Positions 1-64,000 of a stretch of DNA of 64,000 nt are shown piece by piece. The position numbers and the translations under genes were made by a program. Location of the stretch: contig NZ_CP031376.1 in the NCBI RefSeq assembly GCF_003363775.1, positions 434,001 to 498,000 on the forward strand, given 5' to 3'. The notes below the pieces were generated by a model. It was not told the origin of the DNA. It saw only the letters and a program-made list of their open reading frames with translations, and searched no databases. This DNA is from Spiroplasma alleghenense (GTDB lineage Bacteria; Bacillota_I; Bacilli_A; Mycoplasmatales; Mycoplasmataceae). Every line of letters starts with the position of its first letter. Within the stretch, counting starts at the first letter, position 1.

Positions 1-2020
1 AATTACTCAGTGGATTTTTCAAAAGATGTACGAAAATGGATTAGCCGAAACTCGAGAAGCTGACGTTAATTGATGTGAGGAATTGGGGACAGTTTTAGCC
101 AACGAAGAAGTTCTTAACCAAAACGGTAAAATGGTTTCTGAAGTTGGGGGATTTCCTGTTATTAAAAAACCGATGAAACAATGAGTGTTGAAAATCACCA
201 AATATGCCGATCGCCTACTTGAGGGGTTGGATAAATTGGACTGACCAAGCTCGGTGAAAGAATTGCAAAAAAACTGAATTGGTAAATCAGAGGGACTAGA
301 AATTAAATTTCAAGTAAAATCAAGTTCAGATCATATCAACGTTTTTACAACAAGAGGGGACACAATATTCGGGGTTTCTTACTTAGTATTAGCACCAGAA
401 CATAATCAAGTTCTAAAAATAACTACAGACCAACAAAAAAAAGCCGTAGAACAATATATTCAAGAAACTAGAACCAAAACCGATATAGATCGCCAAGATG
501 ACTCAAAACCTAAAACGGGTGTCTTTACTGGAGCTTTTGGAATTAATCCAGTTAATCAAGAATTATTACCGATTTATATAGCAGATTATGTTTTAAAAGA
601 CTATGGTTCAGGCGCTGTCATGGCGGTTCCAGCTCATGATCCTCGAGATTGAGAGTTTGCTCAAAAATATCAATTACCTATTAAATTTGTTCAACAATCT
701 AAAACAAATGATAAGCCATTTGTTGGAGAAAGTCCTTTAATTAATTCAGATTTCTTAAATAAATTAAATCCTAAAAAGGCTCTTGAAGTAATTGCCAAAC
801 ATCTCAAAGATAAAAAAATTGCTGAAAGTAAAATAAACTTCAAACTAAGAGATTGACTTTTCTCTCGTCAAAGATTTTATGGAGAACCATTCCCATTATT
901 ATTTTTAGAAGATGGCTCAATTGCATTAGTTCCTGAAAGCGAGCTACCAGTTCAATTACCAAAGATTGATTACATTAAACCAAGTGGAACCGGAGAGTCT
1001 CCTCTGGTTAATGCAAAAGAGTGAGTTAATACCACTTTTAATGGCAAACAGGCACGTCGTGAGACCAATACAATGCCTCAGTGAGCCGGAAGTTGTTGAT
1101 ATTACTTGGCCTACATTCTAACTACTAGTCCTAATAATTTTGTAGAAATTAATAGTAAAGAAGCGTTTGAACTATTTAGAAAATGACTGCCAGTTGATTT
1201 ATATATTGGCGGTCAAGAACATGCTGTTTTACATTTACTTTATGCTAGATTTTGACATCAGGTTTTATTTGATTTAAAAATTGTTCCAACTGCAGAGCCA
1301 TTTCAAAAACTTTTAAACCAAGGAATGATTCTTGGGGAAAATGGTGAAAAAATGTCTAAATCAAAAGGAAACGTTATTAATCCAGATGAAATAGTGGATT
1401 CTCACGGAGCAGACACTCTTAGAGTTTATGAGATGTTTATGGGACCAATTGATGCAGCTCTTCCTTGAAGCTTTAAGGGATTAGATGGTTCAAGAAAATG
1501 ACTTGATCGAGTATATCGATTAATTGCTAAAAAAACGATTAATGCCAAAAATAATAAAAATCTAGATTTCATTTATAACGAAACAGTTGCTAAGGTTTCT
1601 CAAATGATTGAGGATATGAAGTATAATACTGCAATTTCTCAAATGATGGTTTTTGTTAATGCTGCAAATAAGGAGGATGAAATTTACAAACCATATGCTG
1701 AAGGTTTTGTTCAATTACTATCACCATTTGCTCCACACTTAGCAGAAGAATTATGAGAATTGTTAGGTCATAAAGAATCTATTTCTTCATCTAAATGACC
1801 ACAAAGTGATGCTACAAAGATGCAAAAAAATACTAGCATTATTGCCATACAGATTAATGGTAAACTTCGTGCAACTATTGAGGTTGAATTAGGAACTAGC
1901 GAACAAGAATTATTAAAAAAAGCCAAGTCTGAGGAAAACATTGTAAGTCACTTAAAAGATAAACAAATTTTAAAAGAAATTGTTGTTGTTGATAAAATTG
2001 TAAACTTAGTAATAAAATAA
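1..2020 (+). CDS. leuS: Leucyl-tRNA synthetase, 3' part (5' end outside window)
   Basis: Charges tRNA-Leu with leucine in the cytoplasm. The frame enters the window open and gives 672 residues. It carries the CP1 editing-domain motifs (a TTRGDTIFG-like stretch and [15 protein letters not shown]), the catalytic ETNTMPQWAGS block and the KMSKS signature (KMSKSKGN near 1350), followed by the anticodon-binding and C-terminal domains. Many in-frame TGA codons fall on conserved Trp positions, for example the W of MPQWAG, which establishes code 4. It ends with TAA just before a hairpin terminator. The missing part is the N-terminal Rossmann segment with the HIGH motif. Confidence 0.97.
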
Positions 2021-2022
2021 AT

Positions 2023-2049
2023 AAAACTCAACCACCGGGTTGAGTTTTT
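2023..2049 (+). terminator. Intrinsic terminator after leuS
   Basis: AAAACTCAACC pairs with GGTTGAGTTTT around a 4-nt loop, followed by a T run. It sits 3 nt after the leuS stop. The opposite strand has an A/T flank too, so it may also serve the convergent acetyltransferase gene. Confidence 0.85.
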
Positions 2050-2067
2050 CTATTTTCTAAATGTTTA

Positions 2068-2508
2068 TTAAACTATTTTGTAAATCATTTCAATGTGATC
2101 GATTCCATCTTCATCAAACACTTCTCCGGTCGTTACTTTAAATCCGTTTTTTTCATACATTTTTTGAATATATGCTTGAGCATGAATTAAAATTTCCTCA
2201 CCATTTAGTTCCTTGACCTTTTCAATCATCTCCTTAATAATTGGGGCGCTTAAACCTTTTCCTCGATGTTTTATATTGATTGCCAAGCGTCCTAATCCAT
2301 AAAGTTTTTGTTTTCTAACAAAAATTCTACCAACTCCGATTACCTCATCGTTTTCCTCAACTAATAAATGTCATGCGGTCTCGTCGGTTTCATCAATTTC
2401 TAAGCTAGTATCAACTTCTTGTTCAACACAAAAAACTTGAATTCGCAACTCTTTGGCTTTTTCTCAAGCATGAGAGTTTTCATTTTTTTTAAATCAGATA
2501 TATTTCAT
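2068..2508 (-). CDS. GNAT family N-acetyltransferase (ElaA-like)
   Basis: Predicted acetyl-CoA dependent N-acetyltransferase of 146 residues; substrate unknown. The start is the ATG at 2508, preceded by a GAGGTAA ribosome site; three TGA codons are read as Trp. The N-terminal part (VFCVEQEVD, then DETAWHLLV) resembles the ElaA branch. The acetyl-CoA binding loop is seen as HRGKGLSAPI near residue 80, followed by a GNAT-like C-terminal stretch with YEKNGF. It is convergent with leuS and divergent from rlmH. The ElaA assignment is by pattern only. Confidence 0.85.
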
Positions 2509-2603
2509 ATTACCTCGTTTCTATAATGATTATATCAACTTTTTCGTACCTATTTAATTAACTAAAATATATTGATACAATAATATTAATTATAGGAGTT
2601 AGT

Positions 2604-3071
2604 ATGAAAATTAAATTAATAACATTTGGTAAAATGGATAAAAACTATTTTAGAGAAGCTGGAAATGACTATCAAAACCGTTTAAAAAATTATGCTCAAA
2701 TCGAAATATTGGAACTAACAGAATCAACTTCTTCTGACTCGAATAAAAATACAAAAAATCACGAAAATATGATTAAAAATAGCTTAGAAAAATTGAAATA
2801 CGGATATGAGGTATTTCTATTGGACAACTTAGGGACTAATTATGATTCAGAAAATTTGTCAGCAATTTTTGCTAATAATAAAAATTTTAAGTCAGGTAAA
2901 ATTGCTCTAATTATCGGCCCCAGCGAAGGATTTACAATAGAATTTAAAAACAACTTCTCTAAAATTAGTTTAGGTAAAAATACCTTTCCACATCAACTTT
3001 TAAGGATAATGCTTTTGGAACAAATATATCGCAGTTTTAAAATAATAAATAATGAGAAGTACCACAAATAA
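2604..3071 (+). CDS. rlmH: 23S rRNA (pseudouridine1915-N3)-methyltransferase RlmH
   Basis: SPOUT-class methyltransferase that methylates pseudouridine 1915 in helix 69 of 23S rRNA on the 70S ribosome. At 155 aa it has the family's usual length. The C-terminal SAM-binding knot shows IIGPSEGF near residue 102 and a SLGKNTFPHQLLR stretch typical of RlmH, with a family-like ending. AGGAG lies 8 nt before the ATG. It stands alone between the divergent GNAT gene and the rpsP operon. Confidence 0.95.
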   Translation: MKIKLITFGKMDKNYFREAGNDYQNRLKNYAQIEILELTESTSSDSNKNTKNHENMIKNSLEKLKYGYEVFLLDNLGTNYDSENLSAIFANNKNFKSGKIALIIGPSEGFTIEFKNNFSKISLGKNTFPHQLLRIMLLEQIYRSFKIINNEKYHK

Positions 3072-3074
3072 AAC

Positions 3075-3120
3075 TTGTCAAGTAAAAAACCTTGACAACA
3101 TACTTTGAATAATATATGAT
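3075..3120 (+). promoter_or_regulatory. Promoter of the rpsP operon with an inverted repeat over the -35 box
   Basis: TTGACA (3092-3097), 17 nt, then TATGAT (3115-3120) form a near-consensus sigma-A promoter. The -35 box lies inside a perfect 8-bp inverted repeat, TTGTCAAG (3075-3082) and CTTGACAA (3091-3098), with an 8-nt spacer. The repeat lacks a good T run, so it is a poor terminator for rlmH; it could be an operator or chance. Confidence 0.7.
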
Positions 3121-3148
3121 ATTTTAGTATTTAAATAAGGAGGTAAAA

Positions 3149-3439
3149 ATGGTAAAGTTAAGATTAAAAAGAGCTGGTAAAAAAAGAGCAGCTTTTTACA
3201 GAATTGTGGCTTCAGATGCTCGTGTTAAGCGTGATGGAGAATACATCGAATTGGTTGGAACTTATAACCCAATTAATGGGGAAGTGACAGTTAAAAAAGA
3301 AGTAGCTCTAAAATGATTAAATGATGGAGCTCAACCAACAGATACTGTTAGAAATATTTTTTCTAAACAAGGAATTATGACTGAATTTCATAACACCAAA
3401 TTAGAAAATAAAAAAGCTCTTGAAAAAGCAAAGAAATAA
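3149..3439 (+). CDS. rpsP: 30S ribosomal protein S16
   Basis: 96-residue small-subunit protein. The N-terminus [13 protein letters not shown], the [11 protein letters not shown] block and the LVGTYNP motif are diagnostic of S16. One TGA is read as Trp in KWLNDGAQP. A strong AAGGAGGT precedes the ATG by 6 nt. It is the first gene of the rpsP-rimM-trmD-rplS operon, the standard order in Firmicutes and Mollicutes. Confidence 0.98.
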
Positions 3440-3461
3440 CTTTGAAGCAGGAAGTAAGTAA

Positions 3462-3716
3462 GTGTTTTTAAAGGAATTAAAATTAATCTTGAAAAGCATT
3501 TTCTTGGATGAAAACTATTTCGAAATTAGAGATATATCTAAATCCGATTTAGAAATAAAATATTTGGTAGTAGTAGATCAAGAAGTCGTCGATGACTCCC
3601 TTAGACCTGCAACTGAAATATTTGAAGCTATTCAAGAAATAATCAGTTTTAAAACCAATTCAGTTACTCCAAATAATCGTTTAGAAATTATTTTTGAGGT
3701 TTATAGTGGATATTAG
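3462..3716 (+). CDS. Small protein at the KhpA position, degenerate KH-like
   Basis: 84 residues from a GTG start with a GGAAG ribosome site. In Firmicutes the slot between rpsP and rimM usually holds khpA (ylqC), a 75-85 residue KH-domain RNA-binding protein. Length and predicted beta-alpha-beta order fit (YLVVVD strand, PATEIFEAIQEII helix, LEIIFEVY strand), but the GKxG loop of KhpA is absent; the equivalent stretch reads DDSLRPAT. It overlaps rimM by 11 nt, implying translational coupling. I call it a KhpA-like remnant or divergent paralogue; position supports this more than sequence does. Confidence 0.7.
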   Translation: MFLKELKLILKSIFLDENYFEIRDISKSDLEIKYLVVVDQEVVDDSLRPATEIFEAIQEIISFKTNSVTPNNRLEIIFEVYSGY

Positions 3717-4212
3717 AAATGAATTAATTCAAGTTGGTAAAATTTCAACAAGTCACGGAATAAAAGGTGAATTAAAATTTAAAATTGATAGTAATTTTAT
3801 AGATAATTCAAATTGAGATAATGCAACAATTTTTTTAAGCGGTTCAGAAACTCAAATAATTCCCGCAGTTGTTGAAAGAAGTTTTTATAAAAATAATCAT
3901 TTAATTGTTAAGTTGTATGACTATAATTCAATTAATGAGATTCAAGAAATATTAGGTAAGTATGTATTAATTAAAAAAAATAATCAATTAGTTTCCGAAG
4001 TTAAAAATAGCATTAATTTTAAAGTTTACTTTGAAGAAAAATTATTCGGAGAGGTTATTGAAGAATTAAACAATACTGCTCAAAAAGTTTTAAGAGTAAA
4101 ATATTTCAATTCTGATCAAAGCATTCTTGTTCCTATGGTTGAAAGATTTGTTGTAGATATTGATGAAGTTTCACAAAAAATTTTTTTACAAAATCTTAAG
4201 GAGCTGTTATAA
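3706..4212 (+). CDS. rimM: Ribosome maturation factor RimM
   Basis: Assists 30S assembly by binding S19 near the 16S rRNA 3' domain. It has 168 residues. The N-terminal signature [15 protein letters not shown] is typical of RimM, and the C-terminal part holds the PRC-barrel region (EVIEEL, then [10 protein letters not shown]). The start is GTG at 3706, with GAGG upstream inside the previous gene; an ATG at 3719 is out of frame. Its stop overlaps the trmD start by one base (TAATG). Confidence 0.92.
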
Positions 4213-4940
4213 TGAAATTTTCTATATTGACATTATTTCCTAATATGATAAGCAGTTACTTGGGCGAATCAATTATGAAGCGAGCGCTTGAAAAAAATCA
4301 AGTTGAAGTAGAAATTATTGATATTAGAAATTTTGCAACTTCACCACAAAAACAAGTTGACGATTATCAATTTGGCGGTGGTAGAGGAATGGTTCTAATG
4401 ATAGAACCACTTGTAAAAGCCATTCGCAGTGTTGAAACTAAAGATAGTTTGAAAATATTGCTTACACCTCAAGGGAAGACTTGAAATCAAAAAATAGCTA
4501 GAGAGTTTAATCTTAGTAAAGAGCACATTATTTTGATCGCTGGTCATTATGAGGGTTTTGACGAAAGAATTCTAAATTATATTGATATGGAAGTTTCAAT
4601 CGGAGATTTTATAATTACTGGTGGAGAGTTAGCCGCCTTGGTAATAATTGATTCTCTAATTAGGATTACCCCCGGAGTAATTGATGATTCTAGTCATGAA
4701 CAAGAAAGTTTTGAAAATGATTTACTTGATTTTCCGGTTTATACAAAACCGCTGAATTTCGAGGGGTTTCAAGTTCCTGAAGTCCTGACATCCGGTCACC
4801 ATAAAAATATTCAAAATTTCAGAGAAGAAGCAGCGCTACTTAAAACAATTAAACAACGCCCTGATATTATTGTTGAAAATAATTTATCAGATTACCAAAA
4901 AACAATTTATAAAAAAATTAAAATGAAAGGAGACAAATAA
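4212..4940 (+). CDS. trmD: tRNA (guanine37-N1)-methyltransferase TrmD
   Basis: SPOUT enzyme making m1G37 in tRNAs with G36, which prevents +1 frameshifting. It has 242 residues, the usual length. Family motifs seen are ILTLFPNM at the start, [12 protein letters not shown] near residue 57, [10 protein letters not shown] near 109, the knot element [13 protein letters not shown], and LTSGHHKNI near the end. One TGA-Trp lies in the TPQGKTW stretch. It overlaps rimM and rplS by one base on each side, so the three are translationally coupled. Confidence 0.97.
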
Positions 4941-5332
4941 TGAACGCATTGTCTAAATTAACATCAGACTTTATGACAGCTCAATTGCGTGAAGATTTAC
5001 CAAAATTTTCATCAGGAGACACAATTAAAGTTAACGTTAAAATTAAAGAAGGAGAAAAATTCCGTATTCAAGCATTTGAAGGTTTAGTAATTAAAACTCA
5101 AGGAAGTGGAATTTCATTCTCGGTTATCGTAAGAAAAATTTCAAATGGTGTTGCAGTGGAGAGAACTTTCCCATTACACTCACCAATCATCGATTCTATT
5201 GAAGTATTAAAAAGAGGACGTGTACGTCGTGCTAGAATTTACTACATTAGAAAATTATCAGGAAAAGCAGCTCGTATTAAAGAAATTGTTACAGCTAAAC
5301 CTGTTAAAAATAAACCAGTAGAAAAAAAATAA
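4940..5332 (+). CDS. rplS: 50S ribosomal protein L19
   Basis: 130-residue large-subunit protein at the 30S-50S interface. It shows [26 protein letters not shown], the [13 protein letters not shown] block and the basic [13 protein letters not shown] motif. The C-terminal tail ([11 protein letters not shown]) is Lys/Pro-rich and slightly extended. It is the last gene of the rpsP operon, followed by a hairpin terminator. Confidence 0.98.
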
Positions 5333-5347
5333 AATAAATAATTAATG

Positions 5348-5380
5348 CCATTTTAGTTAAAACTCTAAAATGGTTTTTTT
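5348..5380 (+). terminator. Intrinsic terminator of the rpsP operon
   Basis: CCATTTTAG and CTAAAATGG form a 9-bp stem with an 8-nt loop, followed by seven T. Confidence 0.85.
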
Positions 5381-5439
5381 ATTAAATTTTATAAAACAGC
5401 TTTTTAGTTTAATTTTAAAAATAAATAATTAATTTGATT

Positions 5440-5468
5440 TTGTCATAAATTAGTAAAAATCATATAAA
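5440..5468 (+). promoter_or_regulatory. Predicted promoter of rbgA
   Basis: TTGTCA (5440-5445), 17 nt and TATAAA (5463-5468) lie about 25 nt before the rbgA start in the gap after the rplS terminator. Confidence 0.55.
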
Positions 5469-5492
5469 ATATATTAGTAAAGGGGTGAATTA

Positions 5493-6392
5493 ATGGATTT
5501 AGAAAAGGCTAGTTTTAATTGATTTCCCGGTCATATGAATAAAGCAATAAAGGAAATTCAAAAACAAATCCCGGTTGTTGATCTGATTATTGAGATTGTT
5601 GACGCCCGAGCACCTTATTCTTCTCAAAATCCTATTTTTAAAAAAATTCTTACCAATAAGAGTAAACTGCTGGTTTTTACTAAATGCGATCTAGCCGATG
5701 CTAATGTTGTTAAGCAATGAAAAGATTATTTTGAAGCAAATGGTAACTATGTCTACTTAATTAAAAATAAGACAGTTCCTATTATTTCTGAAATAATTAA
5801 ATTAATAAACACAATTACTTTCGAAAAACAAAACAGGGATAAAAACCGAGGTATTGTAAATCCGCAAATCAATGCTTTGGTTATAGGAGTTCCTAACGTT
5901 GGAAAATCCACAGTTATATCTAGATTAGCCAAGGGTAAGGAATTGAAAATTGGAAACAAACCAGGAGTAACTCGCGGAATGCAAAGAATTAACTTGGATA
6001 AAAATATTACCTTGATAGATACTCCAGGAATTCTACCGGCAAGATTTGCTAACGAAAAGGAAGCTATAAATTTAGCTGCGATTAATGCAATTAAGCGAGA
6101 AGTTATTCCTAAAGAGAGGTTTGTTTGTTTATTGATTCAAAATCTTTATAACAATTACCAAGAAACATTAGAAAAATTTTTTCAAGAAAAATTCTATTTT
6201 AATAAGCCTTTATCTTTGGACGACTCAGTGAAGATTTTAGAGTCACTAGCTCAAAAAAATCAGTGAATTGTGGTCGAGGGAGTTTGGGATATCGAAAGAG
6301 TAATGGAGTTATTTATTAGTGATCTTTTCAAAAATAAACTTGAAAATATTTCTTTTGAAAATCCAGATTTTTTAAAAAATGAAGCATATTAG
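5493..6392 (+). CDS. rbgA: Ribosome biogenesis GTPase RbgA (YlqF)
   Basis: Circularly permuted GTPase needed late in 50S assembly. It has 299 residues. The G motifs are in permuted order: the NKxD equivalent (FTKCDLAD, near residue 63) precedes the P-loop GVPNVGKST (near 130), then PGVTR and the DTPG motif. The start MDLEKASFNWFPGHMNKA is the family's N-terminus with WFPGHM, using TGA for W. AGGGGTG lies 8 nt before ATG. It overlaps the next frame by 14 nt. rbgA followed by rnhB is a common Firmicutes pair. Confidence 0.95.
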
Positions 6393-8712
6393 TAAAAAGC
6401 AACCAAGCGATGCCCTGGTTAGTTTCGACAAAGAAGTTAAAACACAATACAATGTTGATGTAATTTCGGGTACCGATGAGGCAGGTCGTGGAGCAATGGC
6501 AGGTCCTGTGGTTGTAGCTTCTGTAATTTTGCCAAAGGGATATCAAAATTATGAAATTAAAGATTCTAAACTTTTAAATTCTAATCAACGCGAAATCTTA
6601 TACCAAGAAATTATTTCTCAGGCAATTTGCTGAGAGGTTGATATTATTGACAATGAAGAAGTTGATTTGATCAATCCTAAGCAGGCTAGTCGTCAGGGGA
6701 TGGTAAAAACGATTGAGAAGCTAAAAACAAAACCGCAATTAGCTTTAGTTGATGCTGAAAAAATTGTTATTAATAATATTGAAGTTTTATCTTTAATAAA
6801 AGGGGATTACTTAAGCCAATCGATTGCTGCTGCAAGCATTGTTGCCAAAGTTACTCGAGATAACATAATGAAATTATTTCATGAAAAATACCCTTTGTAT
6901 GAATTTGATAAGCACAAGGGGTACTGTACGCTAAAGCACCAAGCTTTGGTAAAAGAATTGGGAGTACTTCCAATTCATCGAAAATCTTATAAACCAATTA
7001 AACAAATATTGAAAGAGGTCAGTTATATGAAATTTAATAAGGAAAACGAAATTTATAAATCTTGAATGGAACATAATTTTTTAGATTCAAAAATAAAAGA
7101 ACAATTAACAACTGCAAGTGATGAAGAGCTAGCAGCAGCTTTTGGATTAGAACTAGAATTTGGAACAGCAGGAATTAGAGGTATCCTGGGTGCAGGTCCC
7201 GGTCGTTTTAATCAATATACTGTCAAAAAAGTAACAATTAGTTATGCTAAATTATTAATTAAAAAATATCCAAATGATTTAAATTGTGGAGTTGTGATTG
7301 GTCATGACAATCGTCATCAATCAGCAGAATTTTCAAATTTAGTCGCTGAAATATTAACTAGTTTTGGAATAAAAGCTTATTTATTCGAAAATAATGCAAT
7401 GAAACCAACTCCGGTTGTAAGTTTTGCTACAAAGCACTTAAACTGCATTGGAGGAATCGTTATTACTGCTAGTCACAATCCGGCTCAATATAACGGTTAT
7501 AAAATCTATGACGAATTTGGTTGTCAACTTATGCCAGAAGACACTGACGTTATTGCTGCCGAAATGGAAACAATAGAAGATATAATTGGTTGAACTTATA
7601 AATCAAATGATAAACTGCTTGAAACTGTTGGGGAATCAGCAATCGGTTCTTATAAAGAAATGGTTGCGAATCTGCAGTTTTACAAAAAGTCTTCTCGTGA
7701 TAATTTTAAAATCGTTTATTCAAATGTAAACGGAACTGGTATTGAATTTGCACCACCATTACTTGAAAAGTATGGCTATGATGTAATTCAAGTAGAAGAA
7801 CATGCATTTGAAGATCCTACATTTAAAAATGTTGGTAATCCAAATCCTGAATTTGCACCGGCTTGAGAAATTCCGATTAAATACGCTGTTAAACACAAGG
7901 CTGATTTGATTGTTATTAATGATCCAGATGCGGACAGAATCGGAATTGCTATTCCAGATCCTAAAAAACCATCTGAATATGTGAGACTAAGTGGAAATGA
8001 AACAGGAGCTTTATTGATTAATTGGAAACTTAGCCAACAAAAACTGAGTCAAACAATTCCTGAAAACCCAGCTTTATACTCAAGTTTTGTAACCAGTGAC
8101 TTGGGTGATCGAATTGCTAATGAGGAATACGGTGTTAAGGTTATTAAAACTTTAACTGGATTTAAGTGAATGGGTTCAGAAATCCTAAAAGAATCTGAAA
8201 GAGGTTTGAATTTTGTTTTTGCCTATGAAGAATCTTTTGGTTATGTTCTAGACTCATCAACTCGTGATAAAGACGGAATTCAAGCTGCAATCATGTTAAG
8301 TGAGGCTACCTGATTTTATAAAACTCAAAACAAAACTCTATTTGATGTTTTGGATGAAATTTATAAAAAATTTGGATACTATTACACAGATACAATTAAT
8401 TTAAACTTTAAGCCAGAGGAAATGAAATCAAAAGTTGATCCAATTATGAAAAAACTTCGTAATGAACCTTTCACAAGTCTTGGTGGATTAGTGGTTGAAA
8501 ATATTGAAGATTACATTGATGGTCTTTATAATATGCCAGGTCAAGACTTACTGAAATTCTACTTTGATGACAATTCTTGATTAGCGGTTCGCCCGAGTGG
8601 TACTGAACCAAAAATTAAAATTTACTATGTGGTTGTTGATAAAAATATGAGCAAAGCCGAAGCTAAATTTAAAAAACTTAACAATGAATTAAATAAATTT
8701 TTAAATATTTAA
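6379..8712 (+). CDS. rnhB: Continuous RNase HII - phosphohexomutase reading frame (fusion)
   Basis: One open frame of 777 codons carries two complete enzymes. Residues 1-216 are RNase HII, which cuts RNA in RNA-DNA hybrids and single ribonucleotides in DNA: SGTDEAGRGAMAGPV near residue 30 with catalytic D and E, the DAEK aspartate, AAASIVAKVTRD, then HKGY and LGVLPIHRKSY at the end. There is no stop after this; the frame passes straight into the phosphomutase beginning MKFNKENEIYKSW. The only TGA at the junction (7063) is a Trp that aligns with a conserved W of the mutase N-terminus. Either a true fusion protein is made, or the mutase is also initiated at the internal ATG 7027. Confidence 0.8.
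7027..8712 (+). CDS. Phospho-sugar mutase (phosphoglucomutase/phosphomannomutase), internal-start form
   Basis: Alpha-D-phosphohexomutase that interconverts hexose 1- and 6-phosphates. From ATG 7027 it has 561 residues, the normal length for the PgcA/ManB type. Motifs seen are LEFGTAGIRGILGAG (N-terminal), the phosphoserine loop TASHNPAQYNGYK near residue 150, the metal loop DPDADRIGIA near 300, EESFGYVLD and the C-terminal phosphate site RPSGTEPKIK. GAGG sits 9 nt before this ATG, so independent initiation is plausible. The same frame continues upstream into RNase HII without a stop. Confidence 0.88.
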
Positions 8713-8723
8713 AAATATCTGCT

Positions 8724-8766
8724 AAACCAGAGTCTAACACAAAGTTGGACTCTGGTTTTATTTTTT
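8724..8766 (+). terminator. Intrinsic terminator after the mutase
   Basis: AAACCAGAGTC (8724-8734) pairs perfectly with GACTCTGGTTT (8748-8758), followed by a T-rich tract. Confidence 0.9.
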
Positions 8767-8822
8767 TAAAAAATATCAATTTTGAGCTATTTTTTCACGA
8801 AATAGTTTAGGAGGAAAAAAGA

Positions 8823-9128
8823 ATGAACAATGTAATTGTCATAGGTCAAATGGAAGGTGAACCCCAAGTGGTTTATACTTCAAATGACGGTTTAAAAAAA
8901 CTTTATAAATTCATCCTAAGAACACCCAAACCTTTTAAAAACAAGGCAGGGGAAATCACAGATGATTTTATAAATATCAAAGCCTGATCAAATACAATTT
9001 TGGACGAATACAGTCTTCATGACCAAGCCTATTTAGGTATTGAAGGTCATATCAGATCTTTTGCAAACGGTGAATTATCAACTTTTGCAAATGAGATTGT
9101 CGCTAGCAAAATTATTTATTTAAATTAG
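8823..9128 (+). CDS. Small single-stranded DNA-binding protein (SSB-like)
   Basis: 101-residue OB-fold protein beginning NNVIVIGQMEGEP, with the SSB core pattern (FILRTPKPF, then DFINIKAWSNTI, then YLGIEGHIRSF). It lacks the Gly/Gln linker and the acidic DDIPF tail of a replicative SSB. It is probably a second SSB rather than the main replication one. AGGAGG precedes ATG by about 8 nt. TAGTG joins it to the DprA-like gene, a pairing reminiscent of competence genes ssbB and dprA. Confidence 0.82.
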
Positions 9129-9883
9129 TGGATAAAGTCATAATATATTTCTTTTTAAAATATTCAGGGGCATGGGAATCTGTTTTCAATGCAATAAGAA
9201 ATAAAGAAAAAATCAGTATTGGTGATTTTGAAATAGTCACGGAGGAAATTATTAGCAAAACTATTACAATTGTTGATCCTAAATTCCCTGATGCTTTAAA
9301 AGAAATCGATAGACCACCGTTTGTATTAGTCCATTATGGAAATATTGATTTAATAAACCAGTATTATCGCTCAATTGGTTTGCTTGTTAAAAATGATCTT
9401 AGCAAGTATCAATTTAAGGCCTTAAAAAATTTTATGAAATTCTTTTACAAAAATAGTCCGATATTAATAATTCAAATTGATAAAAAAATCAATAAGAATA
9501 TTGAAGAACTTTTGAATCCTAAGGGAAACCTGATTATAATAATCAGCAGTCCCTTGCAAGAATTTCTTGACACTAATTTGGAGTTGATAAAAAAATATCG
9601 CGGTTTTGATTCATTACTAATCATTTCAGAATTTTACGATTTCTCTTTCCAAAACTCCATTCAAAATTTTGAAAGGGTTTTTGCTGGGCTTTCAAAAGCG
9701 GCCTTGGTAATCGGTGGTGAAAATGAAGCCTTATTCAACAACACAATCACGCTCCTAATTGATTATGGTAAAAGCATCTTTGCCTTACCAGAAGAAATTT
9801 TTACAAAATCACGTTCTAATTATTTGATTAAGAATGGAGCAATACTGGTAGAATCAGGTGCTGAAATATTAAATACTATGTAA
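9128..9883 (+). CDS. dprA: DprA-like protein (degenerate DNA-processing protein A)
   Basis: 251 residues from a GTG overlapping the previous stop. DprA loads RecA on incoming single-stranded DNA in transformation and binds ssDNA by a Rossmann-like fold. Visible family traces are YP-like VDPKFPDALKEI with RPPFVLVHYGN near residue 60, and the C-terminal ALPEEIFTKSRSNYLIKNGAILVESGAEIL, which matches the VPG, N-LI-GA and dIL ending of DprA. The normally diagnostic GSR motif after strand 1 reads RSIGLLVKN here, and the central Gly-rich loop is also eroded. Its function may be altered. Confidence 0.8.
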   Translation: MDKVIIYFFLKYSGAWESVFNAIRNKEKISIGDFEIVTEEIISKTITIVDPKFPDALKEIDRPPFVLVHYGNIDLINQYYRSIGLLVKNDLSKYQFKALKNFMKFFYKNSPILIIQIDKKINKNIEELLNPKGNLIIIISSPLQEFLDTNLELIKKYRGFDSLLIISEFYDFSFQNSIQNFERVFAGLSKAALVIGGENEALFNNTITLLIDYGKSIFALPEEIFTKSRSNYLIKNGAILVESGAEILNTM

Positions 9884-9908
9884 ATACCGCTATCAGCGGT
9901 ATTTTTAC
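9884..9908 (+). terminator. Intrinsic terminator after dprA
   Basis: ATACCGC (9884-9890), 5-nt loop and GCGGTAT (9896-9902), then a T run. The stem begins right after the dprA stop. Confidence 0.85.
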
Positions 9909-10018
9909 TTTGAGGGTTAAAAAAATTTATAAAAAATAAAAATTTTCTTTAATTAAAATTATAAAAGTAGTATTATATTACAAGAGTAAAAATTTACAAA
10001 AATATGAAGGGATATATC

Positions 10019-11986
10019 ATGGAGAAAAACGTAATTAAAAACGAACAAGAAGCTATCAAAGCTGCCAACGATCGTGCTGAAGAAATAATTACCAAAAAAG
10101 ACCGTAAATCATTTTTTGGATTACTTTCAGGATATTTTAAACAATATTGAATAATCACATTTTCGATAATTTTAGTAACATTACTTTCGTCAATTGCGAC
10201 AGTTTTAGGACCAAAAATTACTGAAAGATTAATGGGAACTTTAATGGCAGGTCAATTAGAAAATGCCTTTGGAGGGGTAATTGACTCGGGAAATTTGAGC
10301 CAATTTAATGAATTCATCCATAAAACATATTCATTTATTTCGGCTAAATTTGTTGGAGAAGATTTAGTATACTTTTCAAATTTATTCGGAATGGAATTAA
10401 CTTGAACTGGATGAATTTATGTTCAATTAGTTCTTTTTGGATTTATTGCAGTTTTTACATTTATTTCAAACTTCTTAGCAGGACTAATGGGAAAAAGAGT
10501 TGAAATTAGTCTAAGAAATAAATCACTTGAAAAATTAGTAAAACAAGATATGAGTTACTACTCAGATAAAAAAATTGGAGAAATTCTAACTAAAATTGTT
10601 TCAGATACTCAAATTATTGGAGAGCAAGCTCAACAAGTTCCGGTAACTATGTTGTCAGCAATTTTTACATTCTTTGGTTCATTGATTGTAATGTCAACAA
10701 TTAATGGTTTCTTAACTTTAGTAGTTGTTTCAGCAATGTTAATAATTTTAATAACAATCTTTGGTTCATTTACAATTGTTAAAAAAATGATGTTTAGAGT
10801 TAGAAGTTCAATCACAAGTATTAACGGAGATGTTACTGATAGAATTAATACTGTAAGATTAATCAAGGCTTCAGGAACTGAAGAATATGAAACTGAAAGA
10901 TTTAAAGAAGTTCATAAGGACTACTACAACAAATCTAAAAAATTAGTTAACATGCAAGCAATTATGATTACAATTATGATTGCTGGAATTTCTTCAATTC
11001 AAATTGTTATAATAATTGCAGCAGCACTTAGATATCATGATAATGTTGCCGTTCTTTCAGTCGCTCTAACTTCATTTATTTCTGGGGTTGGAACTATGAT
11101 TGGTCCGCTAATGCAAATGGTAAGGGTAGCTGTTGGTCTAGCATCAGCTTCAACTTCTTCACAAAGAATTTATGCTATTATTAATTCAAAATCAATTATT
11201 AACCCTCACTATGACCCAAATGAAGGGATTCACATCGAACATATTGATGGGGATATTGTTTTCAAAGATGTAGTCTTTGCATATCCTGAAAAACCCGAAC
11301 AAGTAATTTTACCAAAATTCAACATTACTTTTGAAAAAGGTAAAAGTTATGCTTTTGTTGGAGAAACTGGTGTTGGTAAATCAACAATTTCAAAACTGTT
11401 GCTAAGATTCTATGATCCTTCAGAAGGGCAAGTGTTAATTAACTCAAAACATGATTTAAAAGAAGTGCAACTTTCAAGTTACTTGGATAAAGTTGGTTAT
11501 GTTGAACAAGAACCACAAATTTTATTCGGAGATGTCCTTGATAACATTCGTTATGGTCGTTTTGACGCAACAGACGAACAAGTTTACGAGGCGGCTAAAA
11601 AAGCTGAATTACACGAACTAGTAAGTACTTGACCAGATGGGTACCAAACCATCTTAGGTGAACGTGGATTTATGTTATCTGGGGGTCAAAAGCAACGTTT
11701 AGTAATTGCTAGAATGTTTTTAAAGGATCCAGAACTTTTAATTCTTGATGAAGCAACTAGTGCTTTGGATAATATTGTTGAAAAAGAAATTCAAGCAAAT
11801 TTAGAAGAATTGATGAAAGGTCGTACAACAATTTCGATTGCTCACCGCTTAAGTACGATTAAAAATTCTGATAAAATTATAGTGTTGGCCAAAGGAATCG
11901 GAGCTGCCCAAAGTGGTACTTTTGATGAATTAAAAAACAAACCTGGTCATTTCCAGGAACTGTATAAAGCCGGATTAATGGATTAG
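10019..11986 (+). CDS. ABC exporter half-transporter (permease-ATPase fusion)
   Basis: 655-residue type IV ABC exporter of the MsbA/LmrA class. The N-terminal 40 residues are charged and cytoplasmic, followed by a six-helix domain. An enlarged extracellular loop of about 70 residues (near 60-130) separates the first two helices. The ATPase shows Walker A GETGVGKS at 448-455, signature LSGGQ at 553-557, Walker B LLILDEATSALD near 574 and the H-loop ISIAHRLST. GAAGGG precedes ATG. It is followed 10 nt later by a small membrane protein. Substrate cannot be read from sequence; it works as a homodimer or with a partner encoded elsewhere. Confidence 0.93.
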
Positions 11987-11996
11987 AGGAGAAAAT

Positions 11997-12395
11997 ATGA
12001 AAAAATTTGGTAGTATATTAATCATAGTTTGATCAGCGATTGCTTTTATTTTAGGAATCACAAACTTATTTGTATCAAAATCTGGGGGAGCTGTAGCTGT
12101 TGTTGGGGGAGTAATCTACCTAGCTTTATTGGGAGCAGTAATTGTTAACGGAGTTATTGGGATGTTTAAATCTCAAAAATATTTAGGTTGAATTACAGTT
12201 TCAGTGGCATCGGTGATTTTAGCACTTTTAATTTTAACAAGTGCTGGAGTTGCCAACGATACATTCTTCTTATTTTGAGGTAAAGGGTCAGGAACTGGTG
12301 TTCTTGGAGCTCTTGCAGGTGCATCTTTGGTGCTAACCTCAATTTGTTACTCAATTGGATTAACTTTAATCTCAATTACAACTTTAGGAAAATAA
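11997..12395 (+). CDS. Small four-helix membrane protein
   Basis: 132 residues with about four hydrophobic segments (near 5-25, 32-55, 64-85, 100-128) and almost no soluble part; three TGA-Trp codons. It begins with AGGAG and ATG 10 nt after the ABC exporter and shares its terminator, so it is cotranscribed and may be an accessory subunit. I recognise no family. Confidence 0.85.
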
Positions 12396-12401
12396 TTAAA
12401 A

Positions 12402-12438
12402 ATAAAACTCGACATTTTTGGTCGAGTTTTATTTTTTT
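12402..12438 (+). terminator. Intrinsic terminator after the ABC exporter operon
   Basis: AAAACTCGAC and GTCGAGTTTT form a stem with a short T-rich loop, followed by seven T. Confidence 0.88.
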
Positions 12439-12448
12439 GTAAAAAAAA

Positions 12449-12457
12449 TGTTATACT
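12449..12457 (+). promoter_or_regulatory. Extended -10 promoter of trmFO placed for a leaderless mRNA
   Basis: TGTTATACT is a perfect extended -10 (TGn plus TATACT at 12452-12457). The trmFO ATG begins at 12464, exactly where transcription would be expected to start. No Shine-Dalgarno sequence exists between the terminator and the ATG. Confidence 0.65.
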
Positions 12458-12463
12458 AAATTA

Positions 12464-13786
12464 ATGAAATCATATGTTAATGTAATTGGGGCTGGTCTTG
12501 CAGGATGTGAGGCAGCTTACCAATTATCTAAAAAGGGTATTAAGGTCAATCTTTATGAGGTAAAAAGATTACAACGTAATCCTGTTCAAAATTTAAATTC
12601 ATTTGCAGAATTAGTTTGTTCAAATTCTTTACGCAGTGATGATTTAAAAAATGCAGTAGGAACACTAAAAGAAGAAATGCGTCAATTTGATTCTTTAATA
12701 ATCAAGGCAGCTGAAAAAAACAAATTGCCAGCTGGAGGATCGCTGGCAGTTGATCGAGAAAACTTTTCTAATTACATTACTAATTTAATTGAAAATGATC
12801 CAAATATTACCATAATTAACCAAGAGGTTGAAAAAATAGATACATTAATTCCAACAATTATTGCAACCGGTCCACTTACAACATCATCGTTGCAAAAAGA
12901 AATTCAAAACCTTATTGGAAAGGACTATTTTTATTTTTATGATGCAGTAGCTCCAATTATCAAAAAAGATTCCATTAATATGGAGATAGCATTTAAAAAG
13001 AATCGTTACGAAAAGGGTGATACCCAGGATTACATTAACTGTCCAATGAATGAGGAACAATTTAAAAAATTTTATCAAGAATTAATCAAAGCAGAAGTAA
13101 TGGAGGGTCATTTAGAAAAAGATAAGGCCTTGAAGTATTTTGAAGGTTGTATGCCAATTGAAGGTATGGCCAAACGTGGCTATAAAACAATGCTGTTTGG
13201 CCCTTTAAAACCAGCTGGACTAAGAAATCTTGATGGTTCACCAAATTTTGCCGTTGTTCAGTTGCGTCAAGATAATGCGATTGATGATTTATATAATATG
13301 GTGGGTTTCCAAACTAATTTAAAATGACCCGAACAAAAACGAGTCTTTCAATTAATTCCAGGACTAGAAAAAGCAGAATTTGTCAGATATGGAGTTATGC
13401 ATCTAAATAATTTTATTAATTCCCCTAAAATTTTGAATCATTTTTTGCAAATGAAAGCTCAAGAAAATATCTTTTTTGCTGGTCAAATTACAGGAGTGGA
13501 GGGATATGTTGAGTCGGCTGCTACTGGAATTATTGCTGCGAAAAACTTAATTAATTTATTGGAAAACAAACCAATGATTCAAATACCAACAACAACAGTA
13601 ATTGGGGGCCTTATTAATTACATAAACACTACTAGTTCTGAAAATTTTCAACCAATGAAGGCCAACTGAAGCATAGTTGCTAGTTTGCCTCTCAGCCAAG
13701 CCAAAGCCCGTAAAGAGGATAAAAAACAGGCCTATTCAAATAGAGCAATTGAAGAAATCAAAAAAGTAGTCCTTAGTTTTAACTAA
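12464..13786 (+). CDS. trmFO: Folate- and FAD-dependent tRNA m5U54 methyltransferase TrmFO
   Basis: Methylates U54 in the T-loop of tRNA with methylene-tetrahydrofolate as carbon donor and FAD as reductant. It has 440 residues. The FAD-binding GAGLAGCEA lies at 9-17, the catalytic-Cys region [15 protein letters not shown] starts at 52, then [12 protein letters not shown], and the C-terminal FAD site [16 protein letters not shown]. In some Mollicutes a paralogue (RlmFO) acts on 23S rRNA, so the tRNA role is inferred from overall similarity. There is no ribosome binding site; see the overlapping promoter. Confidence 0.95.
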
Positions 13787-13862
13787 TCTAGATAAAATAT
13801 TCCCTAAATTTAAAGCAAAATTTAAGAAATTTCATTTTTTTTAAAATAGTTGATTAAAAATA

Positions 13863-13871
13863 TGCTATTAT
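13863..13871 (+). promoter_or_regulatory. Extended -10 promoter of tRNA-Arg
   Basis: TGCTATTAT (TG, one base, TATTAT at 13866-13871) ends 12 nt before the mature tRNA 5' end. Confidence 0.5.
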
Positions 13872-13883
13872 TTATATGGAATT

Positions 13884-13960
13884 GCCCACGTAGCTCAGTA
13901 GGATAGAGCATGCGCCTTCTAAGCGTAGGGTCAGAAGTTCGAATCTTCTCGTGGGCGCCA
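13884..13960 (+). tRNA. tRNA-Arg (anticodon TCT)
   Basis: 77-nt cloverleaf with encoded CCA. The acceptor stem is GCCCACG with CGTGGGC, discriminator G. The D-arm holds GCTC and GAGC. The anticodon stem TGCGC/GCGTA encloses loop CTTCTAA with anticodon TCT, reading AGA/AGG. The T-arm AGAAG-TTCGAAT-CTTCT is standard. AGA is the main Arg codon in such AT-rich genomes. Confidence 0.97.
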
Positions 13961-13975
13961 ATAAAAAAACTGATT

Positions 13976-14003
13976 GACACATTGAATGATGTGTCTTTTT
14001 TTT
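13976..14003 (+). terminator. Intrinsic terminator after tRNA-Arg
   Basis: GACACAT (13976-13982) pairs with ATGTGTC (13989-13995) around a 6-nt loop, followed by eight T. Confidence 0.88.
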
Positions 14004-14034
14004 ATATAATTTAACGAGAAATGGGGGTGCTTTG

Positions 14035-14781
14035 ATGAATAAAGATTTTTATGATCAGACAATTATTGAGATTGAAGGACTAATTGCTGATAAAAAATAC
14101 CAAGAAGCTTTGGAACAAATTAATTCTGAATTGAGAATGCCTTATATGCCTGCAGATTTTGAAGCTAAGTTATTAAAACAGCAACAAGAAGTTGGCGGAT
14201 TAATTAATCAAAGCAATCCGAACCCAAAAATGTGAAACCTGGAATTGATTAAAAAAATGTTAAATCAAGTCGATGAAAATCTACAGCTTAATGCCATTGA
14301 GGCTTTGAAAGGATTTAATATTAGAGCAATTTTACCAGAATTAAAAGATTTTTTAATTAATCGAAACAATTGTGATGAGAATAAAGTTTGCTTAATTTTT
14401 ATTATTGCCGATCAACATATTAATGAGGAATTTAAGGTTGTCAAAAAAAACGGTACTTACAACATAAATCCTAGCCAATTCAATTTGCAAGATTCTTTAG
14501 ATAATTTAAAGTTAATACGCGAGAAACTCCTAGAAATAGTTTATAACGATAATCCAAGCCTTTTCAATGTGTGTGAATTTATTCTAAATAGTTACTTTTA
14601 TCTGGCATTTCCTAATTTTGCTCAAGAGGATTTAAATTCTTTAGTAGCAGCAATTTGGTACAAGGCTTCTCTGGCACAAGGGGTTGAAATCGGGTATAAT
14701 ATAGTGGAAGAAAATATTAAAATAGAAGAACAAAAATTCAATCAAATGGTTGACTTAATTAATTCTTATAATATTATTTAG
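14035..14781 (+). CDS. DUF3196-like protein, alpha-helical
   Basis: 248 residues, mostly helical, with TPR-like spacing in the first 60 residues (DKKYQEALEQINSELRMPYMP). This opening and the PADFEAKLLKQQ continuation recall the Mollicutes DUF3196 family, whose M. pneumoniae member is structurally known but functionally unassigned; the match is from memory of the family. ATG at 14035 follows GGGGGTG by 5 nt; a TTG one codon earlier is less likely. It is first in a run to obg and nadE. Confidence 0.8.
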
Positions 14782-14792
14782 AGGAAGAAAAT

Positions 14793-15119
14793 ATGGAAAA
14801 AACATTTTTATCAAGCGACTTTAAAATTTTTGAAGATGCGCGTAACATAATGAAGGAATTATTTAGTATCACTTGTTCTCTTTGTGGGGACGATGATATT
14901 AAATATGTTTCTGCTAATGCCCCTGAAAGTATTGGCAATATAGCAAACGATATTTTAGAAAACAATCCAAAAATATCTGATGAGGATCTAGATGCAATGC
15001 TAGACGAACCAATTTCAATTTGGCAGCAATTTGATGATGAAAACGCGGACAACTTGATACCAACTTTTGCTTGCGAAATTTGCTATGAGCAATTACTAAA
15101 TGGTGAAATAAAATTATAA
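14793..15119 (+). CDS. Hypothetical protein with two CxxC motifs
   Basis: 108 residues with Cys pairs C28-SL-C31 and C94-EI-C97, a spacing that could bind one zinc ion. The middle is acidic (ISDEDLDAMLDEP). AGAGG precedes ATG by about 9 nt. It lies 11 nt after the DUF3196-like gene and 19 nt before obg, so it is cotranscribed with the ribosome-assembly GTPase. I recognise no family. Confidence 0.85.
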   Translation: MEKTFLSSDFKIFEDARNIMKELFSITCSLCGDDDIKYVSANAPESIGNIANDILENNPKISDEDLDAMLDEPISIWQQFDDENADNLIPTFACEICYEQLLNGEIKL

Positions 15120-15138
15120 ACGAATGTGAGGGTAAAAA

Positions 15139-16434
15139 ATGAAATTTGTTGATGTAGCCCTTTTTGATATTAAGGCTGGAAAAGGCGGTGATGGTGCCGT
15201 TAGTTTTCGTCATGAACTATTTGTTGCCAATGGAGGTCCCAATGGTGGTGATGGTGGTGATGGAGGTAATGTTATCTTTATCGGAGATGAAGGAAAATCA
15301 TCACTATTAGATTTAAAACTTCAAAAAAATTATTTTGCTTTTGATGGTGAAAAAGGCGATATCAAAAATATGCACGGTAAAGATGGTAAAGACATTTTTG
15401 TTAAAGTTCCTGTTGGAACAGTTCTGATTAATCAAGAAAATCAAGATATTTTAGCAGACTTTACCAAAGAGGGACAAACCATTATTCTGGCCCACGGTGG
15501 TAAAGGTGGTAAAGGGAATGCTCGTTTTGCAAATTCTCGCAATAAAGCTCCGACTATTTTTGAAGCTGGAGAATTGGGTGAGAAGTTTTCAATTCGTGCA
15601 GAACTAAAAGTCTTAGCAGATGTAGGGTTTGTTGGTTTACCAAATGCTGGTAAATCTACTTTACTAAGAGCTATTTCAAATTCAAAAGCCGAAGTGGCTG
15701 ATTACCCTTTTACAACAATTAATCCTCAGCTTGGAGTAAGCCGTGATAATCAAGGAAGAAGTTTTACTGTTGCAGATTTACCTGGTTTAATTGAGGGTGC
15801 TAGTTTGGGTAGAGGACTTGGTCATGAGTTTTTACGTCATATCGAGCGATGCCGTATTATTTGTCACGTCATTGATATGTCGGGTAATTATGGAACCGAG
15901 GATGTAATTAAAAATTATGAATTAATAAGAAATGAATTGATCACTTATAACTTAAACTTGGAAAAACGTCATGAAATTATCGTTGCCAATAAAATTGATT
16001 TGGTTGAAGCTCAAATTAACATAATTGATTTTAAAGAACATTTTCCTAATCACCAAATAATTGAAATTTCAGGAGCTAAAAAAATAAATATTAATAGCCT
16101 TTTGACTGCCATTGCCGATGCTTTGCAAACCACTAAGGATATTCCTTTGTGAGAAATAAAAGGTAATGAAATAAAAGAGGGTGTTAAAATTTATACTTTC
16201 GAATCTCCAACAAAAGATATTCAAGTTATGAATTTGGGTAATGGTCGTTGAGAAGTAAAGGGAGAACCGGTCTTTAAAGTTTATCAAAAAACTCCGATTG
16301 CAACTCATGATAACCTACTACTTTTTAATGAAAAAATGAAAAAGTTGGGAGTTTATGAAACTTTACGTGAAAAGGGAGCCGCTAAAGGCGACTTTGTTAA
16401 AATATTTGATATTGAACTAGAATGAATGGATTAG
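15139..16434 (+). CDS. obg: GTPase Obg (CgtA)
   Basis: Essential GTPase acting in 50S assembly and the stringent response. It has 431 residues. The Gly-rich Obg fold occupies 1-157 (AGKGGDGAVSFRHE, then GGPNGGDGG). The G domain follows with GLPNAGKST, the DLPGLIEGAS switch and ANKIDLVE. A C-terminal OCT domain of about 95 residues is present and begins around the TGA-Trp at 16150. GAGGG precedes ATG. Confidence 0.97.
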
Positions 16435-16443
16435 AGGGATAAA

Positions 16444-17178
16444 ATGGATTTAAAGAATTATAAAGATGAAATTGTTAAATTTATTCAAGAGGAAACAAAA
16501 AGGGCGAAAGCTGATGGAGTTATTGTTGGGGTAAGTGGAGGTATTGACTCAGCAGTTGTGAGTTTATTAGCAAAAGAGGCCTTTCCAAATGACTATTTAA
16601 CTGTTTGAATGCCAATTTCTTCATCCCAAGAGGATTTAAAGTGTGTTAATGAATTGATAGAAGAACACAAGTTATTGAATGTTAAAGTTGATTTGCAGCC
16701 GGTTTTCGCTTCCATTAAAGAAGAATTAGAAAGAACTGGATTAAAAATTAGTGAATTAGCATTGGCTAACACCAAGGCTCGCTTGAGAATGAGCTCTCTT
16801 TATGGATTGGCGCAATCAAAAAACTACTTAGTTTTAGGAACTGATAATGCTGTGGAATGACACATTGGTTATTTTACAAAATTTGGTGACGGAGGTTGTG
16901 ACCTGTTGCCTTTAGTGCATTTATTAAAAGGTGAAGTTGGCCAACTGGGAAAATTATTGAATGTTCCTAATTCGATAATTTCGCGACCACCGACCGCTTC
17001 ACTTTGAGAAGGTCAAACTGATGAAAAAGAAATTGGTTTTTCATATCAAGAAATTGATAGTTATTTAGAGGGAGATTCAAGCAATTTAGATTTGAAAAAA
17101 CGTATTGATAGTTTGCACGAAAGTAGTGATCACAAACGTCGTGGAGCTAATCAGCCAAAACCATTTAAGGGGCGTTAA
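16444..17178 (+). CDS. nadE: NAD+ synthetase, NH3-dependent
   Basis: Converts nicotinate adenine dinucleotide to NAD with ATP and ammonia; there is no glutaminase domain. It has 244 residues. The PP-loop GVSGGIDSAVVSLL begins near residue 23. Later the GTDNAVEWHIGYFTKFGDGG stretch and the RPPTASLWEGQTDE motif are typical of NadE; two of these Trp are TGA. GAGGG lies 7 nt before ATG and 4 nt after the obg stop. Confidence 0.96.
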
Positions 17179-17180
17179 AA

Positions 17181-17675
17181 TTGATTAATAAAAGTAAGAG
17201 TGAATCTTTGGGGTTGTTTTTAAACAGTTTAGACGATAATACAATAGACTTCGTTTTAGAGGAAATTACAGGAGCGATTAATTTATTCCTAGCCTTTAAT
17301 ATTTTTTCAGAGCAAGCCAAGATTCTCCTTGATAAAAATCGCAAAGATTTAAATAAATTGCAAATTGTTAAACAAGAAATTTTTGAAGAATCACCAACTG
17401 AAATGCAGATTTATAAGTTTGTTTTTAATAATTTTGAAAGACCCGAAGATGTTGTCAGTTTTTCCCAAAAAGCAATTGAATCAATTTGGTTTAATCCAAA
17501 CTATCCAGTCATTGTTTTACAATACTTGTCTAAAAATGACATTAATGAAAATGATTTTAGTCAGTTGCTTATTGTAAGTATAAAAGATGATTTTATAAAT
17601 TATTTTGTAAATGAGGTTAATATTGAAGATTGAAAAAAAGAGATGATCAGCATCATTGTTGAAAACTCCGATTAG
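17181..17675 (+). CDS. Hypothetical protein, acidic and helical
   Basis: 164 residues from a TTG start 3 nt after nadE, with AAGGGGC (inside nadE) as ribosome site. The protein is soluble, acidic and helix-rich, with no recognised motif. One TGA-Trp lies near the C-terminus (DWKKEM). Tight spacing suggests coexpression with nadE and obg. Confidence 0.8.
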
Positions 17676-17696
17676 TCGTGATTTTTGGAAAAAAAA

Positions 17697-17705
17697 TGAT
17701 ATAAT
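17697..17705 (+). promoter_or_regulatory. Extended -10 promoter before the 17759 gene
   Basis: TGATATAAT is a perfect extended -10 (TATAAT at 17700-17705). The following leader contains GATAGGGCTATC and an imperfect AATTGAT/ATCAAATT pairing that could fold just upstream of GGAG. Confidence 0.6.
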
Positions 17706-17758
17706 GAGATAAATTGATGATAGGGCTATCTGATATTTATCAAATTGGAGTAGATTAA

Positions 17759-18025
17759 ATGGAAATATGGTTGTTCAATACTAGTTTAGAAATTCTTGAT
17801 TTTTCCGTACCAGTTTGAGCAATTTTATTAATTTTCATTGTTTTTGCTGTGATATTTTTATCGCTTTATATTTCAATCTTCATAAAATCTAAGAGTAAAT
17901 ATTTAAGGGACAAAAAGCAATCAGAAAAAATAAGCGAAAAAGATCTTTATAAATTTGAAGACCTGCAAATTGACTTTGAAAGAGAAATTTCAAAAATTAA
18001 GAAAATAGAAAAAAGTAAAAAATAA
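17759..18025 (+). CDS. Small single-pass membrane protein
   Basis: 88 residues: a short N-terminus, one membrane helix (about 17-43, PVWAILLIFIVFAVIFLSLY) and a Lys/Glu-rich, probably coiled-coil cytoplasmic tail. GGAG precedes ATG by 8 nt. It has its own extended -10 promoter and is followed by the low-complexity membrane protein gene, likely in one transcript. No family recognised. Confidence 0.85.
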
Positions 18026-18060
18026 GGTTAAATATATAAATATAGGAATGGGGCGGCAAA

Positions 18061-19590
18061 ATGGCATTTAATAACGATTTCAATAACAATAATTACAATA
18101 ATCCTAATCCTAGTAATAATGGTTATAATGCAGATTATAATAATCAAAATCGAAATGTAATTCAACCTCGTCGCTTCGAACCTAGACAACCAAATAACTA
18201 CAATCCAAATCAAAATTTTAATGATAATTCACCTTACATTGATGACACTTCAGAGTACCAAAAATCAGTAATTCAAAATAACCAGTCATCAGCTAAAATA
18301 GAGTACCAAAAAAAACTTCAAAGAGATGGTTTATACCCAGCAGGAAGTGGATACGATTTTAATCGCGGTTTTAAACAACCTAATTTTTATAACGGTGATC
18401 GTTATTACCAGGAAACAATTGATTTTGAAAAGCCAATTAGTTATGGAAATTATGATTACAACCCATATGAGCCCCAACCATCACCCCAACCAAGTTATTT
18501 TAATAGCCAAAATTATTACCAGAAACCTATTGAAGTTCCTCGTCAAACTAATTACAATCAAAATTCAGGAGCGGGTCATGGTGCCAATGGTTATTGCGAT
18601 GTTCCTGGGTGTGAATTAAATCAGTTACAACCTCAAATACAAAATCAACCAAATTTCCAACAAGCACCCAATTTTCAAAACTATAATCCAAATGGAAATT
18701 TCCAAAATTATAATTCTGAGCCAAATGCTGCGAGTTCGATTGAGAAGAATGAGAAATTGCAATATTCTAAACAATATTCATCATCTCAAATAATACCAAA
18801 GCAGATTCTAAAAGAAATATTTCTTGAAAAAACACGTGTTGTTTTATTAATACTTTTTGGAACTATTGGTCTCGTGACCACTTCTTTATTTACTGCTGCT
18901 TATTTTGAGGCTAAAAGAATGGGTTTGAGTATGTCTGATCCAGATCAAAAAATTTGAGGAATACCAACAGTTAATGTTCCTTATCCTTTTTGAATGATTA
19001 GTTTGATGATTATTTCGCTTTCATTATTTTTAATCGGAATTGCTGATTTGTTATTTTTAAATGCAAACGTTAAGAAATATGAAAAGGACTTGAGAATGGG
19101 ATATGAGCAAGTGCCATATTTTATCACAAAAAATTATCGTGCCATTATTGCTAGAGCTGTTTATTTAAATTGAATCGCTTTTACAAGTTATGTAATAATG
19201 TCAATTGTTCTTGGAATTCTTTATAGTATGCAAAGTGCTTTTGAAGCTGGTAAAACTGATATATATTTATTTTTCTGAAAAATAGGTAATTTTAAAAACT
19301 TTACTTCAGAAATTACTGTTACAATAACTTGCTTATTGACAGTTTTAGGAATCCATATTGCAAATATTGTTTTTACTAAAATCCGTAAAAATAATATAAT
19401 CTCTTATTATGGATATGAAATATTGCCTCCAAACGAAATTAAATCAATCCGCAAAGGTGCTAATAAACGTTGTATGATAATATTCTTTGTAACATTATTT
19501 ACAATCCTTTTTGTAATTGTGATACCAATAATTATTATTAAGAAGAAAAAAGGGGTTCCATTCCGTTGACCATGACAAATGATGAATTAA
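18061..19590 (+). CDS. Membrane protein with Asn/Gln/Tyr-rich disordered N-terminus
   Basis: 509 residues. About the first 235 are low complexity, dominated by N, Q, Y and P (repeats such as NNNNYNNPNP), with a single GYCDVPGC Cys pair. Then come about four to five membrane helices (near 262-285, 305-335, 365-390, 415-440, 470-490) with Lys-rich loops. GGGGCGG-like ribosome site before ATG. The true stop is TAA at 19588, after two TGA-Trp codons, so it overlaps hemW by 19 nt. The composition is prion-like. Similar architecture occurs in lineage-specific Mollicutes membrane proteins; function unknown. Confidence 0.87.
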
Positions 19591-20678
19591 TTACAAAAGA
19601 TGTTAAAAGCTTATATGTTCACATACCATTTTGTGATAGTATTTGCTTTTTTTGTGATTTCGTTAAGGTCAAAAAAACATCAGATGAACAGGTCTGGCAA
19701 TATTTAGAAAAATTAGAACAAGAAATTGAATCTTACCGCGATGATCTTGGTAATTTGGAAACAATTTATATTGGAGGAGGAACTCCAAGTTGTCTTAATG
19801 AAGAATGCACCTTAAAAATGCTGCAAATTTTACATCCATTTGTTAAAGAAAATATTGAATATACAATTGAGATAAATCCCGAAAAGGTTAGCGAAAATAA
19901 ACTAGAACTCTACAAAAAGTTTGGAGTAAATCGCTTGAGCATTGGGATTCAGACATTTAGCAATCCGCTTTTAAAAAAAATTGGAAGAATCCATGATAAT
20001 TTGGAACCAATCAGAGTTATAGAGTTAGCTAGAAAAATTGGTTTTGAAAATATTTCAATTGATTTAATCTATAACCTATTTGAACAAAATAAAGATGACA
20101 TCTTAGTTGATATTGAAAAAATCAAGGAGTTAAAACCGGACCATATTTCTTGATATTCATTAATTTTAAAAGAAAACTCCATTTGAGGAAAATTGAAAAA
20201 GAAATTACCAGAAAATGATGAATATTTTGACGAAATTATTAACTCCAAACTAATTGAATTAGGGTATTGTAGGTACGAAGTTTCTAACTACTCTTTAAAT
20301 AACAAAATTTCATTACATAATTTATCCTATTGAAATAATCAAAGATTTATAGGTGTTGGTATAGGGGCTGCGGGATTTATTGAAATGAATAATAATCTTT
20401 ATTTGACTAAAAACGAAGGAAATATTAATCATTGAGAAAGGATAGATCAATTACTTTCTCAAAAAGAGTATTATTTTCAAATTATAATGATGGGATTGCG
20501 CTTAGTTGATGGCATTGATTTTAGCAAAGTTAGAGATGGTGCCTTGGCTCTAGATTACTTTCAATCAGAGCTTAAAATTCATTTTGAAAATAAGCTTTTG
20601 GAATTAACGGACAATGGTTTCAAATGTACTCCTCGTGGCTATGAAATAATGGATAATATACTCTTAGACATAATTTAA
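19572..20678 (+). CDS. hemW: Radical SAM protein HemW-like
   Basis: Oxygen-independent coproporphyrinogen oxidase-like radical SAM protein; HemW proper is a heme chaperone rather than a decarboxylase. It has 368 residues. The 4Fe-4S site is CxxxCxxC at C21, C25, C28 in HIPFCDSICFFC. It is followed by YIGGGTPSCL, EINPE, NRLSIGIQTF and the ISIDLIYNLF strand, all as in HemW. ATG 19572 is preferred over the TTG at 19566. No heme biosynthesis gene is visible, as expected for this lineage, so the role is open. Confidence 0.92.
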
Positions 20679-20690
20679 AAAATGAAAAAT

Positions 20691-20717
20691 TTAGCACTCT
20701 ACTATTGACATTGCTAA
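20691..20717. promoter_or_regulatory. CIRCE operator 1 before clpB
   Basis: TTAGCACTC, 9 nt, CATTGCTAA: 16 of 18 arm positions match the HrcA-binding consensus TTAGCACTC-N9-GAGTGCTAA, with exact spacing. It overlaps the -35 region. Confidence 0.9.
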
Positions 20718-20733
20718 ATTTTTATTTTATTAT
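20705..20733 (+). promoter_or_regulatory. Sigma-A promoter of clpB
   Basis: TTGACA (20705-20710), 17 nt, TATTAT (20728-20733). The -35 hexamer lies inside CIRCE 1. Confidence 0.85.
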
Positions 20734-20741
20734 CTCAATAG

Positions 20742-20768
20742 TTAGCAAACGGAGCATTTAATTGCTAA
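20742..20768. promoter_or_regulatory. CIRCE-like operator 2 before clpB
   Basis: TTAGCAAAC, 9 nt, AATTGCTAA. The palindrome GTTAGCAA/TTGCTAAC is perfect over 8 bp and the spacing is that of CIRCE, though the inner arm bases differ. It covers the expected transcription start, between the -10 box and the ribosome site. Confidence 0.75.
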
Positions 20769-20786
20769 CTCTTAAGGAGGTATAAT

Positions 20787-22934
20787 ATGGAATTTAATCA
20801 AAAAATAGATCCAGCTAATGATCCAGACATATTAGCGAAATATACAAGAGATTTAACTCAGAATGCAAAAGACGGAAAAATAGATCCAATTATTGGCCGT
20901 GATGATGAAATTATGAGAGTGATAAGAATTTTATCACGAAAAACTAAAAATAACCCAGCTTTGATTGGTGAACCAGGAACTGGTAAAACTGCTGTAATTG
21001 AAGGTTTGGCGCAAAGAATCGTTAAAAATGACGTGCCAGCCGTTTTAAAAAATAAACGGATTTTAGAATTAGACATGGGAAGCTTGATGGCAGGGGCTAT
21101 GTATATGGGTGATTATGAGTCTAGAGTTAAGGGTATCATTAATGCGATTAAAAAGGCTGAAGGGGAGATAATCTTATTTATTGACGAAATGCATTTAATT
21201 GTTGGAGCTGGTAAAACAAGTCAATCCTCTGGAATGGATGTTTCAAACCTACTAAAACCATCGCTTGCAAGGGGAGAACTTAAAGCAATTGGAGCAACAA
21301 CACTAAAAGAATATCGTGAATATATTGAAAAAGATCCAGCTTTAGAAAGAAGGTTTCAAACTGTTTTGGTAAATGAACCGACAATTGATGAAACAATTTC
21401 TATTCTAAGAGGTTTGAAAGAGCGCTTTGAAACTTTTCACGGAGTAAGGATTCATGACAATGCTTTAGTTGCGGCTGCTAATTTATCAACTAGATATATT
21501 GCTGATAGATTTTTACCAGATAAAGCAATCGATTTAATTGATGAAGCTTGTGCCACTACGAAAACTGAATTAACCTCAGTTCCTTCGGAGTTAGATATTA
21601 TTAACCGAAAGGTTATGCAACTTGAAATAGAAAGAGCTGCACTATCAAAAGAAAAAGATGAAAAATCTAAGGAAAGATTAAAAGAAGCTGAAAAAGAATT
21701 ACAGAAATTAAAAGTAACTCAAACAGATTTAAATACACGCTGAGAAAAAGAGCGTAAAGCAATTGATAAAATTACGGAAATGAGATCTAAATTAGAACAG
21801 CTAAAGTCAGAACTTGACTTAGTTCAATCTCAGGGAAATTGAAGCAGAGCCGGAGAAATTCAATATTCCTTAATGCCTGCTTTAGAAAAAAAACTACAAG
21901 ATAGCGATGGAGATTTAAGAGACCATCTAATAAATGAAGACGTAACAGAAATTGAAGTAGCTGATATTGTTGCTCGCTGAACAGGCATCCCAGTTGAAAA
22001 ATTGGTTGAAAATGAAAAGTTCAAGCTTATGAGTTTGGAGACAATGTTAAAGCGTCGAGTTAAAGGACAAAACCAAGCAATTCAAAATGTAACTGATGCC
22101 ATCTTGCGTAGTCGCGCTGGAATAAAAGACCCCAATCGACCAATAGGAAGTTTTTTATTTCTTGGTCCAACCGGTGTCGGTAAAACCGAAGTTGCTAGAA
22201 GTCTTTCGGAAGTTTTATTTAATTCTGACAAAAAAATGATTCGTTTGGATATGTCTGAATTTATGGAGAAACAGTCTGTATCAAAATTAATTGGAGCTCC
22301 TCCTGGATATGTTGGCTATCAAGAGGGTGGTAGACTTACAGAGGCTGTCAGAAGAAGTCCCTACAGCATTGTGCTTTTTGATGAAATAGAAAAAGCACAT
22401 CCAGATGTGTTTAACATACTTTTACAAATATTAGATGATGGTCACTTGACAGATTCATTGGGAAAATTAATTAATTTCAAAAACACGATTATTATAATGA
22501 CCTCAAATATAGGTTCAGAAACATTGCTGAATAATGAGTCTGAATTTATTGATGAAAAATCAGTCGAGAAGGAATTATTTAATCACTTTAGACCGGAATT
22601 TTTAAATAGAATTGACAATATAGTAATTTTTAAACCGCTTACTAAAATGGTTGTCAGTGAAATTATTGAAAACCTGCTTGATGAATTAAAAGAGCGCCTT
22701 TTAAATGAAAAAGATATTTATTTAAATTTTTCAGATCAATCTAAATCTAAAATTTTAGAAGAGGGTTATGATAAACAGTTCGGTGCTCGTCCAATTAAAA
22801 GATATATTAGTAAAAATATTGAAACAATTCTTGCGAAAGCGATTGTTTCGGGAGAAATTGAAGAAAAAAGAAATTATGTTATCGATGTTCAGAAAGGTGA
22901 ATTTGTAATTGATTCATCAAAAAAATTGAATTAG
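20787..22934 (+). CDS. clpB: Chaperone ATPase ClpB, short form without N domain
   Basis: Hexameric disaggregase cooperating with DnaK. It has 715 residues, against about 860 in full-length ClpB, because translation starts directly before NBD1 and the substrate-binding N domain is absent, as known in other Mollicutes. NBD1 has Walker A GEPGTGKT at 61-68; the middle coiled-coil domain spans roughly 320-430; NBD2 has GPTGVGKTE near 460, [12 protein letters not shown] and a GARPIKRYI sensor-2 motif. AAGGAGGT precedes ATG by 6 nt. Two CIRCE-type operators overlap its promoter region, so HrcA repression is expected. Confidence 0.97.
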
Positions 22935-22966
22935 CACTTGAAAAGTCAGAGTGCTATATATAAAAT
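22931..22966 (+). promoter_or_regulatory. CIRCE operator 3 and promoter of hrcA, overlapping the clpB stop
   Basis: TTAGCACTT (22931-22939), 9 nt, GAGTGCTAT (22949-22957). The left arm contains the clpB stop codon TAG. A promoter TTGAAA (22938-22943), 17 nt, TAAAAT (22961-22966) overlaps it. This gives HrcA autoregulation of hrcA-grpE-dnaK-dnaJ. Confidence 0.88.
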
Positions 22967-22996
22967 CATAAAGAGATTTTTGAAGGGGTTTTTTAT

Positions 22997-24013
22997 ATGT
23001 TAACTAAGAGACAAGAAAAAATTTTAAAAATCATTATTGAAGAATATATTCGTTCAGCCCAGCCAGTGGGATCTAAAAAAATTCACGAATTAATCGATAT
23101 AGAGGTTTCTTCAGCTACCATTAGAAACGAAGGTGCTGTTCTAGAAGAGAAGGGTTTTTTAGAGAAAGAGCACACTTCTTCTGGAAGAGTTCCTTCTACA
23201 ATTGGATATCGCTATTTTGTTGATAATTTAATGTCAAAAGAAAATATCGATGATATTAAGGAAAGACTAAATAAGATTTTTGAAAAAAGGAATGCCAGTA
23301 TTGTTGAAGTTTTGGATGAAAGCTCAAAAATTTTAAGTGAAATGACTAACCTAGCAACAGTAATAACATCCACCCCAAATAATGGGGAGGCTGTATTAAG
23401 AAAAGCTGAATTAATTCCAATTTCAACTGAAAGTGCAGTAGTTATATTTGCTCTTTCAAATGGTATTGTTGAGAATAAGGTTTTTGATTTAAAAAACGTT
23501 TCACTTGATGACTTGCAAACTGCAATAAATTTATTCAATGATAGAATTCTAGAAACTAAAATTAAAGATTTAGATGTTAAAATAGAAGCCATTAAACCTA
23601 TTTTGCAACAGCAAGTGAAAAAATACGAATTTGTATTGCAGACGTTTCTAAATGTCATTCTTCATAATACAAATACAGTTACCAAAACTCAAGGAATGCA
23701 ATATATGCTCGAAAATCCAGAGTTTTCCGATCCGAATAAAATTAAAAGCGTTTTAAAATTGATTGAAAGTATTTCTCCTTTTGAGTGGTACAAAAGTCAA
23801 TCAACAGAAAATAATAGCGCTCAAGCAAAAATTGGATTTGAAATAGGAGACGAGAATAATGATTTAGCAGTAATTGGTAAAAATTTTGAAACTGGTGATG
23901 GTCAAACTAGCGCACTAACCTTGGTTGGTCCAAAAAGAATTCAATATGACAAGGCGAAGGAACTACTAGACTGAATCGGTATTAAAATTAAAGAACAATT
24001 CTTTAAAAAATAA
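22997..24013 (+). CDS. hrcA: Heat-inducible transcription repressor HrcA
   Basis: Binds CIRCE and represses chaperone genes. It has 338 residues. The N-terminal winged helix shows LTKRQEKILKIIIEEYI, PVGSKKI, SSATIRNEGAVLEEKG and the HTSSGRVPSTIGYRYFVD wing. The C-terminal part ends VVGPKRIQYDKAKELL-like with GP-RI-Y, followed by a TGA-Trp. GAAGGGG lies 8 nt before ATG. First gene of the dnaK operon. Confidence 0.97.
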
Positions 24014-24026
24014 AGGGGGAATAATT

Positions 24027-24653
24027 GTGTCAGATACAAACATAAAAGATATCAAAAAGTTAATTGAAGACTTGAAATCAAAGTTGCCCAATGAAGATAT
24101 TGAAATCTTAGGTGAAGAAGCTTCAAACAAGAAAGAAGCGAAGTTAAACAAAAAAAATAAGGCAGATTTTGAAAAAACTAATGATTCAATCAGTCAATTA
24201 GAAAGCTGTTTGGAACAATTGCTTTTTGAAAACAATCGCTTAAAAGAGGAAAAATTGTTAGCAATTGCTGATAACCAAAATACAGTTAAGAGATATCAAC
24301 AAGAAACTATGAATGTAAAAAAATATGGGGGGCAACGTTTGGCTGAAGAAATTATCCCGGCAATTGATTTGTTTAGAGGAGTTTTAAAACAACCAAATGA
24401 TAATCCAGATGTAAAAAATTATTTAATCGGATTCGAATTTATTATTAAACAAATTGATGAAGCATTAAGTAATGCTGGTATACAAATGATTGAAACGAAA
24501 GTTGGGGATAAATTTGACCACAACATACATGAAGCAAATGAACAAGTTGAAACAGAAGCTGTTGCAAGTGGACTAATTGCACAAGTTATACAAAACGGTT
24601 ACAAACTTTATGATCGAGTTATTAAATATGCGGTTGTAAAAGTTGCTAAGTAA
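24027..24653 (+). CDS. grpE: Nucleotide exchange factor GrpE
   Basis: Releases ADP from DnaK. It has 208 residues from a GTG start after GGGGG. A charged N-terminus of about 45 residues precedes the long helix that forms the dimer coiled coil (ENNRLKEEKLLAIADNQN, then KRYQQE). The beta domain carries VGDKFDHNIHEA, close to the usual FDP-H-A motif, and the VIQNGYKLYDRVIKYAVVKVAK ending is typical. Confidence 0.95.
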   Translation: MSDTNIKDIKKLIEDLKSKLPNEDIEILGEEASNKKEAKLNKKNKADFEKTNDSISQLESCLEQLLFENNRLKEEKLLAIADNQNTVKRYQQETMNVKKYGGQRLAEEIIPAIDLFRGVLKQPNDNPDVKNYLIGFEFIIKQIDEALSNAGIQMIETKVGDKFDHNIHEANEQVETEAVASGLIAQVIQNGYKLYDRVIKYAVVKVAK

Positions 24654-24666
24654 TTATAGAAATTAA

Positions 24667-26487
<1,821 letters not shown>

Positions 26488-26500
26488 TTACCAAAATCTA

Positions 26501-26525
26501 ACAACTAACTTGCGTTAGTTGTTTT
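26501..26525 (+). terminator. Hairpin between dnaK and dnaJ
   Basis: ACAACTAAC (26501-26509), loop TTGC, GTTAGTTGT (26514-26522), then TTTGT. The stem is perfect but the T run is short, so it may be a leaky terminator or an mRNA-stability element that lowers dnaJ relative to dnaK. Confidence 0.6.
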
Positions 26526-26544
26526 GTATTAGAAAGAGGAATTT

Positions 26545-27699
26545 ATGGCAAATAAAGAAAAACGCGATTACTATGAGATTCTTGGTGTTAGTAAAACAGC
26601 TGATGAAAAAGAAATCAAGACCGCTTATCGAAAACTCGCCAAAAAATATCATCCTGATGTAAACAAAGATCCTGAAGCTGTTGAAAAGTTTAAAGAGGCT
26701 ACTGAAGCAGCAGAGGTTTTAATGGACCCGAACAAAAGATCTCGTTATGACCAATTTGGTCATGCCGGTCTAGATGGAGCATCTTCGGGTGGTGGATTCG
26801 GCGGATTTGGTGGATTCGGCGACTTCTTTTCAAATATGGGAGCCGGCGGTGGTGGCGACTTTTTCGAAGATATTTTTTCAGGTTTCTTCGGAGGTGGTGG
26901 TCGTGGCAGATCAAACGGATTTAGAAATTCTGGACCAGAGAGAGGAAAGGATTTAATTGCTGAAATACAATTAAATTTTAAAGAACTTATTTTTGGAACT
27001 ACAAAAAAAATTGAAGCGAATCTACTAACAAAATGTGAAGACTGTGATGGTTTTGGAGCTAAGAATAAAGAAGATGTTGTAAAATGTGAATTTTGTGCCG
27101 GGGCAGGCTTTGTTAATGTAACTCAGGATTTAGGAATTGCTAAATTTCAAACTCAACAAAAATGTCCAAAATGTGCTGGAGCTGGTAAGACTTTCAAAAA
27201 TAAATGTAAAACTTGTAAAGGAGAGGGTTGTTATCATAAGAAAACCACATTAGAAATTGTTATACCAAAAGGAATATTCCCAGGTCAACAACTTGTAATG
27301 CGTAATGTTGGTAACTATTCTAAATCCGGAGGCGAAAAAGGCCATCTATATATTAACATCCACTTATTAAAATCAAAGATTTTTGAATTGACTGAAGAAG
27401 GAAATATCAAAATGAAACTTAATGTTAGCTACCTTGATGTTATTTTACAAAATAAGATTCAAGTAGAAACTTTTGATGGACCAGTTCAGATTAAATTACC
27501 TATAAAATCTCAAAATGGAACATTAATTAATATAGAAAATAAGGGTCTCTATCGTTCGCAAAATTCATCTCATCGTGGGAAATTAATTTGTGTAATAAAT
27601 ATTGTAATTCCTGAAAAAATAAACGAACAAGAAAAAAAACTTTTTGAAGAAATATACAATATGACTGATTTTAAAGTAGAAAATGATATCAATGAATAA
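26545..27699 (+). CDS. dnaJ: Co-chaperone DnaJ
   Basis: Stimulates DnaK ATPase and delivers substrates. It has 384 residues. The J domain carries HPD at 36-38. A Gly/Phe-rich linker spans about 75-125. Four zinc repeats follow: [32 protein letters not shown]; all eight Cys are kept. The C-terminal substrate domains end in an acidic tail. GAGG precedes ATG. Confidence 0.97.
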
Positions 27700-27705
27700 A
27701 ATAAT

Positions 27706-27733
27706 TAGTCCTTATTGAAAGGACTTTTTATTT
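27706..27733 (+). terminator. Intrinsic terminator after dnaJ
   Basis: AGTCCTT (27707-27713) and AAGGACT (27719-27725) with a short loop and a T-rich tail. Confidence 0.82.
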
Positions 27734-27783
27734 TATCCAATTTTTGAAATCAATTCCTACTATAAAAAGCATTAAAAATATTG

Positions 27784-27789
27784 TATAAT
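27784..27789 (+). promoter_or_regulatory. -10 element before the 27811 gene
   Basis: TATAAT at 27784-27789, 21 nt before the start codon; no convincing -35 box. TAGGTG serves as ribosome site. Confidence 0.5.
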
Positions 27790-27810
27790 AGATATTAAAG
27801 TAGGTGTATT

Positions 27811-29487
27811 ATGAGCAAAGATGTTAAAGTAGTAAAAATTAACCGTCAAAACGCAAATGAATCTTTTAATAAGAAGTATTTCAATCCTTTAGAATCAGTT
27901 TGATATGAAGATGATTTTACAGAGGAGTTTAAGGATGGTGTTGCAGATTTAGATCAAACAATTGCTAATTTTGAATCTCCCAATCCTACAAAAAAACCAT
28001 TAAATGCAAATGCCCATTTTTTTCAAAACAATTTTCAAAATATAGAAGAAAATATTTTTAGTAAGGAAACTAATCATAATACAGAACTATCTGAACAAAA
28101 TAGTCAATATTCAAATAATAAAGCAAATTACTTTGATCCAATTCATAACACAAGTTTGAATGTTTTAGGTCCAGAAGAGATTGCTAATACTAAAACCGAT
28201 TTGCCAAAGTCTATAATCGAACTACGTGAGAAAAGTTTTTTGGAAGAGATGAAAAAAAAGAAACTCTCAAATCAGGAACAAGATTTTTATCAAAAAATAA
28301 AGATTAATTCTGAAGTCAAAAATAAAAATAACATTCAAGAAGTAGATTTTAAAAAACCATTTACTACAGTTATTGAAGAATATGATGTTGCAACTAAAGT
28401 TTTTGATAACGGACTTAAACACGTTATAAACAGTAAATCAGTAGAAAGTGTTAGTTTGGAAAACCAATCTGCCAAATCTGAAGTTATTAGAGAAAACGAA
28501 ATTAAAAATAATTTTGCAAATTCACAGTTAAATACGAATGAATTAGTAGTAGAAAAAACTACAAATAATCAAGGTGATATTAAAAGCTTTAAAATACAAA
28601 AATCATTTAAAGATGGAGAGAAAATATTTAATAATAATTCAAGTTCATTTAATAAAGACAAATTAAATTCGGACCATAAAAATTCTGAAAAATTCTATGC
28701 AAATGTAAAAGAGCAAATTTTAGAGCCAATTTTTCATGGATTTGAGAGAGTTGATAAAAATGATAGACCTGAATTTAAAAATGATGCTGAAACTTTATTC
28801 AATAATAAAGAAATAGAAAGCATATTTGAACAAAATGGCAAGGCACCAGAAGTAGTTAATGAACGTTTTGTTGGTTCGAAAGTCAAAAATGATGAGGACG
28901 CGATAAATCCCTATATATTACCTCGTTCAAGTTCTAAAAAACATTATAATTTCGAATTAAATGGTATATTTGTTAAACCAGAAAAAATGCTGCAAAGTGA
29001 AGAATTCAAAAGACAAGTGATCATCCCTACTAGAAAAAATTCAGTAAGCGAGCAAGAAGAAAAAGTTTATGTTCATTATAATCCTCACGCTTCAGAAAAG
29101 AATCCTGCAAAAAAAGTCTTGAATAATATTTTGATTGATAAAATAACAAATAAAGAAAAAACTAGAGAATTAAAAATAAATCAACCAATTATAAATAACT
29201 TTGATCAAACTCAGATTATTCAAAATGACGACTTTAATAAAGCGGTTTCAGAAAGAAAGGGATTGCCAACTGAGGAGTTGAGCTTCATAAATCACGACTC
29301 TAATTCGACTACTGAAATTCTTAAATCTTTTGGCGAAAGTCTGCAAAAAAAATCTATTGTTACTGATGAGTATACTTCTGAAAACTTTGATGACTTTGAA
29401 AATTGATTCAAGAAAACAAGAAATGCAAAAAAAATTAAAAAAATTGCAGAAAGAGAACATAAAGTATCTCAAAAAATTAAAAAATAA
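27811..29487 (+). CDS. Large hydrophilic, probably disordered hypothetical protein
   Basis: 558 residues rich in N, K, E, S and F with no membrane helix, signal peptide or known domain. Short linear repeats such as FxNN and ENEIKNNF recur, and the last 25 residues are strongly basic (KKTRNAKKIKKIAEREHKVSQKIKK). It has its own -10 box and ends 20 nt before mnmA, so the two may share a transcript. The composition resembles the proteins of the 36850-41674 cluster but I see no clear homology. Function unknown. Confidence 0.85.
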
Positions 29488-29507
29488 GACTGGGAAGAAG
29501 AATTTAA

Positions 29508-30638
<1,131 letters not shown>

Positions 30639-30702
30639 TAGAGATTACATTTATTTAAAAAATAGTTTATTATATTAGAGAGTAGAAAAGGGTTTTGAAA
30701 AT

Positions 30703-31308
30703 ATGTTTGGAATAATAGTGATTATCCTTTTAGTTGTAGTAATAATATTCTTAATAGTGACTACGATTACTGGTAAAAAAGCTAAAAAAAATGAGATTAA
30801 GCAGAGAAAAAAAGTAGTTCGAGATGAAATTAAGAACTATATTTTCCAAGAGGAAAAACGCAAAAACCTGAGAATCAACTTTGAGCAAGTTTTTGCTCGA
30901 AAAGGACCTGATTATAAATATCGCGACGTTTTTGATGTAATCGTTGATATTGTGGAACCAAAAACAAATCAAGTAACAGAAGTTAAAGCTTATGAAATTG
31001 AAGGTTTCCCAGTTAGAATTGATAAAAAAAATACTAGAATTGAATGAACAGTAAACCGCGAAATTGATATCGAAGAAACTCGACGTCGTATCGCTATTGC
31101 TGAAAAGCAAATTAAGTTGTCAAAAGAAGAGAAAAAAGCTTTAAAACAAGAAGAAGTCTCAATGATGAAGGAAAAACGCGAAAAAGAGCGCTTAGAGTAT
31201 AAAGAAATTAAGCAAAAACAAAAAGAAGAGAAAAAAGTTGTCACTCCCGTTGTCGATGATAAGTTGAAAAAATCAACTGTTAAATTTGTACCAAAAAGAA
31301 ACAAGTAA
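30703..31308 (+). CDS. N-terminally anchored, Lys/Glu-rich coiled-coil protein
   Basis: 201 residues: one N-terminal membrane helix (about 3-24) and a cytoplasmic part with a small alpha/beta region (DYKYRDVFDVIVDIVEPK, then VKAYEIEGFPVRIDK) followed by a long charged helix from about 120 to the end. The TGA-Trp at 31045 lies in IEWTVNREID. AAAGGG precedes ATG by about 10 nt. No family recognised; the gene is followed by a terminator. Confidence 0.85.
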
Positions 31309-31312
31309 AACT

Positions 31313-31343
31313 ATTCATTTGTCTTTAGATAAATGAATTTTTA
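31313..31343 (+). terminator. Intrinsic terminator
   Basis: ATTCATTT (31313-31320) and AAATGAAT (31331-31338), followed by a T-rich tract. Confidence 0.78.
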
Positions 31344-31362
31344 TTTTAAGAAAGGATTTTTT

Positions 31363-33519
31363 ATGAGCAAAATATTTAGTTCAAAATTAACAAAAGAAGA
31401 TTTTAAAAGAGCTTTGTCAAGTTGTTATAAGGAAATGTGAGTTCTGCACTCACAAGAAAATTTTAATCAAGCCTTGCTTTGAAATAAAAATAAAGTCCTG
31501 CAATTTAATTTGAAAAACGAAATTAGCGAAGAAGGCGACTTTGATTCATCAGGATCATCTATAGATTTGTTTGAAACTTATTTTAAAATTTTTGAATCTG
31601 AAAATGATTCAGAAAATTTAGAAAATGCGGAATTAAGAAAAAAATGAAAAGAAAAGTGGCTCGATTTAAATGATAATTCGGCATTAGATGTTGATGGTTT
31701 TGACTTGACTAAATTTGAGGGCGAATCTATCATTGACGGTAATTTGGTAGGTGAGGCGGCAAAACAGTATTTTGAATCTTTAAATATTCAAACTAATTTA
31801 AATCGAAATCAAAAATTAAAAACTTTTGATTTAAGTGGGCTTCCATTTGTTAATGCTGTAGAAAAAACCAAAGAATTAATTAATTCAAAAGAGTATGAAT
31901 ATCTTTTTGAAGCTGCTTTTGAATATGATGATTTTAACCTAAGAACCAGATGTGACATTTTAGAAATAAATAATCATAATGATACTTTTAAAATAATTGA
32001 AATAAAGGCTACTAGTAAAGTAAAAGAGGATCACTTTTTTGACTTAATGTACCAGTATTTTATTTTAGAAAAAAATGGATTAAAAATTAATGACGTCGCC
32101 CTAGGTCATATTCGCAGTAATTATATTAGAGGGCAGGATTTTAATGAATTTAATCTTAATTTAAGCGAAATGTGCGAGCAATTAATTGAAGACTATCCAA
32201 TAATAAGTTTTGAAGAATGTCTTGCAGAAATAAATGGTGAAATAATTCCAGAAAATTATTTAGAAGCTGATGACCTAAATTATAATGGTTTCTTTATTAT
32301 TGATGAATTAAGTTATGGAGAATCTCAAAAACGTTTAAAAATTTTTGAACTAATAAAAATTTTTGAAAGTCAATTTGAAATAACGGAAATAATAAAACAA
32401 ATTACAGAATTATTATCTCTAGGATTTGAAGATTCCCTAAATTTACTACTTTCAAATAATTGTTCAACAGTAATTAAAAAGAATCTCAAAAATAAATTTG
32501 TAAAAATTAGTGAAAGTGATAATCCTGTATATTGCCACCACGTTATTGCATATTTTGACAAAAACAAGGAAAATATTTTTAATTTCACGAATATAAATAA
32601 AAAGACCAAAGCACTAATTCACTATGAGTCACAAAAAATATATCTAGACGAATTTAAAAGTTTATTTGATAGCGAAATCCCAGTAAAGCCTAAGGATAAG
32701 AGCACTTATTTCAGACCAGAAAATTTTCGCCATTTTGAAGTTTACAAAAAATTTCATTCTAATCCAGCAACTTTTAGAGATGAAGACATAATTTTTAAAG
32801 AAGAGAAAAATATTTTAGAATCATTACTGGCAAAATATACATCGTTTCCAATTTACATGTATGACTTTGAAACTGTAAAATGAGCCATCCCTAAATACAA
32901 TAATTCAAAATCATACCAGCAAATACCATTCCAGTATTCTATTGATGTTTTAACAGACAAGAACTATGACTATAAAAAACCCGAAACCATGAAGCATTTC
33001 GATTTTTTAGCAAATAGTAGCGATGATCCGCGTCCTGAATTTATAAAAAATTTTTTGAAAGATATTTTTAGTTGCGGAAAGGGAATTTATGTTGCTTACA
33101 ACGATTCTTTTGAAAAAATGGTTTTAAAACAAATGGCGGTTCTTTTTCCTAAGTATCAAAAATCCCTTATTTATATAGTTCAGAACACCATTGATCTCAT
33201 GGATTTTTTCAAAGGAAATTCAAAAAAATCTATTCCATGATTTTTAATTTACCATCCTGCTTTTCATGGAAGTTATTCAATTAAAAAAACTCAACCAGCT
33301 TTGGACAATAGTTTTAATTATAATGATTTGTCTATTAATAAGGGAGATAAAGCTAGTCAGACTTTTAGAGAGTTTAGTGATGGTAATATAAGTTCAAAAA
33401 TTTGAAATTCTAAAATAAGACCTGACATGATAAAATATTGTAATAGAGACACTTTAGCAATGGTGGTTGTCCTACAAAGAATTAAAGAAATTTTCAAAAA
33501 TTGACAGGAGAATAATTAG
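31363..33519 (+). CDS. DUF2779-type protein: Cas4/RecB-like nuclease plus DEDD exonuclease-like domain
   Basis: 718 residues. The N-terminal half carries a PD-(D/E)XK signature: D198 in RCDILEI, E213-x-K215 in IIEIKATSKVK, and Q231 in LMYQYFIL, the order seen in Cas4, AddB and RecB nuclease domains. The C-terminal half matches DUF2779 and looks like a DEDD 3'-5' exonuclease: D501-x-E503 in MYDFETVKW, an AYNDSFEK motif near 580, YHPAFHGSYSIK, and Y692-x3-D696 in YCNRDTLAM. AAAGGA precedes ATG. It ends directly before the fmt ATG and contains the fmt ribosome site. Natural substrate and process are unknown. Confidence 0.85.
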
Positions 33520-34500
33520 ATGAAAAAAAGATTAGTATTTTTTGGCACACCTTCAATTGCCGTTGAAGTTTTAAAGGGAATCGACAAAAACAATTTTGAA
33601 ATCGTAGGAATTGTAACCCAAACAGATAAAAAAGTCGGTAGAAAGCAAGAAGTCACTCCTCCTCCAGTTAAACAATTTGGAATAGAAAATAGTATCTGTG
33701 TTTTTCAACCAGAGAAAGTTTCTTCTATTATTAAGGAACTGACAGAACTTAAACCTGATATTATTTTGACTTGTGCTTATGGTAAATTACTGCCAAAATC
33801 AGTTTTAGATTTAGTTTCAGGAATGGCGATAAATGTTCATGCCAGTTTGCTTCCAAAATATCGAGGCAGCGCTCCAATTCAATATGCTATTATGAATGGG
33901 GAAAAACAAACTGGGATTAGTCTAATGCAAATGGTCCAAGAGATGGATGCTGGTGATTTTTATGTTCAAGAAAAAGTGGAAATTACTGAAAATGATAACT
34001 TTGAGAGTTTATATAATAAATTGGCAATACTAGGTGGCAAAATGGTAGGGCAATATTTAAATGATATATATAATGGTAAAATTAAACCAAATGTTCAAGA
34101 CTTATCAAAGGTAACTTTGGCTCCTAAAATTTTAAATAATATGGAAAAGATAAATTTTAACAAATCAAGTCAAGAAGTTTTAAATTTCATTAAAGCTTTG
34201 AGTCCATCTCCTGGGGCGTATGCTATTTTGAATGGTGAGAGATACAAATTTTACAATGCCAGACTTCTGCATGAAAATGAGTTTTTTGCAATGACATTAA
34301 ATATTAAAAGAAGTGGAGAAGTTATTTCGATGGACAAAGAGGGATTTGTTGTTTGGACTTCAAGAGGGATGATTAAAATTTTGGAAGTGCAAAAACAGGG
34401 GAAAAATCGAATGAGCGCAGGAAATTACTTTAGCAACCAACAAAGAGAAGTCACAACGGGAAATGTTTTTAACGAAGATGAAGCAAAATTTGATTTTTAA
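33520..34500 (+). CDS. fmt: Methionyl-tRNA formyltransferase
   Basis: Formylates initiator Met-tRNA with 10-formyl-THF. It has 326 residues. N-terminal FFGTPSIAVEVL, then the active site NVHASLLPKYRGSAPIQYAI near residue 107 with the catalytic N and H, then MQEMDAGD-like. The C-terminal OB domain is present (VVWTSRGMIKILEVQKQGK). CAGGAGAA lies inside the upstream gene. Its last 38 nt overlap the S-component-HAD gene. Confidence 0.96.
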   Translation: MKKRLVFFGTPSIAVEVLKGIDKNNFEIVGIVTQTDKKVGRKQEVTPPPVKQFGIENSICVFQPEKVSSIIKELTELKPDIILTCAYGKLLPKSVLDLVSGMAINVHASLLPKYRGSAPIQYAIMNGEKQTGISLMQMVQEMDAGDFYVQEKVEITENDNFESLYNKLAILGGKMVGQYLNDIYNGKIKPNVQDLSKVTLAPKILNNMEKINFNKSSQEVLNFIKALSPSPGAYAILNGERYKFYNARLLHENEFFAMTLNIKRSGEVISMDKEGFVVWTSRGMIKILEVQKQGKNRMSAGNYFSNQQREVTTGNVFNEDEAKFDF

Positions 34501-35797
34501 AATTGCAATTTCAGCACTTATTTCAGCCTTACTTGTGTGTATTTCTTTTACTACAATTTTTATCAGAATTAGTGACTCTATTGTTATTCAATTTAGCGAT
34601 GGTATTTTCATGAGTTTGGTTGCGATTATTTCGGGAAAAATAATGTTAATTCCTGCAATTATCTACCCAATGCTTGTAGACTTAAGTGCTGGGGTAATTA
34701 TCTACATACCAATTTCTATTTTAATTAGATTACTAATGTTTATGATTATTAAATTTTCTAAAAAGTATTTAACAAGCTACGGAGCTTTTTTTCTAGCAGG
34801 ACTAACAATGTTTCTTTATTTGCCATTTACATATATTTTATTTAGGGAAAAGGGATTATTAGCCACAGAAGCGATTGTTGATTTAGTACAAGTAACATTA
34901 TCAGTAATTATCGCTGGAATGATGTACTTTTCAATTTCAAAGTCTGATCAAATTATGTTAACTTTAAATTTTGGAAATAAAAATTTTAGTAATTCAAGTT
35001 GACTCTTTTCAGATTATGATGGAACGGTTTCTTTTGATAAGGATTCAAACATAGATAATGAAAGTCTGAGTTTTATTAATAATTTAATAAATGCAAAAAA
35101 TAATAATTTTGTTTTTGCAACAGGAAGATTATATAACTTCATTTCAGTAAAAAATAGTGAACTTTCTCAATTTCCCAAATATACTATTTGTGGTAACGGA
35201 TCTCTTATTTACTCAAAAAAAGGAAAAATCAATTATTTTAGTTCCATTCCAAATTCAGATCGAAAATCTTTAGTTGAATTTATAAAAAAATACAAGAATT
35301 TACCAATTGATGTTGCGATTGATGGGGTAAAAATTCCTTTTCATTACTCTTATAATCCAAATTTAGAGGAAAAAAGACGTCTTAAAAAAATTGATTTTGA
35401 AGAATTTTATGATGTAGTGGAACCGCTAATTTATAAGAAAAAAAATGTAACTGTGTTTTACCTTTATACTGAAAAAAATCATCAAAATATAATTGATGAG
35501 ATCAATACTAAATTCTCTAATTTGAGAGCTTTTAAAACTAGTCCATACATCGTTGAAATAATAAATAAAAATGTTTCTAAATGATCTGCAATTGAGTATC
35601 TAATTAAGAAAAATAATATCGATCCAGAAAGAGTCTTCACATGCGGAGATGGGGAAAATGATTTTGAAATGCTAGAAAAATGCATAAATTCAGCTAAAAT
35701 GATTGAAAGTTCTCCAAAACTAGAATCTTTGCAAATCCCTACAATAACTAAGATTGAAGAAATTAAAGATTTAACAACGATTTTTGGTAAAAATTAG
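34463..35797 (+). CDS. ECF transporter S-component fused to a Cof-type HAD phosphatase
   Basis: 444 residues in one frame. Residues 1-175 form about five to six membrane helices resembling a substrate-binding S-component of energy-coupling-factor vitamin importers (FSDGIFMSLVAIISGK, then PMLVDLSAG). After a TGA-Trp the frame enters a HAD phosphatase of the Cof/IIB class with DYDGTV (motif I), FATGR (motif II), the VSKWSAIEYLI lysine region (motif III) and GDGENDFEML (motif IV). This suggests uptake of a vitamin or its phosphate ester coupled to dephosphorylation; the vitamin cannot be named. Start 34463 overlaps fmt; ATG 34478 is an alternative, and neither has a strong ribosome site. Confidence 0.82.
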
Positions 35798-35798
35798 A

Positions 35799-35804
35799 TA
35801 TAAT
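35799..35804 (+). promoter_or_regulatory. -10 element of efp
   Basis: TATAAT two bases after the preceding stop and 28 nt before efp. No strong -35 box is visible. Confidence 0.5.
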
Positions 35805-35831
35805 TATTAAAACTAACAAAAGGAGAAAATA

Positions 35832-36389
35832 ATGCAAGTAAATGATTTAAGACCTGGGACTACATTTTCCTATGAAGGAAATATTTTTTTAGTAATAGAA
35901 CAAGCCTTCACAAAGACAGGAAGAGCTCAAGGACATGTTAAAGTTAAAGTTAAAAACCTTAGAACTGGTGCTAGAACTGAGTTAACTTTTACTGGTGGAG
36001 ATAAAGTTGAAAAAGCAATGATTGAAAAGAAAGATATGCAATTTCTTTACAATGACGGAAGTAATTGTGTTTTTATGGATACTGAGACTTATGAACAAGT
36101 CGAAATTGATTCAAAAAAATTGGAATGAGAGCTTAAGTTTTTAACTGACGGAAGTATGATTAAATTAACTGAATATGAGGGAGAAGTTTTAGGAATTTCT
36201 TTAGATGATAAAGTTGAACTTGAAATTACTGAAGCTGAACCAGCTGTTAAGGGAGATACTTCTTCAGGAGCTCAGAAAAAAGCAATTGTTTCAACTGGCC
36301 ATGAGATACTAGTGCCTTTATTCATCAAAGAGGGAGAAAAGGTTCTTGTAAATACAAACGATGGTAAATATGCTGGAAGATCAAATTAA
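35832..36389 (+). CDS. efp: Elongation factor P
   Basis: Relieves ribosome stalling at polyproline. It has 185 residues in three beta domains: VNDLRPGTTF, the conserved domain I loop, FMDTETYEQVEI, and the C-terminal VNTNDGKYAGRSN. The loop-tip residue that is a modified Lys in E. coli is Arg31 here (TKTGRAQGH). AGGAG lies 7 nt before ATG. efp followed by an Asp23-family gene is the Firmicutes order. Confidence 0.97.
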
Positions 36390-36425
36390 ATATTAAATAA
36401 AATAGAATAAAAAGGGGTGGTAATT

Positions 36426-36719
36426 GTGTATATTCCAATTGAAAGAAATAATCGTGGTATTTTAATGGTTGATAAAGAAGTTATCAATAATTTAATATTA
36501 TTTGGTGTTGGAACTCAAATCGATAGAGAAATCGGCTGCAAAGTAAAAACTTGATATCATCAAGAAAACGGTTTTTTCGCATTGATAGAATTCTATATAG
36601 ATGCTAAAAAAGATTTCAATATTAACGAAAGAGAATTATCAATTACAATAAATGAGGCGATTGAACAGACTCTTAATACAAAACCTAAAAATATTTCTTT
36701 TGCCTATATTCATAAGTAA
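36426..36719 (+). CDS. Asp23/YqhY-like small protein
   Basis: 97 residues from GTG after GGGGTGG. It starts YIPIERNNRGILMVDKEV, with a later FALIEFYIDA strand and INEAIEQTLN helix, and ends with a NISFAYI strand, compatible with the compact Asp23 (DUF322) fold. Position directly after efp, where Firmicutes have yqhY, supports this. In Firmicutes nusB follows; here it is replaced by unknown genes. Role unknown, possibly linked to membrane lipid metabolism as proposed for YqhY. Confidence 0.72.
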
Positions 36720-36732
36720 AATATTTAAAAAA

Positions 36733-36767
36733 AATAAAAAGCAAAATATTGCTTTTTATTTTTTTAT
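36733..36767 (+). terminator. Intrinsic terminator after the efp operon
   Basis: AATAAAAAGCAA (36733-36744) pairs with TTGCTTTTTATT (36749-36760), then further T. Confidence 0.82.
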
Positions 36768-36808
36768 GTAGTATCATATATCACCTATCATTTAAGGGTT
36801 AAATAGTG

Positions 36809-36814
36809 TATAAT
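36809..36814 (+). promoter_or_regulatory. -10 element of the four-gene unknown cluster
   Basis: TATAAT, 35 nt before the first gene of the cluster, just after the efp operon terminator. A strong TGGAGGT ribosome site follows. Confidence 0.55.
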
Positions 36815-36849
36815 AAGTAAGACTTGAATAAAAATATGGAGGTAAAATT

Positions 36850-38622
36850 ATGCCAAAGGGACAAAAAGAGGAAGCTAATTTTCTTAACTTAGGTGCAGAA
36901 AAAAAGTTTAGTCAAGAATCATTGAATTGAATATACGAAGAGAAATTAGAGAATGATGTTAATTTTCAAAAATTAATAAAATTGTACGATAGAATTGTCA
37001 ATCTAGAAGAAAACGACCCACGTAAAGCTAAATTGGTCGAAATGTGAGAATCTGAAATTAATAAATTATTTGAAAAAGAAATGTCAAAAAAAACTGTCTC
37101 AAAAAATTCAAAAAAAGAAGAATCGCCTAATCGAAACAAAAGTAACATCGATGGTTGAAAAGAACGACTTAACATTAAACAAAGATCGAGTTCTCCAGAT
37201 AGTTTAAGAGAACAGTTGATGAAAAAACTTAATTCAAGTGATTTGCTTTCCGGAAGAGATACCAGGGAAGATATTTTAATTCGTGCAGGTCTTCCAGAAA
37301 ATCCAAAAGAGGTTAAATTAGATTATGTTGCAAAGGGTAAAAACCCAATCGAAACAGGAATTAATGATATTGATAATATTTTGGATGATATTGATCAAAC
37401 TTCTGAAATTGCTATTCCTGATAGTATTTTAAAAAATGATATTATCGAAGCAAGAGATTACTCTTCTGCAATTGGTTTTACAGTTGATTTAGATGAAAAT
37501 AACATTGCCGGGGGTGATTCATCATTTAATTTTGATGGAGAAACAGTTGATTATGATGATTTAGAATTTCAACAAAGAACAGTAGATTTAAACAAAAATA
37601 ATGATGTAACACAAAATTTTGATGCTTCAAAAACATTAACAAACGAATTAGATTTAACTAATGCAATTGATATTAATTACGAAACAATGGAAATGCCTGA
37701 TACAGGAGGTTCAATTTTCAATAAAATTTTAGATCCAGAGTTAAAAGAACTTCAAGAAAAACAAAAAGAAGTTGATTTGGAGAGAAGAGATGAAGAATAT
37801 TCGAAAATTAATCCAGATAAGAGAAATATAATTGATAAAGCCGACTTTTCTTTTTTTGACAGAGAAGACGTAATGAACAAATACGGTATTAGTGTTGGTG
37901 AAAAAGAGGACAATGTCTCAAAACCGTTCCATGAAATAAGACCAATCGGAAGTTATGGAATGATTTATGATGTCTCAAAACAACCATCAATGCAAAATTT
38001 GATAAATGAATATAAAAAAGAAAATGAAGTAGTTGACGAAATGAACGATAAAATTGAATTTCTGAGAGACCTTCAAAACGAAAGAAAACACCGTGTTAAT
38101 TTAATGCATGTTGAGAGAAATAATAGTTTTATTGTAGCTCGATCAAATCGATTAAGAGAAAAACGTGAAGCAAGAAGATTAAAAGAACAAGAAGTTATCA
38201 ATTTAAAAGCTCTTGAACGTCAAGAAAGACTTCGTCGTTTGCAAGAAAGACAAAAATTAATCCAATTGATGAAAGAACGTCAAATGAAACGTTCTGAAGA
38301 AAAAAGGGTTTCATCAATCCTACAAATGGAGCGTGAGCGTCGTCTTGCAAAAAATAACAAGTACCGTGAAGAAATTGCTGCAATTGATGCTCAAATTAGA
38401 TTTGAACAAGAATCAATTAAAAATGCAGAATTAAAATTAAAAACTTATTTTACCAAAAATTCAGATGCAAAATTATTTGATGATTCGATGAAGATTGCAA
38501 GAGAATTTTCAAAATTTGCAGTTAGTGAAGAAAAAATATCTGCATTGCAAAAATTTGAAGATGAGAAACGACAAAAACGTATTGAAAGATTAAGTAAAAA
38601 ATTTGTTAAAAATAAAAAATAA
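36850..38622 (+). CDS. Cluster gene 1: large acidic/coiled-coil hypothetical protein
   Basis: 590 residues, no membrane segment. Residues 1-100 are charged with Trp from TGA at three sites; 150-340 are acidic and Asp/Asn-rich (NILDDIDQTSEIA); 390-560 form a long basic coiled coil rich in Arg, Lys, Glu and Gln (EARRLKEQEVINLKALERQ). GGAGGT lies 8 nt before ATG. It is the first of four co-directional unknown genes between the efp operon and tig. A structural or scaffolding role is a guess from the composition. Confidence 0.87.
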
Positions 38623-38710
38623 TTAATGCATTGGCAATGATTTACTTAGTGTTATACAATTGACATTATCTATGTTATTGTCTTTATTTTTACTTATGAG
38701 GGGTGTTATT

Positions 38711-39517
38711 TTGAAAACCAAAAAAATTAATGACCTTGAGGATAAAAAAATTGACAATAAAACTATTGCGCGTATATCGGGTATCAGAGTAAGTTCGCAA
38801 GAGTATACAAAACCTAAATCTCTAAATGCTCCAACGGTTCATAGCGCCGTCGCTAAAAGACAGATGGTTGAAAATAGTAGAGGCGGCAGTTTTATTGAAC
38901 AATTTAATAATTCTGAAGTCTATGCCAAAATTTATAATTCTCGTTATGGAGATAGAGAGTATCGACTTGTTGTCCCAATTTTTGATAGAAGTAAATCATT
39001 GCTAGGGATTGATATTTTAAAGCGCAAGCCTCAAATTCAAAAGTTTTCCAAAGATCAATTGGGAGAAACTCGATCAATCGGTATTCCTTCAAGAGTAATG
39101 TCTTCAGAACAAAAAATTTTAGCTCGACATAGAGAATTATATAGTAGAAATTCAAACGAATTTATAAATAAACCCCCAAGTACCTCGGGGGTTGACTTGA
39201 ATAAAGTAGCTTCAAGACTAAATCAAGACCATCAAGAAATAATGCGACAAAGAGCAATCGAATTTAACAAAAGAGTTCAAATGACTCTTAATCAAAATAT
39301 TGAACCAGAGCATAAAGTTACTATTGAACCTCAAAATGAAGAAATGTTAAAAGCAAAAGTTCACGAGAAAATGCTTAATATTAAAAACAAAATAAACTTT
39401 AGTTACGAAACTGAAGAAGATGATATTTTAAGTCGTCGTAAGAAGTGGGTTGAAGAAGTTCTAGCAGATGATGAAGAAGATATTGATGCTGATTTATCAA
39501 AAAGACCAAACCTATAG
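38711..39517 (+). CDS. Cluster gene 2: basic hypothetical protein
   Basis: 268 residues from TTG 38711, with GAGGGGTG 5 nt upstream deciding the start. The frame extends upstream to a TTG at 38660, but that TTG is part of a TTGACA promoter-like box, so I reject it. The N-terminal half has short motifs (ARISGIRVSSQEY, YRLVVPIFDRSKS); the C-terminal half is helical and charged. It contains a GC-rich inverted repeat at 39171-39193. No family recognised. Confidence 0.8.
   Translation: MKTKKINDLEDKKIDNKTIARISGIRVSSQEYTKPKSLNAPTVHSAVAKRQMVENSRGGSFIEQFNNSEVYAKIYNSRYGDREYRLVVPIFDRSKSLLGIDILKRKPQIQKFSKDQLGETRSIGIPSRVMSSEQKILARHRELYSRNSNEFINKPPSTSGVDLNKVASRLNQDHQEIMRQRAIEFNKRVQMTLNQNIEPEHKVTIEPQNEEMLKAKVHEKMLNIKNKINFSYETEEDDILSRRKKWVEEVLADDEEDIDADLSKRPNL
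39171..39193. repeat. GC-rich inverted repeat inside cluster gene 2
   Basis: AACCCCC (39171-39177), 9-nt spacer, GGGGGTT (39187-39193). It is a run of C and G rare in this AT-rich window, encoding part of NKPPSTSGVD. A TTGACT follows directly. Confidence 0.8.
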
Positions 39518-39538
39518 AAAGTTACAGGTAAGAAAACG

Positions 39539-40708
39539 ATGTCGAATAAAAATATAAATAATAGTGATTTCGCGCTTTTAAGTGTTAGCACAAAAATAAG
39601 AATAAAGAGTTTAATTGAGAAAAAACTAACGATGCAAACAGTGGCGCTTTTTGCTCAAGAATATGAATCACTTGATTTTGATATCAGAAGAGAAATGAAT
39701 CTTTATATTAAATACCTGATGGATTTAGAACTTCATGAATTCATTATTGAAGTTGAGAAATTAAAACGCGAAAACAAAGGATCTGATGTAATTCGACGTC
39801 AAATCACTTTTGAAGAAAAGCAAAAAAATATCAGACAATTGCAAAGCCTTTTAAATAATAGTGAAGCAATCATTTCAAATTCTTATATGAGAAAAGATAA
39901 ATATTTATCTAATGGACAAAGTAAATACAATTTGACTAATAATTTGGCAAATAAAAATAGTGAACAAGTTGTAGAAAAAAAAGTTGTTGTTAAGAAAATT
40001 CAGCCAATTACTAGTAATGAAAAATATAAAGAAGCCTTGAAACGCGAAAAAGGTTTAAATGAAAATATGGCAAGCAAAAGAGTTTCTCTGTCTCTAAGTG
40101 ATGAGGAAAAAAGATTTCGTGTTCCTTCTAATGGAACAAAGAAATCAAAAATAAATTTAACTGAAGAAGAAAAAAATGCTTTAGCTAAAAGAAGACAAGA
40201 AAAGAAAATTACGAAAAGTAATATTATTGAGAAAAAACCAAATTATTTAAATAATAACGATGATTTTTCTAAGACTAAATTTAAGGATTTTTCTTTAGTT
40301 AAATCTAGAATTGTGTCAGATGAAGAATATCAACGTGAACAAAAAGAAAAAGAACGCCTATGAAACCAAATTTATGGAAAATCAAAAAAGGATGTTGCTG
40401 ATTATTCTGAAAAAATTAATTTAGAAAGCTCAGAGCACAATAAAATTCCTAATATATCTGGAAATTTTTCAGGAAGCGATTTTTTTACGGTTGGAAATAA
40501 AAAAATAAGTGTTAAAGAAATTGTTGACCCAAAAAATCCAATGTTTGGATTTTGACAAAAGGTTAAGCAAAAGTCAAAGGCTAATAGTTTAATTACATAT
40601 TTCAATTCGGTTGCTTCAACAAAGCAGCAAATGAAAATATTATTAAATTATGAGAATACTTTAATAAAAAATAATGCTAATAAAAAAAATATAAAAAAAT
40701 CAAAATAG
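39539..40708 (+). CDS. Cluster gene 3: basic, partly repetitive hypothetical protein
   Basis: 389 residues, soluble. A helical N-terminus (1-80) ends with HEFIIEVEKLKREN. Two similar linker motifs, VSLSLSDEEKRFR and INLTEEEKNALAK, occur near 185 and 215, and the rest is Lys/Asn-rich. One TGA-Trp joins the two visible parts at 40361. AGGTAAG lies 6 nt before ATG. No family recognised; same strand and tight spacing as its neighbours. Confidence 0.85.
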
Positions 40709-40735
40709 TCTAATTAGTTGATAGGAGAAGTTATT

Positions 40736-41674
40736 ATGCGTCAAAAAGCGAGAAGTTTACAAAATCAAGTTTTTGCTGATAATTTAATAAAACAAATTCA
40801 ATTTAAGGAAGCTTATTTTGCATTTAAATTTAATAAATTTAAAAAATGAAAACTTTCTCCGGGGAGAAAAATTGAGAGAATGTGAAAAAAGTCGCAGTTG
40901 AAGAAAATTCCTATTAAGGATTTAGAAATTCAAGAAATTTATATGATTGGTTTTGCAAATTCTCAATACCACAATTTAAAGCGATTTTTAAGAAATAACA
41001 TGAATGCAACATTCGTTAATACGGCGATTTCAAGAGTGGATTATTTTAACTGTTGTATGTCTAATATTTGATTTGAAAAGTATTTCAAAAAATTTAAAAA
41101 AATTAAGGAAAATTTAATAGAAATATCAAATCAACCAGAGTTACTATTTTATCCATATTATTTAAAATTCTTGACAGCAGTTCGTGAAAGTATTCTTAAA
41201 AATATGTCTGAATTTGTTATTCCTAGTGTCACTTCTTTTACTTTGATGGATGCTAAAAAATCTATAAACGTAAGTGAAGAAATTCGTCGATCAAAAAATC
41301 TCATAAAAATAGCGTTTTCAAATGTTAAAAATGATTCTGAAAAATCTTTTAATACAATAAATCAAGAAATTACTAATTTATATTTTAAAGTTAGTGAAAA
41401 CTATAGTGATAAGGAAGCTCAAAATCAAATATTAACTGAAATTAATGTAAAAACGGTATTTCAGAAAGAATTTGGTAAGTTTCAATTTAAAAAAGCCTGT
41501 AAATTTTTAAAAATATCACCAAGAATTAAGGTTGAAAGCGCTTATTTAAAATACCAAGATAGATTGACTAGTTCAGAAGTTGCTGATTTATTGGTGGGAA
41601 ATACCAAGAAAACAGATGATTTAAAAAAAGCTTGACAAATATACATAAAATATCGCAACGAAAACTCTATTTAA
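40736..41674 (+). CDS. Cluster gene 4: basic helical hypothetical protein
   Basis: 312 residues, strongly basic, helix-rich, with scattered aromatic residues (FKFNKFKKWK, DYFNCCMSNIWFEKYFKKFKK). No membrane helix longer than chance. AGGAG lies 8 nt before ATG. The stop codon is inside the stem-loop that ends the cluster. No family recognised. The charge suggests nucleic-acid or acidic-protein binding, which is inference only. Confidence 0.85.
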
Positions 41675-41688
41675 TTGGAGTTTTTTTA
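41661..41688 (+). terminator. Terminator of the unknown cluster, overlapping the last stop
   Basis: AAAACTC (41661-41667) and GAGTTTT (41678-41684) then T. The loop holds the TAA stop of cluster gene 4. Confidence 0.75.
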
Positions 41689-41695
41689 ATGTTTT

Positions 41696-41704
41696 TGTTA
41701 TAAT
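41696..41704 (+). promoter_or_regulatory. Extended -10 promoter of tig
   Basis: TGTTATAAT (TG, one base, TATAAT at 41699-41704), 31 nt before the start codon. Confidence 0.6.
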
Positions 41705-41734
41705 AATTTTTAGTGATAAGAATGGAGAATATTT

Positions 41735-43027
41735 ATGAAATTTGAGGCAAAAAAATTACCTGAATCAGGTCAAGGTAAATGAATTATTTCGATAGAAGGT
41801 GACGAATGAAAAGCATTCTGTGACAAAGGACGTAATAAAGCATTGCAAGAAGTACAAATCCCTGGATTTAGAAAAGGAAAAGTTCCAAAAGAAATGGCTT
41901 TGAAAAGTTTGAGTGAAGTTAAAGTCATGAACGAAGCATTTCGTTTGGCAATGCCAAAGGCATACGATTTTGCAAAAGAGCAAAAATCAGACATTCAACC
42001 ATGAGGAACACCAGCACCAGCACCTACTAAAATTTCAGATAAGGAATTAGTATTAGAATTTATTTTTGACTTAAAGCCAGAAATCAAAATTGAAAATTAC
42101 AAAGGTTTAACCGGTCCTAAAAAAACCCCAGTTAAAGCTGAAAAAGAAGAAATTGCTGCTGAAATTAAAAGATACCAAGAACGCTTCGTGATGGAAAAAG
42201 TTAAAGAAGGAGATAGTGTTGTTATTGAAGAAGGTGACAATGTTAAGTTCGACTTTGAAGGATTTATGGACGGAGAACCATTTCAAGGTGGAAAGGGTGA
42301 AGATTACCAATTGGTAATTGGAAGTAAAAACTTTATTCCAGGTTTTGAAGAAGCTATGATCGGTCTTGCTCTAGGAGTTAAATCAGAGATTTCAGTGACT
42401 TTCCCAAAAGATTACCAAGCAGAAAATCTTGCTGGAAAAGATGCTAAATTCAAATTAAATATTAAAGAAATTAAATCTCGTGAATTACCTAAAGCTGATG
42501 ACGAATTAGCTAAAGATTTAAATATCAAGGATGTTAATAATTATAAAGAATTAGAAAAATATGTATCAGTCCAAATAGAAAAACAAAAACAGACAAATGA
42601 AAGAAATGTTTTTGTAAACCAAATTATTGATTTAATTAGAGAAAAATCTGTAATAGAATTGCCAAAAAGTGCAATTGATAAAGAAGTTCAAACTATGAGA
42701 AAAGAATTTGAACAGAAAGTTATTGCAAATAAAATGACTCTAAAAGAATACAAAAAAGTTACAGGAATGACGGATGAAGATATTAATAAGGAAATTTTTG
42801 GAGATGCCAAAAAACGTCTTGAAAGTTACTTAATCACTGATGAGGTTAGAAATAAAGAAAAAATTGAAGCTACTCAAGAAGAAGTTGACTCAAAATACAA
42901 AGATCTTGCAAATCAATTTGGAATTGATGTGGAATTCTTGAAAAAATCAGTTCTTCAAGAGGGTCAAGTTCGTTCAGAAATAATAAATGAGAAAATAATT
43001 GATTTTATTTATTCAAACAACGGCTAA
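41735..43027 (+). CDS. tig: Trigger factor
   Basis: Ribosome-bound chaperone at the nascent-chain exit, with prolyl isomerase activity. It has 430 residues. The N-terminal ribosome-binding signature is QIPGFRKGKVPKEM near residue 48 (GFRKGK). The FKBP-type domain shows GDNVKFDFEGFMDGEPFQGGKGEDY and FIPGFEEAMIGL. The C-terminal arm domain is helical. TGGAGAAT precedes ATG. Confidence 0.97.
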
Positions 43028-43033
43028 ACTATT

Positions 43034-43063
43034 AAAAACCTGAGTTAAAAACCAGGTTTTTTA
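43034..43063 (+). terminator. Intrinsic terminator after tig
   Basis: AAAAACCTG and CAGGTTTTT enclose a short loop, followed by further T. Confidence 0.85.
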
Positions 43064-43069
43064 CATTTT

Positions 43070-43096
43070 TTAGCACTTAACTATTGCAAGTGCTAA
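43070..43096. promoter_or_regulatory. CIRCE operator 4 before lon
   Basis: TTAGCACTT (43070-43078), 9 nt, AAGTGCTAA (43088-43096): perfectly palindromic arms with exact CIRCE spacing. It overlaps the -35 box of the lon promoter. Confidence 0.92.
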
Positions 43097-43111
43097 AAAA
43101 TATGATATTAT
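43084..43111 (+). promoter_or_regulatory. Promoter of lon
   Basis: TTGCAA (43084-43089), 16 nt, TATTAT (43106-43111). The -35 is inside the CIRCE palindrome. Confidence 0.65.
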
Positions 43112-43140
43112 TATCTTGTGCCAAGAAAGAAGGTCTACTT

Positions 43141-45519
43141 ATGAGCAAAAACAAAAATTTACCATTACTTGTAACAAGGGGAAGTTACATTTTTCCTACC
43201 TTTGAACAAGCACTTGAAATAGGGAGAGATAAATCAACTCTTGCTGTTAAAGCGGCAATCGCTGAAAATGGCGGTAAGATTTTATTGGTATCTCAAAAAA
43301 AACCTGTTGATGATAATCCTAAGATTGAGGAAATCTATAACTTTGGAATTATTGCAGATATTTCAATTAAAAAAGAATGAAAAGACGGAACTTCTACAAT
43401 AAATATATTAGCTGTAGATAGAGTAAAACTTGATAACATTACTTTAAAAGATTACTATACAGCAGACTATACAGTTGTTAAGTCAGAAGAAGATAAAGAT
43501 GATCAAAGCAAAAATAAAGTTACAAAATACCTAAAGAAAATGATTGAATCACAAGAGGATTTACCATCGGAAATTAGTGATGCGGTTTTTGGTAAAAAGG
43601 ATGCGAATTTAATTGTTGATACAGTTGCTTACCATTTACCATTTATGCCAGTGGAAAAGAAACAAAGTCTATTAGAAGAATTAAATCCATTTAATCGATT
43701 AAATATTATTAATGATTTCTTAGATGAAAAGAAAAAATCAGCAGATATTGAAACTAATATTAGCAAGAAAATTAAATCAAGAATTGATGAACAACAACGT
43801 GAATATTACCTTAGAGAAAAGCTTAAAGCCATCAAAGAAGAATTGGGTGATATGGACGAAGAGGGAGACGATATTAAAAAATATCGAAACCGACTAGAAA
43901 ACGAACCATTTCCTCAAGCAGTAAAAGAGAGAGTATTACAAGAAATTGATAAGTATGAAGGAATGCCAGCAAGCTCAAGCGAAGCTAATATTGTGAGATC
44001 ATATATTGATTGAATGATGCAGATTCCATGATGAGAAAAATCTGAAGAAAAACAAGATTTATTATTTGCTCGTGAAATTCTTGATAAATATCACTTTGGA
44101 CTGAAAAAAGTTAAAGATAGAATTATTGAATACTTGGCAGTTAAACAAAAAACCAATTCTGTAAAAGGACAAATCATTACTTTAGTAGGTCCTCCCGGAG
44201 TTGGTAAAACATCTCTTGCAAAATCTATTGCAGAATCAATGGGAAGAAACTTTGTAAAAGTATCTCTTGGTGGTGTAAAAGACGAAGCTGAAATAAGGGG
44301 ACATAGAAAAACTTATATCGGTTCAATGCCAGGTAGAATTATTCAAGCAATGAAAAAGGCTAAAACTAAAAACCCTGTATTTTTATTAGATGAAATTGAT
44401 AAAATGTCTAGTGATTATAAAGGTGACCCTTCTAGTGCAATGCTTGAGGTATTAGATCCAGAACAAAACGATGCTTTTTCAGATCACTATATTGAAGAAA
44501 GTTATGATTTAAGTGATGTAGTATTCATTGCAACAGCTAACTATCCTGAAAATATTCCTGAAGCGCTATACGATCGTATGGAAATCATTGAACTTTCGAG
44601 TTACACAGAAATTGAAAAATTACAAATCGCTCAAAATTATCTAATTTCTAAAGTTTTAGAAAATCACGCAGTTACAAGTTCTGAACTAGAATTTACTTCA
44701 GAATCAATTAGTGAATTAATTAAACACTACACAAGAGAAGCTGGTGTAAGACAGCTTGAAAGATTAATTGCTTCTATTACAAGAAAATTTGTAGTTAAAT
44801 TATTAAATAAAGAAGTTAAAACGATGAAAGTCACTCCAAAATTAGTTAACGAATTACTTGGAAAGAGAATTTTTGATTTTACAAGTAAGGAAAAATCTTC
44901 TCAAATTGGAGTTGTAACAGGACTAGCATATACTCAATTCGGTGGAGATATTTTACCTATTGAAGTAAATCACTTCCCTGGTAAGGGTGGTTTAGTTTTA
45001 ACCGGAAAACTTGGTGATGTGATGAAGGAGTCTGCAACAATTGCGTTAGATTACATTAAGTCAAATCATGATAGTTTTGGAATACCTAAGGAAGTTTTTG
45101 AGAATAATGACATTCATATTCACGTTCCAGAGGGTGCTGTTCCAAAAGACGGACCAAGTGCCGGAGTAACTTTAACAACTGCTATTATTAGCGCTTTGAC
45201 AAATCGTCCGGTTTCAAAAGAAATTGGTATGACTGGTGAAATTACTTTAAGAGGCCTAGTATTTCCAATTGGAGGGTTAAGAGAAAAATCTATTTCTGCT
45301 CACAGAAGTGGATTGAAAAAAATTTTAGTACCAATAAAAAATCTAAAAGATCTTGAAGATATTCCTGAAGAGGTTAAATCAGAATTAGAAATTATTGGAA
45401 CTGAAAAATATGAGGATGTTTTCGAACAGGTTTTCCAAGAAAAACCAAAAAAAATCACTCATAGTCTACCTTTAACTTCAAAACCAGAATCATCAAAAGC
45501 AAATAGTAAAACTAATTAA
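43141..45519 (+). CDS. lon: ATP-dependent protease La (Lon)
   Basis: Cytoplasmic AAA+ serine protease of 792 residues. The N-terminal LON domain begins LPLLVTRGSYIFP. Walker A is GPPGVGKT at 350-357. The protease domain has the catalytic Ser673 in KDGPSAGVTL and Lys716 in GGLREKSISAHR. Several TGA-Trp occur, including a cluster in IDWMMQIPWWEK. ATG 43141 is chosen over an upstream in-frame TTG that lies in the CIRCE element. HrcA control of lon is reported for other Mollicutes and fits the operator here. Confidence 0.97.
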
Positions 45520-45520
45520 C

Positions 45521-45547
45521 AAAAACCCTTATGGGTTTTTTTATTTT
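45521..45547 (+). terminator. Intrinsic terminator after lon
   Basis: AAAAACCC, loop TTAT, GGGTTTTT and more T. Confidence 0.85.
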
Positions 45548-45590
45548 AAAAAAAATTAGTGATAATAATCAAGTAAATTTATTGTGATTT

Positions 45591-45599
45591 TGATATGAT
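45591..45599 (+). promoter_or_regulatory. Extended -10 promoter of rarA
   Basis: TGATATGAT (TG, one base, TATGAT at 45594-45599), 24 nt before the start codon. Confidence 0.55.
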
Positions 45600-45622
45600 A
45601 AATTTATACTTTGGAGGTAAAA

Positions 45623-46867
45623 ATGCAACAACCTTTAGCTATGGCTTTACGCCCAAAAACTATTTCTAACATAATTGGTCAATCACATATAATTAATGAT
45701 AATAAGGGGATAATTTCTCGAATGGTAAAAAACCAGTTTGCCACAAATTTAATTTTTCATGGTCCTCCTGGTGTAGGTAAAACAACATTGGGTATTGCTC
45801 TGGCAAGCGATTTAAAAAAAGAATATACTATATTCAATGCCTCAATTGATAAAAAAGAAAAGCTTCAAAAAGTAGTAGAAAATATTGAGGAAAATAATCA
45901 ACACATTGTTATAATAGATGAAATTCACCGTATGAATAGAGACAAACAAGATTTTCTTTTAGAATTTCTCGAAACTGGTAAAATAATTTTATTTGCAGCT
46001 ACAACGGAAAATCCATTTTTCGTCATAAATCCAGCAATTCGCAGTAGATGTAATTTAATTAATTTACAACCAATATCATCTAAGGAAATGTCTGAAGGTT
46101 TAAAAAAAATAATTAAAGATTTTGAAATTGAACTTAAGATTGATGATGAATCGCTTCTATATTTGTCTGAGCTTGCCAATGGAGATTTGAGAACTGCAAT
46201 CAACTGAATTGAGATTTTGATTAACCTTTATAAAGGTGAAAAAATTACTTTAGAAACAATTGCTGAAGTTATTCCAGAAGCAAAAGCTAAAGGCTCTGGT
46301 TATGGAGACGAATTCCATGATCTAAAATCCGCACTGCAAAAATCTATTCGAGGTAGTGATGTGAATGCAGCGCTACATTATTGATCTAGATTAATGGAGT
46401 TGGGGGATTATGAGACATTAATGAGACGAATGGTTATTATGGCTTATGAAGATATTGGTTTAGCTAATCCAACAATTCCACAAAGAGTATATACTGCAAC
46501 CCAAAGCTTTAGACAAATCGGGATGCCAGAGGGGCGAATTATTTTAGGTTTGGCAATTGTGGAAATGGCTTTATCTGAAAAATCCAACAGCGCTTATATG
46601 GCAACGGAAAGTGCACTTAGTGATGTGAGAAAAGGGGTTTGCCCTCCGGTACCTAAATTTTTAAGGGATAGTCATTATAAATCGGCTTCAAAATTGGGAC
46701 ACGGTATTGGATACAAGTATCCGCATAATTTTTTAAATAATTGAGTTAAACAACAGTATATGCCTGAAGAAATAAAAGATGTTGAATATTTTAAATCCAA
46801 AAATAATTCAAAATATGAAAAAAAAGTTTTAGAAACATATTATAATTTTACAAATAAAAAAAATTAG
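45623..46867 (+). CDS. rarA: Replication-associated recombination protein RarA (MgsA)
   Basis: AAA+ clamp-loader-like ATPase acting at stalled forks. It has 414 residues. The start QQPLAMALRPKTISNIIGQ matches the family's LA-R-RP-DE-VGQ pattern. Walker A is HGPPGVGKTT near residue 49, Walker B IIDEIHRMNRDKQD, sensor 1 ATTENP and the C-terminal LMRRMVIMAYEDIGLANP block. GGAGGT lies 7 nt before ATG, so ATG 45623 is preferred to an upstream in-frame start. Confidence 0.96.
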
Positions 46868-46885
46868 AAACTCAAAGAGGCATTT

Positions 46886-47623
46886 ATGAAAGAAATATTT
46901 AAAATTCGCGAGGAACTTGCAGCCAAAGGTTGAGTTTGACCTCCAAATTATAAAGACATAGAAACAAGAATTTGGCCATTTATTGAAACTTATTTTGATA
47001 ATGACGAATCTCTTTTGTCTGCTCTTTGAGCTAGTTTTGAAAGATTTAATTCCCCAATGATTGGTATGATCTTCATCACGGATAAAAGAATTTTTACAGT
47101 TGAGATAGATGACGATAACATAAAAAACAATATTAGATATGTTCCAATAGATAAATTTAAGATTGATAAAATTGAGTTTAAAAAAGCAAAAAGTAATGAG
47201 GAACTAAATTTAATAAATTTACAAAGTGATACATATGGAGGTGGTATTGAATTCTATACTCCTAATAAAAAAGTGGCTCAGCATTTTCTGAACACATTGT
47301 CTGGTATTTCAGAAATTGAAATTATTGAAATCGAAGCTGAGAAATCTGAATTAAAATCTTCTGTTAAAAATGAGGAAGTTAAGGCAGCTCCAGAAAAAAA
47401 ACAGATTATCAATTTTGAAAATGAAATTAAACCTGTTCTTTCGCCACAAAATTTGGAACAAAAAAGTGAAATAGTGACAGAAGAAAATATTGTTGCAAAA
47501 ACTTCTAAACCAAAAAAAATAAAGGGATTAGATGTTCCAAAAAATGAAAAAACAAAATACCTTTTCTTTTTAATTCCGATCTTTATTCTTATTGTAATTC
47601 TAGTCTTAGTATTTTCGTTTTAA
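46886..47623 (+). CDS. Tail-anchored protein with PH-like domain
   Basis: 245 residues. The N-terminal half resembles a bacterial pleckstrin-homology fold: IGMIFITDKRIFTVEID, a series of strands and a final helix near 130. A disordered Glu/Lys-rich linker (about 145-215) leads to a single C-terminal membrane helix (FFLIPIFILIVILVLVFSF), giving a cytoplasmic protein anchored by its tail. AGAGG precedes ATG. The PH assignment is by pattern and should be taken as tentative. Confidence 0.82.
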
Positions 47624-47624
47624 A

Positions 47625-47664
47625 AAAACCAACACTTACTATCAGTAGGTGTTGGTTTTTTGAA
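47625..47664. terminator. Long bidirectional terminator-like hairpin
   Basis: ACCAACACTTACT and AGTAGGTGTTGGT form a 13-bp stem with one G-T pair and a 3-nt loop, flanked by A and T runs on both sides. On the minus strand the stem lies within the last codons of the DUF192-like gene. Confidence 0.88.
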
Positions 47665-48082
47665 CCTTCAAAATATCACTGGGTTTAATATTTCAGAATT
47701 TTATAGTTCCTTTTGAAAGACAAATTGCATAGTAACCCTTTTCATGGAAACTGCTTAATTTTTGTGGCGGAAAATTCGTGTAAGTTGCCAAAACCTCACC
47801 AACTTTATCGCATATAACAATATCTATAGCAAATCTAAATCCAATTGAACTAAATCCTTTAACATTTTTAAAAACAAAGCTTTCCTCGGGATTAATTCTT
47901 TGTTGGCGATAAAGTGAGTTGAACCTTGTTGATAAATCGCTTATGAATCGGGTTTCTAAATTCATGTCCTTATCATTAAATTTTAGTGTAAATGAATCCT
48001 CATTCGGTATTTTATTATCAGCTGTTCTAATTTTCTTAGAGTTACTTAATGAAAGAAATTTTAATAATCTAAATAGTTTCAT
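47639..48082 (-). CDS. DUF192-like protein
   Basis: 147 residues. With TGA read as Trp the frame does not stop at 47693 but continues to TAG at 47639, ending KVQKTNTYW inside the shared hairpin. The core pattern fits DUF192: a TRFNSLYRQQ segment, RFAIDIVICDKVGEVL, NFPPQKLSSFHEKGYYAICLSKGTI and IKPSDIL in place of the usual G-KVGD end. The Trp-Met of the family core is missing. GGGGTGA precedes ATG by about 5 nt. Function of DUF192 is unknown. Confidence 0.75.
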
Positions 48083-48121
48083 TTTTTCACCCCGACTTAA
48101 CTAATTATACAAAAAAAACGA

Positions 48122-48127
48122 TATAAT
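48122..48127 (+). promoter_or_regulatory. -10 element of the DJ-1 family gene
   Basis: TATAAT 26 nt before the start codon in the divergent gap to the DUF192-like gene. Confidence 0.5.
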
Positions 48128-48152
48128 TACCATATAAGGAAAGAGGAGTTTT

Positions 48153-48710
48153 ATGAAAGTTAAAATAGCAGTATTTTTAGCCGAAGGATTTGAAGAAATT
48201 GAGGCAGTTAGCACAGTAGATGTTTTAAGAAGAGCAGAATTTGAAGTAGATTTAATATCTATTAACGAAAAATTTGATGTTAAAGGAAGTCATGAAATTA
48301 TTGTAAAGGCTGATTTACTATTCAAAGATTGTGATTTTTCAAATTATGATTGTTTGGTTTTACCAGGAGGTCAACCTGGTACAGACAATTTAATGGAATT
48401 TAGCCCCTTAAGGGAATTATTGCTTAAACACTCTGCTGCAAACAAAACAATTGCAGCAATTTGTGCAGCACCACAAATACTAGGAATGATTGGTTTGGCT
48501 GACAATAAGGAAATTACTCATTATCCTGGATCGACCAATTTCTTGGAAAAAGCGATTTTAAAACCTCATATGGCTTCAATTGAAGATGGTAATATAATTA
48601 CTGGAAGTTCAGCTGGAGCGGCGTTAAAATTTGCGTTGCAAATAGTGGATCATTTTACTGATACCCAAAATATGTTAAGAATTCATGATATTTTAGTAAT
48701 GAATTATTAA
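48153..48710 (+). CDS. DJ-1/PfpI family protein
   Basis: 185 residues of the DJ-1 (ThiJ) branch, proteins linked to oxidative stress and glyoxal or protein deglycation activity. The nucleophile C104 lies in AAICAAPQIL and the supporting glutamate is E17 in EGFEEIEAVS. LVLPGGQPGTDNL and ITGSSAGAALKFAL are standard. AGAGGAG lies 7 nt before ATG. A monocistronic unit with its own promoter and terminator. Confidence 0.94.
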   Translation: MKVKIAVFLAEGFEEIEAVSTVDVLRRAEFEVDLISINEKFDVKGSHEIIVKADLLFKDCDFSNYDCLVLPGGQPGTDNLMEFSPLRELLLKHSAANKTIAAICAAPQILGMIGLADNKEITHYPGSTNFLEKAILKPHMASIEDGNIITGSSAGAALKFALQIVDHFTDTQNMLRIHDILVMNY

Positions 48711-48711
48711 T

Positions 48712-48742
48712 AAATTCTAGGCCAAAAGCCTAGAATTTTTAG
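48712..48742 (+). terminator. Intrinsic terminator after the DJ-1 gene
   Basis: AAATTCTAGGC (48712-48722), loop CAAAA, GCCTAGAATTT (48728-48738), then T. Confidence 0.9.
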
Positions 48743-48784
48743 TTTTAAACCATTTATTTTCCGAAAAAATGAAGGGGATTTAAT

Positions 48785-50800
48785 ATTTATTCATTCGTAA
48801 AACAGCAGTCGGAAAATGATTGTTCAATTGCTATAGCCTCAATGGTTATAGAATATTATCAAAATAAAAAAATTTCTTTGGATTTTTTAAAATTTAAGTT
48901 TAATCTAGACGAAAATCCTAAGAACTTGAATGAGGTAAGTTCGCTACTTGGAAATTATGGTATTGAAATAAAAACGTTTCAAGCTGAAATCAGTGATTTA
49001 CTGAATTCATTAAAAATGGGACCATTAATTGCTCTTATAAAAAACAAGAATAGGGAAAACCATTTGGTGTTAATTTATAAGGTTAGTAAAGACAGGCTTT
49101 TAATTGCTGACCCAAACAACGAGGCAGTAGAGTGGATGTCAATTTCACAATTTTCAAAGATTTACCAAGGGATATTTTCGATAGCCAAAAAGGTTGCTCA
49201 TTTAAAAAAAACAAATATCAGTTTTTTTAATAATTTCAAAATAATTCGAGAAAATGTATTTTTTATTTTATTTATTACATTTTTTAGTTTGGCTTGTGAT
49301 TTGATGATAATTTTGTCTAACAGCTTTATAAAAGATTTTCTAGTTTTAGTTGAAACTAATTTTAAAAACGAGATAATGGGTTTCTTTTTTGGTTTTGCAA
49401 TTATATTTATGACATTTTTAGCAATTTCGTATTTTCAAACAATATTAATAAGAGAAGTTTACAAAGCTATTTGTCAAAAGCAAAAGCTTAAAATAACAAA
49501 ACAATTTCTAAATATCAATTATGAAAAGTTTAAAAATGTTGGTGAAATGCGTTGATATCAAATGTTTGCTGATTTACACAGTAAAAATGAAATAATTGTA
49601 ATAAAATTTTTTAAATACTTAAATTCATTTATCATTGCTATGATATGTTTATTTTTATTAATAAAAATAAACATATACTTTTTTTCATTCGTAATCATAG
49701 AAAACTTTATTATTTTACTTATTAGCAGAATTTTTTATACTTCAAAAAAAGAACTTAGTTATAAAATAAAAAATTCTGAAAATATTTACCAGAAAAATTT
49801 AAAAGATTTGGTTGATGGTTTTTTAACTACTAAGACCAGATTTTCGCAAAAAAATTCTCTTAATAAAATAATGAAAAGTTATAATGAAAATTTAGAAAAT
49901 AATAAAAAAATGGGGGGATTATCAACCAATATTGACGCATTAGAATATGTAATTAACAAGTTTTTCTACTTATTGGTATTTTATTTTGCCACTTTTTTAA
50001 TTACCAAAAAAGAGTTGCACTCTAACGACTTAATTTATTTCTCAATTCTTACTTTACAAATAAAAAAATTTTTTTCTTCAATTAATTTTTTTCTTGATGA
50101 TGTACTTAAATTAAAAATAATCAATGAAAATTTAAGCTTTTTGAATTTAGTGGAAAGCAAAGGTTGCTCTAATAGAAATATTAAAGAAAAAATAGTTTCA
50201 ATAAATATTAAGGATTTTTCAAAATATTCCAATAATAAATTAATATTGAACGACTTTAATTGTTATTTTACAAATCACAATTTTCTAAAGGGTAAAAATG
50301 GTTCAGGTAAAACAACATTAATGCTATCAATTGCGGGAATTATAAATAATTTTTCTGGGGAAATTTTTTATAATAAGATTACTAGTAAATCAATAGAAAA
50401 CTACAATAGAATAATGTATCTTAGTTCTAATGATTTTGTTTCAGATTCTACTGTTGCCAATTACATAAAAAATAATTGAGAAATTGAACCAAGATTTGCT
50501 TCTGCCTATGATAGTGTGTTTAAAATTCTCATAGAATCAGGAATTGACTTCAATAAAAAAATGAATTCAAATGCAAGTAATTTCAGTGTTGGTCAAAAAC
50601 AAATTATTAATTTTGCATCAATTATTTTTACTAACTATGATGTATATTTGATTGATGAATCACTTTCTAATGTTGAGTTTGAAATTAAAAATTCATTAAT
50701 TGAAATTTTCCTAAAAATTCACTTTGATAAATTAGTTATTTTTTGCGATCACGATATAAAAAGCGAAAAATACTTTAGTAAAGTAGTTGAGGTGAAATAA
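48785..50800 (+). CDS. ABC exporter with N-terminal C39 peptidase domain
   Basis: 671 residues if started at ATT 48785. Residues 1-130 match a C39 (bacteriocin-leader type) peptidase: Cys13 in QQSENDCSIAIASM, His93 in ENHLVLIYKV, Asp109 in LIADPN. Membrane helices follow from about 155 to 420. The ATPase has Walker A GKNGSGKT at 503-510, an altered signature FSVGQKQ, Walker B VYLIDESLS and CDHD as H-loop. The first ATG, 48842, lies after the catalytic Cys. ATT with GAAGGGGA 6 nt upstream is the only start preserving it; no ATG, GTG or TTG precedes it in the open frame. Cargo unknown. Confidence 0.85.
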
Positions 50801-51156
50801 TGAAAAAATATCTAATCATAATACTAATGTGGCTAATTATTATTTCCTCAATTTTATGTCTGAATTTGATAAAAATAAAAATCATTTCAAAAGCCATAAT
50901 TATCCCCACTATATCAGAAAATAGTGATAATTACCTACAATTTATTTGTGTTGAAAAAATCCCAAATTCGATAAAAAATATATACTTTTTTAATGAAAAA
51001 GGTAAAAAAATCGTTTTTTCTGATTTTAAAAGTATTGAAGATAAAAAAATAGTTGTTAACAATTCTTATAATTACGAATTACCTGAAGATAAAGCGGGTT
51101 TTATTTATACTGGTGATGAAACATTATTAAACTATATTTTAAAAACAATTTTTTAA
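50800..51156 (+). CDS. Small single-pass membrane protein, likely exporter accessory
   Basis: 118 residues. One N-terminal membrane helix (about 4-25), then an extracellular part of about 90 residues rich in Lys, Ile and Asn without cysteine pairs. Its ATG overlaps the stop of the C39 exporter by one base, so the two are translationally coupled. Size and topology suggest a reduced adaptor for the exporter; no HlyD-family motif is evident. Confidence 0.8.
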   Translation: MKKYLIIILMWLIIISSILCLNLIKIKIISKAIIIPTISENSDNYLQFICVEKIPNSIKNIYFFNEKGKKIVFSDFKSIEDKKIVVNNSYNYELPEDKAGFIYTGDETLLNYILKTIF

Positions 51157-51159
51157 ATG

Positions 51160-51165
51160 TATAAT
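51160..51165 (+). promoter_or_regulatory. -10 element of the ybeY operon
   Basis: TATAAT four bases after the preceding stop and 17 nt before the ybeY start; AGGTGAT is the ribosome site. Confidence 0.5.
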
Positions 51166-51181
51166 AATATAGGTGATAAAA

Positions 51182-51682
51182 ATGCACGAATTGTTATTTA
51201 ACAATTTAACCGATTTTAAAGTTGACGATTTTAAGAAGTTATACTACGATATTTTTGAATCTGCAGTCAAAAAAATGGAAATTGATAAAAATTTGTCTTT
51301 TAGCATAAATTTTATTGACGAAAATGAAGCTAGGAATATGAACATTAATTATAGAAATAAAGACTATATACCAGATGTTCTATCCTTCAATATCGATACC
51401 TCATATAACCCTGAATATCAAGCAGAAGACAACCAAGTCGAATTAGGAGATATTTTTATTTGTCAAGAAGAGGCCCAGAGAAAGGCCCTTAGATATAATC
51501 ACACATTGAGAGAAGAAATGGCGTTTTTGTTTATTCATGGTTTTTTGCATTTAATGGGCTTTGACCATGAATTGAGTCAAGAAGAAGAGGAAAAAATGTT
51601 CCACTATCAGGATCAAATTCTAAAGGAAATTGGCATTGAATATAAAATCACTTTTGACGAACAAGATTACTTAAGAGGATAA
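51182..51682 (+). CDS. ybeY: rRNA maturation endoribonuclease YbeY
   Basis: Zinc-dependent RNase in 16S rRNA 3'-end processing and ribosome quality control. It has 166 residues. The metal motif is HGFLHLMGFDHE near residue 120, preceded by YIPDVLSFNID and LGDIFIC. ATG 51182 follows AGGTGAT; an ATG three codons earlier lies within the ribosome site. First of the ybeY-dgkA-cdd-era series. Confidence 0.95.
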   Translation: MHELLFNNLTDFKVDDFKKLYYDIFESAVKKMEIDKNLSFSINFIDENEARNMNINYRNKDYIPDVLSFNIDTSYNPEYQAEDNQVELGDIFICQEEAQRKALRYNHTLREEMAFLFIHGFLHLMGFDHELSQEEEEKMFHYQDQILKEIGIEYKITFDEQDYLRG

Positions 51683-51686
51683 TTAA

Positions 51687-52094
51687 ATGAAAAATAAAAA
51701 AAATAAAAAAAAGGCAAATATGGGTACAGTAATGCGGAACAAGTTTGCCAATGCCGCAAGAGGTATTAAGGTTGTATTAAAGGAAGAATCAACACTTATA
51801 TTTTATTTAATCTCAATAATCATAGTTGTAGGTTTGTCTATATGATTAAAAATAAATACCGTCGAATGATCAATATTAATTTTAACAATTGGATTTGTAT
51901 TGGGATTTGAATTCGTAAATACTTCTATTGAAAATTTAGTAGACTTACTTTCATTCGAGTATAATATTAAAGCCAAAAAAATTAAGGATATTGGAGCTGC
52001 TGCAAGTATAATAAATGCAATAATATCTTTTGTTATTGGATTTCTAATACTACTCCCACCATTTATAGAACAGATAAATAAATATTTATCTTAG
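51687..52094 (+). CDS. dgkA: Diacylglycerol/undecaprenol kinase family protein
   Basis: Small membrane kinase of 135 residues. An extra Lys/Asn-rich N-terminus of about 12 residues precedes KFANAARGIKVVLKEE. The catalytic stretch GFEFVNTSIENLVDLLSFEYNIKAKKIKDIGAAAS is split by helices; E, N and K-KD-AA residues are kept. Three membrane helices (about 38-56, 60-76, 105-127). AGAGGAT precedes ATG 4 nt after ybeY. In a wall-less cell, diacylglycerol is the more likely substrate than undecaprenol. Confidence 0.92.
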
Positions 52095-52102
52095 AGGTAA
52101 TT

Positions 52103-52504
52103 ATGTCAAAAGAAATAACTTTTAAAAAACTTAAAAATTTACTAAAAAATTCATATGTTCCTTACTCGAAGTTTCCTGTCAGTTGTATTGTAAAAATGAA
52201 AAACGGTCAAGAGATTTTTGGAGTAAATGTAGAAAATGCGTCTTATCCAGCGGGTATTTGTGCAGAAAGAGTTGCATTGCCACAAATTTTTGCACTTGGC
52301 CTAAACGAAAAAGAAATTGAAAAAATTTCAATTATGACATCCTCAACAGGTTTTGGGTCACCTTGTGGTATTTGTAGACAATTTATATCAGAAATAATTG
52401 ATAATAATGTAGTAATTGAAATGTTTAATATCAACAAACACTTAGGTGACTTTAAAATTGATGATTTTCTACCATTCCAGTTTTCTTCTGAAGAATTAAA
52501 ATAA
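52103..52504 (+). CDS. cdd: Cytidine deaminase
   Basis: Deaminates cytidine and deoxycytidine for pyrimidine salvage. It has 133 residues, the tetrameric type. Zinc ligands and the catalytic Glu are in GICAERVAL and SPCGICRQF; NVENASYPAG is the substrate loop. AGAGGT lies 7 nt before ATG. Confidence 0.96.
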   Translation: MSKEITFKKLKNLLKNSYVPYSKFPVSCIVKMKNGQEIFGVNVENASYPAGICAERVALPQIFALGLNEKEIEKISIMTSSTGFGSPCGICRQFISEIIDNNVVIEMFNINKHLGDFKIDDFLPFQFSSEELK

Positions 52505-52521
52505 AAAGGGGTATTAGTTTA

Positions 52522-53196
52522 ATGGGATTTTCGGTTCAAACAATAATAACGGATTTATTATCAGCGACCGGGTTTGCTATTTTGATACTTGGACCGCTAT
52601 TTTACTCAATTAGTTACAAAAAGTTTTTTAAGCGACATTTATTTTTGAAGGAAGACGGTGCAAAAATATTTGAGAAACTGAAATACGACCTTAGAGTAAA
52701 TGAAATAAATGGAGTAGATAGATCTAGATTATATAGGGATTTGGATTATGCTTTGACAATTTTCAAAAATTCAATGGAATTTAATAAAAGAGATTTAATG
52801 CACTATTTTAACGAGAGAAAAGCTATTTGAATTCTTAAAAAAAATACTTCTCAAAAATCATGATTTATTTTTTTAGTTTGGACCATTTTTTTTGCTACTT
52901 GCTTTGCATCTTCGAGATTAGATATAATATTTTTTATTTTTAATGGGCTAAACAGGAATTCGCCAGATAACGGATATAGTTCCATAGTTTTTTTATTTAT
53001 TATTGCGGTTATTTTTAATGCAAATATATTAATTTTTAAATATTTTTCATTTAGGAAAAACATTAGCACAAAAGTTAGAAAAATAAATTTAGTAAAGTAT
53101 GAAAAAATAAGTAACAATTTCAAATATGTTTACATTGGAGAAATATTTTGATTTGTTTTAGCTTTATTTTTTATTTTTCTAAATACATTTTTTTAA
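52522..53196 (+). CDS. Unknown membrane protein A between cdd and era
   Basis: 224 residues with an N-terminal helix (about 10-30), a charged cytoplasmic domain (about 31-110, KFFKRHLFLKEDGAKIFEKL) and three more helices (about 115-135, 155-175, 200-224). Four TGA-Trp codons. AAAGGGG precedes ATG. It lies inside the otherwise conserved cdd-era interval. No family recognised. Confidence 0.85.
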
Positions 53197-53214
53197 AATC
53201 AAGGAGGAAGAGAC

Positions 53215-54384
53215 ATGAAGGAATTAAAAAAGAAATATCGTAATTTCTCTGATGTTTTGAGTCCTGTAGGAGTAATGTTTACAAAAAAAATGCTTAAAAA
53301 TAGTGATTTAAAAATTGCTTCAGAAGGTGATTTTGTGAATCGAGTTCAGATTTGTACTGCTATTTTTTATTCATTAATAACAACTTCGGTCATATTTTTG
53401 CTTTTAATTTACTATAAAATATCTCTAACATTAGAATTGCAAAATAGTGAATTATTAAACGAAAGGGATATTTTTCTTCTAAATGATCAAATAAACTTGA
53501 TAAATATAGCGATGATGGTGATTGGATTTAATATTGTTGGATTAACGACTATAATTATTTTTTTTACAAAAATCTCATTAGGAAACAGCACTAAATATTT
53601 TACATATTTTTTTAATTTTATATTTATTTGCCAGCTATTATTCTTCTGTAATTTTATATTTGTTCTAGATGCCTTTGGATTATTTTCTAAAACTAGCTCA
53701 TTGGGATTGTGGATTAATTTTATTACAAAGTGGTGATTGTGAGTTGTAGTAATTTCTCTTTGCTTGATTTCGTATAAAATTTATTCAAAGCTTTTTATAT
53801 TTATAAATGCAATTAATAGGGAATGAACTAAAATTAACATGCTTAGAAAAACTGGAGATAAAGAAAATTCATTTGTGTTTAAATATTGAATTCACCCAAA
53901 TGAAAATAGTGCAAGAAGACTGATGATAGTTGCTGGTTCTTTGAGCATGGGTTTGGCTTCTGTTTTGCATTTCATTTCGATTTTTCAACAAGTAGACTTG
54001 GATTTCATGAAGTATTTTTCATTGTTTTTTGGAGTTAGCGTTTTGTTAGTTTCCTTTATGGCCCCATATAATAAATTTTCTATTTACTATTTTGGAGTAA
54101 TATTGTTAATTTATTCAGGTCTGATGATTTATTCTCTCGTAGTAATACAAGAAAAGTCTTATTTGTCCGGACATCAAGTTTTATTTGTTTATCTATTTAA
54201 TATAATTATCTGATTTTTTGCATTGGGATCTAATGTTAATATTTGAATAGCAATTTTAAATAAAATTAATGTTTACGCAGTCGTTGTTAAACCATTTGAT
54301 TCTGTAGAACAATTTAAAGAATCAGTAGAAAAAATATATGAACAAGCTAAAAAAAATGATCAAGATAAAAAGGAAAATATTTAG
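53215..54384 (+). CDS. Unknown multi-pass membrane protein B before era
   Basis: 389 residues. After a cytoplasmic N-terminus of about 45 residues there are about eight membrane helices (near 48-70, 98-120, 128-155, 172-195, 235-260, 265-285, 290-312, 325-345) and a Lys/Glu-rich C-terminal tail. AAGGAGG lies 9 nt before ATG; the gene is 18 nt after protein A and 13 nt before era. No family recognised. The pair probably acts together. Confidence 0.87.
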
Positions 54385-54397
54385 GAGGTAAATTATT

Positions 54398-55303
54398 ATG
54401 GAAAAGATAAAGTCTGGATTTGTCTCAATTGTCGGAAGACCCAATGTAGGAAAATCTACGTTATTAAATACTTTTTTAAATAGGAAGGTGTCTATTGTAA
54501 CTAACAAGGCGCAGACAACTAGAAATAATATAACTGGAATTTTGAACTCTAAGTCAGAATATCAAATAGTTTTCGTTGATACTCCAGGAATTCATGACCA
54601 TAAACATGAATTGGGTAAATTTATGAATAAATCGGCAATGTATTCAACAAAATCCGCTGATGTAATTCTCTTTTTAGCTCCAGCGAACGAATTTATCGGT
54701 GAAAATGATAATTTTATTTTGAGAGCCTTGAAGGAGCGTGAAGTTCCGGTAATTTTAGTAGTTACCAAAAAAGATTTAGTGGATGAAAAGACTTTGCAAA
54801 ATAAAATTTCTGAATGAAAAGAAATTGATTTTAAATTTACTGAAATCATAACAATTTCATCAACAGATAGTTTAAATATTGATGTTTTAAAAAATAAGAT
54901 AGTAGATTTTCTGCCAGAAACAGGAATTGAGTATTTTCCAAGCGACATGTTTACAGACCAACCAGAACGATTTATTGTTAGAGAGACAATAAGAGAAGAA
55001 ATACTAATACAAACTGAAGAAGAAATTCCGCATAGTGTTGCAATTTTGATTGAAAGATTTCATGAAAAAAGCTGAATAATAAAAATAATGGCAACTATAA
55101 TAGTTGAGAGAGACAGCCAAAAGGGGATAATTATTGGTAAGGGCGGATCGAAAATAAAAGCCATTGGTACAGCAGCAAGAATTAAATTAAGATCTCTTTT
55201 TGGCAAAGAGTTTCACCTGGAACTTTTTGTTAAAGTTGAAAAAAAATGAAGAAGTTCACCGAGTTTAATTAAAAAATTAGGTTATGATAAGGATACTTAT
55301 TAA
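54398..55303 (+). CDS. era: GTPase Era
   Basis: Binds the 3' end of 16S rRNA and acts in 30S assembly. It has 301 residues. G1 is GRPNVGKST near residue 13, then [19 protein letters not shown] and VVTKKDLVD. The C-terminal KH domain carries [26 protein letters not shown] precedes ATG. Overlaps recO by one base. Confidence 0.97.
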
Positions 55304-56073
55304 TGCCTGCGATTGAAATAGAAGCAATAGTTTTAAGAAAATATCCTTTAAATGATTTTGATCAAATAATTGTTGTATTTTCAAAAGAATACGGAAAATT
55401 ATCTATAAAAGCTTTAGGGGTTAATAGGGCGAACTCTAAAAACAAATTTAGTATCCAAACCTTCTCGCGCAGTCGTTTTGAAATTTTTAAAACAAATAGA
55501 TTAGAAGGTATTAGTAAACTAAAAACTGGAGAATTAATTAATTTAAATATAAATTTGTCTAAAATCTATCAGAACTATTTGTATGCTAGTGCTTGTGTTG
55601 AATTAATCGAACTTTCCTTTGAAAGTAATGTTAAAAATATTCAAGCTTTTAACATCTTAAATGAAGTGATATTTAAATTAAATCATAATATTAATTCTAC
55701 AAAAAATTTCTCATTATTTTTATTTTATTCACTTGACTGATTTGGTGTCAAATGAGACCTGAAAAAATGTGTAAATTGTAATGAAAAAAAAGTTGATTAT
55801 TCAAATTTTGATTTTCAAAATTACGGTTTTTTATGCCGAAAATGTAACAATCTAGATAATTTTCAAGTTAGTCAGAGTTTCGTTGACTTTTTAATAAAAT
55901 TGGATAGAAGCAACTTTTTTCAAATCAGAGACGAAGACCAATATAACGTAAGGGATGTTATATTGTTAACTAATGTTTTAATGGAGTACTTGTCATCAGA
56001 AGTGGGTTTATACATTATTGCCCTTGAAACGATAAAAAAACAAAAAGTATTTCAAAATATAACGTTTTTATAA
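55303..56073 (+). CDS. recO: DNA repair protein RecO
   Basis: Mediator that loads RecA with RecR. It has 256 residues. The OB domain starts EAIVLRKYPLNDFDQIIVVFS. The zinc finger CVNC with CRKC lies near 158 and 183. Start coupled to era (TAATG). Three TGA-Trp codons around 55740-55760. Confidence 0.93.
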
Positions 56074-56171
56074 TAAACTTATAAAGTGTTGACATTTTTT
56101 GCTTTAAATTAGAAAATTAGTTGATATTTAATGTATACTTATAAAATTGTCATTTAAAAGGAGATTGAATA

Positions 56172-57536
56172 ATGAAAAATATGGAAAGTTTGATAAATCA
56201 CATAAAAACTCAAGGTTTTATATTTCAAGGTTCTGAAATTTATGGAGGTCTGGCAAATAGTTGAGATTATGGTCCATTAGGTTCTGAACTTAAACAAAAA
56301 GTAAAGGAGCTTTGGTGAAATTATTTCATACGTCACAATCACCTAAATGTAGGCCTTGATAGTTCAATTCTAATGAATACTCAAGTTTGAAAAAATTCAG
56401 GACACTTAGGAAATTTCAGCGATCCTTTAATTGATTGTAAAAAATGTAAATCGCGTTTCAGAGCCGATAAACTAATCGAAGACAAATTTCCAGAAGTAAA
56501 TGCTGGTAAAATGTCGAATTCAGACATCGAAGATTATATAAATAAAAATAAAATAGTTTGTCCGAAATGTGGAGGTTTAGATTATACAACAATTCGAAAC
56601 TTTGAATTAATGTTCAAGACAAACCAAGGAGTTTTACAAGATGAAAGTAGCGTTGTCTACCTAAGACCAGAAACTGCCCAAGGTATTTTTATTAATTTTA
56701 AGAATGTACAAAGAAGTACTAGAAAAAAAATACCATTTGGCATCGGGCAAATTGGTAAGTCTTTTAGAAATGAGATTACCCCAGGTAATTTTATTTTTAG
56801 AACCAGAGAATTTGAGCAGATGGAGTTAGAATTTTTCTTTGATCCTAAAGATAAAACTAATTGGTTTGAGTATTGAATTAAAGAGGTTGATTTTTTTCTA
56901 AGTGAAGTTTTAGGGATTTCAAAAAATAATTACTTTAAAAGAGAACATTCAAAAGAAGAGTTAGCTCATTACTCTGCGGCGACTACTGACTTTGAATATA
57001 ACTTTTTATTTGGTCGAGGGGAATTATGAGGAGTTGCTCATCGTGGCAACTTTGATTTAACCGCTCATCAAAGCGGAAGCGGACAGGACTTAACATACCT
57101 AGATCCAACAACAAACGAGAAAATTGTGCCTCACGTAATAGAACCAAGTGTTGGTCTTGAACGACTAATCTTAGCAATTTTAACTGAAAGTTATTGCGAG
57201 GAGGAAGTTGAAAACGGAACAAGGGTGGTGCTGAAACTTCCAAAAAAAATTGCTCCTTATCAAATTGCTGTTCTACCTCTTCAAAAACAACAAAATCAAG
57301 CGGCAACAGAGATTTATAATGATTTACTTAAAAATTATGATGTAATTTATGACGAAACTGGTAATATTGGAAAGAGATATCGCCGTCAAGATGCAATAGG
57401 AACTCCAATTTGTATTACATACGATTTTGATAGTGAAAATGATAAATGTGTTACAGTAAGAAATAGAGATACAATGGAACAAAAAAGAGTATTAATTTCG
57501 GAATTAGAAGATTTTATAAAAAAAGATTTAATTTAA
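56172..57536 (+). CDS. glyS: Glycyl-tRNA synthetase (homodimeric type)
   Basis: Class II synthetase of 454 residues, the eukaryote-like alpha-2 form. Motifs seen are the N-terminal [23 protein letters not shown], zinc pairs CKKC and CPKC, motif 2 around [19 protein letters not shown], and motif 3 with [14 protein letters not shown]. The anticodon-binding domain follows ([21 protein letters not shown]). AGGAG lies about 9 nt before ATG in a 98-nt gap after recO. Confidence 0.97.
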
Positions 57537-57552
57537 TCCAAGGAGGAACTAA

Positions 57553-59400
57553 ATGTCAGACAAAATTTCTCAAGAGTTAATTAATAAAGTAATTCAACAA
57601 ACTGATATTATAGAAATCATTTCCTCATATATTAAACTTCAAAAAAAGGGACAAAACTATCAAGCTATTTGTCCGTTTCATAAGGATAATAACCCCTCTA
57701 TGGTTATTAGTCCTGCAAAAAAATTTTATAAATGTTTTTCTTGTAATGAATCGGGTAACGTCATTGATTTTGTTAAAAACTATGAGAACATAAATTTTGT
57801 TGAAGCCATTAAAAAATTGGCTTTAAAATTAGGTTTAGATGTAGGTTTTTTAAAAAATTTCAATTCAAAACCAAAGTTTAGTAGTTATCAGTTAAAGCTT
57901 TTTGAAATTAATCTTCATGCCTCTAAATTTTTTTCAGCTGTACTTAATAACAAAGTGGGGATAGATGCCAAAAAATATTTATTAAGTAGAAAAATAAGTG
58001 AAAAAGAAATTGCTTATTGAGAAATTGGTTTCTCATTTAAAGAAAGTGGTCTAAAAGATCATCTTATTCAAGTTGGTTTTAAAATTGAAGAAATTATTGA
58101 TTCAGGAATATTAAAAGTTTTTGATACTAACATTAAAGATGTCTTTGTAAATAGATTAATGTTTCCTATAAAAAATGAAGACGGCCATATTATTGGTTTT
58201 TCAGGACGTGTAATTAATCAAAATGATTCACCAAAATATTTGAATACTTTTGAAACAAAAATATTTAAAAAATCAGAATTAGCATTCAATTTTAATAATG
58301 CAAAAAATGAAATAAAAAGAAATGATGAGATCATAATTTTAGAGGGATTTATGGATGTAATAAGCTTGAATCGAGCTGAAATTAAAAATTCGGTCGCAAT
58401 TATGGGAACCTCCCTTAGCGATTTTCAAGTAGATTTATTTAAAAAAATAACTAAAAATTTTGTTTTATTTCTAGATGGAGACGAACCAGGAGTTAGAGCG
58501 GCATTAAAAGCCGCTTGTAAATTAATGGACTTGGGTATTAACGTTAAAATTATTGATAATGATTCAAATTTGGACCCTGATGAATTAATAAATAAATTTG
58601 GGGCAAAAAAAATAAGAGAATTAATTGATAAATCTCAACACCCAATTGATTTTGCAATCAATTATTTTTCAAGAAAATTAGATTTGAATGACCAAATTGG
58701 TTTAGAACAATTTATGAAAGAAATCAAAAATATTTTAATTCATATTCGCGGTGAAATTTTTCAGGCAAAAGCTATTTCCAAGATTAGTAAAATTTTAAAT
58801 TTGAATGAAGATACAGTTCGCAATAGTATAGACGTGCGGTCGAATGCTTTAAAAACAGAATTTAAAAAAAGTGAAAATTTTAATTTTAAAGAGGAATTAC
58901 CAAAGAACAATTTATCAAATGAAATTAAAACATTAAAAAGTTATAGATTTGCTGAAGAAAGTATTATTTATTATTTGGTTAATAATCGAGATAAGCTTGA
59001 CTATTTAGAAGATAATTTAAATTTAATTAATAATTCAAACAACAAAAAATTAATTAATAAAATAATTGAAATATATAGAGTTCACAATTTAGAACCAGGT
59101 CAACCTGAAGAAATAAAGAAATATCTTAGCGATGAAAGCAAAAGCGCCAAACTTATAAATCAATTTGACAAAATAATTAATGAAACTAATTATTTTTTCT
59201 TAAAAAGTGTATTAAGTAATCACGGATTGGAAGATTCTTTATCAATTCTAGAAACTAAAAAGATTGAAGATAATAATAAAAGTTATTTAAAGAAAATGGA
59301 AGCAACTAGCGACTTAGCATTAAAGGAAAATTATAATAAAATAATTGAAAAAAATTATATAGAAGTTATTAAACTTAGAAAGAAAAGAGAGAAAAAATAA
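57553..59400 (+). CDS. dnaG: DNA primase DnaG
   Basis: Synthesises RNA primers at the fork. It has 615 residues. The N-terminal CHC2 zinc site is [10 protein letters not shown] with CFSCNESG. The TOPRIM domain has [10 protein letters not shown] near 255 and FLDGDEPG near 305. The C-terminal helicase-binding part is long and Lys/Asn-rich. AAGGAGG lies 8 nt before ATG. Followed directly by rpoD, the conserved macromolecular-synthesis order. Confidence 0.96.
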
Positions 59401-59401
59401 A

Positions 59402-60802
59402 ATGGGCTTAAACGTAAAAACAATTGAAACATTTGAAGAATTTAAAAATTATTTATTCAGATACTTAGAAAAAAATGACAACGAAATTTCTCAAGAAGAA
59501 ATTATTGAAGTAATTACAAAAAAATTTATTGATATTGAAGAAGATGAAATCGAAATTTTAATGAAAGAATTAACAGATAGAAACGTTGTCTTCACTGATG
59601 AAGAAATTGATGAAGATGAATTAGAAGAAGCGTTAAATAACTCAGATGATGAGAGTGAAGAATCAAAAAATTTAGAATCTGAATTTAAAGAGCGAAGTAA
59701 AACCCAAAAGGAGTTGAAGAAAACTGCTGGAATGACAACAACTGTAAAATATAGAGTTGGAGGAATAAGTAACGAGACTAAAATTCAAGACATTATTAAA
59801 GCCTACTTTAATCAAATTGGATCTTCAAAAATCTTAACAAAAGATGAAGAGGTATTTTATGCAAAAATGCTAGAAAGTGATGATGAAGAAGAAGTAAAAG
59901 CAGGCCGTGATAAATTAATTACCTCGAATTTAAAATTGGTAATTTCTGTTGCTCGTAAACATTTAAATCGTGGACTTGATTTTGCCGACCTTATTGAAGA
60001 GGGTAACATCGGACTTATGAAAGCTGTTGATAAATTTGACTATAAAAAAGGTTTTAAATTCTCAACTTACGCTACATGATGAATTCGTCAAGCGATAACT
60101 AGAGCGATTGCTGATCAAGCTCGTACAATTAGAATTCCGGTACATATGGTTGAAACGATTAATAAATTAACAAGAATTGAACGTCAATTAACCCAAGAAT
60201 TTGGAAGAGAACCTACATCAAAAGAGATTGCTGAAAAATACGGAAATGGCATCACAGCAGCAAAAGTAATCGAAATTAAAAAATTATCAATTGAACCTGT
60301 TAGTTTGGAAAAACCATTTGGAGACGAAGATGACACCCATTTTGGTGATTTTGTTGAAGACAAAGATATTTCATCACCCGATGAATATGCTGAAAAGGAA
60401 TCATTAAGAGAAGTTATTGATGAAGTATTTTTAGAAATCCTAGCTCCAAGAGAGGAAAAGGTTGTTAGAATGAGATTTGGAATCCTGCCAACAAAACTTA
60501 GAACTTTGATTCGTCTGGCCGAAGAATGTGATGATGATAGTGTAGATGAATTAAAAGAAGCTGTAATAAGTTTGGACATTCATTATGACACCCCAATTGA
60601 AAAAGTTCAAACATACCGCAATAAATGCATTCAAATCCATTTATCAAAATACGATTCACCCAAAACTTTAGAGGAAGTTGGTAAAGAATTGAAAGTAACT
60701 CGCGAAAGAATTCGCCAAATTGAAGCAAAAACAATTAGAAAATTCAAACCAACAGCTGCAAACCCTAAATCAAAAGTACTAAGAGATTTTTTTAAAGGAT
60801 AA
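59402..60802 (+). CDS. rpoD: Primary sigma factor (sigma-70/SigA) with insertion in region 4
   Basis: 466 residues. An acidic N-terminus of about 115 residues precedes region 1.2 ([14 protein letters not shown]), region 2 ([41 protein letters not shown]), region 3 and region 4. Between RMRFG (ending residue 360) and KTLEEVG (from 421) there are 60 residues where SigA usually has about 7; the extra stretch contains an acidic helix-like part ([16 protein letters not shown]). The DNA-recognition helix ([17 protein letters not shown]) is intact. Start ATG 59402 lies two bases after the dnaG stop. Confidence 0.96.
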
Positions 60803-60803
60803 A

Positions 60804-61496
60804 ATGAAGTTTTTAACGCCAAGATTGATAAAAATTGCTAGCCTTATAAAAGATGATGAAGAAATTGTTGCTGATATTGGTACCGACCATGCTTATTTAC
60901 CAATTTATTTAGCTAAGGGTCACAAGGTTAAATATGTATATGCAAGTGATATAAATAAAAATCCTTTCAAAGTTGCCCAACAAAATGTAAAAAATTTTGG
61001 AGTTTCAGATTCTATTGAAGTAATAAATAGTCCGGGATTAGAATGAACTTTGGAGAGAGAAAATTTAATAATTGATTGCTGTGTAATTTCGGGAATGGGC
61101 AGTACTACAATTTTAGAAATTTTAAAAAAAGACAGCGATAAAATTAATTCTTATATTATTTCTTCTAATACATTAGTTGAGCCAATCCGAAAATGAGTAA
61201 AAGATAAAAAATTTTTTATTGAATTAGAAGTATTGGTTGAAGACAATGGTATTATCTATGAAATAATAAAAGTAAATAAATTTGCAGGTAAAAAAATTAA
61301 AACAAAGTCTCAAACTTGTTTTGGTCCAATTTTAATGAAAAACATTAATCAACTTTTTATCGATAAGTGAGTTAAGGAAAAGGAAAAAATAAATAAAATT
61401 TTAATCAACCTACCTGAAAAAGATAAAAAAAAGAAGACTTTTAAAAAACAACTTAAATTAATAAACAAATACACGAATAAGGAAATGAGTCAATAA
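60804..61496 (+). CDS. trmK: tRNA (adenine22-N1)-methyltransferase TrmK
   Basis: SAM-dependent methyltransferase of 230 residues making m1A22 in tRNA. The SAM motif ADIGTDHAYLPIYLA lies near residue 23, then ASDINKNPFKVAQQN and the CVISGMGSTTI catalytic-strand region. The C-terminal coiled coil is Lys-rich. Starts one base after rpoD. The rpoD-trmK-nif3 order is typical of Firmicutes. Confidence 0.94.
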
Positions 61497-62282
61497 ATGA
61501 AAACCACAAAAATAATAAACTATTTAAACGAAAAATTTAGTCCAGAATTAGTTGCCGAATGAGATGCTTCTGGATTTCAAATTCAAGAAACTTTTAATGA
61601 TCCTCAGAATGAGGATGTTAAAAAATTAATGGTTTGTTTAGACGTAACTAAAGAAGCTTTGGATTTTGCAATTTCTCAAGAAATTAAATTCATAATTTCA
61701 AGACACCCATTTATTTTTAATTCAATTGAAAAGGAACTTAATAATCCTGCTAAAAAAGATATGCTTCAACAAATAATTGAAAATAACATTCAAATTTTTA
61801 CAATTCATACAAATTATGATGCTTCAGAAAATCAAATTCTAACAAAATTAATCGAAGATAAATTTGAAATTAAGTCAATTAACCGTGTAGGAGAAGATGG
61901 TGAAGGCTATGAATTTAATTTTAAAAAAGAAATTTCTTTAAGAAATTTGCTAGAAAATTTAAAATTAATTTTTAATGTTGATGATTTAAGAATCACAAAA
62001 AATTCAAACTTAGAAAGAATGATTAGTAATTTTTTCATTTGTACTGGAGCCGGAAGTCAAACAATGTTTTTTGAAAAAATGCAAAATCAAGTATTTGTAA
62101 CAGGTGAGGGAAAATGAAATGAAGTAATTTTTGCTCAAGATAACAATAATGATTTAGTTTTGCTTGGTCATTATATGGAAAATTATTTTATAAAAGATAT
62201 ATCAGAAAAAATTACAAAAGAATTTGGTAAAGAAATCAATGTAATCGAATTTGATGTCCAAAATGGATGAAAGAAATTCTAA
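61497..62282 (+). CDS. Nif3-like dinuclear metal center protein
   Basis: 261 residues of the Nif3/YqfO family, without the middle insertion. Metal-site traces are FIISRHPFIF (the usual HHP is RHP here), IHTNYDAS and LGHYMENYF. The AEWDASGFQI start corresponds to the W-D-N-G-Q signature. TGA-Trp at several positions. Ends overlapping the convergent ispH stop. Biochemical role in this family is unsettled. Confidence 0.9.
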
Positions 62283-63148
62283 TAGTTTTCTAGGAATTTA
62301 ATTACATCCAATTGTATAAAACTAGGTGTGCTAGCTCCCGCGGTCACAGCTACGTTTTTTATATTTCTAAGAATTTCTGGCTTAATATCACTTTTAGATT
62401 GAATCAAGAGTGACTTGATGCCTTTTTTTGTACCAATTTCTACTAATTTATTAGAGTTGTTACTTTTTTTATCTCCAACCACCAATAGTAAATCAACTTC
62501 GGATTGATTAAGTTTTAAAACAGCCTCTTGTCTTTCAAGAGTTGCATCACAAAGGTCATTTTTTATTAATGCTTTAGGATATTTTTCTTTTATTGCTTTA
62601 AAAATAAATTCAGTATCTATTTTTGAAAGCGTAGTTTGGTTTGTGACAATTATTTTGCTATTTTCGATGACGTTTAGATCATTTACCTCATTTGCGCTAG
62701 TAATTAAAGTTATTTTTTCACTGATGCTTGTAAGAGCGATTGTTTCAGGATGACTATTTTTGCCTACAAAAATAACTGATCAATTATTTTTCAGATAATC
62801 ATTAATTAATTCCTCTGTTTTTAATACTCATTCACATTTTGTATCAACCACAATCAGTCCATTTTTTTCAGATTGATTGATAACTTTAGAATCAGTTCCA
62901 TGAGCTGAAAAAATTACAACTGAACCACTCTCTAATTTTGAAACTAAATTAAGACGACTTTCATTCCTGTCATCTAGTAAAATAACTCCTAAATCTATAA
63001 ATTCTTTAACAATAATATCATTGTGTACAATTTTACCAATCATATAAATTTTTTTATCTGGGTACTTTTTGACTGTTTCTCTGGCAATTTTAATTGACTT
63101 AACAACTCCAAGGCAAAATCCCCTTGGAGTAACTCTTATAACATTCAT
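62279..63148 (-). CDS. ispH: 4-hydroxy-3-methylbut-2-enyl diphosphate reductase IspH
   Basis: Last step of the MEP isoprenoid pathway, giving IPP and DMAPP with a 4Fe-4S cluster. It has 289 residues. Cluster cysteines are C12 (GFCLGV), C105 (VDTKC) and the Cys in NDLCDAT. Substrate-site residues H42 (IVHND) and H83 (SAHG), the SHPET glutamate and the late VTAGASTP motif are present. GAGGATGTGG-like ribosome site before ATG. Its presence implies a functional MEP route elsewhere in the genome. Confidence 0.95.
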
Positions 63149-63234
63149 TAAGCCACATCCTCGTTAAAATTAATTTTACTTTAAAATATTAAAAAATTCT
63201 ATTATTTTACTTTAAAATAAAAAGAGAGGTCATT

Positions 63235-63921
63235 ATGTTTAAAAAAATAATTAACGAGTTGAGAATAAATAAAAAAATTGCCCAAATTTTTTGACTTTTT
63301 GTTACTCTGATAATAATGCTGTTATTTTTAATAATAACTTGGAATGTTGCTGGAAATTTTGAGCGTGGTCAGAATGGTTTTAAATTGCTTCGTGGAGGAA
63401 TTTACTTTATTTTTGTTAATAATGCTAGTCGCGCTAGTCAGGGTTATATCATTAGCGGGGCTGTTCTGGCCTTTTTTCCAATGATAATAATTTTCCCAAT
63501 TTTTTATTTCAAAAGTACAAATTATTTAATTAACTTTAAAATTAAAAAATATTTCCCGCAAGTAATAAATTACTCTAGGTGAAGCAAAATGATTCATATG
63601 ATTATCTTAATTTTAATTTTTTTCACAATTGGTGCTATTATTACAACTTCAAACGGAGGGTCTCTAAAGCCTCGTGAAAGTTATAAGATTATTCTTTGAG
63701 CATTTGATATATCCAATATTGAAAAACACACTGCAGGTATTGGAATGTGATTAGTTTGCTTTGGTGCTATGATACCAACTTTAGTGCTTCTTATTTGAAT
63801 ATTATCAATTGGACTTTCTTTTGTATTTTCAAAATGAGGTAGCTATATTTCGGAAAAAAAAGCTTTAAAATTATCTAAAAAACAATCTCAAGAAAATCAG
63901 GAAAATAATGATATTATTTAA
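63235..63921 (+). CDS. Hypothetical multi-pass membrane protein
   Basis: 228 residues with about four membrane helices (near 18-40, 70-92, 118-142, 168-200) and a Lys/Gln/Asn-rich C-terminal tail. The loop between the first helices contains NFERGQNGFKLLRGG. GAGAGGT lies 6 nt before ATG. Six TGA-Trp codons. No family recognised. Confidence 0.86.
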
Positions 63922-63931
63922 TTATATATTC

Positions 63932-64000
63932 GGAAAGTTGTCAGAGTGGCCGAATGAGGCGGTCTCGAAAACCGTTGTTTGTAAAAGAACCCAGGGTTCG
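63932..64000 (+). tRNA. tRNA-Ser (anticodon CGA), 5' part
   Basis: Class II tRNA start GGAAAGTTGTCAGAGTGGCC, D-arm, anticodon stem GCGGT/ACCGT around loop CTCGAAA (anticodon CGA), a long variable arm and the beginning of the T-loop GGGTTCG, cut by the window end. Reads TCG. Confidence 0.93.

Follow-up and report, generated by a model that had tools for sequence, protein, structure and literature searches.

A mycoplasma DUF2779 protein predicted to join Cas4-like and DEDDy nuclease folds, with the Cas4-like motif set repeatedly lost in relatives

The gene at positions 31363 to 33519 (+) of the 64,000-nt stretch of DNA analyzed here (the window, to whose positions all numbering refers) encodes a DUF2779 (PF11074) protein of 718 aa with two predicted nuclease domains. 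We consider it probable that the product is a cytosolic exonuclease with two active sites that serves DNA-end processing in repair and nucleotide recycling. In this proposal, a RecB-family (Cas4/EXO5/AddB-like) PD-(D/E)XK domain, clamped by a putative Cys3-His metal or Fe-S staple, would be joined in one chain to a DEDDy domain resembling the proofreading exonucleases of family-B polymerases. The DEDDy site would degrade from 3' ends; the PD-(D/E)XK site would start at 5' ends or attack single strands, a polarity carried over by analogy from Cas4, EXO5, and AddB. The most likely substrates would be single strands or the ends of linear DNA, with RNA as a further possibility, and the enzyme would both process ends and return nucleotides to cells that lack de novo synthesis.

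The fused architecture is already known, as Majorek et al. in 2014 placed DUF2779 (F.17) among the RNase-H-like 3'-5' exonucleases, with DUF83 on the same protein (PMC3985635). A sequence-only reading of this DNA had spoken of an undescribed role, which holds for the function, still only predicted, and not for the architecture. A 2025 review of mycoplasma nucleases leaves DUF2779 unmentioned (PMC12115388). Two observations made here are new. First, an invariant DEDDy set is accompanied by a repeatedly lost PD-(D/E)XK set, with a separate nuclease gene confined to the same two families of Mycoplasmatales. Second, the window's lineage carries an invariant Cys3-His set at the predicted staple.

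Reading frame and family assignment

The frame is open only under genetic code 4, in which TGA is read as Trp (seven TGA codons), and the genome that carries the window is a single contig of 1.336 Mb. A Shine-Dalgarno-like AAGAAAGGA lies 5' of the start ATG at 31363. The stop TAG (33517-33519) abuts the ATG of fmt at 33520 (fmt, 33520..34500, +), a conserved neighbor in the window's lineage, and the gene thus sits before fmt as first read. Pfam places DUF2779 at residues 498-639 with an E-value of 1.7e-42 and 145.1 bits against a gathering cut-off of 23.3, values at which the assignment is not a chance one. The NCBIfam model of the UU173 family (NF045869) aligns over residues 35-713 and scores 119.1 against a cut-off of 225, which leaves the protein outside that family as defined. 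UU173 and F.17 share with the window protein the Pfam domain and the combination of DUF83 (PD-(D/E)XK) with an RNase-H-like domain, whereas the window protein has the sub-threshold score and a Cys3-His set instead of a four-Cys staple.

The same domain combination is described for COG2251 (F.13, RecB-family nuclease plus RNase_H_2), which often comes with AAA domains (PMC3985635); none of these was found in the 718 aa. RNase_H_2 is matched by 23 members of a broad set of 74 aligned DUF2779 proteins from bacteria and archaea. A fusion to a UvrD-type helicase, as in AddAB/RecBCD, was likewise not seen, Pfam returning Cas4-like and DUF2779 stretches and a chance match to ThiS. The sole phmmer match of the protein in the PDB, a spermidine/putrescine-binding protein, is also due to chance. 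The nearest named relatives found in a search of the genome collection are from Williamsoniiplasma and Spiroplasma.

Two predicted nuclease folds in one chain

That one chain holds two nuclease folds, as the sequence-only reading proposed, is supported by residue conservation in more than 100 homologues, by two AlphaFold models, and by structure searches. The full-length model (pLDDT 80.8, pTM 0.84) places the motifs in canonical elements. Strand and helix order and the fold matches support both folds, and from these we infer that the acids of the PD-(D/E)XK set would gather in one site and those of the DEDDy set in another.

The DEDDy 3'-5' exonuclease-like domain spans residues 494-718 (32842..33516, +). 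Exo I, D501-F-E503 (32863..32871, +), lies on the first strand of the domain (497-505) and is present in 74/74 members of the broad set and in all Mycoplasmatales sampled. In Exo II, N580-D-S-F-E584 (33100..33114, +), the invariant E584 stands at the start of a helix (581-594) that follows strand 575-578, and Exo III, Y692-C-N-R-D696 (33436..33450, +), with Y692, C693, and D696 invariant, falls within the last long helix (678-717), as expected of the DEDD topology. The residues that define a DEDDy site, with Glu for Asp at E584, are therefore found in the right secondary-structure elements. D501, E503, E584, D611, K641, Y692, and D696 are invariant in all tabulated Mycoplasmatales sequences and, together with C693, are kept throughout the broad set. 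Of the three motifs first read here, DxE and YxxxD stand, while "N-D" does not: the acid is E584 in N580-x2-F-E584, and D581 varies.

The closest solved folds of the whole model are the proofreading exonuclease domains of family-B DNA polymerases (Z 11-13), among them E. coli Pol II (3k5o; Z 11.4, rmsd 2.6, 154 aligned) and KOD (4k8z; Z 11.7, rmsd 4.2, 177 aligned). The fold and the DxE, Nx2FE, and Yx3D motifs are shared with these domains, but the window protein has no polymerase domain and carries Glu in place of the motif II Asp.

The N-terminal half is of the Cas4/EXO5/AddB-like PD-(D/E)XK type. Its core, residues 178-237 (31894..32073, +), comprises strands 178-188, 193-203, and 208-215 and helix 223-237, with E183, D198, E213, K215, D227, and Q231. 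In the model, D198 and E213/K215 lie on neighboring strands and Q231 in the next helix, which is the PD-(D/E)XK topology. The D, E-x-K, and Q order typical of RecB/Cas4-type nucleases, already recognized from the letters, corresponds to D198, E213-x-K215, and Q231 on this core and agrees with the fold. The D198/E213/K215 set (D/E/K below) is intact in 73/74 broad-set members and in every relative of the window that was sampled. The Pfam Cas4 match (PF01930) of the window protein is weak and below threshold (E 0.0098; 16.4 bits, cut-off 22.7), and its PADLOC Cas4 match has an E-value of 5e-5; across the 74 family members, these models match 43 (best 1e-8) and 59, respectively. Folded alone, the half gives a weaker model (pLDDT 66.7). 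Its top structural match is Cas4 7mi5 (Z 9.8, rmsd 4.7, 186 aligned), followed by Cas4 8d3l (Z 8.8, rmsd 5.4, 188 aligned), EXO5 7lw9 (Z 8.2, rmsd 5.0, 179 aligned), and, at lower Z, AdnA, RecE, lambda exonuclease, AddB, and Dna2; these are modest Z values, and Foldseek gives E-values above 0.001. Although fold and motifs are shared with Cas4, EXO5, and AddB, the window protein differs from them in having no nearby cas genes, no fused helicase, and three Cys plus one His.

In Cas4-like proteins, the metal ligands are four Cys, one of them N-terminal and the other three C-terminal. In the window protein, the predicted N-terminal ligand of a Cas4-type metal or Fe-S staple is C21 (31423..31425, +), and C367, C391, and H393 (32461..32541, +) take the place of the C-terminal Cys triad. 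Most of the broad set has four Cys (C21, 72/74; C367, 72/74; the column of residue 385, 68/74; C391, 70/74). The window's lineage lacks the Cys at column 385 and has C21, C367, C391, and H393 as an invariant set in 16/16 nearest homologues, which departs from the four-Cys [4Fe-4S] ligands of Cas4. Judged by residue pattern, this Cys3-His site is predicted to bind Fe-S or Zn.

Loss of the fused PD-(D/E)XK set and the separate YqaJ-type gene

A closer look at Mycoplasmatales shows that the two domains differ in constancy. The DEDDy set is unchanged in families f3 and f7 and in all others sampled. The PD-(D/E)XK set is kept in 0/19 sequences of f7, is kept in 10/21 and lost in 11/21 of f3, and is kept throughout in all other families sampled; most staple residues are lost in f3 and f7 as well. 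Within the class but outside Mycoplasmatales, family f22 includes proteins that have lost D/E/K with the Cys staple mostly kept (L105, L106, L108, L109, L111, L115, and L116). One tally also scored the outgroup row L100 as lost, which is probably an alignment artifact, as its E-x-K is visible.

Loss of D/E/K beside a DEDDy set that never changes, and the f22 proteins that mostly keep the Cys without the acids, would suit a protein in which the DEDDy half alone is catalytic in the cell and the Cas4-like half serves chiefly to bind DNA or as a structural module. We regard this as unlikely, given that D/E/K is intact in the window's lineage, in the other Mycoplasmatales families sampled, and in all but one of the broad set, and that the ratio of N-core to DEDDy identity shows constraint on the N-core where the set is intact. 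Among Mycoplasmatales this ratio is 0.88-0.96 where D/E/K is kept and 0.47-0.65 where it is lost; it is informative within that order only, because class members outside give 0.69 (kept) and 0.75 (lost). N-core conservation where D/E/K is intact would fit catalysis under selection, and two active sites remain the preferred reading.

Among the tested families of Mycoplasmatales, a separate PD-(D/E)XK exonuclease of the YqaJ type, MAGa7180/MPN551 (NF045870), occurs only in f3 and f7, the families in which the fused site decays. Unlike the fused domain, it belongs to the lambda-exonuclease branch and has its own gene, and a profile search of the window's genome did not find it. The 31 aligned copies keep, with few changes, the acid of an I-E-P/K motif, G-x-PD, EIKT, and Q-x2-LY. 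NCBIfam names MPN551 merely a DNA-binding protein, yet PDG and EIKT are both retained in f3 members. The separate gene lies directly upstream of DUF2779, on the same strand, in 13 of the 23 f7 genomes for which both gene positions are known (compared by eye). G229, the sole f7 genome of the sample without DUF2779, is also missing the MAGa7180 nuclease gene, and the f3 genome G325 has a separate MAGa7180-type gene and no UU173 match.

Mapped onto a DEDDy-domain tree, the separate gene has a single gain, and the losses of the fused site, at least three, all fall inside the gene-carrying clade. This pattern fits an order in which the separate gene came first and the fused PD-(D/E)XK site then decayed, without reaching significance; because f3 and f7 descend from a single gain, the swap is suggestive and not proven. 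A statistical claim for the swap was dropped, the gain counting as one change beside three or more losses and independent pairs giving no signal. The partner is not required for site loss, since no MAGa7180 gene was found for the f22 proteins that lost D/E/K. Tentatively, one might picture a mycoplasma end-processing unit in which a fixed DEDDy 3'-5' site works with a PD-(D/E)XK site either in cis, as in the window's lineage, or in trans through MAGa7180/MPN551, whose presence would have eased selection on the fused site; such a pair may replace AddAB/RecBCD and RecJ.

Genetic data from M. bovis touch both proteins. MbovP701 (Mbov_0701), a 296-aa YqaJ nuclease, has 5'-3' exonuclease activity and accepts ssDNA and RNA as well; a mutant in this gene, from the same library as the Mbov_0804 mutant, grows poorly with host cells (PMC11678175). 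Length and domain position suggest that it is the MAGa7180 orthologue. Mbov_0804 encodes the DUF2779 protein, and its transposon mutant is reported to fail with host cells and to reach titers like those of the parent in axenic medium (PMC7373297). A nanoRNase mutant from the same screen is rescued by nucleotide supply, which, with the poor growth of the other two mutants, speaks for a part in nucleotide recycling. M. bovis is probably a member of the group that lost the PD-(D/E)XK site, in which case the Mbov_0804 phenotype would concern the DEDDy half only.

Distribution, gene neighborhood, and proposed role

In the phylum sample, 210/295 genomes carry PF11074; within Mycoplasmatales almost all do, mostly as a single copy. 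At least 547 loci were found in the genome collection with an alignment query, a single-sequence search of the contigs having given no match. DUF2779 also occurs in Bacteroidota, Clostridia, Campylobacterota (Campylobacter), Chloroflexota, candidate phyla, and archaea (Nanoarchaeota). The sequence-only reading had seen significance in such a protein occurring in a reduced genome, but as the family is widespread in bacterial phyla and archaea, a reduced genome does not explain its presence. A 3010-aa open frame with a DUF2779 domain in Omnitrophota (L154:6030-15059) is either an exceptionally long fusion or an artifact of the reading frame.

The window's lineage keeps the genes in the order mnmA, small membrane protein, DUF2779, fmt, efp, which sets DUF2779 among tRNA-modification and translation genes; this order was not seen outside Mycoplasmatales among the loci compared. 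The small membrane-anchored protein, of function not known (30703..31308, +), is directly upstream of DUF2779 in 18/19 loci holding it. In f3 genomes, DUF5385 lies upstream of fmt (e.g., L090:2873-3529) and may be a relative of this protein. A translation-gene setting, and the fact that DEDDy folds include RNA exonucleases, would suit a housekeeping RNase acting on RNA or nanoRNA. In the same vein, a nanoRNase was among the other hits of the M. bovis screen that identified the DUF2779 mutant (PMC7373297). We think an RNase rather improbable, however, as the solved structures nearest in fold are proofreading domains of DNA polymerases and nucleases that process DNA ends, and the gene order is a feature of Mycoplasmatales among the loci compared.

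Outside mycoplasmas the neighbors of DUF2779 vary. WYL-like regulators are the most frequent, lying no more than four genes away in 19 loci, and a few neighbors are GmrSD or PDDEXK_4 proteins, as might be expected of an anti-phage defense nuclease. We judge such a role improbable: the gene is near-universal and mostly single-copy in Mycoplasmatales, unlike patchy defense genes; PADLOC recognizes the protein through its Cas4-like half only and names no other defense family; and distant control neighbors carry defense matches too, leaving no clear enrichment around DUF2779. No cas genes, and no cas1/cas2 linkage, were seen among the neighbors. The earlier remark that no CRISPR or RecBCD partner is nearby is correct for the gene's surroundings; Cas1 and RecD2 are encoded elsewhere in the genome. 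The Cas1 protein (G000:C1:1070585-1071277, E 6e-32) lies ~600 kb from the DUF2779 gene, and because it is encoded, the genome probably has a CRISPR-Cas locus. Of the suggested repair and defense roles, defense is the less likely in mycoplasmas, and housekeeping is favored because of the near-universal, mostly single-copy presence and the setting among tRNA-modification and translation genes.

For the two-site exonuclease that we prefer, the repair inventory of the window's genome is relevant. Searches of that genome found neither RecJ nor a RecB/AddB-type PDDEXK_1 protein. ExoVII and RecD2 are encoded, so the DUF2779 protein is not its sole exonuclease. RecD2 was considered as an obligate partner and rejected, as one DUF2779 carrier has no match and others have none above the cut-off.

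DUF2779 is a gene of predicted function only that nearly every sequenced mycoplasma keeps, in genomes among the smallest of free-living organisms. If its product is a two-site exonuclease, it may explain how these cells process DNA ends and recycle nucleotides without AddAB/RecBCD or RecJ. The cis-to-trans pattern points to one particular partner, MAGa7180/MPN551; its likely orthologue in M. bovis is reported to be a 5'-3' exonuclease and to have a role in growth.

Follow-up and report, generated by a model that had tools for sequence, protein, structure and literature searches.

An ECF S-component fused in frame to a HAD-IIB phosphatase in Spiroplasma alleghenense and three other mollicutes

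Within a 64,000-nucleotide stretch of the Spiroplasma alleghenense genome (hereafter, the window), we found a single gene, lying between fmt and efp, that joins an S-component of the ECF transporters to a HAD-IIB phosphatase. Both parts are of known kinds and the joined architecture is new; no description of an S-component/HAD fusion turned up in the literature that we searched, coverage of which was incomplete, with subscription papers largely outside it. We favor, at a probability of roughly 45% for all of its elements taken jointly, an explanation in which the gene makes one protein, a working S-component with a tethered cytosolic phosphatase that acts on the ligand or a close metabolite, the ligand most likely being a B6 vitamer.

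Results

The fusion gene and its reading frame

The window comes from a mollicute genome (1.34 Mb, a single contig) in whose genes TGA is read as tryptophan. When translated with NCBI code 4 (TGA as Trp), positions 34463–35797 of the + strand formed one open frame of 444 residues containing two TGA codons, W180 and W374. The locus comprises the following features:

33520..34500, + strand: fmt (methionyl-tRNA formyltransferase), the upstream gene, its end overlapping the fusion gene (open reading frame and conserved neighborhood)
34463..35797, + strand: S-component/HAD fusion gene with the bounds originally predicted, 444 amino acids under code 4 (translation)
34478, + strand: more likely alternative start of the fusion gene, conserved, giving 439 amino acids (start comparison)
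34934..34999, + strand: linker, residues 158–179, fast-evolving and with no internal start bearing a Shine-Dalgarno sequence
35000..35002, + strand: TGA codon for Trp (W180) where the two domains join (translation)
35832..36389, + strand: efp (elongation factor P), the downstream gene (open reading frame and conserved neighborhood)

The core of the original prediction, made from the sequence of the window, was that a single frame encodes both an S-component and a HAD domain, and this was borne out: all 444 codons were open under code 4, and both families matched above their cut-offs. The prediction had allowed for a frame break at 35000, and TGA, a stop in the standard code, could be taken to end the frame there, as it would if the halves were distinct proteins or the assembly were wrong. 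However, 35000 is a TGA-Trp codon, TGA is read as tryptophan throughout the genes of this genome, and the junction was open in all three orthologous fusions (two with 61% and 48% identity and one from a more distant genus with 31%), so the orthologues refute a frame ending at this position, and we consider its chance of being correct negligible.

An overlap between the fusion gene and fmt had also been predicted, at 38 nucleotides. The overlap is real, and 23 nucleotides is its more likely length, because the start kept in the congeneric genome G026 (MKQNLI) corresponds to 34478 and the fmt stop codon ends at 34500. In the two other genomes with the fusion (G064, of the same genus, and G147, of another), the overlap with fmt was also short but of different length.

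Conservation of the fusion

Each of the three congeneric genomes that we compared had the fusion (100, 61 and 48% identity), as did G147 at 31–32% identity, and the gene order fmt–fusion–efp was the same in all four. Such recurrence at one locus across two genera shows that the fusion is no artefact. It is nonetheless rare, found in only four of several hundred genomes searched: with every gene read under code 4, 4 of the 53 genomes of the taxonomic family that bear the S-component family TIGR04522 had the HAD fusion and the other 49 did not, and no further full-length match turned up among 395 genomes sampled from the class. A genome-contig scan run with the full-length fusion protein returned HAD relatives only. 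Within the genus, pN was 0.21–0.36 and pS 0.66–0.78 in both domains, and the linker was fast-evolving; these values point to purifying selection on the S half and the HAD half alike.

We also considered a separate HAD protein made from an internal start. In G064 and G147 the 30 codons ahead of HAD motif I contained no ATG, GTG or TTG, and the ATGs ahead of this motif in the other two fused genes lacked a Shine-Dalgarno sequence. Because the four genes share no candidate start, and no candidate carries a Shine-Dalgarno sequence, this possibility was rejected.

The membrane half is a TIGR04522 S-component

The features of the N-terminal half are:

34499..34933, + strand: ECF S-component domain TIGR04522, residues 13–157 (curated profile match)
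34514..34528, + strand: AxxxA motif of helix 1, A18–A22, an EcfT-docking signature (sequence; role from PMC11109136)
34589..34600, + strand: Q43 (invariant) to D46 (aligned with HmpT Glu41), in loop 1 (family alignment)
34679..34681, + strand: D73, invariant in 48 members and aligned with HmpT Asp68 (alignment)
34727..34729, + strand: R89 (R, K, H or N in 48 of 48), aligned with HmpT His84 (alignment)
34817..34819, + strand: Y119 (invariant), aligned with HmpT Tyr120 (alignment)
34880..34891, + strand: D140 to Q143, aligned with HmpT Asn140 and Gln143 (alignment)

Residues 13–157 matched the NCBIfam entry TIGR04522 (EcfS_MSC_0063), an orphan family of putative S-components in mollicutes, with an E value of 6.6e-35 and 120 bits against a cut-off of 60, and all four fused proteins passed that cut-off; the same half of the window protein had no Pfam match and so no hit to PF07155. 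Like the stand-alone members of TIGR04522, with which it shares a family by score, the S half sits at the fmt-linked locus occupied by most of them, and the window protein keeps all of the invariant residues of the family (Q43, D73, L91, Y119 and Q143). It differs from other members in its extra 265-residue phosphatase domain, absent in the other 49 family genomes.

S-components share a plan of six membrane helices, with a short H2, a long H6 and both termini inside. Averaged over 48 relatives, K+R was 2.8 at the N terminus, 2.4 in loop 4 and 1.4 at the C terminus, and low in loops 2, 3 and 5, and this positive-inside pattern together with the hydropathy fits six helices with N-in and C-in orientation. 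Because the charge pattern gives C-in, the C terminus, and hence the HAD domain, is predicted to lie in the cytosol. The five- to six-helix S-component-like domain of the original prediction is compatible with the family match and with this fit to a six-helix plan; the structure prediction itself, run on the single sequence, returned a pLDDT of 53 for the membrane half, too poor for a fold search.

The AxxxA motif in helix 1 is the motif by which S-components dock on EcfT (PMC11109136). The window protein and G026 retain it unaltered; in G064 it is S/G and in G147 I/S, and because of these changes docking may be weakened in the latter two. An EcfA–EcfA'–EcfT operon was encoded elsewhere in the window genome, with EcfT over its cut-off and both ATPase genes directly upstream of it, as were other candidate S-components; on the strength of this separate operon and these additional S-components, the S half of the fusion is assigned to the group II ECF set. 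The operon likewise supports the expectation, voiced at the outset, that the S half relies on a shared ATPase module.

A HAD-IIB phosphatase with complete motifs forms the C-terminal half

The features of the C-terminal half are:

35000..35794, + strand: HAD-IIB phosphatase domain, residues 180–444 (profiles; model pLDDT 78, best PDB match 1nf2)
35012..35020, + strand: HAD motif I, D184-x-D186 (sequence and alignment)
35120..35122, + strand: HAD motif II, T220 (sequence)
35579..35584, + strand: HAD motif III, K373, followed by W374 (TGA) (sequence and alignment)
35645..35662, + strand: HAD motif IV, GDGEND, residues 395–400 (G395-D396...D400) (sequence and alignment)

Residues 180–422 matched PF08282 (Hydrolase_3) with an E value of 1e-36 and 127.5 bits (cut-off 20.9), and the HAD half scored 74.4 bits against the HAD-IIB model TIGR01484 (cut-off 41.8). 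A HAD domain with all four motifs had been predicted, and all four were found (D184/D186, T220, K373 and GDGEND at 395–400), with the catalytic motifs complete in each of the four fused proteins. The label 'Cof-type' applied loosely, in that the Cof model TIGR00099 gave the window protein 124–126 bits (126.1 for the isolated HAD half) against a cut-off of 137, which the fused copies miss, whereas a stand-alone HAD paralogue of the same genome passed with 150 bits. Scores of the fused HAD against all equivalog models of named HAD specificities fell well under their cut-offs. Judged by profile scores, the fused protein resembles both the Cof subfamily and PF07155 and is a member of neither.

The best match of the C-terminal half in both sequence and structure was to TM0651 (1nf2), one of the Cof/HAD-IIB phosphatases, which is not membrane-bound, and the structure model also resembled other HAD-IIB phosphatases; because identity of TM0651 to the fused HAD is 23%, its substrate cannot be transferred. 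Closer to home are the stand-alone HADs beginning MKWWFSDYDGT (for example, G000:C1:40415-41203), which fall in the same HAD family as the fused domain with support of 98/97 and have the same motifs. They differ from the fused domain, to which they are ~30% identical, in being soluble and in passing the Cof cut-off, and they begin at the DxD motif without a signal sequence.

These placements bear on what the phosphatase might do. A probable vitamin binder and a phosphatase in one protein had been interpreted as a means of removing phosphate from a vitamin at the membrane, either ahead of its uptake or in the course of it. Ligands bind S-components at the outside face, but the C terminus is predicted to be cytosolic and the stand-alone HAD relatives start at DxD with no signal sequence, so dephosphorylation before uptake is unlikely and we give this version very little weight. 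The part of that proposal that could still hold is that the vitamin enters in phosphorylated form and loses its phosphate once in the cell. Trapping at the membrane, also suggested, fares worse, as trapping is normally the job of a kinase and a phosphatase would undo it.

Origin of the fusion

TIGR04522 was present in 53 of the 60 genomes of the taxonomic family, and in 34 of these 53 (the window genome included) fmt lay directly upstream of the S-component gene. In most related genera the S-component stands alone after fmt; in genera g3 and g10 it sits elsewhere. Because 34 of 53 S-component genes directly follow fmt, the ancestral order was very likely fmt–ecfS, with the HAD added at that site. 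The support values (98/97) indicate that the added domain derives from the stand-alone MKWWFSDYDGT HADs of the same genomes. A related stand-alone copy persists in all four fused genomes, and the fused HAD is therefore a duplicate. AU tests placing the fusions of the genus and of G147 in one clade gave p values of 0.206 (HAD) and 0.187 (S), values by which a single origin is neither established nor rejected. Within the genus, the fused HADs group in a separate, diverged clade and keep their motifs intact, and the fused S domains sit on a long branch.

Several other arrangements were observed. In G192 (genus g10) the S-component gene (L054:4974-5483) lies between genes for a PPM phosphatase and a Ser/Thr kinase and not after fmt, and in G103 two TIGR04522 genes (L040:3711-4409 and 4707-5375) stand in tandem between fmt and efp. 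In three genomes of g3 (L080:1486-2988 in G020, L082:1489-2991 in G067 and L083:460-1968 in G088), the TIGR04522 gene has no stop and continues in frame into fructose-bisphosphate aldolase, forming run-ons of 501–503 codons in which the aldolase retains its own AGGAGG and ATG. The window itself holds a run-on at 6379–8712 (777 codons), in which RNase HII continues without a stop into phosphoglucomutase/phosphomannomutase; because AGAGG precedes the internal ATG at 7027, the phosphoglucomutase part is probably also made on its own. Elsewhere in the window, at 48842–50800, is an ABC transporter gene whose N-terminal peptidase C39 domain matches its Pfam profile only from position 20 onward. The start of this profile usually holds the catalytic cysteine, and that part may be missing here or the true start may lie upstream.

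The main rival to our preferred explanation holds that a duplicated housekeeping HAD became stuck on the tolerant C terminus of an S-component, with the two halves independent and their joining meaningless beyond co-production. We regard this as possible though somewhat doubtful. The duplicate status of the fused HAD, alongside a stand-alone relative kept in all four genomes, is what such an accident would leave, and the aldolase and phosphoglucomutase run-ons show that loss of the stop between genes occurs in this group. However, both of those run-ons have internal starts with Shine-Dalgarno sequences, whereas the HAD fusion has none, and the divergence of the genus's fused HADs with their motifs intact suggests a changed role rather than a redundant one.

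The long branch of the fused S domains would also suit a receptor-like conversion, in which the membrane half senses a ligand and controls the phosphatase as 5TMR folds do kinases, transport having been lost. S-component folds joined to cytosolic enzyme or signaling domains, as in the fusion, do exist as 5TMR receptors, including ones with PPM-type phosphatases (PMC11109136), and AxxxA is degraded in G147 and changed in G064. But 5TMR receptors carry an additional helix (H0) and an NxR motif and lack AxxxA (PMC11109136), whereas the window protein, whose N terminus precedes helix 1 by 13 residues, has no additional N-terminal helix and no NxR in the stretch joining helices 1 and 2 and, like G026, keeps AxxxA intact. 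Moreover, none of the four genomes with the fusion has a TIGR04522 gene besides it, and loss of transport would end that uptake, which makes the receptor-like conversion improbable.

Vitamin B6 as a candidate ligand

When the TIGR04522 family profile was searched against the PDB, the only match was the S-component HmpT/PdxU2 (4hzu chain S; E value 0.002), which belongs to PF07155; unlike this profile search, a single-sequence hhalign comparison with HmpT gave no support (probability 2.7%). PF07155 itself weakly matched 15 of the 48 TIGR04522 members and had hits in every family genome, and because other S-components of these genomes match it as well or better, the tie is one at the superfamily level.

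In HmpT, the residues modeled as contacting pyridoxamine are Glu41, His84, Gln87, Tyr120, Asn140 and Gln143 (PMC4860826). The corresponding positions in the window protein are D46, R89, M92, Y119, D140 and Q143, of which two are identical, three similar in type and one lost, against a background of weak overall similarity. Five of the six (all but M92) fall on conserved columns: among the 48 members, position 46 is D in 39, position 89 is R, K, H or N in all 48, position 119 is Y in all 48, position 140 is D in 43 and N in 4, and position 143 is Q in all 48; position 92 is M or I. The window protein thus differs from HmpT, which is stand-alone, both in being a fusion and in the replacements Glu41 to Asp, His84 to Arg, Gln87 to Met and Asn140 to Asp.

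Many mollicutes can neither make nor salvage PLP and depend on importing it; the known B6 S-components belong to PF07155, and the COG0561 HADs include a B6 phosphatase, YbhA (PMC9997740). Because no PdxS match reached the cut-off in any of the 60 family genomes, B6 is probably imported in this family, although with so uniform a result its presence or absence does not discriminate among genomes. Vitamin B6 is the leading candidate ligand, ahead of riboflavin, thiamine and pantothenate, because HmpT is the only solved relative, YbhA-like B6 phosphatases are COG0561 HADs and PdxS is missing.

The picture for pyridoxal kinase is more awkward. The kinase model TIGR00687 reached at best 24.5 bits in the window genome (cut-off 144.5) and passed in none of the 60 genomes, a strict cut-off that controls passed in only 2 of 14 genomes, and PF08543 used as a B6-kinase probe gave weak partial matches only. 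Because there is no recognizable pyridoxal kinase, a PLP phosphatase would waste the cofactor, unless it were limited to excess PLP or an unrecognized kinase were present.

Discussion

In our preferred explanation, the membrane half would bind a small vitamin-like ligand from the outside as a group II S-component, dock through helix 1 on the shared EcfA–EcfA'–EcfT module and still import the ligand, delivering it inside. The HAD-IIB phosphatase, held on the cytosolic side by its attachment to the end of helix 6, would then strip phosphate from the imported ligand, most likely a B6 vitamer, or from a close metabolite arriving at the inner face of the membrane. Of this picture, the computations show the fusion and its conservation, the complete catalytic motifs and an ECF module in the genome. 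A cytosolic HAD and an HmpT-like pocket are supported, if indirectly, by the charge pattern and the family alignment; we infer the retained transport, the B6 ligand and the coupling of import to dephosphorylation.

An S-component has to topple in the membrane, and the fusion raises the mechanistic question of whether a last helix carrying a 30 kDa domain leaves it free to move in this way. In related receptors, soluble extensions have been proposed to restrict toppling (PMC11109136).

A broader idea, which we consider unlikely but put forward as a hypothesis, is that TIGR04522 would be the missing B6 (or PLP) importer of mollicutes, and that in this genus it would have become a bifunctional transporter-phosphatase coupling delivery of the vitamer at the inner face to phosphate removal or control. 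Whatever the ligand, the phosphatase fusion offers a clue to it for a family present in 53 of 60 genomes, in the form of a directly testable protein.
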